Positions 1 to 64,000 of a stretch of 64,000 nt of DNA are shown here, piece by piece. This DNA is from Nostoc sp. S13 (GTDB lineage Bacteria; Cyanobacteriota; Cyanobacteriia; Cyanobacteriales; Nostocaceae). The position numbers and the translations under genes are program-made. The number at the start of each line of letters is the position of its first letter. Positions within the stretch are counted from its first letter, which is position 1. The DNA is taken from NCBI RefSeq assembly GCF_029379315.1, contig NZ_JAQYWQ010000001.1, positions 62,001 to 126,000 of the forward strand, in the 5' to 3' direction. The notes below the pieces were generated by a model that did not search any database, was not told the DNA's origin, and saw only the letters and a program-made list of their open reading frames with translations.

Positions 1-288
1 GATAATCAAGCCAGAATTCACAGTCAGGACATAGCTAATGGTAAAGTTCCCTTTGGACATACGGGATTCCCAGAACGTGTTAATGCAATTGGTATTTCCT
101 ACAAAGCAGCTGGTGAAAATGTCGCTTCCAACGGAGGATATCCTAACCCTGCCAAAATAGCTGTTCAAGGCTGGCTCAAAAGTCCAGGGCATCTAGCCAA
201 TATCAGAGGTAACTATGATAAGACGGGGATTGGTGTCGCTACCAAAGATGGACGCGAAATCTACTTCACACAAATTTTTCTTCGCTGA
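1..288 (+). CDS. CAP (SCP/PR1-like) domain protein, 5'-truncated by the window edge
   Basis: Frame 1 is open from base 1 to TGA at 286-288: DNQARIHSQDIANGKVPFGHTGFPERV...GWLKSPGHLANIRGNYDKTGIGVA. Closely similar to the next ORF. Confidence 0.85.
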   Translation, partial: DNQARIHSQDIANGKVPFGHTGFPERVNAIGISYKAAGENVASNGGYPNPAKIAVQGWLKSPGHLANIRGNYDKTGIGVATKDGREIYFTQIFLR

Positions 289-1082
289 TAGATTTGGTAA
301 AATTTAGGTTTTTTCTCAAATTCCCCAGACTTCAGCTAGCTTGTTAGCAAAGCTTTCGCTATAGGATTCCTATTTGATTTTTGAACAACTAAACTGCGTA
401 GAAGTTTGACATACAAAACTTTTTTCTGAGTATAGTGAACAAGATTCAAGTACGATTCCTATAGATGTTGAATAATCTAGTTTCAATGACATTTGTCTAT
501 TGAATACTACATTGTTTTTTTAGTAATTCATGAAAATCTGAAATTACAGCAGAATTCAGGAGCGGAGCTTGGGAAAGCTTTGCCGAGGCATCAGAATGGG
601 CTACGCCCCGCTCCCCTAACAGAAGTAAAACACGTTTTATACGTGGCTTTGAGACTTAACTTGTGTACTTTACCTTCCTTGAAATCTGAAGTTATCAGCC
701 AAAATAACCGTGATTTTCATGAAGCTAATACCGTTTCTTTGTGAAGCTGCATATATTTACCCCCTGTAGTCCCCCCAAAGTATCGAGGAGTCAGTTGGAG
801 AGGCAGTGTGTTGAGCGGGTTTCCCGACTTGTTCGCGTAGCGTCTCCGAACAGGAGAAGCATCTGGCGGGGGACTACAAGGGCGTCTTGTATGTGCATCT
901 TCATACAGAATTGATATAACCTATTGAAGTATTGACAATTGGAAATGATTGTTTGTACTTCCTATACAAAGATATAGCCAGATTGCCAAAATTCATCAAC
1001 CCTTAATAGAATCGTGGTATATATCGTCGGAACAATAAGGTAGAGTAGAAGTCTTATATCTCTACACATTACGCAATTCTCC

Positions 1083-1631
1083 ATGTTCCGACAAACTGCT
1101 TTTGGCATCGCTTTAAGTGCGCTTGTCCTTGCTAGTGGATTAACGACTGTTCCGATCCCAAATCATCCTTCTACGAATACATCCACCCGTAATAAGCTGT
1201 TGTCGCTTTTTTCCAGTCAGGTTGCAATATCGACTCCTACTTTTAAAACTACGGAGTTAGAAAAATCAGTTTTTGACGAAATTAATCGATATCGGGCTTC
1301 TAAAGGACTGCCAAAGTTGACCCTAAATGCAAATATCACTCGACAGGCAAGAATTCATAGTCAAAACATGGCTAAAGGTAAAACCCCATTTAGCCATCAC
1401 GGATTTGAAGGGCGAGTCAAAGCTATCCCTATTCGCTACAACAGTGCGGCGGAAAATGTTGCTTTCAACCGGGGATATAGCAACCCTGTGGAGGAAGCTG
1501 TTACTGGTTGGATCAACAGTCCCGGACATTTAAAGAATCTTAAAGGAAATTACAACCTGACTGGAATTGGTGTTGCTACTAATAATCAAGGCGAAGTCTA
1601 CCTGACGCAACTTTTCTTTCGCACTAGGTAG
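1083..1631 (+). CDS. CAP (SCP/PR1-like) domain secreted protein
   Basis: N-terminal signal-like segment; NRYRASKGLPKL, ARIHSQNMAKG, GWINSPGHLKNL and GIGVA motifs of the CAP family. Confidence 0.88.
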   Translation: MFRQTAFGIALSALVLASGLTTVPIPNHPSTNTSTRNKLLSLFSSQVAISTPTFKTTELEKSVFDEINRYRASKGLPKLTLNANITRQARIHSQNMAKGKTPFSHHGFEGRVKAIPIRYNSAAENVAFNRGYSNPVEEAVTGWINSPGHLKNLKGNYNLTGIGVATNNQGEVYLTQLFFRTR

Positions 1632-1719
1632 ATTTATTTGGTGATTTTTTTGCACAATAATAATGTAGTGTCTGACAAGACTTTTCTCTGCTGGACACTG
1701 CTATTTTTTTTTAAAATTC

Positions 1720-2349
1720 ATGACATTACAAGATTTTCAGGTGAGCGATCGCGACCTCAGTGACGCAGCTCTTGGACAGTATTTAGAATCTACAGCGATC
1801 GCAGTTGATACAGAAACGATGGGATTATTGCCGCAACGCGATCGCTTGTGTCTCATCCAGCTGTGCAACCTCGAAGGGAAAGTGACTGTAATCCGCATAG
1901 CTAAAGGACAAGCTGACGCTCCAAACTTAAAAAAACTCTTGGAAGCGGCGAATGTCGTAAAAGTGTTTCACTTTGCTCGTTTTGACCTTGCCACTTTACG
2001 AGCTAATCTGGGGATTCAGGTTGTCCCTGTTTTTTGCACCAAAATTGCTAGTAAATTAGCCCGTACTTATACAAATCGCCACGGACTCAAAGATGTGGTG
2101 CAAGAGTTAGAACAAGTGGAACTAGATAAAAGTTCTCAAAGTTCTGATTGGGGTAACGCTGCTAGTTTATCTGAAGCTCAACTAAGTTATGCTGCTAATG
2201 ATGTGCGCTACTTACTTAGTGTGCAGCAGAAGCTAATAGAAATGCTTAAACGAGAAGAACGTTGGGAAATTGCTCAAAAATGTTTTGAATTTCTGCCAAT
2301 AATTGTTTCCTTAGATTTGTTGCAATTTAAGGATTTATTTGAACATTAG
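1720..2349 (+). CDS. ribonuclease D-like 3'-5' exonuclease
   Basis: DTETMGL (DEDD motif I), HFARFDLATL, YAANDVRYLL; RNase D N-terminal domain organisation. Confidence 0.85.
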   Translation: MTLQDFQVSDRDLSDAALGQYLESTAIAVDTETMGLLPQRDRLCLIQLCNLEGKVTVIRIAKGQADAPNLKKLLEAANVVKVFHFARFDLATLRANLGIQVVPVFCTKIASKLARTYTNRHGLKDVVQELEQVELDKSSQSSDWGNAASLSEAQLSYAANDVRYLLSVQQKLIEMLKREERWEIAQKCFEFLPIIVSLDLLQFKDLFEH

Positions 2350-2480
2350 ACCTCTTGCAAAAGTTATTGATCTGGCGCACAAGCATCAGCAGACAGAATA
2401 TTCTGTCTTTTGACCTGAGTTTTGGAGTCTGCGCCTCCATTTTTTAATTGTGACTTCTCTGCTGATCATAAATCGAGATT

Positions 2481-2602
2481 AGACCTCTTGGAAAATTCTC
2501 TAATACCCCACCCCTAACCTCTCCCCGCAAGCAAAGAGGAGAGACTTTGACGTAAGCCAAAGGTAGAGTGGGGTTCTTATTCTTGATTTATGCAAGAGGT
2601 CT
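2481..2602. repeat. MITE-like element with agacctcttg/caagaggtct terminal inverted repeats; a further copy of the left end lies at 2348
   Basis: AGACCTCTTG at 2481-2490 and CAAGAGGTCT at 2593-2602 are perfect reverse complements; agacctcttg occurs again at 2348-2357. Confidence 0.5.
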
Positions 2603-2651
2603 TATTAGCTAATTTTCTAAGTTATTTTTTGCCTAAGAGCCAACATTGCAA

Positions 2652-3356
2652 TCATTCATTGTCTCTAGGAGTTTTAGATTCACTAATGCCTTCTTTGACA
2701 TTACTGGCTCCCTCTTGAATGCCTTCTTTGACATTACTGGCTTTCTCTTGAATGCCTTCTTTGACATTACTGGCTTTCTCTTGAATGCCTTCTTTGAGGT
2801 TACTGGCTCCTTCTTGAATGCCTTCTTTGAGGTTACTGGCTCCCTCTTGAATATTCTCTTTGAGGTTACTAGCTCCCTTTTTAATGGCTTCTGTTGCGCT
2901 AGTGCCTCCCTTTTGCAAATTTTCTTGGTGATTTTTTAGTCGATCTACGATATTGTAGTCGTCTGCACCTGCGGGAGTTTTTGATTCATCAATGCCTTCT
3001 GTTGACCCACCGATCGCCTTCCATGCGGCAAGACCACCTTTAAGTTGGGAGACATGCTCAAATCCATTAGAACGCAGTTGTTGTGCGGCTTGGGCAGTTT
3101 CTTCTTCATTAGCACCGTAAACGTAAATATCACGGCTTTTATGCAAAGAAGATACTGCACGCTCTACCAATTCATCTATTGGGGTCGTTATTGCTCCCGT
3201 AATGTGACCTTGGTTGAAGGTGGGGCGATCGCGCACATCCAGTATTGTAAAAGCTGGTTCGCCCCATTCTAGACGAGTCTTCAGGACATGAACATCAGAT
3301 TGTGCTTCTATTGGTGGCTGCGGGGGAATGATGCCACCAGCTAAATTGTTAGTCAT
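2652..3356 (-). CDS. rhodanese-like domain protein with C-terminal 11-residue repeats (LEA-like)
   Basis: Rhodanese fold (FTILDVRDRPTFNQGHITGA...IYVYGANEEET) followed by repeats of QEGASNLKEGI / QEKASNVKEGI. Confidence 0.85.
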   Translation of the reverse strand: MTNNLAGGIIPPQPPIEAQSDVHVLKTRLEWGEPAFTILDVRDRPTFNQGHITGAITTPIDELVERAVSSLHKSRDIYVYGANEEETAQAAQQLRSNGFEHVSQLKGGLAAWKAIGGSTEGIDESKTPAGADDYNIVDRLKNHQENLQKGGTSATEAIKKGASNLKENIQEGASNLKEGIQEGASNLKEGIQEKASNVKEGIQEKASNVKEGIQEGASNVKEGISESKTPRDNE

Positions 3357-3666
3357 AATTATTCCTCAAAGACGATATTAAGAGCAATTTAACGGACTAA
3401 GCATATTTAATTGCTCTTTCTCTGGGATGAATATCCTCAAACTCTCTCCTGAGATAGACTGGTTAAGTGAAATATTTTCTACCATTTAAGGCATTGCTAA
3501 TATAGTCAACTTAGACTATCGGAAGCCATTTTCTCTATTAATTTAATTAAATATATTTAATTTTTATATTTCTAATCTTTAATTATTCAGAAGCAGATTT
3601 AATAAATTTAAATTTATTAAATCTGCTACCTAATTAATAAGAAAATAGTCTAAAAATTAAAAATAT

Positions 3667-5673
3667 TCAGACATTAGTAAAGGAATTACGTACCTTTTCA
3701 ATATCTGCGATCGCTAACAATAATGTCTCTTCAATCTCTTGCTGCACTATTGAAGTTACACAAGTAGCGCTGTTGAGGCAATCTACCAGCAATTTATTGA
3801 CATCGTAATATTGCTGAAGCAATTCTTTTTGCTGTTCGTTAAACTGCCAATTGTAACCAATATTGCGATACTTAATCAGCATACCTCTTAATTGTTCATC
3901 CCAGGCTTTCCCCTTAGCTTGCCACCAATCCCTAAATTTTTCTGGATTGCTGTCTATTTTTGGTAGTTGTTTTTTGAGTTTTTGCAGCACTTGCTTCAAT
4001 TTAGGATCAACAACAAGGTCAACAGCTTTATCAAAGGTAATAACAAGGGCATGTGCATGATCAAGGGCATCGTTGAGGGTATGCTCAAATGCAAAGTCAA
4101 GCTCATTAATGCAGGCAATGGTACTGAATAGAAACTCATCAAGTACGAGTTCAGGGTCAAAAGCGATGTTACCAACAAGAGCGCATTCAAGGTCATAACC
4201 AGAAGTATAGACAAAGGCGTTATACCTATGGCAAGAGCTTCGCTCAACGCAAACAAGGTAAAAAGCACGAACGCCTGCTGCTTTGTAACAGATAGAGACT
4301 GAACTAGATTTTTGATGCAGCCAGGTTAGAAAATACTGTAATCTTTCGTCGACAGCCACTAGCAAATCAATTTTTTGCTTCATTAACTGTAATATTTCAT
4401 TAGCATTCGGCAACATACTAACAGTTAGTAAAAATATCTGATGCCAGCGCTTTTCAGTTATGTGACTGACTAGATTATTCAAAGCATAGTTTGGGTAACT
4501 TTCAACAATTTTTCGAGCCGTGAAATACTCTTGAAACGTTAGATGAGAAAAAGAGTAAATTCCCTGTGCCCTTTCCACTAATAACCCATTTTCTACCTCA
4601 ATGGCTTTGATCACTGCTTCATTATCTATTTGTAAGGGTTCTAGATAGTCACCCATAACTTGCAGGATTTTTTCTTGTTCAAAAAAGTAATATTCTTGCT
4701 CAAAAGTGATAGTTGCAAGCTGAAAAAGCAGCTTTTTCTTATTTATAAAAGTCAGATTAGGAGGAATGCGATCGCGTTTAATTCCTCTGACTTCATCCCA
4801 TCTTATCAACAAAATGTTCAGTGCTTGCTCATATAACTTGCCTGGATTTAAAGGAAATTCATCTTTGACTTGAAACACCAAACAAATCAAATGCAACAGT
4901 AGTGGAGTAATTGCCAATTCTCGGATATGCTGATTTTCTGGCAGATGTAGCTGATTAATAAATAAATTTCCTATGGCTTCCCCATCTTCACTGGACTTAA
5001 GAGCAACTGCAACAAACCAATTTTTGGCAAAAACTTCTACTTGCTCTTGGTTAAAGTCTGCTACTTCAACTTCATTAAATCCCTGAAATCTATATTTTTG
5101 GGCAGCAATCCGACAGCTAATAACAAACTGATTTTTGTAAAAAGTTTGGGTAAATCTCCGAATTTCTATTGTGACTTTATCTGCCATTTCTGCTGGGACT
5201 TCATCTAATCCATCTAGCAAAATCAGCAGTTTGCCCTCAGCCAGCAGAATTTTAGTTGATTCCTGTTCAACACCACAACTGAGAAATTCTTGGCTGATGT
5301 AGTTCAAGAGATTGAATTCGTTGTAACTTTTGGCATCTTCAGCAAATTCTTTGATCCTAATAAAACTTATTATGCGATTTCGTTGAAGCTCGCCTTTGTT
5401 ACATTCAATCGCTAGGTATTGTAAAAATGTAGTTTTACCTGACCCTGGTTTACCCAATATCATCAGTTTTGAGTGCCGTAATACTGCTTCTAATCCTGGT
5501 AATCTTCTCTGACGCTTGTGTCCTCCAAGTTGAGTAAAGTCCGATTCCGATTTGAAGTCTTTCAATAGGTCAGAAGCTTCTCGCCATTGCAGGCTGGTTA
5601 TCTCCTCTAAGACATTAAAATTGGTGTAAATGTCCATCAGTTGGACTGTCTGAGCAATATCCAACATTTGCAA
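3667..5673 (-). CDS. NACHT family NTPase, C-terminal part of an HTH-NACHT protein interrupted by an in-frame stop
   Basis: Walker A GKPGSGKTTFLQYLA, Walker B LLILLDGLDEVPAE, C-terminal region resembling the NACHT C-terminal helical domain of cyanobacterial proteins. Same frame as 5689-6009. Confidence 0.85.
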   Translation of the reverse strand: MQMLDIAQTVQLMDIYTNFNVLEEITSLQWREASDLLKDFKSESDFTQLGGHKRQRRLPGLEAVLRHSKLMILGKPGSGKTTFLQYLAIECNKGELQRNRIISFIRIKEFAEDAKSYNEFNLLNYISQEFLSCGVEQESTKILLAEGKLLILLDGLDEVPAEMADKVTIEIRRFTQTFYKNQFVISCRIAAQKYRFQGFNEVEVADFNQEQVEVFAKNWFVAVALKSSEDGEAIGNLFINQLHLPENQHIRELAITPLLLHLICLVFQVKDEFPLNPGKLYEQALNILLIRWDEVRGIKRDRIPPNLTFINKKKLLFQLATITFEQEYYFFEQEKILQVMGDYLEPLQIDNEAVIKAIEVENGLLVERAQGIYSFSHLTFQEYFTARKIVESYPNYALNNLVSHITEKRWHQIFLLTVSMLPNANEILQLMKQKIDLLVAVDERLQYFLTWLHQKSSSVSICYKAAGVRAFYLVCVERSSCHRYNAFVYTSGYDLECALVGNIAFDPELVLDEFLFSTIACINELDFAFEHTLNDALDHAHALVITFDKAVDLVVDPKLKQVLQKLKKQLPKIDSNPEKFRDWWQAKGKAWDEQLRGMLIKYRNIGYNWQFNEQQKELLQQYYDVNKLLVDCLNSATCVTSIVQQEIEETLLLAIADIEKVRNSFTNV

Positions 5674-5688
5674 AATATTGCACTGGTC

Positions 5689-6009
5689 TTAGATTTTATC
5701 TTGGCGCTTTTGACGCACTTCCCGCACCAGTGTATCGAGGTCAGCACCTTGGAATTGCGCCTTAGTAGTTACCTCAAATGCCACACCTTCAGGTAAGCCA
5801 GCAACCTTTTGCCAAGATAACCCTAGCTGTTGGCAAATTTGCACAAAACAAGAGCGTGAAACCGACTCACCTGCAAAAAATTTGGAAACTGGTTGACGTG
5901 TAATGCCTAAAGCTGTTGCTAATTTATGCTGACTCCAAGTTTTGTCTGTTAAAGCTGTTTTTGCTGCCCTTATACCTTCTGGTGATGCTCTCAGTCCTTG
6001 GCTTGTCAT
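5689..6009 (-). CDS. HTH (XRE-like) N-terminal module of the NACHT protein, ended by an in-frame TAA
   Basis: WSQHKLATALGITRQPVSKFFAGESVSRSCFVQICQQLGL helix-turn-helix; ORF ends ...VREVRQKRQDKI-TAA and the same frame continues DQCNILQMLDIAQ into the NACHT ORF. Confidence 0.8.
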   Translation of the reverse strand: MTSQGLRASPEGIRAAKTALTDKTWSQHKLATALGITRQPVSKFFAGESVSRSCFVQICQQLGLSWQKVAGLPEGVAFEVTTKAQFQGADLDTLVREVRQKRQDKI

Positions 6010-6556
6010 AGTCTCAGGCTGACACTTGTAGTATAGTATATACTTAAGATGGTAGATATATGTAAATCCACTGTAAATAAATTTTCGTAGACTCTCTTCA
6101 ATAAGATATACCCGTTAACTAGAGGAAGTTTGGGTAAGTGGGAGTTTAAAATCTAGATTGGCTGATGATTTTGTTTGTGAGCCTTTGTAGATACCTAATT
6201 AATCAGGGAGGGCGTTGCTCTAACCAAGTTGTAGCAATTACGGTGGTATTTGATGTTCTCTGGACTATTTGCGGTTATGAAGATGGTCTTCAATCACACT
6301 TATCTTAAGTATAAAAGTTCAAAATCAGAGAATATAAATTCAAAGTTATACAAAAATCACACAAGACTCATACATTTTATCAGCATTATGATGGCTGAAG
6401 TTTTGATGAACTTCATGGAAAATTAATTGTGTACAAGTACTACAATAGCGATCGCACTCAGCAGAGACGCGTGTGAATACACTTTCAATAGAAACACGTA
6501 AAGCAAAATTGGTACAACAGCCAATCGTCCAATCTACAATAGGTAACATTATAGTT

Positions 6557-7276
6557 ATGGTTATGGTTACTGCTACTACTCCCAAAATTCTGATCGTTGA
6601 TGATGACTTTGGCGTCCGAAATCTCGTCTATCGTTTTTTAAGTCGGAAATATCAAATAGAGTCGGCAGCAGATGGGAAGTCTGCTTTATCATTGTTTGAG
6701 CAATTCAATCCTGCTTTAGTGATTCTGGATTGGAATTTGCCGGATGTTAATGGTTATAACCTCTGCCAAGAAATGCAGAGTCGTACTAATGTTTTAGTGC
6801 TGATATTAACTAGCCGGACTGACGAGGCTGATAAAATTAAAATCTTAAGCGCAGGTGCTGATGATTTCATGACTAAACCATTTAGTCTTGCAGAAGTTGA
6901 AGTTAGAGTAGAAGCTCTTTTGAGACGCATACGCTACATCAACCCCTCTCCATCACAACGTATCATCTTCAAGCAGCTAGCAATTAACCCAGAGGGTCGA
7001 GAGGTAACACTTAACGATAAGCCTCTCACTTTAACAGCGCTGGAATTTAATATTTTACATTTTTTGGCAAGTCATCCTAATCAGGCTTGGAGTCGCCCAC
7101 AGCTAATCCAAAAAATCTGGGGTTGTGACTATATAGGAGATGGACGGGTAGTTGATGTGCATATTGGTCAGTTGCGTAAGAAGATGGAAGTCGATACCAG
7201 CATACCGGAGTTTATTAAAACTGTGCGGGGCTATGGTTACAAGTTTGAAGTGCCCGATGAAAATACTAATTCGTAA
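6557..7276 (+). CDS. OmpR/PhoB-family response regulator
   Basis: Receiver domain (ILIVDDDFGVRNLV, LVILDWNLPDVNGYNL, TKPF) and winged-helix DNA-binding domain (LTALEFNILHFLASHPNQAWSR...TVRGYGYKF). Start chosen at MVMVTATTPK. Confidence 0.9.
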   Translation: MVMVTATTPKILIVDDDFGVRNLVYRFLSRKYQIESAADGKSALSLFEQFNPALVILDWNLPDVNGYNLCQEMQSRTNVLVLILTSRTDEADKIKILSAGADDFMTKPFSLAEVEVRVEALLRRIRYINPSPSQRIIFKQLAINPEGREVTLNDKPLTLTALEFNILHFLASHPNQAWSRPQLIQKIWGCDYIGDGRVVDVHIGQLRKKMEVDTSIPEFIKTVRGYGYKFEVPDENTNS

Positions 7277-7454
7277 TTCGTAATTAATGAGTAGTTGTAC
7301 CATTGTTTATTAATGGAGACAAAAATTGCATTTAGGCATGGGCTAATAATTATGAATTATCATCACATCTGACTTACTTAGATACTTTTACTGAGGCTTG
7401 ACCGTATAACTTGCGTTAATTTGGGACGTTGATACAAACTGATTTGGTGATTTT

Positions 7455-8441
7455 GTGTCTGCTCAAGCCTCAGACAGTAACTTTATTGCTTTTAATATAT
7501 CCTCTCAAGATAAGTTCCAACAAAATCAAAATGTACAGAGTTTATCCGAAGTTTCACCTGTTGGTAAAATTTGGGATAAGCACAGAGCTAATAGTGATAA
7601 AGTCTTGCATTATTACGCCAAAGCAAACGAACATTATTTTCAGCAGTATGCTTGGCGGATGAGAATATGTTCCGAGTTGCTGAAGTTTCAATTAATGCCA
7701 GAGGAATCGGAAGGTATTCTCAAGTTAAAGCTATTAGATGCCCGATTCTGTCGAGTTCGTCATTGTCCGGTTTGTCAATGGCGGCGATCGCTCATGTGGA
7801 AAGCAAGGGCTTACAAAATTCTCCCACAGGTTGTCACTGATTACCCCAACTACCGTTGGCTATTTGTCACCTTGACTGTAAAGAATTGCCAGATTCAGGA
7901 ACTCAGGGAAAACTTGGATTCGATGAATAAGGCTTTTAAGCGATTCACTGAATTGAAAGTATGGCCTGCGAAAGGCTGGGTGAAGTCTACAGAAGTGACT
8001 AAAGGTAGAGATGGAGTCTCAGCACACCCGCATTTACATATTTTGGCAATGGTGCCGCCTTCGTATTTCAGTCATGGCTATCTTTCTTATGCCAAATGGG
8101 TAGCGTTGTGGCAGCAGTGTTTACGGATTGATTACCAGCCAATTGTTCATACTAGCGCGATCGCAAAGCATCATAACCCGTCACTACTTATCCCAGAAAT
8201 TCTCAAGTATCAGGTGAAAGAGTCAGATTTGGTGGATGATAGAGAATGGTTTTTAGAGTTAACCCGTCAACTGCATAAAAGTAGAGCGATCGCTGTTGGG
8301 GGTATACTCAGGCAGTATATGCGCGAATTAGAGGAGAAAAACCAATACCTCATTGATGAAAGTGAAGAGACAGACGAGGTGGATGGGGAAAGTTTGTATT
8401 TCCGATGGGAGCGCCAGTTACAAAGATTTAATATAGAGTGA
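7455..8441 (+). CDS. rolling-circle replication initiator (Rep) protein
   Basis: CRVRHCPVCQWRRSLMW, FVTLTVKN, metal-binding HPHLHILAMV (HUH) and YQVKE tyrosine region; plasmid Rep_1-type layout. Confidence 0.85.
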   Translation: MSAQASDSNFIAFNISSQDKFQQNQNVQSLSEVSPVGKIWDKHRANSDKVLHYYAKANEHYFQQYAWRMRICSELLKFQLMPEESEGILKLKLLDARFCRVRHCPVCQWRRSLMWKARAYKILPQVVTDYPNYRWLFVTLTVKNCQIQELRENLDSMNKAFKRFTELKVWPAKGWVKSTEVTKGRDGVSAHPHLHILAMVPPSYFSHGYLSYAKWVALWQQCLRIDYQPIVHTSAIAKHHNPSLLIPEILKYQVKESDLVDDREWFLELTRQLHKSRAIAVGGILRQYMRELEEKNQYLIDESEETDEVDGESLYFRWERQLQRFNIE

Positions 8442-8450
8442 TAACTAAGA

Positions 8451-8762
8451 TTAGTCAAGATACTCACTATCAAGCAGGTGCGGTGGTTTCAGCCCTTTAA
8501 AGAATGTAGAAGCAGAGTTCAAAAGATAGTGAGTATAAGCTGCATGGCGATGGTGTGGATAAAAAGATGCAAGACGATGATATTCAGAAATAGGAGCAAT
8601 AAACCAAATCACTTTCCCACTAACATGAGAAGTGACACGGCGAATCTCCATAGATTGATACCAACGAAGAAAATTAGGCTTAGTTGTGAAAGAGTGAGGA
8701 ACAAAGATACGTCCAACAGGAACACCGGGAATTTCACAAAGATTAATCAAGAATTCTGGCAT
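8451..8762 (-). CDS. hypothetical protein adjacent to rep
   Basis: 103-aa ORF on the strand opposite to rep, immediately downstream; no family recognised. Confidence 0.4.
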   Translation of the reverse strand: MPEFLINLCEIPGVPVGRIFVPHSFTTKPNFLRWYQSMEIRRVTSHVSGKVIWFIAPISEYHRLASFYPHHRHAAYTHYLLNSASTFFKGLKPPHLLDSEYLD

Positions 8763-8857
8763 ATTAAAACCTCATGAGTTGTCAAAAAAAAGAAACCTCT
8801 ATGAGCCAAAAAGTGACTCAATAGGAAATACAGTTACAATTAGTCAGTTCACTCCCC

Positions 8858-9105
8858 CTTCAGCGCGAAGCGTTTAAGAAAAAATATTTAAAGGCATGTG
8901 GACACCACGACTATTGGAGTACAACTCTTTATTTATCTTTTTCTTCATTCACACTTTCCAGGTGTTAGCCTGTTCTTTATTTCTTCAGCGCGAAGCGTTC
9001 AGAAAAAAATATTTAAAGTCTATTCCACTCCACGACTATTGGAGTAGAACTCTTTATTTATTTCCTTCATATACTTTTAGATGTCAACCTATTCTTCCTC
9101 TAAGC
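8858..9105. repeat. imperfect tandem duplication, unit about 125 bp (8858-8982 and 8983-9105)
   Basis: Both units begin CTTCAGCGCGAAGCGTT, contain AAATATTTAAA and CACGACTATTGGAGTA(C/G)AACTCTTTATTTAT, then diverge gradually. Confidence 0.8.
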
Positions 9106-9224
9106 AAGAAATCAAAAAAAATAAATACCAGTCGCCCGGAAACAGATGACTAGTATTTATAAATTGCCTTTACTTGAAGCTAGTAAATAGCTTCGATGAT
9201 AAAGTTATAAAGTCTTAAAATAGA

Positions 9225-9557
9225 TTGGGAAAAATAACAATGACTGATCCAAAGCCTACTCGCACAGCTCGTCGGGGAAGAATATTCCCTGATATTCAGT
9301 GGTCAGAAGAAAAAAAAGCTCAATGGAAAGCTCAACAAGAGGCATTTTACCAACGCTGTAAAGTTATTTTTGACCTAGTTCAGCCAGAGTTAATCAAAAC
9401 TCACCACAACTGGTATTTAGCAGTTGAACCTGAGAGTGGAGACTATTTCACTGATACAGATGAATTAGCTGCTATAAATAAGTCTCGTCAGCTATACCCG
9501 AACGCTCCGGTGTTTATATTTCGGATTAATGAGACAGGAATAGCTGGCACAATATGA
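9225..9557 (+). CDS. hypothetical protein, DUF5678-like C-terminal region, paired with a downstream aspartic protease
   Basis: HHNWYLAVEPESGDYFTDTDELAAINKSRQLYPNAPVFIFRI; ATGA overlap with the next ORF. Confidence 0.6.
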   Translation: MGKITMTDPKPTRTARRGRIFPDIQWSEEKKAQWKAQQEAFYQRCKVIFDLVQPELIKTHHNWYLAVEPESGDYFTDTDELAAINKSRQLYPNAPVFIFRINETGIAGTI

Positions 9558-9922
9558 TCCAAGGTCGATTTGGTGATCAGGAGCAACTATTTTTTGAAAT
9601 AGAGTTGATTACTGCTGATGGTTTAGAATTACCTGTTGATGCCATGCTAGATACAGGATTTTCAGACTGGCTAGCAATTGACAAGCAGGATTTAGAGGAA
9701 TTTGATTGGGTGTATTTAGGTGAACGAAATATGCAACTAGCAAAGGGGGAAGCAAAGTTTGATATCTACGCCGGAAAAGTCAGAATAGATGGACAAGAGT
9801 TTAATATCCCTGTTTACGCAGGTGATGGAGTTTCAGAACTTTTACTCGGTCGTCAGTGGCTGAAAAATCGACGGTTAGTGGTGGATTTTCCGGCGGGAGT
9901 GTTAACACTGGGAAACAGTTGA
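9554..9922 (+). CDS. clan AA (retropepsin-like) aspartic protease family protein
   Basis: AMLDTGFSDWLAID active-site-like motif and LLLGRQWL near the C-terminus. Confidence 0.7.
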   Translation: MIQGRFGDQEQLFFEIELITADGLELPVDAMLDTGFSDWLAIDKQDLEEFDWVYLGERNMQLAKGEAKFDIYAGKVRIDGQEFNIPVYAGDGVSELLLGRQWLKNRRLVVDFPAGVLTLGNS

Positions 9923-10004
9923 AATTATGAGGAAAATACTGCTTGTAATGGGTCTTAGAGACTTTTAATTAGTACTTTGTGAGAAGTTATATTTCTAGAC
10001 ATAA

Positions 10005-11099
10005 TCATTGATAATTTTTCTTAGCCAACCTTTGAATAACCAACTCAGCCGCTAAATGTATCGCTGCTTTCATACTCGTAGCATCAGCAATTCCCTTACC
10101 CGCAATATCAAACGCTGTTCCATGATCTGGTGAAGTCCGAACGAAAGGAAGACCAATAGAAGTATTAACTGCCCGATCAAACGCCATCAACTTCACAGGA
10201 ATTAAGCCTTGGTCGTGATAAAGTGCTAAATAAGCATCAGCAGGATTTTGTACTAAAGAATTTCCATACCAAGCTTGACCAGGTTTAACCCACATCGTAT
10301 CTGACGGTATTGGCCCATCTAGCTGTAATTGTGGTCGATTTTGCCGCTCTTGCTGCAACCAGGGAATTAACCAATCTTGTTCTTCATGTCCAAGTTGTCC
10401 CTGTTCGCCACTGTGGGGATTCAAACCTGCGATCGCAATTCTCCCTCTATCTATACCAAAATCCCTCTTCAAACACTCCACCAACAAATCTAATTTCTGT
10501 GTCAACAACTGCGGTGTCAATGTATCGGCTACTTGACGTAGGGGAATATGTGTAGTAGCAAGTAAAGTGCGGAGTGTCCAATTAGTATGGGGCGATCGCG
10601 CTACGAATAACATCCCAAAACGCTCAACACCTGATTTTTGTGCCAAAAGTTCCGTTTGCCCTGGATAATTATACCCTGCGGCTTTCCAAGCAGATTTAGC
10701 GATCGGCCCTGTGACAATACCATCAAATTTACCAGCGAGTGTTTGAGCGATCGCATATTCCATATACGCAAAACTAGCTGCACCACTCGCCGCATTACCT
10801 ATTCCTGGGATAATTTCAGCTTTAATTTTCTCATCTAACTGCACATCGATGACTGACAACTCATCTGGATTTGCCAAAGCTGCTAAATTCTCAGTTAAAT
10901 TCAGTTTGCGATAAGTCTGTGCCAGCAAATCCCCGTTACCTACAACTGTCACGTCATATTTTTTACTAATTTCCGCATCTGCTAAAGCTTTCAAAATCAC
11001 CTCCGGCCCAATCCCTGCCGGATCTCCCAGCGTCAGCGCCAAACGCGGACGATTCTGTTTGCTAAAATTTACTAAATTACCTTGATTATTTTGATACAT
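10005..11099 (-). CDS. pdxA: 4-hydroxythreonine-4-phosphate dehydrogenase
   Basis: [70 protein letters not shown]. Confidence 0.95.
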
Positions 11100-11305
11100 G
11101 AAATTTCTTCATAATTATTATTATCAAATTTTTCCTATTTCCCATCTTCGCTTCTCTCAACAGTAGGGATTGCCCCCCAAACCAGTAGGGATTACCTGCT
11201 AAACTAGTTTAAAATTATTTACACAGGTCTAATCCTACAGCAACTATTGAAAAGCTTCTGGTAGGCCTAGTTTACACATCACTTTGCATAAGGAGAATCA
11301 CACCA

Positions 11306-11410
11306 ATGGGCGGCGAAATTTTGAATGCAGCTCTATTATCCTTCGGTTTAATCTTCGTGGGCTGGGCTTTAGGCGCGTTGTTACTGAAAATTCAGGGCAC
11401 AGAAGAATAA
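11306..11410 (+). CDS. petM: cytochrome b6f complex subunit VII (PetM)
   Basis: Translated directly: [34 protein letters not shown]; 34 aa, single TM; below the ORF-track length cutoff. Confidence 0.9.
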
Positions 11411-11621
11411 TTGAGTTAGGAGTTAGGAGTTAGGAGTTATTATTCTCTCCACTCCCTTTTTGATCGAAATGGGAAAAAAGCTTGTCCGTTAACCGGACAG
11501 CAATTTTCTCATAATTCTCTCCAAATAAATTTATTTTCTGAGAAAAGATGTAAACTTTTGTTTGCATAGGTTATTCTGATAACATTATTTTCATAAAACA
11601 TTAAAATTTATTACAACCCTC

Positions 11622-12620
11622 ATGACATTATTAATCGTCGGTGCCACTGGCACCTTAGGAAGACAAGTGGCTCGTCGTGCTATCGATGAAGGGTATAAAG
11701 TACGCTGTCTTGTACGGAGCAGTAAAAAAGCAGCTTTTCTCAAAGAATGGGGTGCAGAACTCGTACCAGGAAATTTGCGTTACCCCGAAAGCCTAGCCCA
11801 AGGATTAGAAGGTGTAACCCAAGTTATTGATGCGTCAACATCTCGCCCAACAGATTCACTCAGTATCAAACAAGTGGACTGGGATGGCAAAGTAGCATTG
11901 ATTCAAGCAGCAAAAGCAGCAGGCGTAGAGCGTTTTATCTTCTTTTCGATTTTAGATGCTGATAAATACCCAGAAGTGCCGCTAATGGAAATTAAGCGGT
12001 GTACAGAACTTTTTTTGGCTGAGTCGGGCTTGAATTACACCATCTTGCGGCTAGCTGGGTTTATGCAAGGGTTAATCGGTCAGTACGGGATTCCCATTCT
12101 GGAAGCACAGCCAGTTTGGGTAACAGGCAATTCTTCTCCCATCGCCTATATGGACACTCAGGACGTTGCGAAGTTTGCTATCCGAGCATTGAGTGTACCA
12201 GAAACGGAAAACCAAGCTTTTCCTGTAGTCGGTACTCGTGCTTGGAGTGCAGAGGAAATTATCAACCTGTGCGAACGCTTATCTGGAAAAGACGCCAGAG
12301 TAACGCGGATGCCAATAAACTTGCTGCGTGCTGTGCGGGGCTTAATGCGGTTCTTTCAGTGGGGATGGAATGTAGCGGACAGGCTAGCGTTTACAGAAGT
12401 ATTGGCTAGTGGTAAACAGTTAAATGCTTCAATGGATGAAGTTTACACAGTCTTTGGTTTAGATCAGCAACAAACCACAACCCTAGAAAGCTATCTACAA
12501 GAGTACTTCAGCCGAATAATGAAGAAGCTCAAAGAGTTAGACTACGAGAAAAATAAAAGCAAGAAGCAGAAACCTAAAAAAACTCCTTTTAAACAGTCTT
12601 CAAAAGTCAATAGTCAATAG
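11622..12620 (+). CDS. ycf39: NmrA/SDR-type NAD(P)-binding protein, Ycf39-like photosystem II assembly factor
   Basis: TLLIVGATGTLGRQVARRAIDEGYKVRCLVRSSKKAAFLKEWGAELVPGNLRYPESL is typical of Ycf39-type proteins. Confidence 0.8.
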   Translation: MTLLIVGATGTLGRQVARRAIDEGYKVRCLVRSSKKAAFLKEWGAELVPGNLRYPESLAQGLEGVTQVIDASTSRPTDSLSIKQVDWDGKVALIQAAKAAGVERFIFFSILDADKYPEVPLMEIKRCTELFLAESGLNYTILRLAGFMQGLIGQYGIPILEAQPVWVTGNSSPIAYMDTQDVAKFAIRALSVPETENQAFPVVGTRAWSAEEIINLCERLSGKDARVTRMPINLLRAVRGLMRFFQWGWNVADRLAFTEVLASGKQLNASMDEVYTVFGLDQQQTTTLESYLQEYFSRIMKKLKELDYEKNKSKKQKPKKTPFKQSSKVNSQ

Positions 12621-13019
12621 TCATTACAAAACAGACATTAGTCGTTAAACTCTAGACTCTGGACATTTGACTCTAGATTAATGACTACATGACCAAAAAT
12701 GTGTAAGGATTACAAGAAATACTGGGAACAATGAGCGCCTCTAAAGAATAGGTACGTAGTACTAAGCTAAACCACATCTAGTTTACATATCTAAAATTTA
12801 TATAACTCTTGTGGGATGGGCATCCTGCCCGCCCTAATTATGCAAGTTAAATGTGTAACAGCTTATATTCTTTCCTTTAGGTAGGCGATGAAAAACGACA
12901 ACTTCGACCCTTCTCTACGAGACGCTGCGCGTAGCTTGCTTCCCCGTAGGAGTACGGCGCAGGCTCAGGGCAAGCAAGCTCAGTGACCACTCAGGTGGTT
13001 TTAACTACCGCCAATATTC

Positions 13020-13380
13020 TGTGAACACTTGAGGGTATAATAGGATTACGCCATAGGTAGAATAACCGCTAGCAGAAATGGATAACCAACCCCAAAACGA
13101 CTGGCTAGGAAATAATAATGGATAGTGGGCGGCGAAAACCACGATAAACATAGCTAGGGTAGCTAACGCGCACCCATACCAGAAAACAAGACTATTTATT
13201 GATTGGACAAAGTACCGTACGGCATACGGAAACTAGAGAAACGATTCTCTAACGCTTAGGGAGATAGAGCCACCTGGGGTTGTTTAAATTAGACTCAGTA
13301 CTTTGTTCTATTGAACGGGTATCAGGTTTAAATATTGCCGCAAGGATAGACAATTTTAAGGCTGTCGTTGAAATAAGAAT
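13020..13380. ncRNA. candidate structured RNA or structured leader upstream of nadK (family not identified)
   Basis: No ORF over 60 aa; ACAAAGTAC (13207-13215) pairs with GTACTTTGT (13298-13306), enclosing hairpins CCGTA-CGGCA-TACGG (13215-13229) and AGAGAA-ACGA-TTCTCT (13235-13250). Confidence 0.4.
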
Positions 13381-13440
13381 CTCCGTATATTTAGAGCGGA
13401 GAATGTCAAATAATACAGAGCATCGCCTAAACTTGGATAT

Positions 13441-14364
13441 TTGAGTGTGCCGAAAGCAGGCATTATCTACAATGACATTAAACCGATAGCGGGTCGTGTC
13501 GCTATCGAGTTGAAAGACAAGCTAACCGCAGCCGGTTGGAATGTATGTATCACATCGAGTATTGGTGGAATACTGGGCTACTCTACCCCTGAGAGTCCTG
13601 TGTGCCACACCCCCATTGACGGTCTGACGCCCCCTGGTTTTGACTCAGATATGGAGTTTGCAGTGGTGTTAGGGGGAGACGGCACTGTTTTAGCAGCGTC
13701 TCGTCAGGTTGCCCCCTGTGGTATTCCACTGCTCACAGTGAATACCGGCCACATGGGATTTTTGACAGAAACTTTCCTGAATCAATTGCCCCAAGCACTA
13801 GAACAGGCGATGGCGGGTGAGTATGACATTGAAGAACGAGCTATGCTCACCGTCAAAGTATTTCGGGGAGATTCAGTGTTATGGGAAGCCCTCTGCTTGA
13901 ATGAAATGGTGCTGCACCGGGAACCTTTGACCTCTATGTGCCATTTTGAAATTGCCATAGGGCGTCATGCGCCAGTAGATATTGCGGCGGATGGTGTAAT
14001 TGTTTCTACGCCTACTGGTTCTACAGCTTACTCATTGAGTGCTGGTGGCCCAGTGGTGACTCCTGGCGTACCTGCTTTACAGCTAGTACCCATTTGTCCC
14101 CATTCCTTAGCTTCTAGAGCATTGGTATTTCCAGATACTGAATCGGTCAACATCTACCCAGTAAATATCCCTCGTCTGGTGATGGTGGTAGATGGCAATG
14201 GCGGGTGCTATATATTACCAGAAGATAGAGTATACATGGAGCGATCGCAATATAGTGTCCGATTTATTCGCCTACAACCGCCTGAGTTTTTCCGAATTTT
14301 ACGAGAAAAATTAGGTTGGGGTCTGCCACATATCGCTAAACCAACTTCGGTAGAATTGCCGTAG
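13441..14364 (+). CDS. nadK: NAD kinase
   Basis: [47 protein letters not shown]. Real start may be the GTG at 13447. Confidence 0.93.
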
Positions 14365-14698
14365 TTATTTGTCATTTGTCATTTTCCCCCACTCCCCATT
14401 ACCCCTTATCCCCAGAGGGGGCCCCACCTTCCCCACTCCCTACTCCCCATTCCCCACTCCCCACTCCCCAAGTTACTGATTCCTTCCAGAATTACTGCCG
14501 TAGGATGGTATTTGGAGTTAGTTATTAAGATTGCATCGGAGAATTCGATGGCTGATACCTGAACGTGCTAAAAGATCCTTAGCAGCGTGTCAAATCAGCA
14601 TTGTTCCATCACTAAGAACTCGTAATTGCACTTTTAACTGATGTAAAGATTTTCTCTTGAATATCTTTACAATCCCAAATCCAATATCCCAAATTGTT

Positions 14699-15385
14699 AT
14701 GACAGTTGCTCAAAGTCCCTGTGTTCTGGTGATTGAAACCGATGAGAGCCTAGCAAATCAGCTTTCTTGCGATTTGCAAGAAGCCGGCTATGAATCAATT
14801 TTGGCTCATGATGCGACCAGTGGTTTGCAACACTGTCGCGATCGCCAACCTGCTTTAATTGTTTTAGACCGGATGCTAGCAGGAGAATCAGGGCTGTCAT
14901 TGTGCAAAAATCTAAGAAACACTGGTATGCGATCGCCTGTGTTAATTTTAATGGCAAGGGATACAGTCGATGATCGTGTAGCTTGTCTAGAAGCTGGAGC
15001 GGATGATTACATCCTCAAGCCTTACCGCTCAGAAGACTTTTTGAAGTTGATTCGCCTCTACTTAAAACCCGATGTGGATACCACGGAGCAGTTACGCTTT
15101 GGGGATTTAATTTTAGACATAGCAACTCGCCGTGCCATACACAACGGACGCACAATTGACTTGACAATGAAAGAATTTGAACTATTAAAATTCTTAATGG
15201 AACATCCCCGTGAGGTATTAACTCGCGAACAAATTCTGGAAAATGTTTGGGGTTACGACTTTCTGGGTGAGTCGAATGTAATTGAAGTGTACATCCGTTA
15301 CTTGCGGTTAAAAATCGAAGATGAAGGTCAAAAGCGCCTCATTCAGACAGTGCGCGGTGTCGGCTATGTTTTAAGAGAATCCTAG
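14699..15385 (+). CDS. nblR: OmpR-family response regulator, NblR-like
   Basis: VLVIETDESLANQLSCDLQEAGYE, LIVLDRMLAGESGLSL, winged helix LTMKEFELLKFLMEHPREVLTREQILENVWGYDF. NblR assignment from recalled similarity and nadK neighbourhood. Confidence 0.7.
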   Translation: MTVAQSPCVLVIETDESLANQLSCDLQEAGYESILAHDATSGLQHCRDRQPALIVLDRMLAGESGLSLCKNLRNTGMRSPVLILMARDTVDDRVACLEAGADDYILKPYRSEDFLKLIRLYLKPDVDTTEQLRFGDLILDIATRRAIHNGRTIDLTMKEFELLKFLMEHPREVLTREQILENVWGYDFLGESNVIEVYIRYLRLKIEDEGQKRLIQTVRGVGYVLRES

Positions 15386-15483
15386 TACACTGTGGCGTTA
15401 GTTTGCTTACCTTTAACAAGTTGCTCAAAGCAACTTGTCTAATTAATTCAGATGGTAGCTGAATTTCTACCGCACTGTACTAG
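15382..15483. repeat. MITE-like element with CTAGTACA/TGTACTAG ends and an internal hairpin
   Basis: CTAGTACA at 15382-15389, TGTACTAG at 15476-15483; internal ACAAGTTGC-tcaaa-GCAACTTGT stem, immediately after the nblR-like stop. Confidence 0.55.
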
Positions 15484-15613
15484 TAATATGTACCTCGTTA
15501 CTTCGTTAAAAGTCTCAGACTGGGAATGCTTGAGGGCAGATGCCTCCTACCTAACCAGTTTCTGCTTATAACACTGTAAAATTGAAATCTAAATTACAAA
15601 ATCAAAAAACTAT

Positions 15614-16105
15614 ATGACTCGTCGGTTAAGTTTGCTCTCGATGTTGCTGAGTATTTTCCTTATGGGCTGTTCTGTGCCAACAACAGCTAAACCTTCCACT
15701 CAAACTCCAGCAGCAGATAATTTAGGTCAAACACTACCAATTTCTGCTAAAGCCACTGTTCCTAATGGCACAACGATTCAGTTAGAAGTGGCACAGACCC
15801 CAGAACAGCAAGCGATGGGGTTGATGTATCGACCAGCTTTGCCAGATGACCGAGGAATGCTATTTGGGTTCCCTTCAGCACAATCAGTCAGTTTCTGGAT
15901 GAAGAATGTACCTGTGGCGTTGGATATGGTATTTCTACGTAACGGCGTAGTTAAATATATTCAGGCTGCTGCACGTCCTTGTGCAAGTGAGCCTTGTCCT
16001 ACCTATGGCCCCAATACACCAATCGATAAGGTGATTGAACTTCGCTCTGGAAGAGCTGCCGAATTGAAATTGAAAGTGGGCGATATTGTCAAAATTCAAT
16101 TTTGA
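15614..16105 (+). CDS. DUF192 family lipoprotein
   Basis: Lipobox-like LMGCS; VEVAQTPEQQAMGLMYRPALPDDRGMLFGFP, VSFWMKNVPVALDMVFL. Confidence 0.88.
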   Translation: MTRRLSLLSMLLSIFLMGCSVPTTAKPSTQTPAADNLGQTLPISAKATVPNGTTIQLEVAQTPEQQAMGLMYRPALPDDRGMLFGFPSAQSVSFWMKNVPVALDMVFLRNGVVKYIQAAARPCASEPCPTYGPNTPIDKVIELRSGRAAELKLKVGDIVKIQF

Positions 16106-16615
16106 GACTTCAGTACTTTGCGGAGATAAAGATTTGGATGATTGCTCTGTTCAAAGCCTATACTATCGAAATGTATATTTTTTTTGTAAAAAATGTCACG
16201 TATTGTGGAAAAAAGTCATCTGTAACGCTACCATTTAAAAACTGTGGTAATAATCTAAAATTCTACTGTCTCCAACCTGAAATCGCGGTCTTAAGGTTTG
16301 GTTGCAAAAATATTCCCTTGGGCGCAAGTGTAAATAGTCGCCAATAAGAGAGTATAGGCTATGGAATCTTGATTACTACATGTGTAATTAAATAAAGCAC
16401 AAAAGTAAACCAGATGGAGCCAATTTAACTAAGTAAAAATACTGCTTGAGAATCGAGCAGATGATTTGTACGAAAATTTCTATTTCTCAGACCTTCTATG
16501 AGCAGCCTCTGTTGAAGGTAAATTAAAAAAACTGTGCTGGGGTGTATAGCCGATAACGGCACAGTGACAGATAAAATACTGGCTACTGGCTACCGAGCAA
16601 TAGTGAACTTAATAT

Positions 16616-16843
16616 ATGACAATACATTCTACACAAGGAGGTGAGATACAAATGTCACCATCAAAATATTCTCGAATGATTCATTTTTTGCAAGAAGATT
16701 TAGCAATTTCCACAGCATCACTGGCGGTGGCGCTTCGGCATCGGGAGCAAGATCCAGGCCCATTGGCAATGATTCTTTGGCAGTATGGGTTGATTACTCT
16801 AGAGCAGTTAGAACAAATTTATGATTGGCTGGAGACAGCATAG
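16616..16843 (+). CDS. DUF2949 family protein
   Basis: LQEDLAISTASLAVALRHREQDPGPLAMILWQYGLITLEQLEQIYDWLE. Confidence 0.75.
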   Translation: MTIHSTQGGEIQMSPSKYSRMIHFLQEDLAISTASLAVALRHREQDPGPLAMILWQYGLITLEQLEQIYDWLETA

Positions 16844-17039
16844 GTAAGCAATTCAAAATTCAAAATTCAAAATGTTCTGGCGGTGTCTCGTTGAGAGGAA
16901 ACCCAATCGTACTAGTTAACGTATGCAAGCTTAACAGCTTAGTCACTTTTAATCTTAAACATCAAAGGCATGGTAAAGAGTCACTATCTAGCCAAGTCCA
17001 TTAATAAATGATGTAGCTGGGTCTAGTTTTAGCCGTTGG

Positions 17040-17265
17040 TTAGAATATTCTACTGGTAAATTTGGAAGTGAAGCTATTTGCTATTCCAGCAGAATATACG
17101 TCGCCAAAATGTAGTGACTGCGGTGTAATCGGTAAAAAATCTCTATCAACACACACAGATAAATGTAATTGTGGATGCGAGTTGCAAAGATATCCAAATG
17201 CAGCAATAAATATTCTGAATCTTGGCATCGCTAGGATGGGACACATCGAAAGGAATAAGAATTAA
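17040..17265 (+). pseudogene. C-terminal remnant of an IS605/IS200-type TnpB (OrfB) zinc-ribbon protein
   Basis: AEYTSPKCSDCGVIGKKSLSTHTDKCNCGCELQRYPNAAINILNLG; upstream RuvC-like part absent. Confidence 0.8.
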
Positions 17266-17415
17266 ATAACATACAATTTATGTCCCTGGCTTACCTCACC
17301 CTCAATCCCTCTCTTTATAAAGAAGAGGGAAGCTAGATACAGGATGAAGTTTTGCATTTTATTATTGTGTTTGTAATACCATTTCTTTGTGAGGCTGCGC
17401 TAAACCCTTTTAACT

Positions 17416-17470
<55 letters not shown>

Positions 17471-17656
17471 GTCCTTTGCGTCCTTTGCGGTTCGTTTTCT
17501 TTCTTGTACTTAAATATGGTTTAGTGCATCTTCATACAGCTTAACCATTTGCCAACACTTAGTCCTAGTAAAGTCAAGAAAATATCAGGCTTTGCTCCGC
17601 TCAAAAGTAATTGCTTTTAGAAAATCAATCTCTTAAATATACTTGCTTATAGCTAT

Positions 17657-17836
17657 CTAACGCTCTTCCATCACTCTTGTAAGAGAATAATCTAGAATCG
17701 TTACAGGATAAGACTTTCACCAAAAATCTTGATTTCAGCCATTCTGTTAAAAAATAAACCCTCAAACCCTTGCCCCATCTAAAGTTTAAAAATTAACCCT
17801 TATTTTTCTTTTCCCAGAGTGATGGAAGAGCGTTAG
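17657..17836. mobile_element. 180-bp MITE-like element with perfect 21-bp terminal inverted repeats
   Basis: CTAACGCTCTTCCATCACTCT (17657-17677) is the exact reverse complement of AGAGTGATGGAAGAGCGTTAG (17816-17836). Confidence 0.7.
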
Positions 17837-17891
17837 TTAGTCTCTTTTAATTTAGTGCTGAGTATGAATAAAAGTACTCAGCACTCGGTAC

Positions 17892-19046
17892 TCAGGAGTG
17901 ACTAAACACTCTAACTGCTGCTGCTATACCAGCTCCAGGGGTGAAGTCTTCGTAGCCCAGTTCTGAAAGTGTAACTTCCAAAGATGCTATACAACTGAGG
18001 ATATCGCGATCGCTCACAAAACCCAAGTGACCAATACGGAAAATTTTATTACTCAAATGGTCTTGACCGCCTGCTAGGGCAATATCAAAGCGTTTTTTCA
18101 TAAATGACCGAATCTTATCCGGTTCAATTCCGTGTGGTGCTACAGCCGTAATCGCCGGACTGGCGGAACTATCTGCTGCAAATAGGGGTAAATTTAACCC
18201 TTTAATGGCGGCACGGGTAGCATTCTTCAGCCGTTCGTGTCGAGCAAATATTGACTCCAAGCCTTCTTCTTTCATGATTCGCAACGTAGTGTGTAGCGCT
18301 ACAATCAAGTTCACCGGTGGAGTAAATGGAGTTGTATTTTTGGCTGTGGCTTTGCGATATTTGCCTAAGTCCAAATAATATTTTGGTAGCTTTGCAGTTT
18401 TGTAAGCTTCCCAAGCCTTGGGGCTGACAGAGACAAAACCCAATCCCGGTGGAATCATATAACCTTTTTGGGAACCGGAGGCGACGATATCCAAACCCCA
18501 AGCATCCACGGGTAGATTGAACGCACCCAAGCTAGTCACCGCATCAACGATAATTAAAGCTTCACCGTGTTCTTTAACGTGGCGGTTGATGGTTTCTAGA
18601 TCATTCAACACACCCGTTGAAGTTTCGCTGTGGGTAATGATTACGGCTTTGATTTGCTTTTGGGTATCTGCTTGGAGTTTTTCGGCAAATACTCGGGTAT
18701 CTAAGGGTTTTCCCCATTCCACCTTAACTTCTTCTACATTCAAACCGTAGGCTTGACCAACTTCTACCCAGCGTTCGCCAAATTTACCATTAGAACCAAC
18801 TAAAATGCGATCGCCTGGAGAGAGGAAATTAATTATTGCAGCTTCTACAGCACCCGTACCACTGACATTCAGCGTCAGCACATCACTTTGAGTTTGGTGC
18901 AGCCACTTGAGGTTTTCCGTCACCTCTGCCAATATGTTGCTAAATTCACTGGTACGGTGTCCAATCGGATGCTTGGCTAATGCCAGTAAGGCAGCTTCTG
19001 GCACCGGCGTTGGGCCTGGAATCATCAGCATCAGCTTATCGTTCAT
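17892..19046 (-). CDS. class V aminotransferase (alanine--glyoxylate aminotransferase family)
   Basis: MIPGPTPVPEAALLALAKHPIGHRTSEF, SGTGAVEAAIINFLSPGD, VVDAVTSLGAFNLPVDAWGLDIVASGSQKGYMIPPGL. Confidence 0.92.
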   Translation of the reverse strand: MNDKLMLMIPGPTPVPEAALLALAKHPIGHRTSEFSNILAEVTENLKWLHQTQSDVLTLNVSGTGAVEAAIINFLSPGDRILVGSNGKFGERWVEVGQAYGLNVEEVKVEWGKPLDTRVFAEKLQADTQKQIKAVIITHSETSTGVLNDLETINRHVKEHGEALIIVDAVTSLGAFNLPVDAWGLDIVASGSQKGYMIPPGLGFVSVSPKAWEAYKTAKLPKYYLDLGKYRKATAKNTTPFTPPVNLIVALHTTLRIMKEEGLESIFARHERLKNATRAAIKGLNLPLFAADSSASPAITAVAPHGIEPDKIRSFMKKRFDIALAGGQDHLSNKIFRIGHLGFVSDRDILSCIASLEVTLSELGYEDFTPGAGIAAAVRVFSHS

Positions 19047-20184
19047 GTGTGTATCCTACAAGTCAAATAAAAGTCAAAATTGTGGGAAGTTGGTTAAGTC
19101 TGGTAGAAAATCCTAAATATTCATCTACAAATTCCACTCAGTTTGTCACCAACCTTGTTGTATATTTTCCAAATCTATAGGAAAAGTATCGTGGGAGTTA
19201 ATCATCGGTCAGCTTGACCTTTGCAATTTATACGAGATTCCAACTCAGATTCAACCTCTGTTCTAGGCAATCTTATCACACACCTAGATGGCCAGGTTAA
19301 GCTGTCTGCTCGTAGGGGAGTGGCTATTTTACCCAAGGGTGAAGCGTCTCACAATTTTAGGCACTGGTATAGATGAGAAACATGATCAGTTCTTAAATCT
19401 TACCGATAATCTGCTTCCGTTGTTTTTGTAGAAACACGCGAAATCGTTTTCAATATCGCTGGAATCGTCGGTGAAAAAGCTGCGTTTTGCTTCAACGAAG
19501 GAAGTAATCTCCTACACTCTGCGGAAGACTTAGATGTCACCGTTTACTAAGAGATAGAAGATACCCAGCCCAAACTTTTCAATCTGTTTGGGTCGAGGAT
19601 TTGTTCTTAGGTTGACATTCTTTAAAGAATACCTCCATCTATGGAGTCGGTAATCATTTATTTCAGTCAGAATCGCTTTGATGCTACTATCCAAGACTTC
19701 TCTGCCTTCCTCGATGGCGATTTTCTACTGATGCTTTTAGGTGCATTTGCCACCGAAGTTAAGATATTTATGCTACTAATTGCTGCATATTATCAAACTA
19801 CACTTAGACGTAGGCGATGCCTACGGCGGGCTACACTTACGCTAAGAAACTATAAGTTTTTATACTATACTTACAAAAATGCTACAATCTTGCTTAGTCT
19901 TGTTAGTTACCATTCATGATGAGTCGTTTTTAACTAGTGTTCAGTTCATAAACTGTCACTCACCAGATCCCCGGTATTCTTGCAAAAGAGATATTCTTAA
20001 TTAGTGCAAGGAGTGATACCATTTCACTACATGTTTGTCACAAGTTATCCCCGCAATGCCCCTCCTCAGGGAGTGTTGCAGATTTCAAATGTTGCATCAA
20101 ACGAGTGAGTTGGTATAAGCTTTTACGGGAAAGCGCTTGAGTGAGCAAAATTCTCAAGCGCTTTCTCGTGTATAAATAAAACGT

Positions 20185-20380
20185 ATTGCCAATGGTGAAG
20201 AAACTAATAGGGACATAGAAACCCTGCGGCGATCGCTACGTGCGCGTGACAGTCAGGATAAGATACATATTGGTTGGCAAAATTGGCAAATATATTATCA
20301 CTATCGCCGAGGGAAGAGATATTCATGTAGGCGATCGCATCTTAATATTTCAAGTTTGCGCTTTCCATCAAAACCTTTTT
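20185..20380 (+). pseudogene. frameshifted remnant resembling the effector-associated region of cyanobacterial conflict proteins
   Basis: Frame A: IANGEETNRDIETLRRSLRARDSQDKIHIG; adjacent frame: GKIGKYIITIAEGRDIHVGDRI. Motif resemblance from memory only. Confidence 0.35.
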
Positions 20381-20720
20381 AAGTGACTGGACATACCACA
20401 CGAATTAGTTTTCCTTGCAACGGTTCTTCTGCTGTTACAGCCTCATCTATCCGTCCTGCAAACTGTTCCCAATTACGATTGTTCGTGCAAACAATAATAC
20501 CGAAGTGGTTAGAATCACGACGATGCAAACGGATAAAATCATCTCTGTTGATAGTTAATATCGAGCGTTCTTGACTTATGGCAAATGCTAGCACTTCCTG
20601 ATCAGGTATACCTTAGTCTGCATTTCCTACTTCTTGAACTGTCAAAACATCATGCCCCAAAGCGCGTAATAATTCCACAACTGGAAACGGAAACTGCTCA
20701 TCTGCGTAAAACCGTGCCAT
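20379..20720 (-). pseudogene. DUF5615 PIN-like toxin, interrupted by one in-frame TAA (20613-20615)
   Basis: MARFYADEQFPFPVVELLRALGHDVLTVQEVGNAD-*-GIPDQEVLAFAISQERSILTINRDDFIRLHRRDSNHFGIIVCT; single frame throughout. Confidence 0.85.
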
Positions 20721-20723
20721 CGA

Positions 20724-21152
20724 CTAGGCTACCTGATTACGCTCAATTGCCAATTTGATTTCATTGCGATGAGCTTCTGCATATACCCAAGCATTAACTA
20801 AATCTGTAGCTGTAATGGTTGGATAGCTTGTCAAAAGGTCAGCATCACTATATCCAAGACGGCGAGCTTCCACAAGTACCCATATGGGAATACGAGTTTT
20901 AGCGATGCGAGCCTCTCCACCACACACTCTAGGAGTTTTCTCAATTCCTTGCCAATTGTTGCCGAGACTTTGAGCAAGTATAGCAGTGGACAGATAGCTT
21001 AGGACATTCGCAAATCTTTAAGAGAACGGCTGTCACAGCTATCTATAACAGACTTGTCCTAACCATTATGGCAGCTGCTATAACTGTATAGCCTGCAATT
21101 TTTCACCAGGACTGAGGGCAACAAGTTGTTGTTCTAACTCTTTGAGTGTCAC
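20724..21152 (-). pseudogene. DUF433 antitoxin interrupted by a 100-bp MITE
   Basis: N-part VTLKELEQQLVALSPGEKLQAIQL and C-part LAQSLGNNWQGIEKTPRVCGGEARIAKTRIPIWVLVEARRLGYSDADLL join in frame after removal of 20981-21080 plus one TA. Confidence 0.85.
20981..21080. mobile_element. 100-bp MITE, TA target duplication, inside the antitoxin gene
   Basis: Ends TAGCAGTGGACAGATAGCTTAGGACA and (reverse complement) TAGCAGCTGCCATAATGGTTAGGACA, 19/26 identical; flanked by TA at 20979-20980 and 21081-21082. Confidence 0.85.
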
Positions 21153-21204
21153 GAATGTAAATCCTCTGATGTTTTGTCAGCTACATTTACAATTTTATCG
21201 ATTA

Positions 21205-21430
21205 CTAAGTACAACATTTCATTAATTCATAGCAAATTCTCCGCGTCCCTCCGCGCTTCCCTCTGCGCCACGGCAGTCGCTACAACGGGGGGAACCCCCC
21301 TTCGGGTTCACCAGTCGCCTACGGCGGGAAACCCGCCTACAGCGCTGGATTCACCGCAACGCGCTGCCTCCACTTTGCGTTTAAATTTCAACCCTCAATT
21401 CGCCACGATTTTACGCAAACCTGTACTTAG
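21205..21430. repeat. 226-bp dispersed repeat, copy 1, ends CTAAGTACA/TGTACTTAG
   Basis: Near-identical to 51959-52184; perfect 9-bp terminal inverted repeat; reaches the leuS stop codon. Confidence 0.8.
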
Positions 21431-24072
21431 CTGACTACAAAATTCACCAGCTTTCCAAGCACCACAATTACCTTTTTAATCTCTTTCCCTTCGATGTAAC
21501 GCTGGGCAATTTCTGATTCACGGGCATACTTCTCCTGTGCTGCTGCATCTGATTGCGCTGGCACTTGAATCGCGCCGCGAGTTTTACCATTGATCTGAAT
21601 TACCAAAGGAATTTCATCAGCTACCAAAGCAGCAGGGTCAAATGATGGCCAAGTTTGAGTGTGAACTGAATCACTTTCAGCCAATAAATGCCATAATTCA
21701 TCAGCAATGTGTGGTGCAAAGGGTGCTAGTAACACCACCAAAGCCCGAATACCTTCTGCATAAATTGGTGAATTTTTCCCGTCGGCATCAGTTAGGGCAT
21801 TACTCAACTTCATCAATTCGGAAATAGCTGTGTTGAATTGATATTCATCTTCCACATCTTCTGTCACCGCTTGAATAGCCGTGTGAATCGCCCGCCGCAA
21901 CTCCTTTTCTGCCTTAGTTAAATCAGATTGGGCTTTCTTACGGGATACCCCAGCCTTTACATAATCTGTCACCAAACGCCAAACCCGATTTAAAAAGCGG
22001 AATTGTCCTTCCACATCGGCTTCATCCCATTCCAGGTCTTTTTCTGGCGGCGCTTTGAACAAGATAAACATCCGCGCTGTATCTACACCGTATTTGGAAA
22101 TTACATCTTCTGGTGCTACACCGTTGCCCTTTGATTTAGACATAGTGGCGTAGAGACGTTGCAATGGTTCACCTGTATCGGGGTCACGGGGATCGGCTGG
22201 ATTTACCAAATTAGAAGGAATCCATTTATCTTTCCCGCCCTTGTTGGGATTTAGGTAAGTTAAACCCTGTACCATACCTTGAGTTAACAGGCGTTGGAAG
22301 GGTTCGTCAAAGTTCAATAATCCTCTGTCCCGCAACACCTTAGTAAAGAAGCGCGAATACAACAAATGCAAAATCGCGTGTTCAATCCCACCTACGTACT
22401 GATTAACTGGCATCCAGTCATTGATTTTACTGGAATCGAAAACCTGTTGTTCATTCTTAGCGTCAGGGAAGCGCAAGAAATACCAGGAGGAATCAATAAA
22501 AGTATCCATCGTGTCGGTTTCCCGCTTCGCCGGAGTACTGCAAGTTGGACAAGGCACATTTACCCAGCTTTCCAACTGAGTCAAGGGTGAACCGCCACGT
22601 CCAGTAAATTCCACCTCTTCCGGCAACTGTACTGGCAAATCTTTGTCAGGCACAGGCACTATCCCACAGTTGGGACAGTGAATTACAGGTATCGGTGCGC
22701 CCCAGTAACGCTGCCGCGAAATTAACCAATCCCGCAAGCGATATTGCACGCGCACTTTACCAAAACCTTGTTGTTCGGCATATTCAATTATTGCTTGTTT
22801 AGCATCTGTGGAAGCCATACCAGTAAAAACCCCAGAATTAATTAAAATTCCTGGTTCAGTATATGCCTGGTTATATTCAATTTGGATGATTTGTGTAACT
22901 TCATCTATCTCTGATGTTGGAGTTAAGTCAAAATCTGCAACATCATCTGGGGAAGCAATCACAAAATCAACTGGCAAATCGTAATTTTTGGCAAACTTAA
23001 AATCCCGGATATCGTGTGCTGGTACACCCATCACTGCCCCAGTACCATACTCATACAGTACATAGTCAGCAATCCAAATAGGCACTTCTTCCCGTGTAAA
23101 CGGGTTAATTGCCACCCCACCTGTGGAGATACCCCGCTTAGGTTTGTCTTCAGAGGTACGTTCCAACTCACTTTGATTGGAAACTTCTTTAATAAAGGTT
23201 TCTACTGCTGCTTGTTGTTCTTTTGTGGTGACGCGGTTTGTTAAGGGATGTTCTGGTGCTAAGACTAGGTAGCTAACACCATAAACGGTATCTGGGCGTG
23301 TGGTATAGACACCGATTTTTTCATCTATCCCAATAATGGGAAATTCTAAGTAAGCGCCTGTAGATTTACCAATCCAGTTTGCCTGCATCAACTTGACGCG
23401 TTCCGGCCAACCTGTCAACTTATGCAAGTCATTGAGCAATTCTTCTGCGTAGTCGGTAATCTTGAAAAACCACTGCCGCAATAATTTACGCTCAACTATT
23501 GCCCCACTGCGCCAAGAACGTCCTTCGTTATCAACTTGCTCATTTGCCAGTACAGTTTGGTCAATGGGGTCCCAGTTTACAGCTGCTTCTTTTTGGTAAG
23601 CTAACCCCGCTTGCAAAAACTGCAAGAAAATCCATTGTGTCCATTTGTAATAATCAGGTGAACAGGTAGCAAGTTCGCATTCCCAATCGATGGATAAACC
23701 AAGACGCTGCAATTGCTGCCGCATCTGGGCAATATTTTGATAAGTCCACTTTGCTGGCGGTACACCACGGTCAATGGCGGCATTTTCTGCTGGCAAGCCA
23801 AAGGCATCCCAACCCATTGGGTGTATTACCCGATACCCTTGCATTCGCTTGAGGCGGGCAATCACATCTGTAATCGTATAATTACGGACGTGACCCATGT
23901 GTAGGCTGCCCGATGGATAAGGAAACATGGATAAAGCGTAAAATTTTGGCTTGTTACTAGCTGTCGGTATCTTATCTAAGCCAAGTTCTACCCATGTTTT
24001 TTGCCATTTTTCCTCAATTGCTGCTGGGTTATATCGAGAATCAACAGAATGACCTATTTCCAATGCTTTCAT
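21427..24072 (-). CDS. leuS: leucyl-tRNA synthetase
   Basis: [23 protein letters not shown] (HIGH), [16 protein letters not shown] (KMSKS), full-length 881 aa. Confidence 0.97.
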
Positions 24073-25126
24073 GCCTGTTACACTTTACTGCTACTAAATT
24101 TCTAGTATTTACACTTATTAGTACATTTAAACTACTATTTTGAGGGAATTATCTGTCTAGTAATTTTCTAATTTGATTTATAAAATAAATTTACTATGTC
24201 TGTTTATTTTCTATTTCTCTCTATCTTATATCCCGAAAGTTCTTAGAGTATTAGTCTAAGAACTTTGACTATATACTCCCCATGAAAATAGACATAAAAA
24301 AAGTTCTCAGGCTTAGGATGCCAGGAACAGTTTGTATTCGGGTCGGAAACTGATTTACTGGTTTACCAGTCTGATCGCTATTTCAAGGTGCATCTTAACC
24401 TTGTGTAAGTTAAGCAGGTTCTGTTGGTCATATCGGTAACATTAGTGAAAAGTTAAGCCTGTGAGTCTTTTGTCAAGTATTCGTGGCAATTTCAGGCGAA
24501 GTTAGTTTTGTCAACAGTAATTAAATTTAGCTTCTTACTGAGTTTTGAGAACAAGGGTAAACAATGCTTTTAAATATGATACGTAGGCATCGCTGACTTA
24601 AAAATTGTGTTTCTAACCCCGATTTTTGATAATTTTTTAAGTACTATTGCTTATTGACAAAAAATAGTTTGTAATCTTAACTTGTCACCAATATGCTAAA
24701 CCTGCGAACGAGAAATATGATGTAGTCAGCGAGGAAGCTCTGATCTGAGGTTGACAGCAGGATTGCTGGTACACAAAGAGTTAAAGGTCAAAATATAGAA
24801 AAAAAATTAAGAATGTGATTAAATATCATAACAATCATTTTGAGTCGCATCTCTAGCTCAGAATAAAAAGAAAGGGATTCAGGGATTGACTGAGCAGGTT
24901 ATGCTCTATCCTGGCAACAGGAGGATACTCAAGGTCTACCAACAGTCGCAAGAATAGTAGTGGTGCATTCCAGTTATGTGGGCGATGTCTAACGATAAGC
25001 CCTTGAGGTTTGGGGGTGACGCTCATTTATCGCTACCGCTTGCGCTAACCACGGGAACCACCATCGCTCTTAGCATCTCCCAAGGGGAGAAGACTACGAC
25101 CCACTCACCGCTACGCGTCTACGCAT

Positions 25127-26255
25127 AAAAAAACCCCCAGTGGGTGTTAGCCAACCAGGGGAGCTAGTTATCAGGGTGCATCTACCAATTAAATGTTCTC
25201 AGGTTGAACACCATACTCCGGATAAATTTGTACAACCGTCAGTTATTTTTTTAAATAAAAAACCCCAGTGAGCGTTAGCCAACCAGGGGAGTGAGTTATC
25301 AGGGTGCATCTACTAATAATCTTTTCTAAGGCAAATGGGTAGCTACCGGATAAAGTAGCAAAGGTTGAAGTTGTTATTCTTTATCAGAGAAAAACCTCAG
25401 AGGGGTTAGTTATCAGGACAGACTTACCAATCAAATGACCGGTGCGTTGCCTTAAAAAATGGGTGTGTCAGATATGATTACTGCTTTAGGACTTATGCAG
25501 AAGAGATCCCCCAAACCCCTGAAAAAGTTCGCTCTTAGAGTTCCCTTTTTGAGGGGAGCCAGTGCCTTACTGTTAGCGTAGCGGTAGCAACATAGGAAGG
25601 CGCAGGGTAGGAACTACTGAAAGGATTCCCCGACTTGTCCCCCGACTCTTAAAGCTTGCTAGCAAGAGCGTGTTTGAACAGGAGAAGCAACTGGCGTGGA
25701 CTTATTCAGATATAGATTTCAGGTTTTCAGTGCCTAAGTTTTGTACTTATTGAGTAATAAAAAAACCCCCAGTGGGTTTTAGCCAACCAGGGGAGCTAGT
25801 TATCAGGGTGCATCTACCAATTAAATGTTCTAGGTTTAACCACCATGCTCCGGATAAATTTATTAAAAAATTAATTCTTGTCGTGTGTCAAAAAAACAAG
25901 AGCGGATATTAACTGAATTAGGGGAGTTAAAGATCAAGGTACATCCATCAATTATTGAACCTGGGATGACTACAAGTCACGAGTGTGCGGCTTGTAAAAA
26001 TCAAGTATTCTAGGGTTAAGCACTATTTTCTGGTACGAGAATATCTGCGTCAGAAGTTGCTGTTGTTTGCCAAAATTGAAAAAAACCCCCAGTGGGTGTT
26101 AGCCAACTAGGGGAGTTGAAGATCAAGGTGCATCTACCAATTAAGTGTTCTAGTCTTAAGTAATCCGATCCGGATAAAGTTGTAAAGGCAGAAAAAGCAA
26201 AACAACTAGAATCAGAAACATTCAGGGGTGGGATGCATCTAAGTTATCAGAGGGA
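25127..26255 (+). ncRNA. nsiR1: tandem/dispersed repeat array upstream of hetF, probable NsiR1 small-RNA array (about 6-7 units, several degenerate)
   Basis: Repeated block (A)nCCCC(C)AGTG(G/A)G..TTAGCCAACCAGGGG..TTATCAGGGTGCATCTACCAATTAAATGTTCT at 25127, 25257, 25757 and 26081, degenerate at about 25390, 25890 and 26222. TCCGGA follows at 25217, 25849 and 26169 (ACCGGA at 25345). Position upstream of hetF as known for NsiR1. Confidence 0.8.
25217..25222 (+). promoter_or_regulatory. DIF+-type TCCGGA motif of the repeat array (others at 25849-25854 and 26169-26174)
   Basis: TCCGGA lies about 35-40 nt before the start of the next repeat body, matching the -35 position of DIF+ promoters. Confidence 0.65.
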
Positions 26256-26318
26256 GCGAAAAATCGACTTGAAACTTTCGCGTTTCAAACCAGATTTAGG
26301 AGGCGGACAGGAGAAACT

Positions 26319-28844
26319 GTGACTCAGGAATTCCACATTTCGGTAACTCCTGTAGGGCAAAATGACTACTTGGTGCGGACGGAACAAGTTGCGCCGGGAG
26401 TACCGTTGGCAGAAGAATTGGTGACTTGGCCTGTAGCTGATTGGTTGATCGCTGCTGGGCATTTGATGAATGATCCGTTGAAGTCGGTGTTGCAGGGAGA
26501 TATATTCGCCTCTGGCGGGAATGAAAGCGATATCGCCAGAAACTCTGTAAATTTGGTGGCGTTAGGTCAACTATTTTATAACGCCCTGTTTCAAGGCACT
26601 CTCAGAGATAGTTGGATTACTGCCCAAGGTATTGCCCAAAACCACCAACAAGTACTACGCTTACGGTTGGGGCTAAAAGATATTAGATTAGCTCGTCTGC
26701 CTTGGGAAGTGATGCACGCAGGCGATCGCCCTCTGGCTACTGGGCCTTATATCGCTTTTTCTCGCTTCCAAAGTGGAATTTTGGGGGCTTCCCCTTTGCG
26801 ATCCCTGCGGGGGGCTACGCCTACGCCAAATATGCCCACACCACGAGAAGAAGGTGGTGTGAAAGTATTGATGGTAATTGCTTCTCCCTCCGATCAAGTC
26901 CGTCTTGACTTACTGAAACAGGAAGCGATCAAACTGCAAGCAGAACTTCACCGTGTACCACGACTTGCTGAAGGTAGCAATCGTTTCCCAGAAATTGAAC
27001 TCACTGTCTTAGACCAACCAGGACGGGAAGAACTGACGCAAGCTCTAGAACAAGGTAGATACCACGTTCTACACTACTCTGGTCATAGTAACTTCGGCTC
27101 TAATGGCGGAGAAATTTATCTTGCTAGTCGCAGAACTGGCTTAACGGAAATCTTAACTGGGGACGATCTGGCAGGTTTGCTCGTCAACAATAACATCCAA
27201 ATGGCAGTGTTTAACTCCTGCTTGGGGGCGTACACAGCTGCGTCTGATGCCTCTGGAGATACTGGCGAACGAAACCTGGCAGAAAGTCTGGTGAAGCGCG
27301 GAATTAGCAGCGTTTTGGCTATGTCAGAACGGATTCCTGATGAAGTGGCGCTGACACTCACACAATTGTTTTACCGTAACTTGAGTCAGGGATATCCAGT
27401 AGATTTGTGCGTAAGTCGGGTGCGCCAAGGATTAATTTCTGCCTATGGTTCTCATCAGATGTACTGGGCATTACCGATTTTATATCTCCAGCGAGAATTT
27501 GACGGTTTCTTGAGCCAGGAAACTGACTTATCCGAAAGTGCAGAGTTGCTGAATCAGTATAGTTCGCCTTTAGGGGCAACTTCTACGATGTACTCTAGTA
27601 TGGCAGATGATTCCGAGATGCCTTTAGGAATGGAGGAAATGATTCCTTCTGGTTTGACACCTGACTCTTCTGGGTTGGACTGGCTAGGTGAAGATACTTG
27701 GGGCGATCTCGTTGATGAAATTGAGTATGATGACCCAAGTTATGAAGAAGATTCTGCTATAGTTTCGGATTTGTTTCGTCAGCTAGATAACCAAAAAGCT
27801 CCAACTGAACTGGATCAACAAATTCACGAAAATAGTCTTCAGCAAAGGCAGGTTTCAGAGGAAATAACTTCTTTGCAAGAACAAGCAGATTTGTGGGGAG
27901 AAGCCCCAGCACCACCACCTCAAGTTGCTGGGAACTTTGCAGGAAATTGGCAAAATTCTGATTTTTCGCATAGGCGTAGCCCGCCGCAGGCATCGCAACC
28001 AGCCCCAGCAAGAAATCGTACCCGTCACCGCAAATTATGGCCAATTGTTGGCATTGTGGGAATTAGTGCATTAGCAGCTGCGATCGGTTTAAATTGGTGG
28101 TGGCAAAATCGACACCAAGTAACTCTGCCTAATATCCCAGTAATTCCCAGTCAGTCTCTACCCATTCAAAAGCAGCAAAATATCGATTTACAGACAGCAC
28201 AAACTGGAATTGTCGCCGCCACCGCTACGGAAAAATTGAGCCAGGGCGACTTGCAAGGTGGGTTGTTAGCTGTAGAAGAACTACTTAATCGTGGCGCACT
28301 GGCTGCGGCTGATACTGCCCTGAAACTGATTCCCAATAAACAAGCTGATCAGCCATCTGTGAACTTTTACAAGGGACGATTAGCTTGGCAATCTATCCAA
28401 ACTGGAGACAATAACTATAGCGTCGATGATGCCCGCCGTTACTGGGAAACTGCTGCAAAAGCTAAACCAGAATCGCTTTTGTATAATAATGCTTTGGGAT
28501 TTGCCTACTACACAGAAGGCAATCTAAATCGAGCCAATGATTCTTGGTTCAAGGCTTTGAATTTAGCTCTCAAAGAACAGAAGACAGACTCAACATCTAC
28601 AGTACCTAAAGATGCTTTAACTTCCTATGCTGGGTTAGCTCTGGGACTGTATAAATCTGCACTTAGTCAATCTAGTGGTAAGCAGACACAATATCTGAAT
28701 GAAGCGATCAAGTTGCGGCAATTGGTTCTGAAGTCTGATTCAGTAAATTTCCAGGTAGATAAATTAGCTAAAAATTGGCTGTGGACGGAGAAGGCGATCG
28801 CAGATTGGCGATCGCTCCTTCAGGAAAAAGGTGAAGAACAGTAA
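26319..28844 (+). CDS. hetF: HetF, CHAT-domain caspase-like heterocyst differentiation protein
   Basis: VTPVGQNDYLVRTEQVAPGVPLAEELVTWPV, CHAT core YHVLHYSGHSNFG and VFNSCLGAY, TM segment and TPR-like C-terminus; NsiR1-like array upstream. Confidence 0.9.
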   Translation: MTQEFHISVTPVGQNDYLVRTEQVAPGVPLAEELVTWPVADWLIAAGHLMNDPLKSVLQGDIFASGGNESDIARNSVNLVALGQLFYNALFQGTLRDSWITAQGIAQNHQQVLRLRLGLKDIRLARLPWEVMHAGDRPLATGPYIAFSRFQSGILGASPLRSLRGATPTPNMPTPREEGGVKVLMVIASPSDQVRLDLLKQEAIKLQAELHRVPRLAEGSNRFPEIELTVLDQPGREELTQALEQGRYHVLHYSGHSNFGSNGGEIYLASRRTGLTEILTGDDLAGLLVNNNIQMAVFNSCLGAYTAASDASGDTGERNLAESLVKRGISSVLAMSERIPDEVALTLTQLFYRNLSQGYPVDLCVSRVRQGLISAYGSHQMYWALPILYLQREFDGFLSQETDLSESAELLNQYSSPLGATSTMYSSMADDSEMPLGMEEMIPSGLTPDSSGLDWLGEDTWGDLVDEIEYDDPSYEEDSAIVSDLFRQLDNQKAPTELDQQIHENSLQQRQVSEEITSLQEQADLWGEAPAPPPQVAGNFAGNWQNSDFSHRRSPPQASQPAPARNRTRHRKLWPIVGIVGISALAAAIGLNWWWQNRHQVTLPNIPVIPSQSLPIQKQQNIDLQTAQTGIVAATATEKLSQGDLQGGLLAVEELLNRGALAAADTALKLIPNKQADQPSVNFYKGRLAWQSIQTGDNNYSVDDARRYWETAAKAKPESLLYNNALGFAYYTEGNLNRANDSWFKALNLALKEQKTDSTSTVPKDALTSYAGLALGLYKSALSQSSGKQTQYLNEAIKLRQLVLKSDSVNFQVDKLAKNWLWTEKAIADWRSLLQEKGEEQ
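26798..26826. repeat. dispersed palindromic repeat inside hetF (copy 1)
   Basis: gcgatccctgcggggggctacgcctacgc; related intergenic copies at about 19809, 35499 and 59443. Confidence 0.75.
27968..27996. repeat. dispersed palindromic repeat inside hetF (copy 2, opposite orientation)
   Basis: gcataggcgtagcccgccgcaggcatcgc. Confidence 0.75.
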
Positions 28845-28987
28845 TCGTAATTCGTTGCAAGTGAAAAGGGCGGTTAGAAACCGCGTCTACACAGGCAAAA
28901 CCCACGGAGGTGGGTTTCAATCCCACAATTTTTCCTTAGTCCCCGGAGGCGGACTTTGTTTGTATAGCCGCGAATTCCATTCGCCTT

Positions 28988-29251
28988 TTATTTATTGCCT
29001 TGAAACTGCTTAATAATATTGCCAATTAAAGGCAACTGTTCCAGTACCATTTTTGTTAAATCTACAAAAGATTTTTCAGATAGGCAGTTATCTTGGCAAA
29101 GTTGCAGAACGCCTATTAAAACGATAAATATTGCTATGCCAATAATTGTTAAAGCTAGATAATGAAATGGTAGCGAACCACCAAAAAATGCAATTAGACA
29201 AAATACAACTACAAATAAATAGAACATAGCAGCTACATTACGGTTGCTCAA
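28988..29251 (-). CDS. small membrane protein of unknown function
   Basis: 87 aa with two hydrophobic helices (AMFYLFVVVFCLIAFFGG, LALTIIGIAIFIVLIGVL). Confidence 0.55.
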   Translation of the reverse strand: MSNRNVAAMFYLFVVVFCLIAFFGGSLPFHYLALTIIGIAIFIVLIGVLQLCQDNCLSEKSFVDLTKMVLEQLPLIGNIIKQFQGNK

Positions 29252-29318
29252 CTGTCTTTTGGGTGTTTAAACAAAAACCAAAGCCATAAAGATTAAAATT
29301 TAAACATTGGTGTACCTT

Positions 29319-30857
29319 TTAATTTATTAAATTTGACACAAGTTGAATCAGGGGAATACGAATAATAAACTCAGCACCAACTCCTGGTTGGGAAATGCAT
29401 TCTAAAGAACCACCATGTTTTTGTGTGATAATTTGGTAACTAATAGCCAGTCCCATCCCTGTACCTTGTCCAACAGGCTTGGTTGTGAAAAAGGGATTAA
29501 ATATTTGCTTTAAAGTATCTTCTGGTATCCCTAGTCCATTGTCGGCAATGCTAATAGTGACTTGATCTGGTTCCAGTAATTGGGTGCGAATATAAATTCG
29601 GGGATTATCTATTATATTGATTTTTTTTGTTGTCCATCGACCTCTAAGGGCTGAATCTTCTAAAGCATCAAGCGCATTCACTAAAATATTCAGAAATACT
29701 TGGTTTAACTGCCCAGGATAGCATTCAACTAAGGGGAGGCTACCGTATTCTTTGATCACTTCAATTTGCAGGCGCTGGTTAGTAGGGTTGAGGCGGCTTT
29801 GAATGATCATTATCGTACTATCAATTCCCTCATTAATATCAACTGCTTTCATTGAAGCTTCGTCTAAGCGTGAGAAAGTCCGCAGGGAAAGAACAATATC
29901 TCGAATCCGCTCTGCCCCCATGAGCATCGATTTGAATAATTTGGGAAAGTCTGACCTTAAAAAATCTAGTTCAATGAGATTTGTAAACTCCTCAATTGCC
30001 TTGACTGATTGGGGATAATGTCTTTGGTAAATATCTAATAGTGAAAATAAATTTTGGGTGTATTCATCAACCGATTTTAGATTGCCGTAAATAAAGCTAA
30101 CTGGGTTGTTAATTTCATGGGCAATTCCACCTACTAATTGCCCCAAACTGACCATTTTCTCATTTTGAATTAACTGAGCTTGAGCCAGCTGTAACTCTTT
30201 GAGAGTTGTGGCGAGTTCATCTTTCTGACTTTGAGTTTGTTTGAGTAATTCTGCTTGCTGTAATGCTACACCTAGCTGAGAAGCAATTTGGCTAAATATA
30301 TATACTTGATCTGTTTGCCATTTTCGAGGTGCATCGTTTTGGTAAACTGCTAGCAGTCCCCAAAGTTGTTGACTTTGATAAATAGCAGTAATCACGTAAG
30401 CTCTTGCCTGGCATTGCTCTAAAATTTTCAGGTAGCACTTACTAAAGCCAGCACTGTAAACATCGTCACAAACACGATAAGTTTCATTTTGAGAAAAGCG
30501 CCCTCCCTGTGTATCTTGTAAATAAGTATCTGCAATTGGAGGAATAGATAAATTTTTCAAGCTACATTCACTGATATTTTCTCGTAATTGTGGTTGATGC
30601 GCTTGCTGCTGAATTAGAGGCAACCACCCTTGTGCTAAGGATTCAGAGACAACTTTTCCACTCCAATCTGGATTGAAACGATATAAAATTACACGGTCAG
30701 AGTTGAACAATTGCCTAATTTCTTGAGTGGTTGTCTGAAAAATATATTCTAAGTCAAGAGATTGACGGATTTTTTCAACGGTGATCGCAATAATTCTCTG
30801 AGAATCTGAGCCTTGATTCTGAGAAGCCATAATGATACTAGACGCAACAATAATCAA
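29319..30857 (-). CDS. GAF-domain sensor histidine kinase
   Basis: GAF region ([26 protein letters not shown]), H-box [14 protein letters not shown], ATPase [44 protein letters not shown]. Confidence 0.93.
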
Positions 30858-31863
30858 CTTTTACTTAGAGTTCCCTTATTTTGTTTCAAAATTAAAATTC
30901 TGTTGGAAAATTGCAGTGTAATTGACTCAGTAAGACTACGGCTGTAAGATATTTGAGTGCGTATATCAGTAGTAGTCATGGTATCGGACTGAGCGATACC
31001 CTTATTTAATTGTATAGGTGCAAGCCTAGTAGCCTGCCAACCCTTGCATTGTTGGGTAACGACTGGAAAAAGGGGTTCATGTTAAAGGGGAAAGGGCTAA
31101 AAATATGAGTCCCATTACCCCTTGCCCTTAAAAGAGCCAAGTTCACCAGAGCCAACTACTAGACCCATTTTGTGATCTATTTGTGGACATTGGGTTAGCC
31201 AATAACCCAATATCCACACCCCACATTTCCGGTAGCATTTACATTCGCGGAGCGTCTCTGAAAGAGAAGTGTGCCAAAGGTATCGCCCAATAATCTCCCG
31301 CCCAACGATGTGCCTGTGGCAGAAATCCCCCATCTTCAAGGGAACACAACAAGGTAATATTTGCACTGGACTGCTGCTGTCTTTGCACCCAAAGGTCAAT
31401 TAACTGTTGCCCAACCGCCACAGGTTAGAAACCTATGGCTAATAGCGAAAATCCTCTTAAGAGGGCTAAATTCTTTCCAGACTTAGGTTTTAGTCTACTT
31501 GAGTGGCTTTGGCTATTGGTTCCTAGAACTTCGAGTTTCAGGCGATCGCAGCTACTAATTGAGAATGCTGCAAGATATCAAAGCAATCTACTATGCTGTG
31601 TAACACTACACGAGCGCTAATAATTTTTACAGGATTTTAAATATAATTTATCATTACCAAAGCTTAAACTCTGACGATTGCCATCCGGCGTTGGGAATTC
31701 TTGGTTGAGCAGAAACTGGATCTGAAGAAAGTGACAACCAATGGACGATCGCTAGTAAATCATCAACTCACTCTGAAGTTGTATTGTTTAACTATTTCAT
31801 AACTGCCTCTCTGATTCGGGAATGCCTTTGCAGACTAACCTTTCAGGCTGCGATTTGTCTAAT

Positions 31864-32887
31864 AACCCAAGTTGCTAGTTATGTTGTTGAGCGATCGCAT
31901 GGGGTAATTTAAGCAATAAAATCCCCTCCAGAGAGAAAAGTAGGAGGGGAATATGCTTAATGAAATAATTACCATCTATGCTATCATCGACGACTTGTTA
32001 AAAGCGCTGGGACATGATGAAGATTGTCGGCGTCAGGTGAGCGACGCAGAAATTATCACAACGGCAATAATTGCAGCGATATTCTTTTATGGGAATCATA
32101 GCAAGGCTTGTAGCTATATGAAAGACCATAATTTGATCCCAGATATGTTAGAAAAATCACGTTTTAATCGGCGATTACATAATGTCTCAATGCTGATCAA
32201 CGATTTATTTCATCAACTAGGAATGATCCTAAAAGAGACTAGTGATTGTACTGAATATCTTTTAGACTCATTTCCTATACCAATGTGTGATAATATTCGG
32301 ATTTTCAATGTTAGATTAATTAAGTCAAAGGAATACAGGGGTTATATTGCCTCTAAAAAACGTTATTTCTATGGGGTTAGAGTCCAGCTATTAACCACTA
32401 AGAGCGGAATTCCAGTAGAATTTGTATTTCTACCGGGTAGCGCTTCTGATGTGCGTGCATTAAACGCCTTACCGTTAAATCTACCGTCAGGTAGCGAAGT
32501 ATATGGTGATTCGGCATACACTGATTACACTGTTGAAGACGATCTCGAACAAACCAGTCAAATATTCTTGAAAGTGATGCGTAAAAAAAATTCCAAGCGT
32601 CAAGATGAACCGTGGAATAAGTATATTAAACAACATACTAGACATTATATTGAAACAGTGTTTAGTAGCATCACTTGTGTATTCCCAAAATCAATTCATG
32701 CAGTGACATATGAAGGGTTTTTACTGAAGGTTGAAGCATTTATTTTTGCATTTACCCTCCAACAAGCATTCATCAAATGAGCTAAATTTAATACTTTAAG
32801 CTGATTCGACACTTATACTTTTGATTGAGTCAAAGTGGTGGTTGCATTCAGTAGTAAATTTGTATTTGGTAACTCGCAACTTAGGTT
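31864..32887 (+). mobile_element. complete IS982-family insertion sequence
   Basis: Terminal inverted repeats AACCCAAGTTGCTAGTTA (31864-31881) and reverse complement of 32870-32887 AACCTAAGTTGCGAGTTA (16/18); AAT flanks both ends; transposase within. Confidence 0.8.
31953..32780 (+). CDS. IS982 family transposase
   Basis: SDAEIITTAIIAAIFFYGNHSKAC, SRFNRRLH, LLDSFPIPMCD, GDSAYTDY, RHYIETVFSSI. Confidence 0.9.
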   Translation: MLNEIITIYAIIDDLLKALGHDEDCRRQVSDAEIITTAIIAAIFFYGNHSKACSYMKDHNLIPDMLEKSRFNRRLHNVSMLINDLFHQLGMILKETSDCTEYLLDSFPIPMCDNIRIFNVRLIKSKEYRGYIASKKRYFYGVRVQLLTTKSGIPVEFVFLPGSASDVRALNALPLNLPSGSEVYGDSAYTDYTVEDDLEQTSQIFLKVMRKKNSKRQDEPWNKYIKQHTRHYIETVFSSITCVFPKSIHAVTYEGFLLKVEAFIFAFTLQQAFIK

Positions 32888-32996
32888 AATATATTTTCCA
32901 AATGGGGGAACCTACTGATTAAATTAAGCCTTGGTGTAATTGAAAATGTTGTAGAGTATAGAATTGTCCTAAGTATTGCCTTACGCAACTCACCCT

Positions 32997-34202
32997 ATGA
33001 CTACCGCACCCTTAAGCTGGCAAGAACTAGAAACCCTCACGGACTATCAAATAGATACCGTTAATGGTCTCACCAACGCTAAAGCCAGGTTGCGCTTGTT
33101 TGGTCAGCCCGAATCTGATGTGCGGGTAACGCTGTACCGCGATAACCACGCCTGGTGTCCTTACTGTCAAAAAGTTTGGTTATGGCTAGAGGAAAAACAG
33201 ATCCCCTATCGCATCGAAAAAGTGACAATGTTCTGCTATGGGGAGAAAGAAAGTTGGTACAAGCGTAAGGTACCATCAGGAATGCTCCCCGCGATCGAGC
33301 TAGATGGATGGATTATTAAGGAAAGCGATGACATTTTGATCGCCTTAGAAAAGGTTTTTGATCCATTGAGCCAAGGGATGGAAGACCGCATGGTGCTTCC
33401 TCTACGTCAATTAGAACGACTTTTATTTAGAGCCTGGTGCGCTTGGCTGTGCTCTAGAGCAGGTTCTTCTCAACAAGAACAACGCAACCGAGAACAATTT
33501 ATCGGAGTGGTGGCTATGGTCGAGTCGGCTCTGGGTCGCACCCCAGGGCCTTACTTTCTAGATAGCTTCGGCATCGTCGATGTCATTTTTACGCCCTATG
33601 TTGAACGGATGAATGCAAGCCTTTACTACTACAAGGGCTACTCCCTGCGGGAAGAAAACTCTCGCTTGAGGGCATGGTTTGCGGCAATGGAAAGCCGACC
33701 AACCTACTGCGGTACCCAGAGCGACTTTCACACCCACGTACATGATTTGCCGCCCCAGATGGGGGGCTGTTGGGAAAACGGCGAAACCCAGATGCTTCTC
33801 AATAAAGCGCGGGTGGATAATGGTTCCTGGTTTGGGCTACCAGATGTTACTTATCCAGAACCTGAAAACTCCCGTATGGAAGCTCTTCAACGAACTATCG
33901 AACACCGCATCAATATTATCCGAGTCAACCCCTTAGATGATAAATTGTTTGACCAAGCCCTACGTTGTGCTTTAACACACATGATGACCGATGAAGATTG
34001 TCTACCCCCATCGGGATCTGATGTTGCTCTCCGATATTTGCGCGATCGCATTAATGTACCCCGAGACATGTCCATCTACGCAGCCAAGCGATTGAGGGAA
34101 TCCTTAGAGAAAACCGCAGCCCTTGCGGGTGATGGGCAGCCAGACCCCATTCCCACTAAGCATCGACGAGATCAAGACCCGTCTAACTTTGTCATCAAGT
34201 AG
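32997..34202 (+). CDS. glutathione S-transferase family protein
   Basis: [46 protein letters not shown]. Confidence 0.85.
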
Positions 34203-34515
34203 AATTTAGGCACCCATCCTGGCAGATCGCGCTCCTCTAACAGTTAAGAGTGTCACTAATGTGGAAATCATCTATATTATAGTAAATTAAAGGGTTTAAG
34301 ACCCCTACGTCTATGCGTAGCGGGGAGTCGGAGCCACTCCGCCTCCGATCAGTTTCAGGCGGTGTTTAAATCCCCGTCTGAAAATGTCTAAAATGTTTGA
34401 ATTTTGAATGCGTGAATTTTGAATTGTTAATGGTGACTGACACCGATTCACTTTGAAATGCTTTATCCCGAATATTTTACTTGCTACCACCAGTCTAGTT
34501 TAAGTGTTTGTATCT

Positions 34516-34632
34516 CGTTGATAAGTATTTGAAACTGATTAATGAAGTTACGAACTCCGTTAATCAGTCTTGAATATTCGTGAATGGGGCTACGAACTGT
34601 GTTAATAAGTCTTTAAGACTCGTCAATGAAGT
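34516..34632. repeat. imperfect 42-bp tandem repeat, about 2.8 copies
   Basis: cgttgataagtatttgaaactgattaatgaagttacgaactc / cgttaatcagtcttgaatattcgtgaatggggctacgaactg / tgttaataagtctttaagactcgtcaatgaagt. Confidence 0.6.
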
Positions 34633-34744
34633 CTTTTTTCCTAGTGGACGAGTGAAGCGAATAGAATTCGGGGAGTTTACGGGCATATAAACGGAGGCGT
34701 ACCCCTGCTCTTAAGCGAACTACGTTTAGCGTTCCGTAAAAGTC

Positions 34745-34847
34745 TATAGCAATCCTAAATCATTCGCAAACAACAAGATCCCCGACTTCTTAAAGAAGTC
34801 GGGGATCTGAGGCTGACGATTTTCACTAATCAAATAGGATTGCTATA
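34745..34847. mobile_element. MITE, copy A (TATAGCAATCCTA/TAGGATTGCTATA)
   Basis: 13-bp perfect terminal inverted repeat and internal CCCCGACTTCTTTAAGAAGTCGGGG-type stem; inverted second copy at 38642-38741. Confidence 0.8.
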
Positions 34848-35390
34848 CTATCTACCTGCTGCTATCAAACGCTGATGCACTAAATACTCAAATTGATAAA
34901 GATAGGCAGCAATAATGACTCGAATTATGGTTTGGACTATCAGCAGAGGCTGCGCTTGAATCTTAAATAAACTGAACAAATTGAATAAATCAGGAGATGG
35001 CAAGAAAAGCATTATAATACCAAATGCGATGATTAGCGAGAGAATATTCACCAACCAGCCATACAATCCTTCCCACCAACTGATTAAACTAGGAAAAACT
35101 CCTGTTGTTGGCTCTGTTTGTGCTAGTTGGCTCTCAGGAAAGAAGCTATCTAAAAATCGATGCAGCCAATGGTGAACCAATGCGACTACCACGATGGGCA
35201 AAAGTTGGATTAGTAAACTTAATAAGTACAAGAACTTGACAGAAATAGGCTGGGGTAGGAAGTTAATCAGGGTGGAAATAATATTCCAAAAATAGACGAT
35301 CGCATACTGGAAACCAATCATTAACAAAATGAGCGCGATCGCATTTACCCAAAACCGGGGAGTAGGAATCCAAGATGGCCAATTTCGCAT
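34848..35390 (-). CDS. membrane protein of unknown function
   Basis: 180 aa, four or more hydrophobic segments. Confidence 0.6.
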   Translation of the reverse strand: MRNWPSWIPTPRFWVNAIALILLMIGFQYAIVYFWNIISTLINFLPQPISVKFLYLLSLLIQLLPIVVVALVHHWLHRFLDSFFPESQLAQTEPTTGVFPSLISWWEGLYGWLVNILSLIIAFGIIMLFLPSPDLFNLFSLFKIQAQPLLIVQTIIRVIIAAYLYQFEYLVHQRLIAAGR

Positions 35391-35678
35391 AAATTTTTTC
35401 TTAGTGGATGAAAGACTTTAATCGGAACTGGATTGAAATATTTTGGTGATTTTTTGCCAGTATAATCTATGCCAGAAAGTTAGTGGGGAATAAGTAGCGA
35501 TGCCTGCGGCGGGCTACGCCTACGCAGAAGATTGCCGGTGTATGGTAAGTTAAGAAAATTCTCCAGTCCGAAAAATCTGTTCAGCAGTCAAATTCAACTT
35601 TGGGAAAGCTAGCGACTGAATGCGGTCATTTTCCCTAAATTGCTTAACTTGATACTCACCTTCGATTAGTTGGTAAAT

Positions 35679-35985
35679 CTAGATAGTTGGTTGTTTAGGA
35701 TTGCCAATAAAGCGCCTACCACCTAAACCTAGATAGTCTACAATCCAATATTCAGAAATGCCTAAAGACTCGTAATCTTCTAGTTTTAAGGCATAATTAT
35801 CACTCCAGTTGGTTGAAAAAACTTCTACAACCAACTTGACGGAATTACCCTGCGTAATGATAGATTCTTTTTTCCAGCGTGGTTCATTCCTAACAGCTTG
35901 TCTATCAAGAACGATTACGTCTGGTTCATAATCTGAATCAGTGTTAACTGACTTGATGACGCATTCTTTAGGGATAAGAGAACTC
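35679..35985 (-). pseudogene. Uma2-type (DUF820) endonuclease, C-terminal remnant
   Basis: SLIPKECVIKSVNTDSDYEPDVIVLDRQ...GNSVKLVVEVFSTNWSDNYALKLEDYESLGISEYWIVD; N-terminus replaced by MFS sequence. Confidence 0.75.
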
Positions 35986-36241
35986 GCCAACCAGCCTGAG
36001 TGCCAATCCATGTCCCTAAAGGCGCGGCGATCGCTGTGGTTACGCCGCCTGTCACCAGGGCAACTGCACGACCCTGCCAGGCTAATCCGACGAGGACACT
36101 AGCAAATGTAACGGCTGCTAGCATAAAGAGTCCTGCCATTAGTGCTAAACCGATACGTGCCAGCATCAGTATCCAGTAGTTAGTTGATAGTCCCGCTAAA
36201 AGATTCATCGCGGAAAAGCCTGTCAAACTCATGTTAACCAT
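35978..36241 (-). pseudogene. MFS transporter fragment
   Basis: MLARIGLALMAGLFMLAAVTFASVLV...GRAVALVTGGVTTAIAAPLGTWIGTQAGWR, truncated at both sides. Confidence 0.75.
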
Positions 36242-36369
36242 CTTTTGTCACTTTAAGCAGAGGAAAATATAAATCAGCATTATTTAGGTAAACAAACACT
36301 GAACTTGTAAGGCTATAAATAATAGATTGAAGTTTAGAAAAGCCCAGATATAATTACAGGGCTTAACTG

Positions 36370-36554
36370 ATCCTGCTCTCAGAAAGTATGGTGAATTAAA
36401 GGCAGAACTCCGTAGAAGAGGACAAACAATTGCTGAATTTGATTTACTAATTGCTAGTGTTGCAGTTGCAGAAAATTACATTTTAGTAACAAACAATACT
36501 CGTCACTACAGCCGCATTTCTAATTTACAGTTGGAGAACTGGATTTCACCTTAA
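36370..36554 (+). pseudogene. PIN-domain (VapC-like) C-terminal remnant
   Basis: LRKYGELKAELRRRGQTIAEFDLLIASVAVAENYILVTNNTRHYSRISNLQLENWISP*. Confidence 0.75.
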
Positions 36555-36570
36555 AAAATATTATGTAAAA

Positions 36571-36720
36571 TAACGTGAGTTCGATGAACCTCTCCCGGAC
36601 AGCCTCCCTCTCCGAAACGGAAAGGGAGGAGCAATGAAAAATTCAGCTTTTTGCTCCCCTCTCCGCATCGGAGAGGGGCTGCTCTTGAGAGGTCAAATAA
36701 AACTTGTTGAACTCACGTTA
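36571..36720. repeat. 150-bp MITE-like element, TAACGTGAGTTC/GAACTCACGTTA ends
   Basis: 12-bp perfect terminal inverted repeats at 36571-36582 and 36709-36720. Confidence 0.6.
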
Positions 36721-36826
36721 AAATAGAAATAACTATAGGGATAATTTATTTTTTGCAAGTCTCTAACAACGCTTAACCTGATTGCAAAAAAGCATTAAAT
36801 ATGACTTTTTTTGATAGAGTGATGCT

Positions 36827-37867
36827 TTGTCGATCGCGGAAATCTCTATGTCCCGGATATCGCTCCCCCAATCGCTCCATCCAAACCTACCTCTCATGGC
36901 TCTTGCGCCCATGCAGGATGTGACAAACCTCTGGTTTATGAAAGTCATTGCCCACTACGGCAGCCCTGACTACTTCTTCACCGAGTATTTCCGCGTGAAT
37001 GATACCTCACGGCTCAATCGTAACATTCTGGCAGCAATCACCGAAAACGACACGGGTCGCCCCGTTTTTGCTCAAATGATTGGCGAAAGCATTCCAGACT
37101 TAGTAAGAACAGCAAAGGAACTCTGCAACTATAATATCGCTGGAGTTGACTTGAACATGGGCTGTCCAGCACCTAGAATCTATCGCAAAAATGTTGGGGG
37201 TGGATTGCTGCTCTCACTAGAAAAAGTGGATCGGATTTTGGGAGAACTGCGTTCTGCTGTGAACGATCGCCCTTTGACCGTCAAGATGCGCGTAGGCTTT
37301 GAAAATACAGATACCTTTTACGAAATTTTAGATATAATCAATCGCCACAGCATTGATTTGCTGAGTTTGCATGGTCGCACGGTGAAAGATATGTACCACG
37401 GGGCTGTGAAATATGATTTGATCGCAAAAGCGGTGAAACGGGTTGATTGTCCAGTGCTTGCCAATGGAAATATCCATTCTGCAACAACTGCCCTTAAAGT
37501 GCTTTCTCAAACGGGCGCGGCGGGTGTGATGGTGGGACGCTGGGCGATCGGAAATCCTTGGCTTTTTAATCAAATTCGCCAGGCTTTGCGCTTCGAGCCG
37601 ATCACGCCCGTTCCTTTAGTAGAGGTACGCAACTATATTGATCGTTTATGGCAAACCCCCACAGCGGCAACTATGCCGGTGCGATCGCGTGTAGGCTATC
37701 TCAAAATGTTCCTCAACTACATTGCCCTGAGTGTTGACGCTGAAGGTGATTTCCTGCGGCTGATGCGACAGACGCAGACCGAGGTAGAACTGTTAAACCT
37801 CTGCGATCGCGTTTTCCTTGCTGATCTGACGAAAACTTTAGCCTTAGCACCCTACTCAGGTGTGTAA
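36827..37867 (+). CDS. tRNA-dihydrouridine synthase family protein
   Basis: LALAPMQDVTNLWF, GVDLNMGCPAPRIYRKNVGGGLL, LTVKMRVGFE, LSLHGRTVKDMYHG, VLANGNI. Start may be ATG 36848. Confidence 0.9.
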   Translation: MSIAEISMSRISLPQSLHPNLPLMALAPMQDVTNLWFMKVIAHYGSPDYFFTEYFRVNDTSRLNRNILAAITENDTGRPVFAQMIGESIPDLVRTAKELCNYNIAGVDLNMGCPAPRIYRKNVGGGLLLSLEKVDRILGELRSAVNDRPLTVKMRVGFENTDTFYEILDIINRHSIDLLSLHGRTVKDMYHGAVKYDLIAKAVKRVDCPVLANGNIHSATTALKVLSQTGAAGVMVGRWAIGNPWLFNQIRQALRFEPITPVPLVEVRNYIDRLWQTPTAATMPVRSRVGYLKMFLNYIALSVDAEGDFLRLMRQTQTEVELLNLCDRVFLADLTKTLALAPYSGV

Positions 37868-37953
37868 CCTGGTTGCTATTTCGCTAGTTCTTTGCTGGTT
37901 TTCCATAGTTGTAAAATTGGATTTTACCTTAAAAAGTATTAGACAAAATATAA

Positions 37954-38181
37954 ATGACTACACAAGAGAAAAATCAACGTATTCAAATAAATTTAGATTT
38001 ATCACCAGAACTTTATGAAACACTAAATAATCTGGCGCAACATATTAATGGAGATAATGCTGAGGTGCTGTTAAAGGCACTTGCATTGATGGAAGTAGCT
38101 GTAGAAGCCAAACAAAAAGGCAAGCATATCTGGCTTGCAGATGATAATCAAAATCTTGAAACTGAAATTATTGGCATCTAA
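37954..38181 (+). CDS. small hypothetical protein, possibly CopG-like
   Basis: RIQINLDLSPELYETLNNLAQHINGDNAEVLLKALALMEVAVEAKQKGKHIWL. Confidence 0.5.
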   Translation: MTTQEKNQRIQINLDLSPELYETLNNLAQHINGDNAEVLLKALALMEVAVEAKQKGKHIWLADDNQNLETEIIGI

Positions 38182-38186
38182 ACAGC

Positions 38187-38438
38187 ATGACAGATATAAC
38201 AGATTTATCAAAAATAATTGCCAGCAAAGGCGACAATCCACTAATTCTGTCAACTGGAAACTTGCAGTCACAAGAAGACGTAGAAGTTGAGCGAAAACTA
38301 CGAGAATTAAAGTTTAAACAAGAACTAAGAAAAGATTGGATTTTATTTATTGTCAGAGATGTAGTAATTTTTCCTGCCGCTATCCTTTTTATTTTTGTTG
38401 TCAGTGGTTATTCCTTATTTACTCAGATTCATCGGTAA
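38187..38438 (+). CDS. small hypothetical membrane protein
   Basis: 83 aa with a C-terminal TM segment; starts 5 nt after the previous ORF. Confidence 0.5.
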   Translation: MTDITDLSKIIASKGDNPLILSTGNLQSQEDVEVERKLRELKFKQELRKDWILFIVRDVVIFPAAILFIFVVSGYSLFTQIHR

Positions 38439-38641
38439 CTTATCATATAGGATTAATATTTGATTTCTGAAAAAGCTCGCTACAACTCGAAAAGCCTAAT
38501 TCCTAATTCCCTACTCCCTACTCCCCACTCCCCGCCTACGTAGATAATTTCAAAAATCAAATACTATTACTATAGTTAGTCGAATAAAAAGACCACTAAG
38601 AGATAATCGTTGTGTACTTCACCAACTTGAAATCTGCTGTA

Positions 38642-38741
38642 TATAGCAATCCTATCTGATTTGTAAAAATCCTGTCTAGAACCCCGACTTCTTAAAGAAG
38701 TCGGGGTTCTAACTTTTCACGAATGATTTAGGATTGCTATA
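38642..38741. mobile_element. MITE, copy B, inverted relative to 34745-34847
   Basis: TATAGCAATCCTA (38642-38654) / TAGGATTGCTATA (38729-38741); shared cccgacttcttaaagaagtcggg core. Confidence 0.8.
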
Positions 38742-38918
38742 GATGATACTTATGGTATAAATCTTCTGATAGAGACATTATAACAAGATGAAATTGTATT
38801 CTATTAACAATGTCGTTTTGAAAAAAATGCTTATAAGAAAAAGCGGTTTTTTATAAAGAATAGATGTCAAGAGAATTACGCAATATTATTACCAACAAAA
38901 ACAGAATGGAGTAAACAG

Positions 38919-39542
38919 ATGAAGTTTGTCCTAAGACGCCGCAGGTTGGGTCAATTGATGGTCGTCAGCACAGTAGCGGCTACGATCGCTAATTATGTAG
39001 GGAAAGGTGTAGCACAAACTCAAGTCAAAAAAACTACTCCAATGCTGGCAACTTCCACATCTGAGACTATGAAGGTGACGCTGCAAGTGAACGGAACAGC
39101 ACATAGTTTGCAGATTGAACCGGGTGTTACTTTACTTGATGCACTTCGGGAATATATCGGGCTAATTGGTACTAAAAAAGGTTGTGATCACGGTCAGTGT
39201 GGTGCTTGCACGGTGCTGGTTGATGGGCAGAGGATTAATTCATGCCTGACATTTGCAGTTATGCACACTGAGGCAGCGATCGCAACTATTGAAGGGCTGG
39301 AGCAAGGAAATAATCTGCACCCAATGCAAGCCGCATTTGTTGCCCACGATGCGTTTCAGTGCGGCTATTGCACACCGGGACAGATTTGTTCGGCGGTGGG
39401 TTTGGTGAACGAGGGACACGCTAAGTCGGATGCCGACATTCGTGAACTGATGAGCGGCAATATCTGCCGTTGTGGCGCTTATCCAAATATCGTGGCTGCT
39501 GTCCGCGATGTCTTAGAGGGGAAAAAAGATGCAGCCGTTTAG
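38919..39542 (+). CDS. 2Fe-2S subunit of a molybdenum hydroxylase (aldehyde oxidoreductase/PaoA-like)
   Basis: [53 protein letters not shown]-terminal RRRRLGQ signal-like segment. Confidence 0.92.
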
Positions 39543-40512
39543 CTATAAGAAAACAGGACAAGCAGAGAATGCCGTGGCGTTGGTTGCCCCAGAGGTGCAA
39601 GCTGCTTACTTGGCAGGGGGTACAAGCTTAATTGATTTGATGAAGCTGAATGTACAGACCCCAACAGAGTTGGTTGACATTAACCCACTACCGCTAACCA
39701 AGATAGAAATCCAAGGTAACGGTGTACGGATTGGGGCAATGGCACGTAATAGCGATGTTGCCTATGATGCGATAATTCGGGAGCGTTACCCTGTGCTATC
39801 GGAGGCGTTGCTATCTGGGGCATCACCGCAACTGCGAAACATGGCAACAGTAGGCGGAAATTTGCTGCAACGTACCCGTTGTTACTACTTCCGCGACACA
39901 GCTTTCCCCTGCAATAAGCGCGTTCCCGGTTCAGGTTGTCCGGCAATCGAGGGCTACAACCGCATTCACGCGATTCTGGGCGCAAGCGATCGCTGTATTG
40001 CTACCCATCCCTCTGATATGGCTGTGGCAATGATCGCACTCGATGCAGTTGTGCAAACACGCGGGCCGAATGGAGAGCGCAGTATTCCCCTCGTCGATTT
40101 TCATCTCGTACCTGGCGATACACCAGAACGGGAGACAGTTTTACAACACGGAGAGTTAATAATTGGGGTTGATTTACCTGCTTCAACCTTTGCCAAGCGA
40201 TCGCACTATTTAAAAGTCCGCGATCGCGCCTCTTATGCTTTTGCAATGGCATCGGTTGCGGCAGCATTAGATATTCAAAATGGGATTATTCGTTCGGCAC
40301 GCATTGCCCTCGGTGGGGTAGGAACAAAGCCCTGGCGTGCTTACGAAGCTGAAAAAGCACTTTTGAACAAGCCCGCAAACCAGGCAACATTTCAAGCAGC
40401 AGCGTCAGTTGCGATCGCCGGAGCTAAACCTCAAAAATACAACGGGTTTAAGGTCGAACTGACTAAACGCACAATTGTGAAGGCGCTGGCAACAGTGGGA
40501 GGGATGGCATGA
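39529..40512 (+). CDS. FAD-binding subunit of a molybdenum hydroxylase (PaoB-like)
   Basis: [42 protein letters not shown]-like [10 protein letters not shown]. Confidence 0.92.
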
Positions 40513-42722
40513 ACACAGGCGATACAAATACAGTTGTCGGCAAACCGCTAAACAGAGTCGATGGACATCTCAAGGTAACGGGTGGCGCACGTTATTCGGC
40601 AGAGTTTCCGATCGCAAAAATGACTTATGGAGTCACAATTCAAAGCACGATCGCCAAAGGTAAAATCGCCCAAATCGATACAAAGGCGGCGGAACAAGTA
40701 CCAGGTGTATTAGCAGTAATTACCCACCTCAACGCACCCAAGGCATCTGGCGAAAAGGGCAACGGTCATAAGTTGCAAGTGCTGCAAGATAACACTATCC
40801 TATATAGCGGTCAGCACATTGGTGTTGTAGTTGCCGATACATTTGAACGAGCTATGTACGCTGCTTCTCTGGTGCAAGTTCGCTATGACGAAGAGAAACC
40901 GACCATCAACATGCGGAACAACCTTGCTAAGGCATACTTGCCTAAAGGTAAAATTCCTAAAGAGGAGCCGCCCGATTTAGCGCACGGCAATGTCAACCAG
41001 GGACTAGCGACTGCGGCTGTCCGTATCGAGCAAACCTATACCACACCGATCGAAAATCACAATCCAATGGAGCCTCATGCCACAACAGCAGTTTGGCAAG
41101 GCGATGAACTGCTGCTGTATGACGCAACTCAGGGAATCTTTTCGGCTCAACAAAAAGTTGCGGCGGTATTAGGAATTGAGCCAAAGAAAGTCCGCATTAT
41201 GTCTTACTTTGTGGGCGGTGGCTTCGGTTGCAAAGGTTCGGTTTGGTCGCATGTGCCTCTAGCGGCGATCGCAGCCCGGCAAGTTAATCGCCCAGTCAAA
41301 TTAGTTCTGGGACGGATACAAATGTATGGGCCTGTCGGCTTCCGACCAGAGACAATTCAACAGGTTTCTCTCGGTGCAACCCGCGAAGGCAAATTGACCG
41401 CTCTCCGACACGCTGGGACTTCCCAAACTTCAACATTCGATGAATTTATCGAACCTGTTGGTAAAAGCGCCCGGATGCTCTACGCTTGCCCGAATATCGA
41501 AACTAGCCACCGTCTGGTTCAACTCGATCAAGGAACACCAACCTTTATGCGGGCACCAGGCGAAGCTTCTGGGTCGTTTGCCTTAGAATCGGCAATGGAC
41601 GAACTGGCTTATGCGCTCAATATCGATCCGGTGGAACTGCGTCTGCGTAACCATGCTGATGTCGATCCCAGCAAAGGACTGCCCTGGTCGAGCAAGTCAC
41701 TTATCCAATGCTACAAATTAGGGGCAGAAAAGTTTGGCTGGCAGAAGCGCAATCCTCAGCCCCGTTCAATGCGAGACGGTAACTATTTGATCGGTTGGGG
41801 TATGGCGACAGCTACTTATCCTACCAACCGTTCCCCAGCAGCTGCGATCGCTCAAATTATGGCAGACGGTACAGCCGTGGTGCGGAGCGGTTCGCAAGAT
41901 ATTGGTACGGGAACTTATACTGTGATGACTCAAGTCGCAGCTGAAGCACTCGGTCTCCCACTTAACAAAGTCCGGTTTGAACTAGGCGATACGAAGATGC
42001 CAGAAACCCCCGTTTCCGGTGGTTCGCAAACCGCAGCCAGTGTCAGTTCGGCGGTGCATTTAGCGGGAAATCAAGCTCGCAGTCAGCTTTTGCAATTAGC
42101 ACTTGCCGATCAAAAATCGCCGCTTTATAGTTCAAACGCTGAGGATGTGATTGCCCAAAATGGCAGCTTTTTCTTAAAAAATAAATCGTCAGCAGCGGAA
42201 ACTTATGAGGCAATATTGGCACGGCATGGAATGAAAATGATCGAAGCGCGTGCAGATGCCAAGCCTGGAGAGGAACAAAAGAAGTTCTCAATGCACGCAT
42301 TTGGAGCGCAGTTTGCGGAAGTCCGCGTTGAACCTGACTTGGGTGAAGTGCGAGTAACGCGTTGGGTGGGAACTTTTGGCGTGGGACGCATACTCAATGC
42401 GAAAACAGCCAACAGTCAACTGATCGGTGGGATTATCTATGGTATTGGCATGGCGTTAATGGAACACACAGTAACAGACCCTCATTGGGGGCGCGTTGTC
42501 AACCATGATTTAGGTGAGTATCACGTACCAGTGAATGCAGACGTTCCTGATATTGAGGTGCTGTTCGTTGATGAACACGATCCACATATCAACCCGCTTG
42601 GTGTCAAAGGAATCGGTGAAATTGGGATTACTGGAAGTGCGGCGGCGATCGCTAACGCTGTTTATCATGCCACAGGTAAGCGCGTTCGTGATTTGCCAAT
42701 TACATTAGACAAGCTACTGTAG
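40509..42722 (+). CDS. molybdopterin-binding subunit of a molybdenum hydroxylase (PaoC-like)
   Basis: NRVDGHLKVTGGARYSAEF, NPMEPHATTAVW, VGGGFGCKG, MRAPGEASG, GSQDIGTGTYTVM, GVKGIGEIGITG. Confidence 0.93.
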   Translation: MNTGDTNTVVGKPLNRVDGHLKVTGGARYSAEFPIAKMTYGVTIQSTIAKGKIAQIDTKAAEQVPGVLAVITHLNAPKASGEKGNGHKLQVLQDNTILYSGQHIGVVVADTFERAMYAASLVQVRYDEEKPTINMRNNLAKAYLPKGKIPKEEPPDLAHGNVNQGLATAAVRIEQTYTTPIENHNPMEPHATTAVWQGDELLLYDATQGIFSAQQKVAAVLGIEPKKVRIMSYFVGGGFGCKGSVWSHVPLAAIAARQVNRPVKLVLGRIQMYGPVGFRPETIQQVSLGATREGKLTALRHAGTSQTSTFDEFIEPVGKSARMLYACPNIETSHRLVQLDQGTPTFMRAPGEASGSFALESAMDELAYALNIDPVELRLRNHADVDPSKGLPWSSKSLIQCYKLGAEKFGWQKRNPQPRSMRDGNYLIGWGMATATYPTNRSPAAAIAQIMADGTAVVRSGSQDIGTGTYTVMTQVAAEALGLPLNKVRFELGDTKMPETPVSGGSQTAASVSSAVHLAGNQARSQLLQLALADQKSPLYSSNAEDVIAQNGSFFLKNKSSAAETYEAILARHGMKMIEARADAKPGEEQKKFSMHAFGAQFAEVRVEPDLGEVRVTRWVGTFGVGRILNAKTANSQLIGGIIYGIGMALMEHTVTDPHWGRVVNHDLGEYHVPVNADVPDIEVLFVDEHDPHINPLGVKGIGEIGITGSAAAIANAVYHATGKRVRDLPITLDKLL

Positions 42723-42744
42723 ATAGATTTGGGATCGCCCGTTT

Positions 42745-43500
42745 TTAAAAACTAGCGTTAAGTTCTTGGAAGATTGTGCTAATGTTCCCATTCTCGGCGG
42801 CGAAGCGTAGAGGCTTACAGCGCTCCACCACAACCTCTTCTATTGTTGGCTGGTTGGAAAGTATGTTCATCACCTCGGTGATGAACTCGGCGAGAGGCAT
42901 GGCATGGGGATCATTCGCTTGCTGCTCGCCCGTAAGATGGGTCTGAACATAGGGCGGAATGATCTCGATCACCTCCGTTGTCGTGCCTTTGAGTTGCTGG
43001 CGCAGCGATACCGAGTAGGAATGGATCGCGGCCTTGGTCGCGCAATAAGTTGGCGCGTTTGCAAGCGGTACGAAGGCTAGCCCGGACGAAACTGTCAGGA
43101 CGGCCGCGTGCGGCTGACTTTGCAGCAGTGGCAGCAAGACCGCCGTGAGGCGAATGGGACCAAGCACGTTGGTTGTCACAATCTCCTCGGCATCATCCAG
43201 GTAATCAGGCAGTGATTTGATATCTTCCGCTTTCATGATCCCGGCATTGTTGATCACAACATTTAGCCCTGGGTAGTCTTGAGCCACTTGCTTACCAAAC
43301 GAATGTATGCCGTCTCGGTCATTTATATCAAGCAGAATGGATTTTATACCGGGATTGGCAGCCGTCACCTCATCCAAAACTTGTTGTCGCCGACCGGCAA
43401 TGATAACCTGGTTTCCTTTCTTGTGGAAGGCCTCAGCGATTCCGCGACCAATACCCGATCCGCCGCCAGTAATCAGAATTGTGTTTCCTGTAATCTTCAT
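42745..43500 (-). CDS. short-chain dehydrogenase/reductase (DltE-like)
   Basis: ITGGGSGIGRGIAEAF, NNAGIM, YCATKAAIHSYS. Confidence 0.9.
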   Translation of the reverse strand: MKITGNTILITGGGSGIGRGIAEAFHKKGNQVIIAGRRQQVLDEVTAANPGIKSILLDINDRDGIHSFGKQVAQDYPGLNVVINNAGIMKAEDIKSLPDYLDDAEEIVTTNVLGPIRLTAVLLPLLQSQPHAAVLTVSSGLAFVPLANAPTYCATKAAIHSYSVSLRQQLKGTTTEVIEIIPPYVQTHLTGEQQANDPHAMPLAEFITEVMNILSNQPTIEEVVVERCKPLRFAAENGNISTIFQELNASF

Positions 43501-43756
43501 GATAGTCCTCTAACTTTCTTGTCCGAGCAGATAATAACAGATAATAAATTGTCAGATCTGGATACTATCATCTGTCGCCTCAAATCGTTTTGTTCTCACC
43601 CTAATGCTGGTTCTACTATTCAGTAAAAGGTTATTTGTGTCAATACGGGGCAATGATATCCTGTAGTTTATTTTACCAATCAGTAGAAGTCTCAGGGTTG
43701 ATGACGATTAAAGTAGAATTTGGTACTCTTAGCTCGGAATCACTGTAGTTACGTCC

Positions 43757-44695
43757 GTGACCGAGATGAGTAGTCGATCAGCCCGCTCCTACGCTTTCTT
43801 GTCGATTGCAGCGGCAATCGTCACTATTGCTCTCAAGTTTGGCGCTTACCTGCTAACCGGGTCAGTAGGTTTGCTTTCAGATGCTATTGAGTCAATTGTA
43901 AATCTCCTAGCTGCATTGGTCGCTCTATGGGCATTGACCTATGCTGATAAACCAGCCGATGCCGAACACGCTTTTGGGCATTCTAAAGCCGAATACTTCT
44001 CCAGTGGTGCAGAAGGTGCGTTGATTGTAATAGCCGCCATCAGCATTGCTGTTGAAGCTTGGGGACGGTTGTTGCATCCAGAACCATTAACACAGCTTGG
44101 ATTGGGGTTGGTACTCTCCCTATTTGCAACCGCAATCAACGGCATTGTTGCCTTTATCTTGCTACGGGCAGGGCGACGGTTGCGTTCCATTACACTCAGG
44201 GCTGATGCTCACCACCTGTTTACCGATGTGGTGACTTCGGGTGGTGTGGTAGTTGGAATCTTCCTCGTCAAGCTAACAGGCGCTCTCGTGCTTGATCCAA
44301 TTGTCGCACTGATAGTAGCAACAAATATTACTTGGACAGGATTTCGTCTGCTGCGGGAAACCAGTAGCGCATTACTGGATGCAGCTTTGCCTAAAAAAGA
44401 AATTGAGGCAATCGAGAGTATCCTTAACGAGTACAAACATCAGGACATCCAGTTCCATGCCTTGCGAACCCGTACTGCTGGAACCCGGCGCTTTGTTTCC
44501 TTTCATGTTCTTGTGCCTGGATCTTGGACAGTGCAACAAGGGCATGATTTGTGCGAGGCAATTGAACTTGCTATTCTTCGGGTGCTGCCTTTAACCCACG
44601 TTACAACTCACCTGGAACCTGTAGAAGATCCAGTTTCTTGGGAAGATTTAGAGTTGGAGCGTCCAAGCAATCAGCAAATGCAAGATATGAGATAA
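43757..44695 (+). CDS. cation diffusion facilitator family transporter
   Basis: [58 protein letters not shown]. Confidence 0.92.
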
Positions 44696-44931
44696 GAGAT
44701 TAATTCCTGCTGTTGAGCTTTAAGGAATTGCGCGATCGCATCTCTCATAAATTGCAACGTCGAAACGATGAAAGCTTAATCACACGATTAGCGATCGCCA
44801 ATTTTCAAACTCAATCAAGTTGATTAACTGGTGATCGCAACTAGCTTTTTGCGGAAAGGACACCATTACAACCAAAAAGCTATCAGTAAGATAAAGTTTT
44901 AAATTGGGCAAGCTTAAACAAAAGGTAAGCA

Positions 44932-45040
44932 TTGTGAGTGCATCGACTTGCATTGTGAGTGCATCGACTTACATTGTGAGTGCATCGACTTGCATTGTGA
45001 ATGCATCGGCTTGCATTGTGAATCCATCGGCTTGCATTCA
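44932..45040. repeat. 21-bp tandem repeat array 1 (about 5 units)
   Basis: Unit CATCGACTTGCATTGTGAGTG with variants; preceded by aaagttttaaattgggcaagcttaaacaaaaggtaag. Confidence 0.9.
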
Positions 45041-45181
45041 TAGTTGAATCAGTTTTAAACCATGATAAGCATTAAAATTTATAACACTCTAAAGCTGAAG
45101 TGTCACTAGTGGGAATACAATCAAAAAATTATACAGTTTTGTTAGTAGAGACCGTACTAGAAAATAGCGGAGGTTAAAGCA

Positions 45182-45559
45182 ATGGATGGGCGCGATCGGT
45201 ACTTACAAATCGCTCTGGTTCTTATTGGAATAGCTTTTCTACTTATCTATCCGCTAACTCAGGTCTGGGCATCAGGCTGGTTATGGCAACCAGGTCAGCA
45301 CGAATACGAACAGATGATCATTGGTGTTTATGGGACGCTTGGTGTCTTTTTGCTATTGGCTTCAAGGCAACCAGAAGCTCACCTTAGTTTAATCTGGTTC
45401 ACCGTCTGGTCAAGTGTAGTCCACGGGCTAATCATGGCGGTATATGCAGTAATTGATCCTGTTGAACATGGACACCTGTTTGGTGATGTTCCAGCATTGT
45501 TCTTGGTAGCAATTGTCCTTGGCTTTTTACTGCCGCGCAAAGTGGTGTCAAGTACATGA
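45182..45559 (+). CDS. membrane protein of unknown function (DUF6632-like)
   Basis: 125 aa, four hydrophobic segments; MIIGVYGTLGVFLLLASRQPEAHLSLIWFTVWSSVVHGLIMAVYA. Confidence 0.65.
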   Translation: MDGRDRYLQIALVLIGIAFLLIYPLTQVWASGWLWQPGQHEYEQMIIGVYGTLGVFLLLASRQPEAHLSLIWFTVWSSVVHGLIMAVYAVIDPVEHGHLFGDVPALFLVAIVLGFLLPRKVVSST

Positions 45560-46175
45560 ACGGGCATGGAATGTCTATACATCTCCCGCAATTGACAGAG
45601 ATAAGCAATTCCCCGATCAATCTAATAACAGTTATAGTGTTGCTGAAGCGCGAGTATGAAGCGGCATCGATTCGCTCTAATTGTTGCTGTAAGACAACTT
45701 GGTACAGAAATACGAAGGGCAAGTAAAGGCGATCGCAAGGGCTGGCGTTGCTTTGCTTTGTCTCCCCTCCTCGCTTGTTCTTAGGAGTTGGGGGTGGGGT
45801 GTTAGGCATTGGTGGCAACTTAAGGTGAAAACCAGCCTAGAACCAGCTTTTAGCAGATTATCTCCTTAAGAGTCTCCGACTGGGAATGCCCCTCATTGAG
45901 GCTGCGCCTCCGTAATTTGCGGCAGAGCCACCAGGATCTGCATTTCCAGCCAGAGATTTTAAACGAACCGCAGAGGCGCAGAGAAGCCAGTGCATTGGGC
46001 GGGTTAAGAGACTTGTAGCAACTGGCGCGGCACTGAGAGAAGAAGGAGAAGGAAAAAATTGCTTAACTGAACTGTATTGCTTTAGAGGCAGTTTTTCTCC
46101 TACCCTTTAACTCCTACCTTTATTGATAAAGTTTTAAATCAAGCAAGCTTAAACAAAAGGTAAGTTTTTACAATA

Positions 46176-46427
46176 CATCGACTTGCATTGTGAATGCATT
46201 GACTTGCATTGTGAATGCATCGACTTGCATTGGGAATGCATCGACTTGCATTGGGAATGCATTGAGTTGCATTGTGAATGCATTGACTTGCATTGTGAAT
46301 GCATTGACTTGCATTGTGAATGCATCGACTTGCATTGTGAATGCATTGACTTGCATTGTGAATGCGTCAACTTCCATTGTGAATACATCAACTTGCATCA
46401 TAAATACATCGGCTTGTATTGTGAATG
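46176..46427. repeat. 21-bp tandem repeat array 2 (12 units)
   Basis: Unit CATYGACTTGCATTGTGAATG x12, degenerate toward the 3' end; each unit carries TGCATT-GTG-AATGCA hairpin potential; same upstream flank as array 1. Confidence 0.93.
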
Positions 46428-46532
46428 CTTCTTACGGTGTATGTTTTAATAACACTCCTTAGTTAGAGTCCCTGTGCAAGATTACCGTGCTACTATACGG
46501 CTCATTCCTGTTGTTGCTTGTAGGAGACAATT

Positions 46533-47603
46533 ATGGAAATCAGTAGACGCAGCTTATTAAAAACTGCTTCTGCTTCGGGATTAGTAGCGGCAGGAATTGT
46601 AGTTTCGGAAGGATTTTTGCAGCCGCTTTTAGCCCAAACAGAACCAGTTGATGAAAATACTCAACTGTTAGCCCAAAGTTCACCCACTTTAACTCGACGC
46701 GGCGAAATGTTGTATCGGAATCTCGGACGCACCAAAGAACAAGTATCTGTGATTGGTTTAGGAGGGTATCACATTGGAAAAATTCAAGAGGAGCAAGAAA
46801 GTATCAAACTGATCCGTAGTGCCATTGATCGCGGCATCAATTTTATGGATAACTCTTGGGATTATCACGACGGCCGTAGTCACCGTTGGATGGGAAATGC
46901 TCTTAAAGATGGTTATCGTCAAAAGGTCTTCCTCATGACGAAAATCGACGGTCGCACCAAAGGCGCTGCCAAGATGCAGATTGATGAATCGCTCAAAGAT
47001 TTGCAAGTTGATCACATTGATTTATTGCAGCATCATGAAATACTGCGCTTTGAAGATCCCGATCGAGTCTTTGCTCCTGGCGGCTCAATGGAGGCAGTTG
47101 TCGAGGCGCAGAAAGCGGGCAAAATTCGCTATATCGGTTTTACAGGACACAAGAATCCTCAGATTCACCTTCAGATGCTGGAAAGTGCCACACAAAATGG
47201 TTTCCGCTTCGACACTGTGCAGATGCCCTTAAATGTAATGGATGCCCATTTTAGAAGTTTTGAACATCAGGTTTTACCTGTGCTAGTGAAAAACAACATT
47301 GGTGTGCTAGCAATGAAAACCATCGGGGAGTCTTACATTCTTAGAAGCAACACAGTCAGTGCGATCGAATGCCTACACTACGCGATGAATTTGCCAACCT
47401 CAGTTGTAATTACGGGCATCGACAGCATGAGAATTTTAGACCAGGCGTTTGAAGCAGTCCGCACCTTTAAACCAATGGATCAGGCACAAGTTGCAGCACT
47501 GTTAGCGCGTACTCGTGAGGCCGCGGCTAAAGGGCAGTACGAACGATATAAGACCACAACCCAAAATGATAGTACAGCAATGAATCCAGCTTGGTTAGGG
47601 TAA
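46533..47603 (+). CDS. aldo/keto reductase with twin-arginine-like signal
   Basis: MEISRRSLLKTASASGLVAAGIVV; VIGLGGYHIG, DNSWDYHDGRSHRWMGNAL, VDHIDLLQHHEI. Confidence 0.9.
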   Translation: MEISRRSLLKTASASGLVAAGIVVSEGFLQPLLAQTEPVDENTQLLAQSSPTLTRRGEMLYRNLGRTKEQVSVIGLGGYHIGKIQEEQESIKLIRSAIDRGINFMDNSWDYHDGRSHRWMGNALKDGYRQKVFLMTKIDGRTKGAAKMQIDESLKDLQVDHIDLLQHHEILRFEDPDRVFAPGGSMEAVVEAQKAGKIRYIGFTGHKNPQIHLQMLESATQNGFRFDTVQMPLNVMDAHFRSFEHQVLPVLVKNNIGVLAMKTIGESYILRSNTVSAIECLHYAMNLPTSVVITGIDSMRILDQAFEAVRTFKPMDQAQVAALLARTREAAAKGQYERYKTTTQNDSTAMNPAWLG

Positions 47604-47793
47604 ACATTAATACTATTCTTAACCGTTTTTATTACGCAAACAGCGATGTCTACAACGAGCGGAGCTGCGGGAATTTTGTTTGTAATTCCTAATTTCAACT
47701 CGTCATCTTTAGCATTAGGGGTTGTACTCAACCGTGCGATCGCACTTGTTTTTGATTCTACGTTGCAAAAAATAGCTTTATCCAAGGAAAACA

Positions 47794-48501
47794 TTGATTA
47801 TGTCCAACTTCAAAATATTTTCTACTGGTATAGTGGCGATCGCTTTATCTTTGGCGACTGGTTGCACACCAACTACTCCGCGTGACCAGAATACATCTGA
47901 AACTCCAGCTGCTCTGCCTGTGCAAAGGACTGAGAATCCCTCACCAACTGCGTCACCAACTGTTTCACCAACTGCATCAGGGCAAAATAGGCTCAGTTCT
48001 TCAGACAGACAGTTCATAACTGAAGCCGCTCAAGGTGGTTTAGCAGAAGTCCAACTCGGACAACTGGCATCAAAACGCGGAGTTAGCAAGGTGGTAAAAC
48101 AGTTTGCACTGCATATGGTTCAAGATCATACCCCGGTGAATAATCAACTCAAACAGTTAGCCACTCAAAAAGGTGTCACGTTGCCAACTAGTATCGGCAG
48201 CAAAAATCAGCAAGTCAAGCAACGCTTATCCAAACTTTCTGGTCGTAACTTTGATCGCCAATATCTGAATCAGATGGTTCAAGATCATCAAAAAACTGTC
48301 TCCTTATTTGAGACTGAAGCTCAACAAGGACAAGATCCAGATCTGAAAGCATTTGCGGCTCAAACGCTACCAACCCTCCAAGAACACCTGCAACAGGTTC
48401 GTGAAATTGTTAATCGTGGAAGTTCAACTAGCACGCCAACTCCAACTAGCACCGCAACTCCAACTCCAACTACCACGCCAACTCCAATTAGCACCCCGTA
48501 A
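47794..48501 (+). CDS. DUF4142 domain lipoprotein with Thr/Pro-rich tail
   Basis: LATGCTPTTP lipobox; FITEAAQGGLAEVQLGQLASKRGVSKVVKQFALHMVQDHTPVNNQLKQLA; C-terminal TPTPTSTATPTPT. Start probably ATG 47800. Confidence 0.88.
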   Translation: MIMSNFKIFSTGIVAIALSLATGCTPTTPRDQNTSETPAALPVQRTENPSPTASPTVSPTASGQNRLSSSDRQFITEAAQGGLAEVQLGQLASKRGVSKVVKQFALHMVQDHTPVNNQLKQLATQKGVTLPTSIGSKNQQVKQRLSKLSGRNFDRQYLNQMVQDHQKTVSLFETEAQQGQDPDLKAFAAQTLPTLQEHLQQVREIVNRGSSTSTPTPTSTATPTPTTTPTPISTP

Positions 48502-48867
48502 AGCAATATAAGTCAAGTATTTCTTCCTTTTCTTTGCATCCTTCTAGTGCTTCACCGCTTTGCGTCAACGATAAAAAAATATTCCCATCCGCTCTTGAAG
48601 TTGAGGAGGCAATACGATATTAACGTTAGCGAATAATTGAGCGTCGGCAGTACAAGTTTGAGGAAATCCTCAAAGTTGTACTGCCGTGCATCTGGGGAAG
48701 TTGGCGAGAAAAATTTAATATTTGCCTTGTATGAAGGAATTGGATAATTTATTTCTTCGAGTTGCCTAAATATAGTTTTGCGTAAAAGCGTAGCGTTTTT
48801 AATTGCAGGGAAACGCATTGGCATTGTCAGCCGATGTATTGGCATTGCAGGGTATTACCAAATTTAA

Positions 48868-48982
48868 TTAGTAGCAAATTTTCTGCGTGCCTCTGCGCCC
48901 CTACCCTGCGGATCGCGCCGCCCCTATGCGTTTAAATTTCAACCCTCAATTCGCCACCATATTTACGCAAAGCAGTACTAAG
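48868..48982. repeat. shortened third copy of the 226-bp dispersed repeat
   Basis: Shares ctgcgtgcctctgcgc...tgcgtttaaatttcaaccctcaattcgccac...tttacgcaaagcagtactaag but lacks the central part. Confidence 0.6.
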
Positions 48983-49010
48983 TCCAAAATTTCATCATTA
49001 AAGAACCAGG

Positions 49011-50327
49011 ATGTCTGAATTGTTTAAAAGAAGATTTTCTCGTCGTCATATTCTGACTACTGCTGGGTTAGGAGCCATTTCAGCCACCGCAATTGGTAGT
49101 ATAGGCGAAGAGGTTGCTGCCCAAGAGCCAACTCAGCAAGCAACGCCACGCGGTGGGCCCTTGCCGCCTCAGATTGAGTTTCCGCCGATCTCGGCATCAA
49201 CCGAAGTTGAGACAGGAGGGCCGCCAACTGCATTACCCCCAGAGCGACGCTTGGGGTTTGCGATCGTTGGACTTGGCAGACTTTCACTAGAAGAAATCAT
49301 GCCTGCGTTTGCAGAATCTAAACTAGCAAAGCCAACTGCATTAGTTAGTGGCGATGCTGCCAAAGCTAATCAAGTTGCACAGCAGTATGGCATCAAACCG
49401 CAGAACGTTTACAACTATCAGAATTACGACAATCTCCGCAACAATCCAGACGTTGATGTGATTTATATCGTACTGCCTAACAGTATGCACCGGGAATATA
49501 CGGTGCGTGGTGCTAAAGCAGGTAAACATATTTTGTGTGAGAAGCCGATGGCAACCACAGTGGAAGATTGTCAGCAGATGATCGACGCGTGCAAGAACGC
49601 GAATCGCAAGTTGATGATTGCTTATCGCTGCCAATATGAGCCACACCATCGCGCCATGATTCAGATGATCCGCAGCAAAGAATTGGGAGCCATCAAGGTA
49701 ATTCAGGCAGACAACGGTCAAAATCAAGGCGGTGACTTAAACCAGTGGCGATTAAAACGTGCTTTAGCTGGAGGTGGCTCTTTACCGGATGTGGGAGTTT
49801 ATTGCTTGAATGCAACTCGCTATTTGACAGGAGAGGAACCGATCGCAATTAGCGCCCAAACTTTCAGCACTCCTGGTGATCCGCGCTTCAAAGAAGTAGA
49901 AGAAAGTGTCACCTTCCAGCTGCGGTTTCCCAGTGGGATACTAGCGATTTGCTCCACCAGTTACGGCTTTCACGAAGCGCGTCGGTTTCGCGTCTTTGGC
50001 TCTGATGCTTGGGGACAACTCGATCCGGCGTTCGCTTACAACGGTTTGCGGATGATGATTTCGCGTAAATCGCCGACCAACAGTATGGCAGAAAACGTCA
50101 GCGAAGTGCGGATGAGCCAGAAGAACCAGTTCGCCTTAGAAATTGATCACATGGCGGATTGTGTGATTCAGAATAAGCAACCCCATACCCCTGGTGAAGA
50201 AGGTTTGCAAGACCAAAAACTGATAACCTTGATTTACGAAGCCGCACAAACAGGCAAGACGATCACTCTACCTCGTGTGTCAGGATTGGATGTCACTCGT
50301 GGCCCCGCTCCCAGAATGCTGAAGTAA
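49011..50327 (+). CDS. Gfo/Idh/MocA-type oxidoreductase with twin-arginine-like signal
   Basis: FSRRHILTTAGLGAISATAIG; FAIVGLGRLSLEEIMPAFAES, HILCEKPMATTVEDCQQMI. Confidence 0.9.
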   Translation: MSELFKRRFSRRHILTTAGLGAISATAIGSIGEEVAAQEPTQQATPRGGPLPPQIEFPPISASTEVETGGPPTALPPERRLGFAIVGLGRLSLEEIMPAFAESKLAKPTALVSGDAAKANQVAQQYGIKPQNVYNYQNYDNLRNNPDVDVIYIVLPNSMHREYTVRGAKAGKHILCEKPMATTVEDCQQMIDACKNANRKLMIAYRCQYEPHHRAMIQMIRSKELGAIKVIQADNGQNQGGDLNQWRLKRALAGGGSLPDVGVYCLNATRYLTGEEPIAISAQTFSTPGDPRFKEVEESVTFQLRFPSGILAICSTSYGFHEARRFRVFGSDAWGQLDPAFAYNGLRMMISRKSPTNSMAENVSEVRMSQKNQFALEIDHMADCVIQNKQPHTPGEEGLQDQKLITLIYEAAQTGKTITLPRVSGLDVTRGPAPRMLK

Positions 50328-50331
50328 ATAC

Positions 50332-51939
50332 GTGCATACCGCAGTCATGACAACCTCTGCTTGGAGTCCGCTCCGTAACTCTTTGTTTCGCGATCGCTGG
50401 ATTGCCTCAATTGTGTCCAACATTGGAGGTTGGATGGAGGACACGGCGGGAGCTTGGCTAATGACTTCTCTGACTACCTCTCCCCTGTTAGTGGCACTCA
50501 TGCAAACAGCCGCAACTTTGCCAGTGCTGCTATTAGGACTACCAGCCGGAGCAACCGCAGATATTTTTGATCGCCGTCGATTACTGCTATTTTGGCAAGT
50601 CTGGATGCTGGTTGCTGCACTGATCTTGAGTGGATTGATTTTTGCAGGTACGATTACACCGTGGTCACTGCTAGCGCTGACGTTTTTGCTTAACTTAGGA
50701 GCGGCAATGAATGGCCCAGCTTGGCAAGCAATTGTACCAGAACTAGTACCGCGATCGCAACTCATGGCTGCCATTGCATTAAATAGTGCTGGGTTTAACA
50801 TTGCCCGAGCAGTTGGCCCAGCGATCGCTGGCTTGATTTTGGTAGCGGCAAATGCCGGAGTCGTCTTTTTGATTAATGCCCTCTCGTTTGTTGCAGTGAT
50901 TTTCATCCTTTACCGTTGGCAGCGCAAACCGCTTTACCAAAGCGCCCTGCCCGCAGAGCGAGTATTAGGTTCTATGCGGGCTGGTATTCGCTATGTCCGC
51001 TTTTCTCCCGCTCTCCAAGCCGTGTTAATTCGAGCGGCTGTTTTAACCAGTTGCACCAGTGCTTTGTTAGCGTTGCTGCCTTTGGTGGCACAGCAGGATT
51101 TGCGACAGGGAGCCGGTGGGTATGGTTTACTACTCGGTTGCTTTGGATTGGGGGCGATTGTCGGGGCGATTTTGATGCCACAAGTGCGGCAACATCTTAC
51201 AATTGATGGAGTTGTGATTGCAGGAACTCTGGTATTTGCGATCGCCACATTAATTCTGGCATTCATTCACAATGTACCTTTGGTGTTGCTGGCTTTGGTG
51301 GCCGCTGGGATTGCCTGGACAACTATGACATCCAGCTTGAATATCACAGTGCAGCTTGCTGTTCCGGCTTGGGTGCAGGCGCGGGCGCTGGGAACTTATC
51401 AAATGGTATTTCAAGGAGGTTCAGCAATTGGCAGTATTGTTTGGGGTGTAGCAGCAGAACATTGGGGAACACCGAGTGCCTTATTTGTTGCTGCCATTGG
51501 CTTAGTGCTGGGAACGTTCACAGCGCGGCGTTACCGTTTGCTCTCAGGAAAACTTGATTTAGCTCCAGCATTACGACGAGCGGAACCTCTAGTAGTAATT
51601 GAATTGCAACCAGAAGAAGGCCCGGTTTTAGTCACACTTGAATATTGTATTGACCCAGAGCAAGCAGAGGAATTCATTGCAGCAATTAATGCCCTGCGAG
51701 TGGTGCGGTTACGAGATGGGGCGATTCGCTGGGGCATCTTTCATGATACAGGTCAGCCGAATCGCTACTTAGAGACGTTTATCGTCGAGTCTTGGGTGGA
51801 TCATTTACGTCAGTATGAACGGTTTACAGTGGCAGATCGAGAGATTCGCGAAAGGGTTTTTGCCTTTCATCAAGGCGATGAACCCCCAGTTATTTCTTAC
51901 ATGATTTATGCTCACCAATCCCAAGAAGCACGAACTTAG
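50332..51939 (+). CDS. MFS transporter (EntS/DUF894-like) with C-terminal extension
   Basis: NSLFRDRWIASIVSNIGGWMEDTAGAWLMTSLTTSPLLVALMQTAATLPVLLLGLPAGATADIFDRR; C-terminal antibiotic-biosynthesis-monooxygenase-like stretch. Confidence 0.9.
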   Translation: MHTAVMTTSAWSPLRNSLFRDRWIASIVSNIGGWMEDTAGAWLMTSLTTSPLLVALMQTAATLPVLLLGLPAGATADIFDRRRLLLFWQVWMLVAALILSGLIFAGTITPWSLLALTFLLNLGAAMNGPAWQAIVPELVPRSQLMAAIALNSAGFNIARAVGPAIAGLILVAANAGVVFLINALSFVAVIFILYRWQRKPLYQSALPAERVLGSMRAGIRYVRFSPALQAVLIRAAVLTSCTSALLALLPLVAQQDLRQGAGGYGLLLGCFGLGAIVGAILMPQVRQHLTIDGVVIAGTLVFAIATLILAFIHNVPLVLLALVAAGIAWTTMTSSLNITVQLAVPAWVQARALGTYQMVFQGGSAIGSIVWGVAAEHWGTPSALFVAAIGLVLGTFTARRYRLLSGKLDLAPALRRAEPLVVIELQPEEGPVLVTLEYCIDPEQAEEFIAAINALRVVRLRDGAIRWGIFHDTGQPNRYLETFIVESWVDHLRQYERFTVADREIRERVFAFHQGDEPPVISYMIYAHQSQEART

Positions 51940-51958
51940 AAAAGACCTCTCTAGGAAA

Positions 51959-52184
51959 CTAAGTACAACATTTCATTAATTCATAGCGAATTCTCTGCGT
52001 GCCTCTGCGCTTCCCTCTGCGCGACGGCAGTCGCTACAACTCTTGGAACCCCCCTTCGGGTTCACCAGTCGCCTACGGCGGGAAACCCGCCTACAGCGCT
52101 GGATTCACCGCAACGCGCTGCCTCCCCTTTGCGTTGAAATTTCAACCCTCAATTCGCGACGATTTTACGCAAAGCTGTACTAAG
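51959..52184. repeat. 226-bp dispersed repeat, copy 2
   Basis: Starts ctaagtacaacatttcattaattcatag and ends gcaaagctgtactaag; same length as 21205-21430. Confidence 0.8.
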
Positions 52185-52220
52185 CAGATTTAAAAACGTA
52201 CCTCACCAAGTCGGCAAGCG

Positions 52221-53084
52221 CTATAGACCTTTGCTATGCAGCCAATTGATAAACACCTCAGCAATAGCTAAGTTACCGTGTTCAAGCATTTGCATATGAC
52301 CATGACCAGGAAGTCCAACTTCAGGAAGCCAAATAAAATCACCCCGGAAGTATTTTGCAGTTTCTGCATCTACCTCACGAGAATGGCGCGGGTCTTGATC
52401 GCCTGTAATCACTAAGATGGGAATATCAAATAGTACCTGAGGGTGGTAAATATAAAGCCCTTGTCCTTCAACATTTCGGCGCTGGTTGCTAATTCGCGCA
52501 CTCTCAGCGACTAAACTACAAAAGTAATTCTCAAATACCTCTTGCGGAAAATTATCTGAGTTAGTGAAGTATTTTTTAGTTTCTTCACGCGACTGAATAC
52601 GTGGACGGTCTTCCAGAAAAGCCTCATCAGAGTCTTTTGTGATCACTGGTAATAGATTGGCTGGTGGCCCTGGTGCAATGCCTACAATAGCTTTAACAAG
52701 TTTGAGATGGGTTTGTGCTATCTGCCAACCAACGACACCAGACATACTGTGAGTAAGAATGATAGCCGGGCCAATTTGTTGAAGTAGCGCCACAGTAGCA
52801 TCAATTACCCGTTCATATGGCATCGTAGGAAAATCTGGGACACAGCCTGATCGACCATGCCCTGGCCAGTCAACAATGTAGGTTTCCCAGCCTTGTTCTG
52901 TCAGATATACTGCCCAACCTTGGCGATTATCGGGTGTTTTGACAAAGCAAGTACCTGTATGAAAAGCGCCGTGTAAAAGCACAATAGGAACTGAATTTCG
53001 GTCTTTCCTTGGCCGGTAACATTGAATGAACATTTGGTACGGAATATCACCAACCAGGAATTCTGTTTCAGTGTATGAATTCAT
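52221..53084 (-). CDS. alpha/beta hydrolase
   Basis: VLLHGAFHTGTCF, VDWPGHGRSG, LTHSMSGVVGW, GLPGHGHMQMLEH. Confidence 0.88.
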   Translation of the reverse strand: MNSYTETEFLVGDIPYQMFIQCYRPRKDRNSVPIVLLHGAFHTGTCFVKTPDNRQGWAVYLTEQGWETYIVDWPGHGRSGCVPDFPTMPYERVIDATVALLQQIGPAIILTHSMSGVVGWQIAQTHLKLVKAIVGIAPGPPANLLPVITKDSDEAFLEDRPRIQSREETKKYFTNSDNFPQEVFENYFCSLVAESARISNQRRNVEGQGLYIYHPQVLFDIPILVITGDQDPRHSREVDAETAKYFRGDFIWLPEVGLPGHGHMQMLEHGNLAIAEVFINWLHSKGL

Positions 53085-53577
53085 TTGAAGAAAAAACTTA
53101 AATCTTTACGGCAAAGACACCCATGCAATTGGGCGAGAAGCAACGATGCTTGTCAATAGATGGTAAGGAGCAGGGTCTTTCATTTCCTGCGGCACAAAAG
53201 ATAACATAAAATTCTGTAATCTTGCGGCTGGTTGAGAGTATTCACTGTCAGTTCCGGAAAATCAGTATTCCGTGCTAATTCTAATGATAGATAAATGACT
53301 CAAGTTGACAACTATCCTGTGGGGCATGATTTCAGCGCTATTTTCGCTTATCTTGAGTAGTACAACACCGCGATGCTGCGGTGGTCACTGAGCCTTGCCG
53401 AAGTGCGGTAAACAACGCAGTCAGTCTAACGTATAGACTGTAATCGTTAACGGGCGGCAAATCGAAGGAGTGTTTGACACTATCAGCGATGCACAATGGC
53501 ACAGTCATCACATTGTTTTCATTGGGACTGCCTGCTTAAGCTGACAAACTGCTAGAAACCGAAAAATAAGCAATCAA

Positions 53578-54735
53578 ATGAACGAATTACAAGCAATTTT
53601 ACAAGGCTTCGAGTCAAGTCAAAAAAGTGGTGAAATCACTTTCCTCGCGACTGTAGTCAAAACTGAAGGTTCAACCTATCGCCGACCGGGTGCCAAAATG
53701 TTGATCACAAATACAGGTCGGATGATCGGAACAATCAGCGCTGGTTGCTTGGAGAACGACGTATATGAGCATACTCAACAACGAATGTCCGATGGCGAAC
53801 CAATTGTTGTTACTTACGATAACACCGCTTCTGAAGATATTCTTTGGGGCTTTGGTCTAGGGTGCAATGGGATAGTGCAAGTTCTCATCGAACGTCTTGA
53901 GAGAGAAAGTACACCGAATGCGATCGCTTTTACCCAGGAGTGCTTTAATAAAAAACATTTGGGTATTATTGCCACAGTCTTTGCCTTTGAAGGCGCAGTC
54001 AATGTCAAACTTGGGTCGCGCTTACTGCTCTATCCTGATGGTAAAATTATCACTGACATCAAAGATCCAAATTTAATTCCATCTCTAATTGCAGATACTC
54101 AAGCAGCCTTTGCTAATCAAAAGTCAAGCGTAAAGAACTATCAGCTACCCTTAGGCAGTGCAGAAGTTTTCATTGAAGTGATTCAACCACCCACACCTCT
54201 AGTAATATTTGGTGCAGGTTATGACGCTGTACCCGTAGCACAGTTTGCTCAAGCATTAGGTTGGGAAGTTACTATAGTCGATTGTCGAGCTAATGAGGCA
54301 ACTAAAGAGCGATTTCCAATAGCTTGTGATATCATTCTTAGTCGGCGAGAAATTGTACATAAACAGGTATTTATAGATGACTACACAGTTGCTGTGGTGA
54401 TGACGCATAATTACCTTGACGATCGGGAAATCTTGAAAATGTTGCTGCCATCTCCTGCACGCTACATAGGGGTTTTAGGCCCAAAGCTGCGTACTGAAAG
54501 ATTGCTTGAAGATTTACATTCGCAAGGAATAGTTTATACTACTGAAGAATTAAAAAGATTGCATGGCCCGATTGGGATTGACATTGGAGCAGATACACCT
54601 GAAGGAATAGCGATCGCGATTATTGCTGAAATTCAAGCAGTACTTAAAAACCGCAGTGGTAATTTCTTAAGAAATCGCAATCAACCAATTCACCAATGCT
54701 ATGAAAGCAGCTTAAACTTGCTACTTACCACATAG
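53578..54735 (+). CDS. XdhC/CoxI family protein (Mo-cofactor sulfuration/insertion)
   Basis: FLATVVKTEGSTYRRPGAKMLI, GTISAGCLENDV, GFGLGCNGIVQVLIE, IFGAGYDAVPVAQFA, HGPIGIDIGADTPEGIAIAIIAEI. Confidence 0.93.
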   Translation: MNELQAILQGFESSQKSGEITFLATVVKTEGSTYRRPGAKMLITNTGRMIGTISAGCLENDVYEHTQQRMSDGEPIVVTYDNTASEDILWGFGLGCNGIVQVLIERLERESTPNAIAFTQECFNKKHLGIIATVFAFEGAVNVKLGSRLLLYPDGKIITDIKDPNLIPSLIADTQAAFANQKSSVKNYQLPLGSAEVFIEVIQPPTPLVIFGAGYDAVPVAQFAQALGWEVTIVDCRANEATKERFPIACDIILSRREIVHKQVFIDDYTVAVVMTHNYLDDREILKMLLPSPARYIGVLGPKLRTERLLEDLHSQGIVYTTEELKRLHGPIGIDIGADTPEGIAIAIIAEIQAVLKNRSGNFLRNRNQPIHQCYESSLNLLLTT

Positions 54736-54747
54736 TTTTTATCTGTT

Positions 54748-55404
54748 ATGGTATTTAACACTGAGCAAATAGACAATCAAAAATCAACCATAGCAATTAT
54801 GATTCTTGCTGCGGGTGCATCGACTCGTATGGGTACACCAAAACAACTATTGCTTTACCAAGGACGTAGTTTTTTGGAATACATTATAGAAATAGCGATC
54901 GCTTCAGTTTGTCAACCTGTAGTAGTAGTACTTGGAGCAAATGCAGAACAGATTTATCCCCAAATTAAGCAACTTCCCGTTAGAGTAGTTAATAACTTGG
55001 ATTGGGCTTGTGGAATGAGTGCTTCAATCAAAAGCGGTATTGAATTGTTGAATAATCTTCCTCAAAAAATAGAAGCAGTAATTATTACACTTTGCGACCA
55101 GCCATTTGTTTCTCACCAAATTATTAATCAACTAGTGGATACCTATTATTCGGCAAAAAAGCCGATCATTGCTTGTGAATATGGGGGTACATTAGGTGTA
55201 CCTGCTCTATTTAGTCAGAGATTTTTTTCAGAACTTGCTGCTTTGAAAGAAACTTCAGGAGCAAAAAAAGTTATTAATAATAATCTGAATGAAGTGTTTT
55301 CTATTTCGTTTCCACTAGGGGATATCGATATTGATACACCAAAGGATTACGAACAATTGCTATCAATGGCCAGCGCTTCTCAGTTGAGTTTAAAACAGAC
55401 CTAA
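54748..55404 (+). CDS. MobA-like nucleotidyltransferase (molybdenum cofactor cytidylyltransferase-like)
   Basis: IMILAAGASTRMGTPKQLLLYQG, VITLCDQPFVS, PLGDIDIDTPKDYEQL. Confidence 0.92.
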   Translation: MVFNTEQIDNQKSTIAIMILAAGASTRMGTPKQLLLYQGRSFLEYIIEIAIASVCQPVVVVLGANAEQIYPQIKQLPVRVVNNLDWACGMSASIKSGIELLNNLPQKIEAVIITLCDQPFVSHQIINQLVDTYYSAKKPIIACEYGGTLGVPALFSQRFFSELAALKETSGAKKVINNNLNEVFSISFPLGDIDIDTPKDYEQLLSMASASQLSLKQT

Positions 55405-55523
55405 CCCCCAGCCCCTTCCCTTGTAGGGAAGGGGAGTAAGATTCAAAGCCTCTCTCCTTTTAGGAGAGAGGTTTGGAGAGAGATCAAAGTATATTGCATA
55501 AAAACGAAAAACGCTATAGGAGC

Positions 55524-57821
55524 TTATTTTCCCTCAATATACTTCTGCCACATCTGCTCATAAACCTTTTCCATCTCACGGGTAAACTGTTTGCCATTCC
55601 ATAGTGATGCTGTTTGCCGCGATGCTTTCAGCTTCAAAGCAACTTGCTGGCGTAAAACTTCATCCTTTCCCAAACGTACACCCCATTCTATATACTCTTC
55701 ATCCGTCCAAGCAATGCCTTCTGTAATACCCGCATTCATCATCATGGTGTAGCTATTACGAGCTGCAAATTGTTCACCAACTCGCGTCACCAAAGGGATG
55801 CCCATCCACAATGTTTCTAGAGTTGTTGTCGCTCCGTTGTAGGGAAATGTATCTAATACAATATCAGCAATGCCTAAATTAGCACGATGAACTGCCTCTG
55901 AATGAACTATTGGTAAAAATCGTAATCGAGAACAATCTACACCTTCTTCTTCAGCAATTTGGTAAAAGAAGCGTTTAATTGTTTCCTCCTCAGCAAGTCC
56001 TTTAATCAAAAAGTAGCTGTTAGGTACTTGTTTAATAATTTGCATTTGCCACCTTGTCGTTTCTGGATGGCGTTTATATCCTCTTTGGGCGCTGAGATAT
56101 ACAACGGTATCCATAGGAATATCCAAGTCATCGCGGCGGAGAGTTGGTACACCAACTTCAAAACCATCTACTGCTATGTAAGTTTGGGGTAATCGCCAGA
56201 TTTTCTCTGTATAGTAATTTTGTGCATTATCTGGCAGTACATAAGGGTCTGCGATAAAGTAATCAATTGCAGGTATGCCTGATGCATCCCACCCCAGCCA
56301 AGTAACTTGAATTGGGGCTGGCTTGAGTGCCATCACTTCAGTGGTAATATCTAGAGTGATACTATCAAGGTCGATTAAAATATCAATTTCATCTTGATAT
56401 ATCTGGTCAGCAATTTCCCAGCCATTCATACCTAATTGACGAGCTTTTCCTGCCTGACCTAGATACCACTCTTGGAGATAATCAGTTGCTAATTTGTAGT
56501 TAACAAAATAAGTATGAATATCAAATTTATCTCGATCATGATGTTGAAATAACCAACGAGCTAGCCAACCAACAGAATGATTTCTGAAAGCGTAAGATAT
56601 ATAACCTATTTTTAATTTTTTCGGATAGTTTGTTAAAGATTGATGATTAATGATTTTATGAGTATAGTTCTTTCCTTCTGATTGGCCAAAAGATTGAATA
56701 TAATTATTAAAAATCTCAGCTAACTGATTATGAATAGCTCGAAATTCAGCAGGGGCATCTTTAATGTGAGGTATCGCAAAAGATGGCGTAAGTAACCGTA
56801 ATATTCTTCCTTCTTCTAAAGGAATTCGTTCAGCTTTAATAAACTGTTGAAACACAGTTTCCAATTCTTGACAAGTTGTACATATCTCTTGCCAATATCC
56901 TCCTGCTGACATTAGACCCCTTAACAGCAAATGGAGTGCAAAAATTTTATCAGCCAAGCTTTCTGATAAGGAATAACACAATCTAGCTGTCTCTATACCT
57001 TGAGAATAATTACGAGCATCTTGATAAAAAGTCGCTAAGTGCCGCAAAATTTCTACATTATCTGGCTCCAATCGTAAATGCAATTCTAGCAGAGATGCTG
57101 CTAGTAAAGGCTGCCGCAAAGTATGACCAATTTCCATAGCAGCAGGAAGCAGGATAGAGAAGCATTGATGAGTATCAGAGAAATAAGGTAGACTAGCTTC
57201 TATTAAATTTAGATTAATTTCATGTAAAGTAACAGTATTTAAAAATTCTTTTAAAAATTGGATTAATAATTCGGTATTAATTTCTATATTTTCTTTTGCA
57301 TTTAAGCTTTCAATTAATCCCCACTCATTCAAACTATCAATTTCTTCAAATTTTTGCAACTTGATAGAAAGTATAAGAATTTGAAGCAAATTATTTATAT
57401 AACTAGGGTTAATTTCCCGCATATGCTGGCGAATTAACCAAGCAAGAGAATATTCCGCCAGTGTTTCACGCCTTTCAGCTTCTATTTGCAAAACTTGAAA
57501 TAGTTCATTTGTCCAAATTTGTAACTGTTCTTCATCTGCCTCTGTCATTGGCAGCATCCAAGTCATTTGAGCTTCTGCTTCTTGCCCTTGTAATAGCAAT
57601 AGTAGTCCTAAATGCCAATAATAAGAAATAGCATTTGGTTCTATCGCTATTGCTTGCTCATATAACTGTGCTGCTTGCGAATATTTTTCTTGAATAAAGT
57701 ATTGTTCAGCTTGATTTTGCCAATTATATATATCAGTAATCATTGTGATTCTCTGAGAAAATTTTATGAGAAATATAATTGTGAACGACTTACATAATGG
57801 AAATAAAGTGGATAGAAGCAT
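55524..57821 (-). CDS. TPR / O-GlcNAc transferase (SPINDLY family) protein, OgtA-like
   Basis: N-terminal TPR (AAQLYEQAIAIEPNAISYYWHLGLLLLLQG), KIGYISYAFRNHSVGWL, IQVTWLGWDASGIPAIDYFIADPYVLP, DTFPYNGATTTLETLWMGIPLVTRVG. Confidence 0.9.
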   Translation of the reverse strand: MLLSTLFPLCKSFTIIFLIKFSQRITMITDIYNWQNQAEQYFIQEKYSQAAQLYEQAIAIEPNAISYYWHLGLLLLLQGQEAEAQMTWMLPMTEADEEQLQIWTNELFQVLQIEAERRETLAEYSLAWLIRQHMREINPSYINNLLQILILSIKLQKFEEIDSLNEWGLIESLNAKENIEINTELLIQFLKEFLNTVTLHEINLNLIEASLPYFSDTHQCFSILLPAAMEIGHTLRQPLLAASLLELHLRLEPDNVEILRHLATFYQDARNYSQGIETARLCYSLSESLADKIFALHLLLRGLMSAGGYWQEICTTCQELETVFQQFIKAERIPLEEGRILRLLTPSFAIPHIKDAPAEFRAIHNQLAEIFNNYIQSFGQSEGKNYTHKIINHQSLTNYPKKLKIGYISYAFRNHSVGWLARWLFQHHDRDKFDIHTYFVNYKLATDYLQEWYLGQAGKARQLGMNGWEIADQIYQDEIDILIDLDSITLDITTEVMALKPAPIQVTWLGWDASGIPAIDYFIADPYVLPDNAQNYYTEKIWRLPQTYIAVDGFEVGVPTLRRDDLDIPMDTVVYLSAQRGYKRHPETTRWQMQIIKQVPNSYFLIKGLAEEETIKRFFYQIAEEEGVDCSRLRFLPIVHSEAVHRANLGIADIVLDTFPYNGATTTLETLWMGIPLVTRVGEQFAARNSYTMMMNAGITEGIAWTDEEYIEWGVRLGKDEVLRQQVALKLKASRQTASLWNGKQFTREMEKVYEQMWQKYIEGK

Positions 57822-57882
57822 CTACCCACTTGGAAAAATATTTAGCTGAGAGACAATTTAGATACTCCTTGTCCTTGGTTGG

Positions 57883-58437
57883 TTACTTAGCCAAAGAGGT
57901 GAAATTGGCAGGACAACTAGCTGATCCAGCGGTGTAGGCAAATGTAGCGCCAGTTGCATTTGTACCACCGTTAACCATAGCGGTATTAGATTCACACAAA
58001 ACAGCTATGGTAGTAGCTTCACTGGTAGCAGCTTGGGTTGTCAGCTCTACACCACCAATATAGGCTTTGAGAGGCGCAGTGGCAAGTATTACTATTCCTT
58101 GGTTGGCTACTGTAGTACCGAGCGTATCTACAACAGCCGCGTATTTGTAATTTACGGTTTGTGTTGCAATACCAAGTCCTAAAGTACCAATTGAACTTGT
58201 AAATGCAGTATTTTCTAAGTAATAAGCTTGCTGTGCGCGGTTCATGGAACCTGTATATGTTTTAGCTTCCGACTGCTTGGCTTTGTTAGCTTGGTTCAAG
58301 AAAGAAGGCAGGGCGATCGCAGACAAAATACCGATGATGATAATTACTACTAGTAATTCAATAAGTGTAAAACCTTCATCTCCCTTCTTCTTGGTGAGGA
58401 TGTGTTGGAGAAATTTGGCTTTTAGTTCGGTTTTCAT
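57883..58437 (-). CDS. pilA: type IV pilin-like protein (PilA-like)
   Basis: KKGDEGFTLIELLVVIIIIGILSAIALPSFLNQANKAKQSEA prepilin motif; start at MKTELKAKFL. Confidence 0.9.
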   Translation of the reverse strand: MKTELKAKFLQHILTKKKGDEGFTLIELLVVIIIIGILSAIALPSFLNQANKAKQSEAKTYTGSMNRAQQAYYLENTAFTSSIGTLGLGIATQTVNYKYAAVVDTLGTTVANQGIVILATAPLKAYIGGVELTTQAATSEATTIAVLCESNTAMVNGGTNATGATFAYTAGSASCPANFTSLAK

Positions 58438-58641
58438 AAGTGTTTTCCGGGGGTAGAAAGTGATTGCGTGTTCTAGATGTAACTTACCCACCTGCGATCG
58501 CTTTCCTATCACCTTCAGAAAAAAAGTTTGAGGAGATACAATTACATAATCCAGAATCCTTCCATCCCAAATCACACAAACATCACTAAGCGCTTGGTCA
58601 ACATCAGGGGCTAGATTCTCAATTTTAATTGTGGAAGTGCC

Positions 58642-59208
58642 TTATTCAAACTCAGGTGGCCACAACTCTGATATTGCCAGTTCCCAACCTGGTAGCAAGT
58701 CTGGTAGTATCAGCGTGTCGCCATTGTGCAATTCCACCGGAGCTTGGTTTATTCGATAAATCGTTACTGTCAATTTGTCAGGGTCAATCAATATGCCGAC
58801 TACAGATCCAAGTTGCAAAAATAACTGAATCTTCTCCTCAAGTGGTTTGATTCTGTCGCTTTTAGATTTAATTTCAACCATCAGGTCTGGAACTAACTCT
58901 ACAAAATCGCGTTTGGTTTTTTTCAGTCGTTCAGCTTTAACAAAAGACACATCAGGAGCACGTAAGTTTCTTTTTTCTAAGTCGTCCTCTTCTATTCTAG
59001 ATAATATGAAGCCTGCGCTAGAGCCAGTCACTCGCCCTAGCTTGCGCGACATTACCTAAATATTCAAGAAGGTACTCAACCGAGTGCCAATTTCTTCTGA
59101 CTCGTAATCTGATGGCCCTATAACTATAATTTTCCCTTCTACCAGCTCCATCTGCCATTCTGGATGCTCGGTTTGTAGCTCCTCTAAGTCTGTAATGGTG
59201 AAAGACAT
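58642..59208 (-). pseudogene. Uma2-type (DUF820) endonuclease interrupted by one in-frame TAG (59056-59058)
   Basis: MSFTITDLEELQTEHPEWQMELVEGKIIVIGPSDYESEEIGTRLSTFLNI-*-VMSRKLGRVTGSSAGFILSR..., one frame throughout. Confidence 0.85.
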
Positions 59209-59318
59209 AATATTACAGAAAATACTCTTATATGTATCATAAGTACCGCACTATACGAAAGCTACAATGTATTGTATTCAAAGAAAAACGGCTGTATAGT
59301 TTGCCATTAGTAGCATCA

Positions 59319-59426
59319 ATGAAAACAGATGTAATTTTTTATGAACTTATAAAGGAACTACCAGAGATATTTTTTGAACTTATTGATAACGGTTCAGAGG
59401 ATGTTTTAAAAGTATTGAGCGCATAG
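59319..59426 (+). pseudogene. N-terminal fragment of an Rpn/DUF2887-type protein
   Basis: MKTDVIFYELIKELPEIFFELIDNG, typical start of this family, then a stop. Confidence 0.6.
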
Positions 59427-59525
59427 TACCGTAGGCATTTTGCGTAGGCGTAGCCCGTCGCAGACATCGCTTACCATCTGACGTAGTCAATCACAGTTTA
59501 TTATGCTATATTAAACGTAGTCGTT

Positions 59526-60914
59526 ATGAGTTTGGATATGGTCATCACTAACCCCACAGTAGAAAACTTAGTAATTATCGGTTCTGGTCCAGCAGGGTAC
59601 ACAGCCGCCATTTATGCCGGACGCGCCAACCTGAAACCCGTTGTATTTGAAGGTTTCCAAGCCGGGGGTTTACCTGGTGGGCAACTAATGACAACCACGG
59701 AAGTCGAGAACTTTCCTGGGTTTCCCCAAGGCATTACCGGGCCGGAACTCATGGATCAGATGAAGGCACAGGCGGAGCGATGGGGGGCTGAACTATATAC
59801 TGAAGATGTTATCTCAGTTGACTTGAGTCAGCGTCCCTTTATAGTGCGATCGCAAGAAAGGGAAATTAAAACTAACAGCATCGTCATTGCTACTGGTGCA
59901 ACTGCAAAGCGTTTGGGTTTACCTAACGAACATGAATTTTGGAGTCGGGGAATTTCTGCTTGTGCGATTTGCGATGGTGCAACACCAATTTTTCACGGCG
60001 CAGAATTGGCTGTAATTGGTGCTGGCGACTCGGCGGCGGAAGAGTCAATTTACCTCACCAAATACGGCTCTAAGGTGAATATGTTGGTACGCACTGATAA
60101 GATGCGGGCTTCTAAAGCCATGCAAGACAGGGTTTTGAGCAATCCAAAAATCCAGGTGCATTGGAATACAGAGGCTGTAGATATCTTCGGTAACGGTCAT
60201 ATGGAAGGGGTGAAAGTCCGCAATACCAAAACTGGTGAAGTGAGCCAACTGCACGCTAAGGGTTTATTCTACGCTGTTGGTCACAGTCCGAATACCTCTC
60301 TATTTAAGGGGCAATTAGAACTGGATGAGGTGGGTTACGTTGTCACCAAGCACGGTACTGTAGAAACCAGTGTGGAGGGCGTTTTTGCTGCTGGCGACGT
60401 GCAAGATCATGAGTTTCGGCAAGCAATTACGGCTGCGGGTACTGGTTGTATGGCAGCGATGTTAGCAGAACGTTGGTTATCATTCAGTGGCTTAATTCAA
60501 GAATTTCATCAACAGTCAGAAACAGCAAATAATGAATTAGAACATCAGCCAGCCAAAAAGACTGAAGCCGAGGAAGAAGCTGAATTTAATTTGAATGGGA
60601 CGCGCCATCAGGGAGGTTATGCTTTACGGAAATTGTTCCATGAAAGCGATCGCTTACTCATGGTTAAATACGTCTCTCCTGGTTGCGGCCCTTGTCATAC
60701 CCTGAAGCCAATTTTAAATAAAGTGGTGGATGAATTTGACAGCAAAATTCACTTTGTGGAAATTGACATCGACAAAGACCGAGATATTGCTGAAAATGCT
60801 GGTGTGACCGGAACGCCAACAGTTCAATTATTCAAAAATAAGGAACTGGTGAAGGAAGTTAAAGGTGTGAAGCAAAAGAGCGAATACCGTCAGTTGATTG
60901 AAAGCAATTTGTAA
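59526..60914 (+). CDS. NADPH-thioredoxin reductase with C-terminal thioredoxin domain (NTRC)
   Basis: [40 protein letters not shown]-terminal thioredoxin domain with CGPC. Confidence 0.95.
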
Positions 60915-63900
60915 GGAAGAGTTTCTGCTTTCGCTTGGGCGATCGCCTGTTGATTATCTGTTGCTAAAGCAATTCGAGTATTAATTCTAGGCAAAAGAGT
61001 TTTCCATTGTGTATCACTCATCTTGCCTAGTAGAGAAATTTCTGGCCCCTCAGTTATATCTACATCACCCTCCATGAGCAAATTCATGGTCAAAGACGAT
61101 AAAAGCATATCAGCTTCTTCCTCAGAAACGTTATGAGTATCTATCAGGAGAGTTATATGACTTTTATCTGGGTGAGTAGTGAGAGTAGAAATGACACTTG
61201 CTAAATCTTGATATAGTAGGTCTTCTGGCTCTGACCAGTCTGGGAAAATAATGAGGTTAATATCTTTTAAGCGGAAATTTTGACTCAGAGTATCTGTAAG
61301 ATATTTACTAAATAGTTCTTGGAAGAGGCTGCCTATTTTAGCTGAGTAAGAGCGGCTATCTAGAAAACTAGGATTACCTTGCATTTTTTCTTTGATTTGG
61401 TCGCTCTTTTGTTGGCGTAATTCAGGATCAGTTCCCAGTGTGATCGCTAACTGTATATAAGACTCTTCACTATCCGCAACTAAATCAGGTACATCTAATA
61501 CTTGCACCATTGCAGCCCCCATTGTAGACCGAAAGGTAGTTCCCCGTCTAGTAATTACTGGTAAATTAACCTGTAGTGGCTCTATCAATGAAGTTGTTCC
61601 AGCAAATGGAAAAGAATCTAGGTAAACATCGGCAATAGCAAAGTATGCTTTAACTTCTTGTCGATTTGGTACAGGTTGAGGATCTAAGACTATCAATTGA
61701 TCTGCTGTTATTCCATGCTTTGAAAATACTTTATTCAAGTGGTTCACAAAAGCTTTTTTAGGATAAGCGTTTGACCAATTTGGACCAAATGGCAGAAGGA
61801 CTAAAACGGAGTTGGGAACAGCAAAAATTATTTTTGCCCACGTATCAATCAGTTCAGGGATAATTTTGAAGTAGTTAGCGGCAGAGATAAAAATAACAGC
61901 ATCGTCAGGAATACCTAAACTTTGTCGCTCACTTTTTACAATTACCTTGTCTTTTTCATTACCATAACTAAAGCAATGAGCAGTTCCTTCCAGTTTCATC
62001 AACTTTTCTTGATATTGCTGTTCTGCCGTTGCCGATGGATCAGTTAGTGTACCAGAGATGTAATAATCAATATGCCGCATTCCTGTTGTTACCACAGATC
62101 CGCCACTCGTGACTTGTATTCTAGCTAACCGATGCATTGATAACAGGCAGATTTGATTCGTTACTGCCGTCACATTGGTAGCAATGAATAATATATCGAG
62201 ATCATCAGCACGAATAATATTTACCTGTTCTGTTAAATCTTGTGGTAGTAGTTTAAAGGAGTTTGCACAGCTTTGGCAATATTGCTCTAGTTGATGACCA
62301 GTTTGATTAAGAGAATACAAAATTACTTCAAAATCTCTACTGATATATTCATAAACAGGAAGAGCCGCAAATGTTTCGGCTGATGGGAGAAAATTGCTGG
62401 CTAATATACCTAAAGTAATTTTTTTTCCGCCTACAGGGTTTTCAGCGAATTCATAATCTATGCCATAGTTTCTAGTTGTGAGAAAATACTCTATAATCTT
62501 TGCTCTTTTGACATAAATATCTTGAAGATTGGCATCATTAAAGTAAACAGGAATAAAATTAGCATTTTTTACAAAGCACTCTAAAAAATCATTCCATTGC
62601 TCAGAATTATTCCGTTCTAGAATTCCACTATGTAAGTAATCAATCCAACATTGGATATAGCGGTAGTAATTATCTGCGTCTCCAATTTTTTGGAAGTAGG
62701 AATGGGAATTAAACAGATATGTCTCATAATCATTTAGTAACCAATGAGGTATGTGTATAATCTCAGGGGGTGCTGGTAACTGCTGAGGATCTAGATAAAG
62801 CATAGCTACCATTAGATACTGAATTATTGTATGAGGATCATTAACTCCTCTAAAGATATCGGTAAGCACTTCATCAACTAAAGTTTGTTCGTTAACAGCT
62901 AATTGCTCATTTTTTAAACCAAGTTTTAGTAGTAATTGATACTTTTTACCCAATTCTCCCATATACAGGCTTTCAATCTGAGAAGTTTGTAAATTCAATA
63001 ATTCAGTAGCGGTTTCATAACGTAACTGACGCAAGTTAGCGAGCGCTAATGGATCACCAGGGTCTTTTTGATACTCTTGAATATAAAGAGAGAATTTATT
63101 AGTGAAATTATTTAATATTTGAATATTACGTTTCTTTAAATACCCTGAAGGATTAAAAGTTAAGTATAATTTTTCGCATTCTTGGTCTATATCGAAAGAC
63201 GAATCTTCCTGCATAAAAGCTTGAACAGCTTCCATCGGTCCTGGCCCATACTCAGAGTACACGGGATGACCGTTGATATTGGTGTCCTCGACAATAAGAT
63301 AGCTTCCAGGCGTCACAAATGGACTATATAAATACAACTCTTGCAGTACATGTTCTGCACGATGATCAGAGTCCAAAATCACCACTACTGAGCTTTTATT
63401 AGCTGTTTTTCGCCGCACCTGTTCTATCATAGCATCAGATGTTGAAGAACCAAGCCAATAAGAAATGCGCGGATGCTGGGGTCGATTGGGGCGCTCTTGG
63501 ATGTCAATACTCACAATTTCACCGTTTCTAATTATGTCACACATTTGTGCCAAAAACAAAGCACTACCGCCATAAAGAGTTCCAGTTTCAATAATAATTT
63601 CTGGCTTAATTTTAAATATAATTTCCTGGTAAATCCATAAATCTAGAGGACACTTATAAACTGGTATTCCCATCCAGTAAGTTTTTTGCCACGTTAGCCC
63701 TCGTTGCTGGGCAGCATTATAGTAAAGTTGATGAAACCACTGAATAATATCTTTTTCTGTGACTTGGGATTGGATTTGGTATTGCATGTTGGTGGTTGGT
63801 TTAATCCAGATTGGATCTTGATGAAATTCTGTAATTTGTTCTCTTATGTCTAGAAATTTTATTGGTTCAAACTTTTTCGTATAAGCTTGCTTGACGGCTA

Positions 63901-64000
63901 AAGAGAAAATATGTTCATATATAAGTTTTTCTTCTCCAACATTATTCTCATAAAATTTGTTGATTATTTTTTCCCCATATCCTATCACCAATTCGCTTTG
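60890..64000 (-). CDS. CmcI-like methyltransferase domain fused to OGT/SPINDLY-like glycosyltransferase, 5' end open at the window edge
   Basis: N-part [21 protein letters not shown]...[17 protein letters not shown] (CmcI-like); C-part [53 protein letters not shown] (OGT-like). Frame open through 64000. Confidence 0.85.

Follow-up and report, generated by a model that had tools for sequence, protein, structure and literature searches.

A compact NsiR1 small-RNA array divergent from hetF in Nostoc sp. S13, and NsiR1-like copies at other loci of its genome

The window analysed here (i.e. the whole 64-kb stretch of Nostoc sp. S13 DNA) contains hetF and, upstream of it, a tandem array of short repeat bodies, with leuS as the next gene past the array (Table 1). 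An Rfam search identifies the array bodies as NsiR1 (RF02399): four units match the family (lowest E 6e-13; 58.2–74.5 bits versus a gathering score of 39 bits), all four on the minus strand and thus divergent from hetF, and no further match at E ≤ 1 was found in 24072–26400. This agrees with an earlier note on this DNA, which had recognized an NsiR1-like array upstream of hetF and had set an alignment of the units to NsiR1 as a check. We number the units U1–U7 from hetF outward, by orthologous positions in the Nostoc clade. Judged from the sequence, the locus is a genuine, ordinary NsiR1 array of a known kind with four complete units (U1, U3, U5 and U7). A reading of the units on the plus strand is ruled out by both the strand of the Rfam matches and the direction of the terminators.

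Table 1. Features of the hetF–leuS region, with positions counted from the first nucleotide of the window
Feature	Position	Strand	Support or remark
leuS, leucyl-tRNA synthetase, next gene past the array	21427–24072	-	
U7, intact distal NsiR1 unit	25126–25187	-	RF02399, 74.5 bits
DIF TCCGGA at -35 of U7	25217–25222	-	
U5, intact NsiR1 unit	25254–25315	-	RF02399, 58.2 bits
DIF variant TCCGGT at -35 of U5 (plus strand ACCGGA)	25345–25350	-	
U4, relic, DIF absent	~25368–25429	-	40-nt repeat family, 75% identity
Interruption between U4 relic and U3	25440–25745	.	contains interspersed repeat at ~25485–25565
U3, intact NsiR1 unit, trans type CACCCTGATAACT	25758–25819	-	RF02399, 73.9 bits
DIF TCCGGA at -35 of U3	25849–25854	-	
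U2, relic, DIF absent, terminator hairpin lost	~25889–25950	-	20 bits (clade profile)
45-bp insertion at the former U2 promoter/body junction	25954–25998	.	absent from relatives (alignment)
U1, hetF-proximal NsiR1 unit, nsiR1.1 position	26078–26139	-	RF02399, 67.2 bits
DIF TCCGGA at -35 of U1	26169–26174	-	
Conserved hetF 5' leader (the '26222 body' of the earlier note)	26205–26318	+	clade and wider hetF alignments
hetF, 841 aa, CHAT domain	26319–28844	+	orthologues have the same upstream array

Read in the sense direction, the intact units share one layout: TATCCGG[A/T] at -35, a conserved -10 element, a seed, a G+C-rich hairpin and a T run. The -10 element is AGAACATTTAAT-like (AGAAAAGATTAT in U5), and the 5' seed reads T[G/A]GTAGATGCACC. 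The bodies are of two types, i.e. one of U1's own (CACCTTGATCTTCAAC) and another shared by U3, U5 and U7 (CACCCTGATAACT); U1, of the CACCTTGATCTTCAACTCCCC type, runs antisense to the hetF leader. Each intact unit ends in a Rho-independent terminator (hairpin plus U run) with folds of -13 to -19 kcal/mol. The terminator hairpin is lost in both relics, and folding of U2 gives no terminator stem; the orthologue of U4 in locus L057 scores 34 bits.

The DIF motif lies exactly at -35 in all four intact units, as TCCGGA in three and as TCCGGT in one. TCCGGA occurs four times in the window, and three of these occurrences are -35 sites of the array. By sequence, all four units fall into the DIF+ (DIF1) class, which has TCCGGA near -35 with one mismatch allowed (PMC6133370). 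The earlier note had regarded the body at 25257 as the only intact one with a consensus motif and had paired it with the TCCGGA at 25217. That hexamer is instead the -35 element of the unit at 25126–25187, while the unit at 25254–25315 has TCCGGT, and four units rather than one are complete. TCCGGA is a palindrome and is therefore blind to strand, so the earlier reader missed the strand and paired motifs with the wrong bodies; the strand can be read from the terminators but not from the hexamer. Six of the proposed bodies (at about 25127, 25257, 25390, 25757, 25890 and 26081) are present, as is the gap of roughly 300 bp that interrupts them, but the one at 26222 has no RF02399 match at E ≤ 1. 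Two units (U2 and U4) are indeed degenerate, whereas U1, U3 and U7, which the note also counted among bodies with a degenerate motif, a degenerate body or no motif, are complete.

Promoter motifs are strongly conserved at orthologous positions of the Nostoc clade: U1 has TCCGGA in 30/30 copies, U3 has TCCGGA in 28 and TCCTGA in 2, U7 has TCCGGA in 40/40 (some clade genomes carry several U7-type units) and U6 is mixed. U5 has TCCGGT in all 28 assignable copies, which indicates an inherited old variant and not decay. One-mismatch motifs also occur in near-identical units elsewhere, i.e. TCCGGT in five units of locus L176 and TCCTGA in nine units of locus L239. Their presence on recently amplified units suggests that such DIFs are probably active.

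The array very probably consists of four complete DIF-driven units, each with its own -10 element, seed and terminator, together with two units that are dead throughout the clade, and acts in a manner similar to that of PCC 7120. This reading builds on the units and their strand, motifs, terminators, conservation and positional orthology, and on the presence of HetR and HetF genes (a HetP gene is also present in the genome). In PCC 7120, every NsiR1 unit is opposite to hetF (PMC8406250). The DIF promoters there are switched on in future heterocysts in a HetR-dependent way; NsiR1.1 represses the hetF mRNA that it overlaps, and NsiR1.4, of the inner type, represses alr3234 (PMC9045159). By analogy, cell-specific expression and targets would be as follows: (i) in developing heterocysts each unit would give rise to an RNA of ~60 nt, dependent on HetR/HetZ as in PCC 7120; (ii) the short, single-stranded 5' end of this RNA would serve as the seed; (iii) the U1 RNA, antisense to the hetF leader, would block hetF translation and thereby raise HetR; and (iv) U3, U5 and U7, with the other seed type, would share targets and act on them in trans. 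Published work disagrees on how strong the cis effect is, as promoter-gfp fusions in PCC 7120 showed little change when nsiR1.1 was inactivated (PMC8406250). For the trans branch, a genome search with the alr3234 start context ATGTATCAGG, which was inferred from mutations described in PMC9045159, gave 13 matches, none of them at a hetP-like gene, and a HetP query retrieved hetP (66% identity) and no clear alr3234-like paralogue. An alr3234-type target was thus not found, and we infer the trans branch only by analogy.

The dead U2 probably reflects the position of the hetF promoter. The hetF transcription start site of PCC 7120 is at -256, inside nsiR1.2 (PMC8406250), and the U2 position was probably not kept as a small-RNA gene because the hetF promoter sits there.

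Between U1 and the GTG start of hetF lies the element at 26222, which is ruled out as an NsiR1 unit and is the conserved hetF 5' leader. Alignments of 32 clade loci and of a wider hetF locus set indicate that several leader parts are widely conserved: a block GGATGCATCTAAG-TATCAG, a hairpin TTGAAACTTTCGCGTTTCAA and, upstream of the GTG, TTTAGGAGGC. The hairpin is formed by TTGAAAC (26269–26275) and GTTTCAA (26282–26288) around a TTTCGC loop (TTGAAAC-TTTCGC-GTTTCAA). Likeness to NsiR1 is limited to TGCATCTA and TTATCAG, in swapped order. It is conceivable, if rather doubtful, that the leader is a retained NsiR1-binding site through which all copies repress hetF in trans, which would add to the PCC 7120-like action proposed above. 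The leader sequence GGATGCATCTA pairs with the seed UAGAUGCA in a duplex of -17 to -24 kcal/mol (shuffle p 0.008–0.19 by unit, which are modest values uncorrected for several comparisons), GATGCATCTA is retained in most of the families shown and NsiR1.4 of PCC 7120 partly regulates hetF (PMC9045159). However, GATGCATC is palindromic, and the core is altered in L239 (CCATCTAC) and L107 while their seeds are unaltered. The leader may offer the NsiR1 seed a weak site for action in trans, but the statistics are weak and we do not rely on it.

Several lineages have no hetF-linked units: in L108, L111, L114 and L118 (Nostoc spongiaeforme and relatives) and in L123, none was found within 4.5 kb upstream of hetF. 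The hetF leader differs in these loci, and their genomes carry NsiR1 arrays elsewhere (e.g. the arrays in L176 and L177). In the genome of L114 (G248), one array near opcA has as its first unit one of the U1 type, with TCCGGA, and a second array lies near a thioredoxin-like gene and aroA; these gene names are putative and were read from translations. Such lineages offer a natural experiment for telling cis from trans action.

These arrays also bear on the view that only U1 matters, by acting in cis as an antisense RNA against the hetF leader, and that the distal units are residual with little function. The position and promoter of U1 are the most constant features of the array, and the copy number of the distal units varies. 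Yet seed, DIF and terminator are kept in U3, U5 and U7 across the clade, a separate target is known for NsiR1.4 in PCC 7120 (PMC9045159), and the lineages named above keep NsiR1 arrays away from the scanned hetF upstream region, with a U1-type unit with TCCGGA included in one such genome's array. We consider a role for U1 alone very unlikely and retain the reading of four acting units.

Whether the array is eroding or inherited was addressed with 80 hetF loci from named genomes, whose upstream DNA was scanned with an iterated profile; clade units were assigned to orthologous positions by promoter and body. The nearest of these loci is L074 of Nostoc sp. NOS(2021) (94%). Every unit found in the 80 loci is oriented opposite to hetF, and the distance between U1 and the hetF start is 177–189 nt in nearly all hetF-linked Nostocaceae arrays. 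The clade layout is U1, dead U2, U3, dead U4, U5 with TCCGGT, U6 and U7. U2 and U4 are decayed throughout the clade, and the U2 relic lies ~320 nt from hetF in relatives too. Complete units number 4–7 per locus among 30 Nostoc-clade loci, including this one with its four.

L074, L103 (CHAB 5824) and L048 (JL33) share the same orthologous positions and the same TCCGGT at U5; unlike in this strain, their U2 has no 45-bp insert. U6 is missing here and in L103, and is present in L074 and L048. The interruption between the U4 relic and U3 is ~130 bp longer than in L074, and the extra DNA carries the interspersed repeat, which has 31 matches in its own genome, itself included. Relative to the nearest relative, the only changes are thus the loss of U6, the 45-bp insert and the ~130-bp insertion. 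It is highly improbable that the array is partly eroded and being lost, with a single functional unit (25257). U2 and U4 are dead and U6 is absent relative to relatives, but the pairing of motifs and bodies behind this idea used the wrong strand, and complete units still number four. The clade shares both TCCGGT and the dead units, and the intact bodies with their -10 and DIF elements are conserved in it. Instead, as far as comparison of sequences can tell, the array is the clade-wide compact version and is not collapsing. The strain-specific erosion suggested earlier thus gives way to a reduced layout common to the Nostoc clade (30 loci); the accompanying expectation of fewer copies than the 12 of PCC 7120 holds, but with four complete units and not one.

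The NsiR1 array of Nostoc/Anabaena sp. PCC 7120 is reportedly the subject of Ionescu 2010. As in that array (RF02399; Brenes-Alvarez 2022, PMC9045159), the units in Nostoc sp. S13 lie in tandem upstream of and opposite to hetF, and every complete unit has a DIF promoter and a terminator of its own. In both arrays the unit nearest hetF diverges from the inner ones, which resemble one another, and the hetF promoter region falls at unit 2. By contrast, PCC 7120 has 12 units, while here four are complete and the inner units are not all identical; the TCCGGT of U5, the two dead units and the interspersed-repeat insertion further distinguish this array from that of PCC 7120. Nodularia spumigena CCY9414 has a longer array at the same locus, with 12 repeats upstream of hetF (PMC3610870).

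NsiR1-like copies also occur at three other syntenic loci of the same genome. At the first, one copy lies on the plus strand with lgt on one side and a cobM-like gene (tetrapyrrole methylase) on the other (C65:34303–34353; L005:1501–1551). It has TCCGGA at -34 (-34/-35), an almost invariant CCTGGTT after the seed and a terminator with some compensatory changes. With two mismatches allowed, the pattern GGTAGATGCACCCTGGTTAAG is present in 18/18 genomes of the same family and in 92/245 genomes of the order, some of the matches in other families being other copies. In stretches of 3–4 kb, cobM accompanies the copy at 21/21 loci checked and lgt at 18/21; TCCGGA is present in all but three of the 21, and these three have TGCGGA. 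The three belong to genomes of another family (G045, G187 and G207; L224–L226), in which the lgt-cobM copy is the only NsiR1 match. Syntenic copies extend to several further families.

The second locus is an array beside exoD, with two units on C169 (21501–21952, minus strand; L171) and one on C84 (6151–6208, plus strand; L172). Both lie at contig ends, and the array is broken by the assembly. In relatives (L173 and L174), 3–4 units with a 147-bp period and CCCGGA or TCCTGA at -35 lie between exoD and a gene of unknown family; other genera have one unit with a DIF-like motif. At the third locus, two copies 153 bp apart lie downstream of gatB (C31:38647 and 38800, plus strand; L007:1501 and 1654). 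They are without DIF, and their upstream stretch is conserved (CGCATAC...ATATGCTGTGGT); one or two such units also occur in L180, L251, L252 and L253. A genome search with the complement of the 5' end (≤3 mismatches) returned only NsiR1-type copies and C168:15920.

In the literature examined, a set that lacks the principal NsiR1 publications from 2010, 2019 and 2020, the lgt-cobM, exoD and gatB copies are not mentioned, and we claim no priority for them. NsiR1 is likely a multi-locus small-RNA family with a shared seed (GUAGAUGCACC) and mostly DIF promoters, made up of the hetF array, the lgt-cobM copy, the exoD copy or array and the gatB copies without DIF, and its output and target control would be independent of the length of the hetF array.

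In brief, our results suggest that four NsiR1 units linked to hetF can be enough for a heterocyst-forming strain. They also suggest that TCCGGT-type DIF promoters are kept by selection, and counts of perfect motifs would understate the number of functional copies. The multi-locus family matters more than the hetF array and is the part most worth pursuing: should the copies at lgt-cobM, exoD and gatB prove to be expressed, NsiR1 depletion studies in PCC 7120 and relatives may have involved several loci with the same seed.
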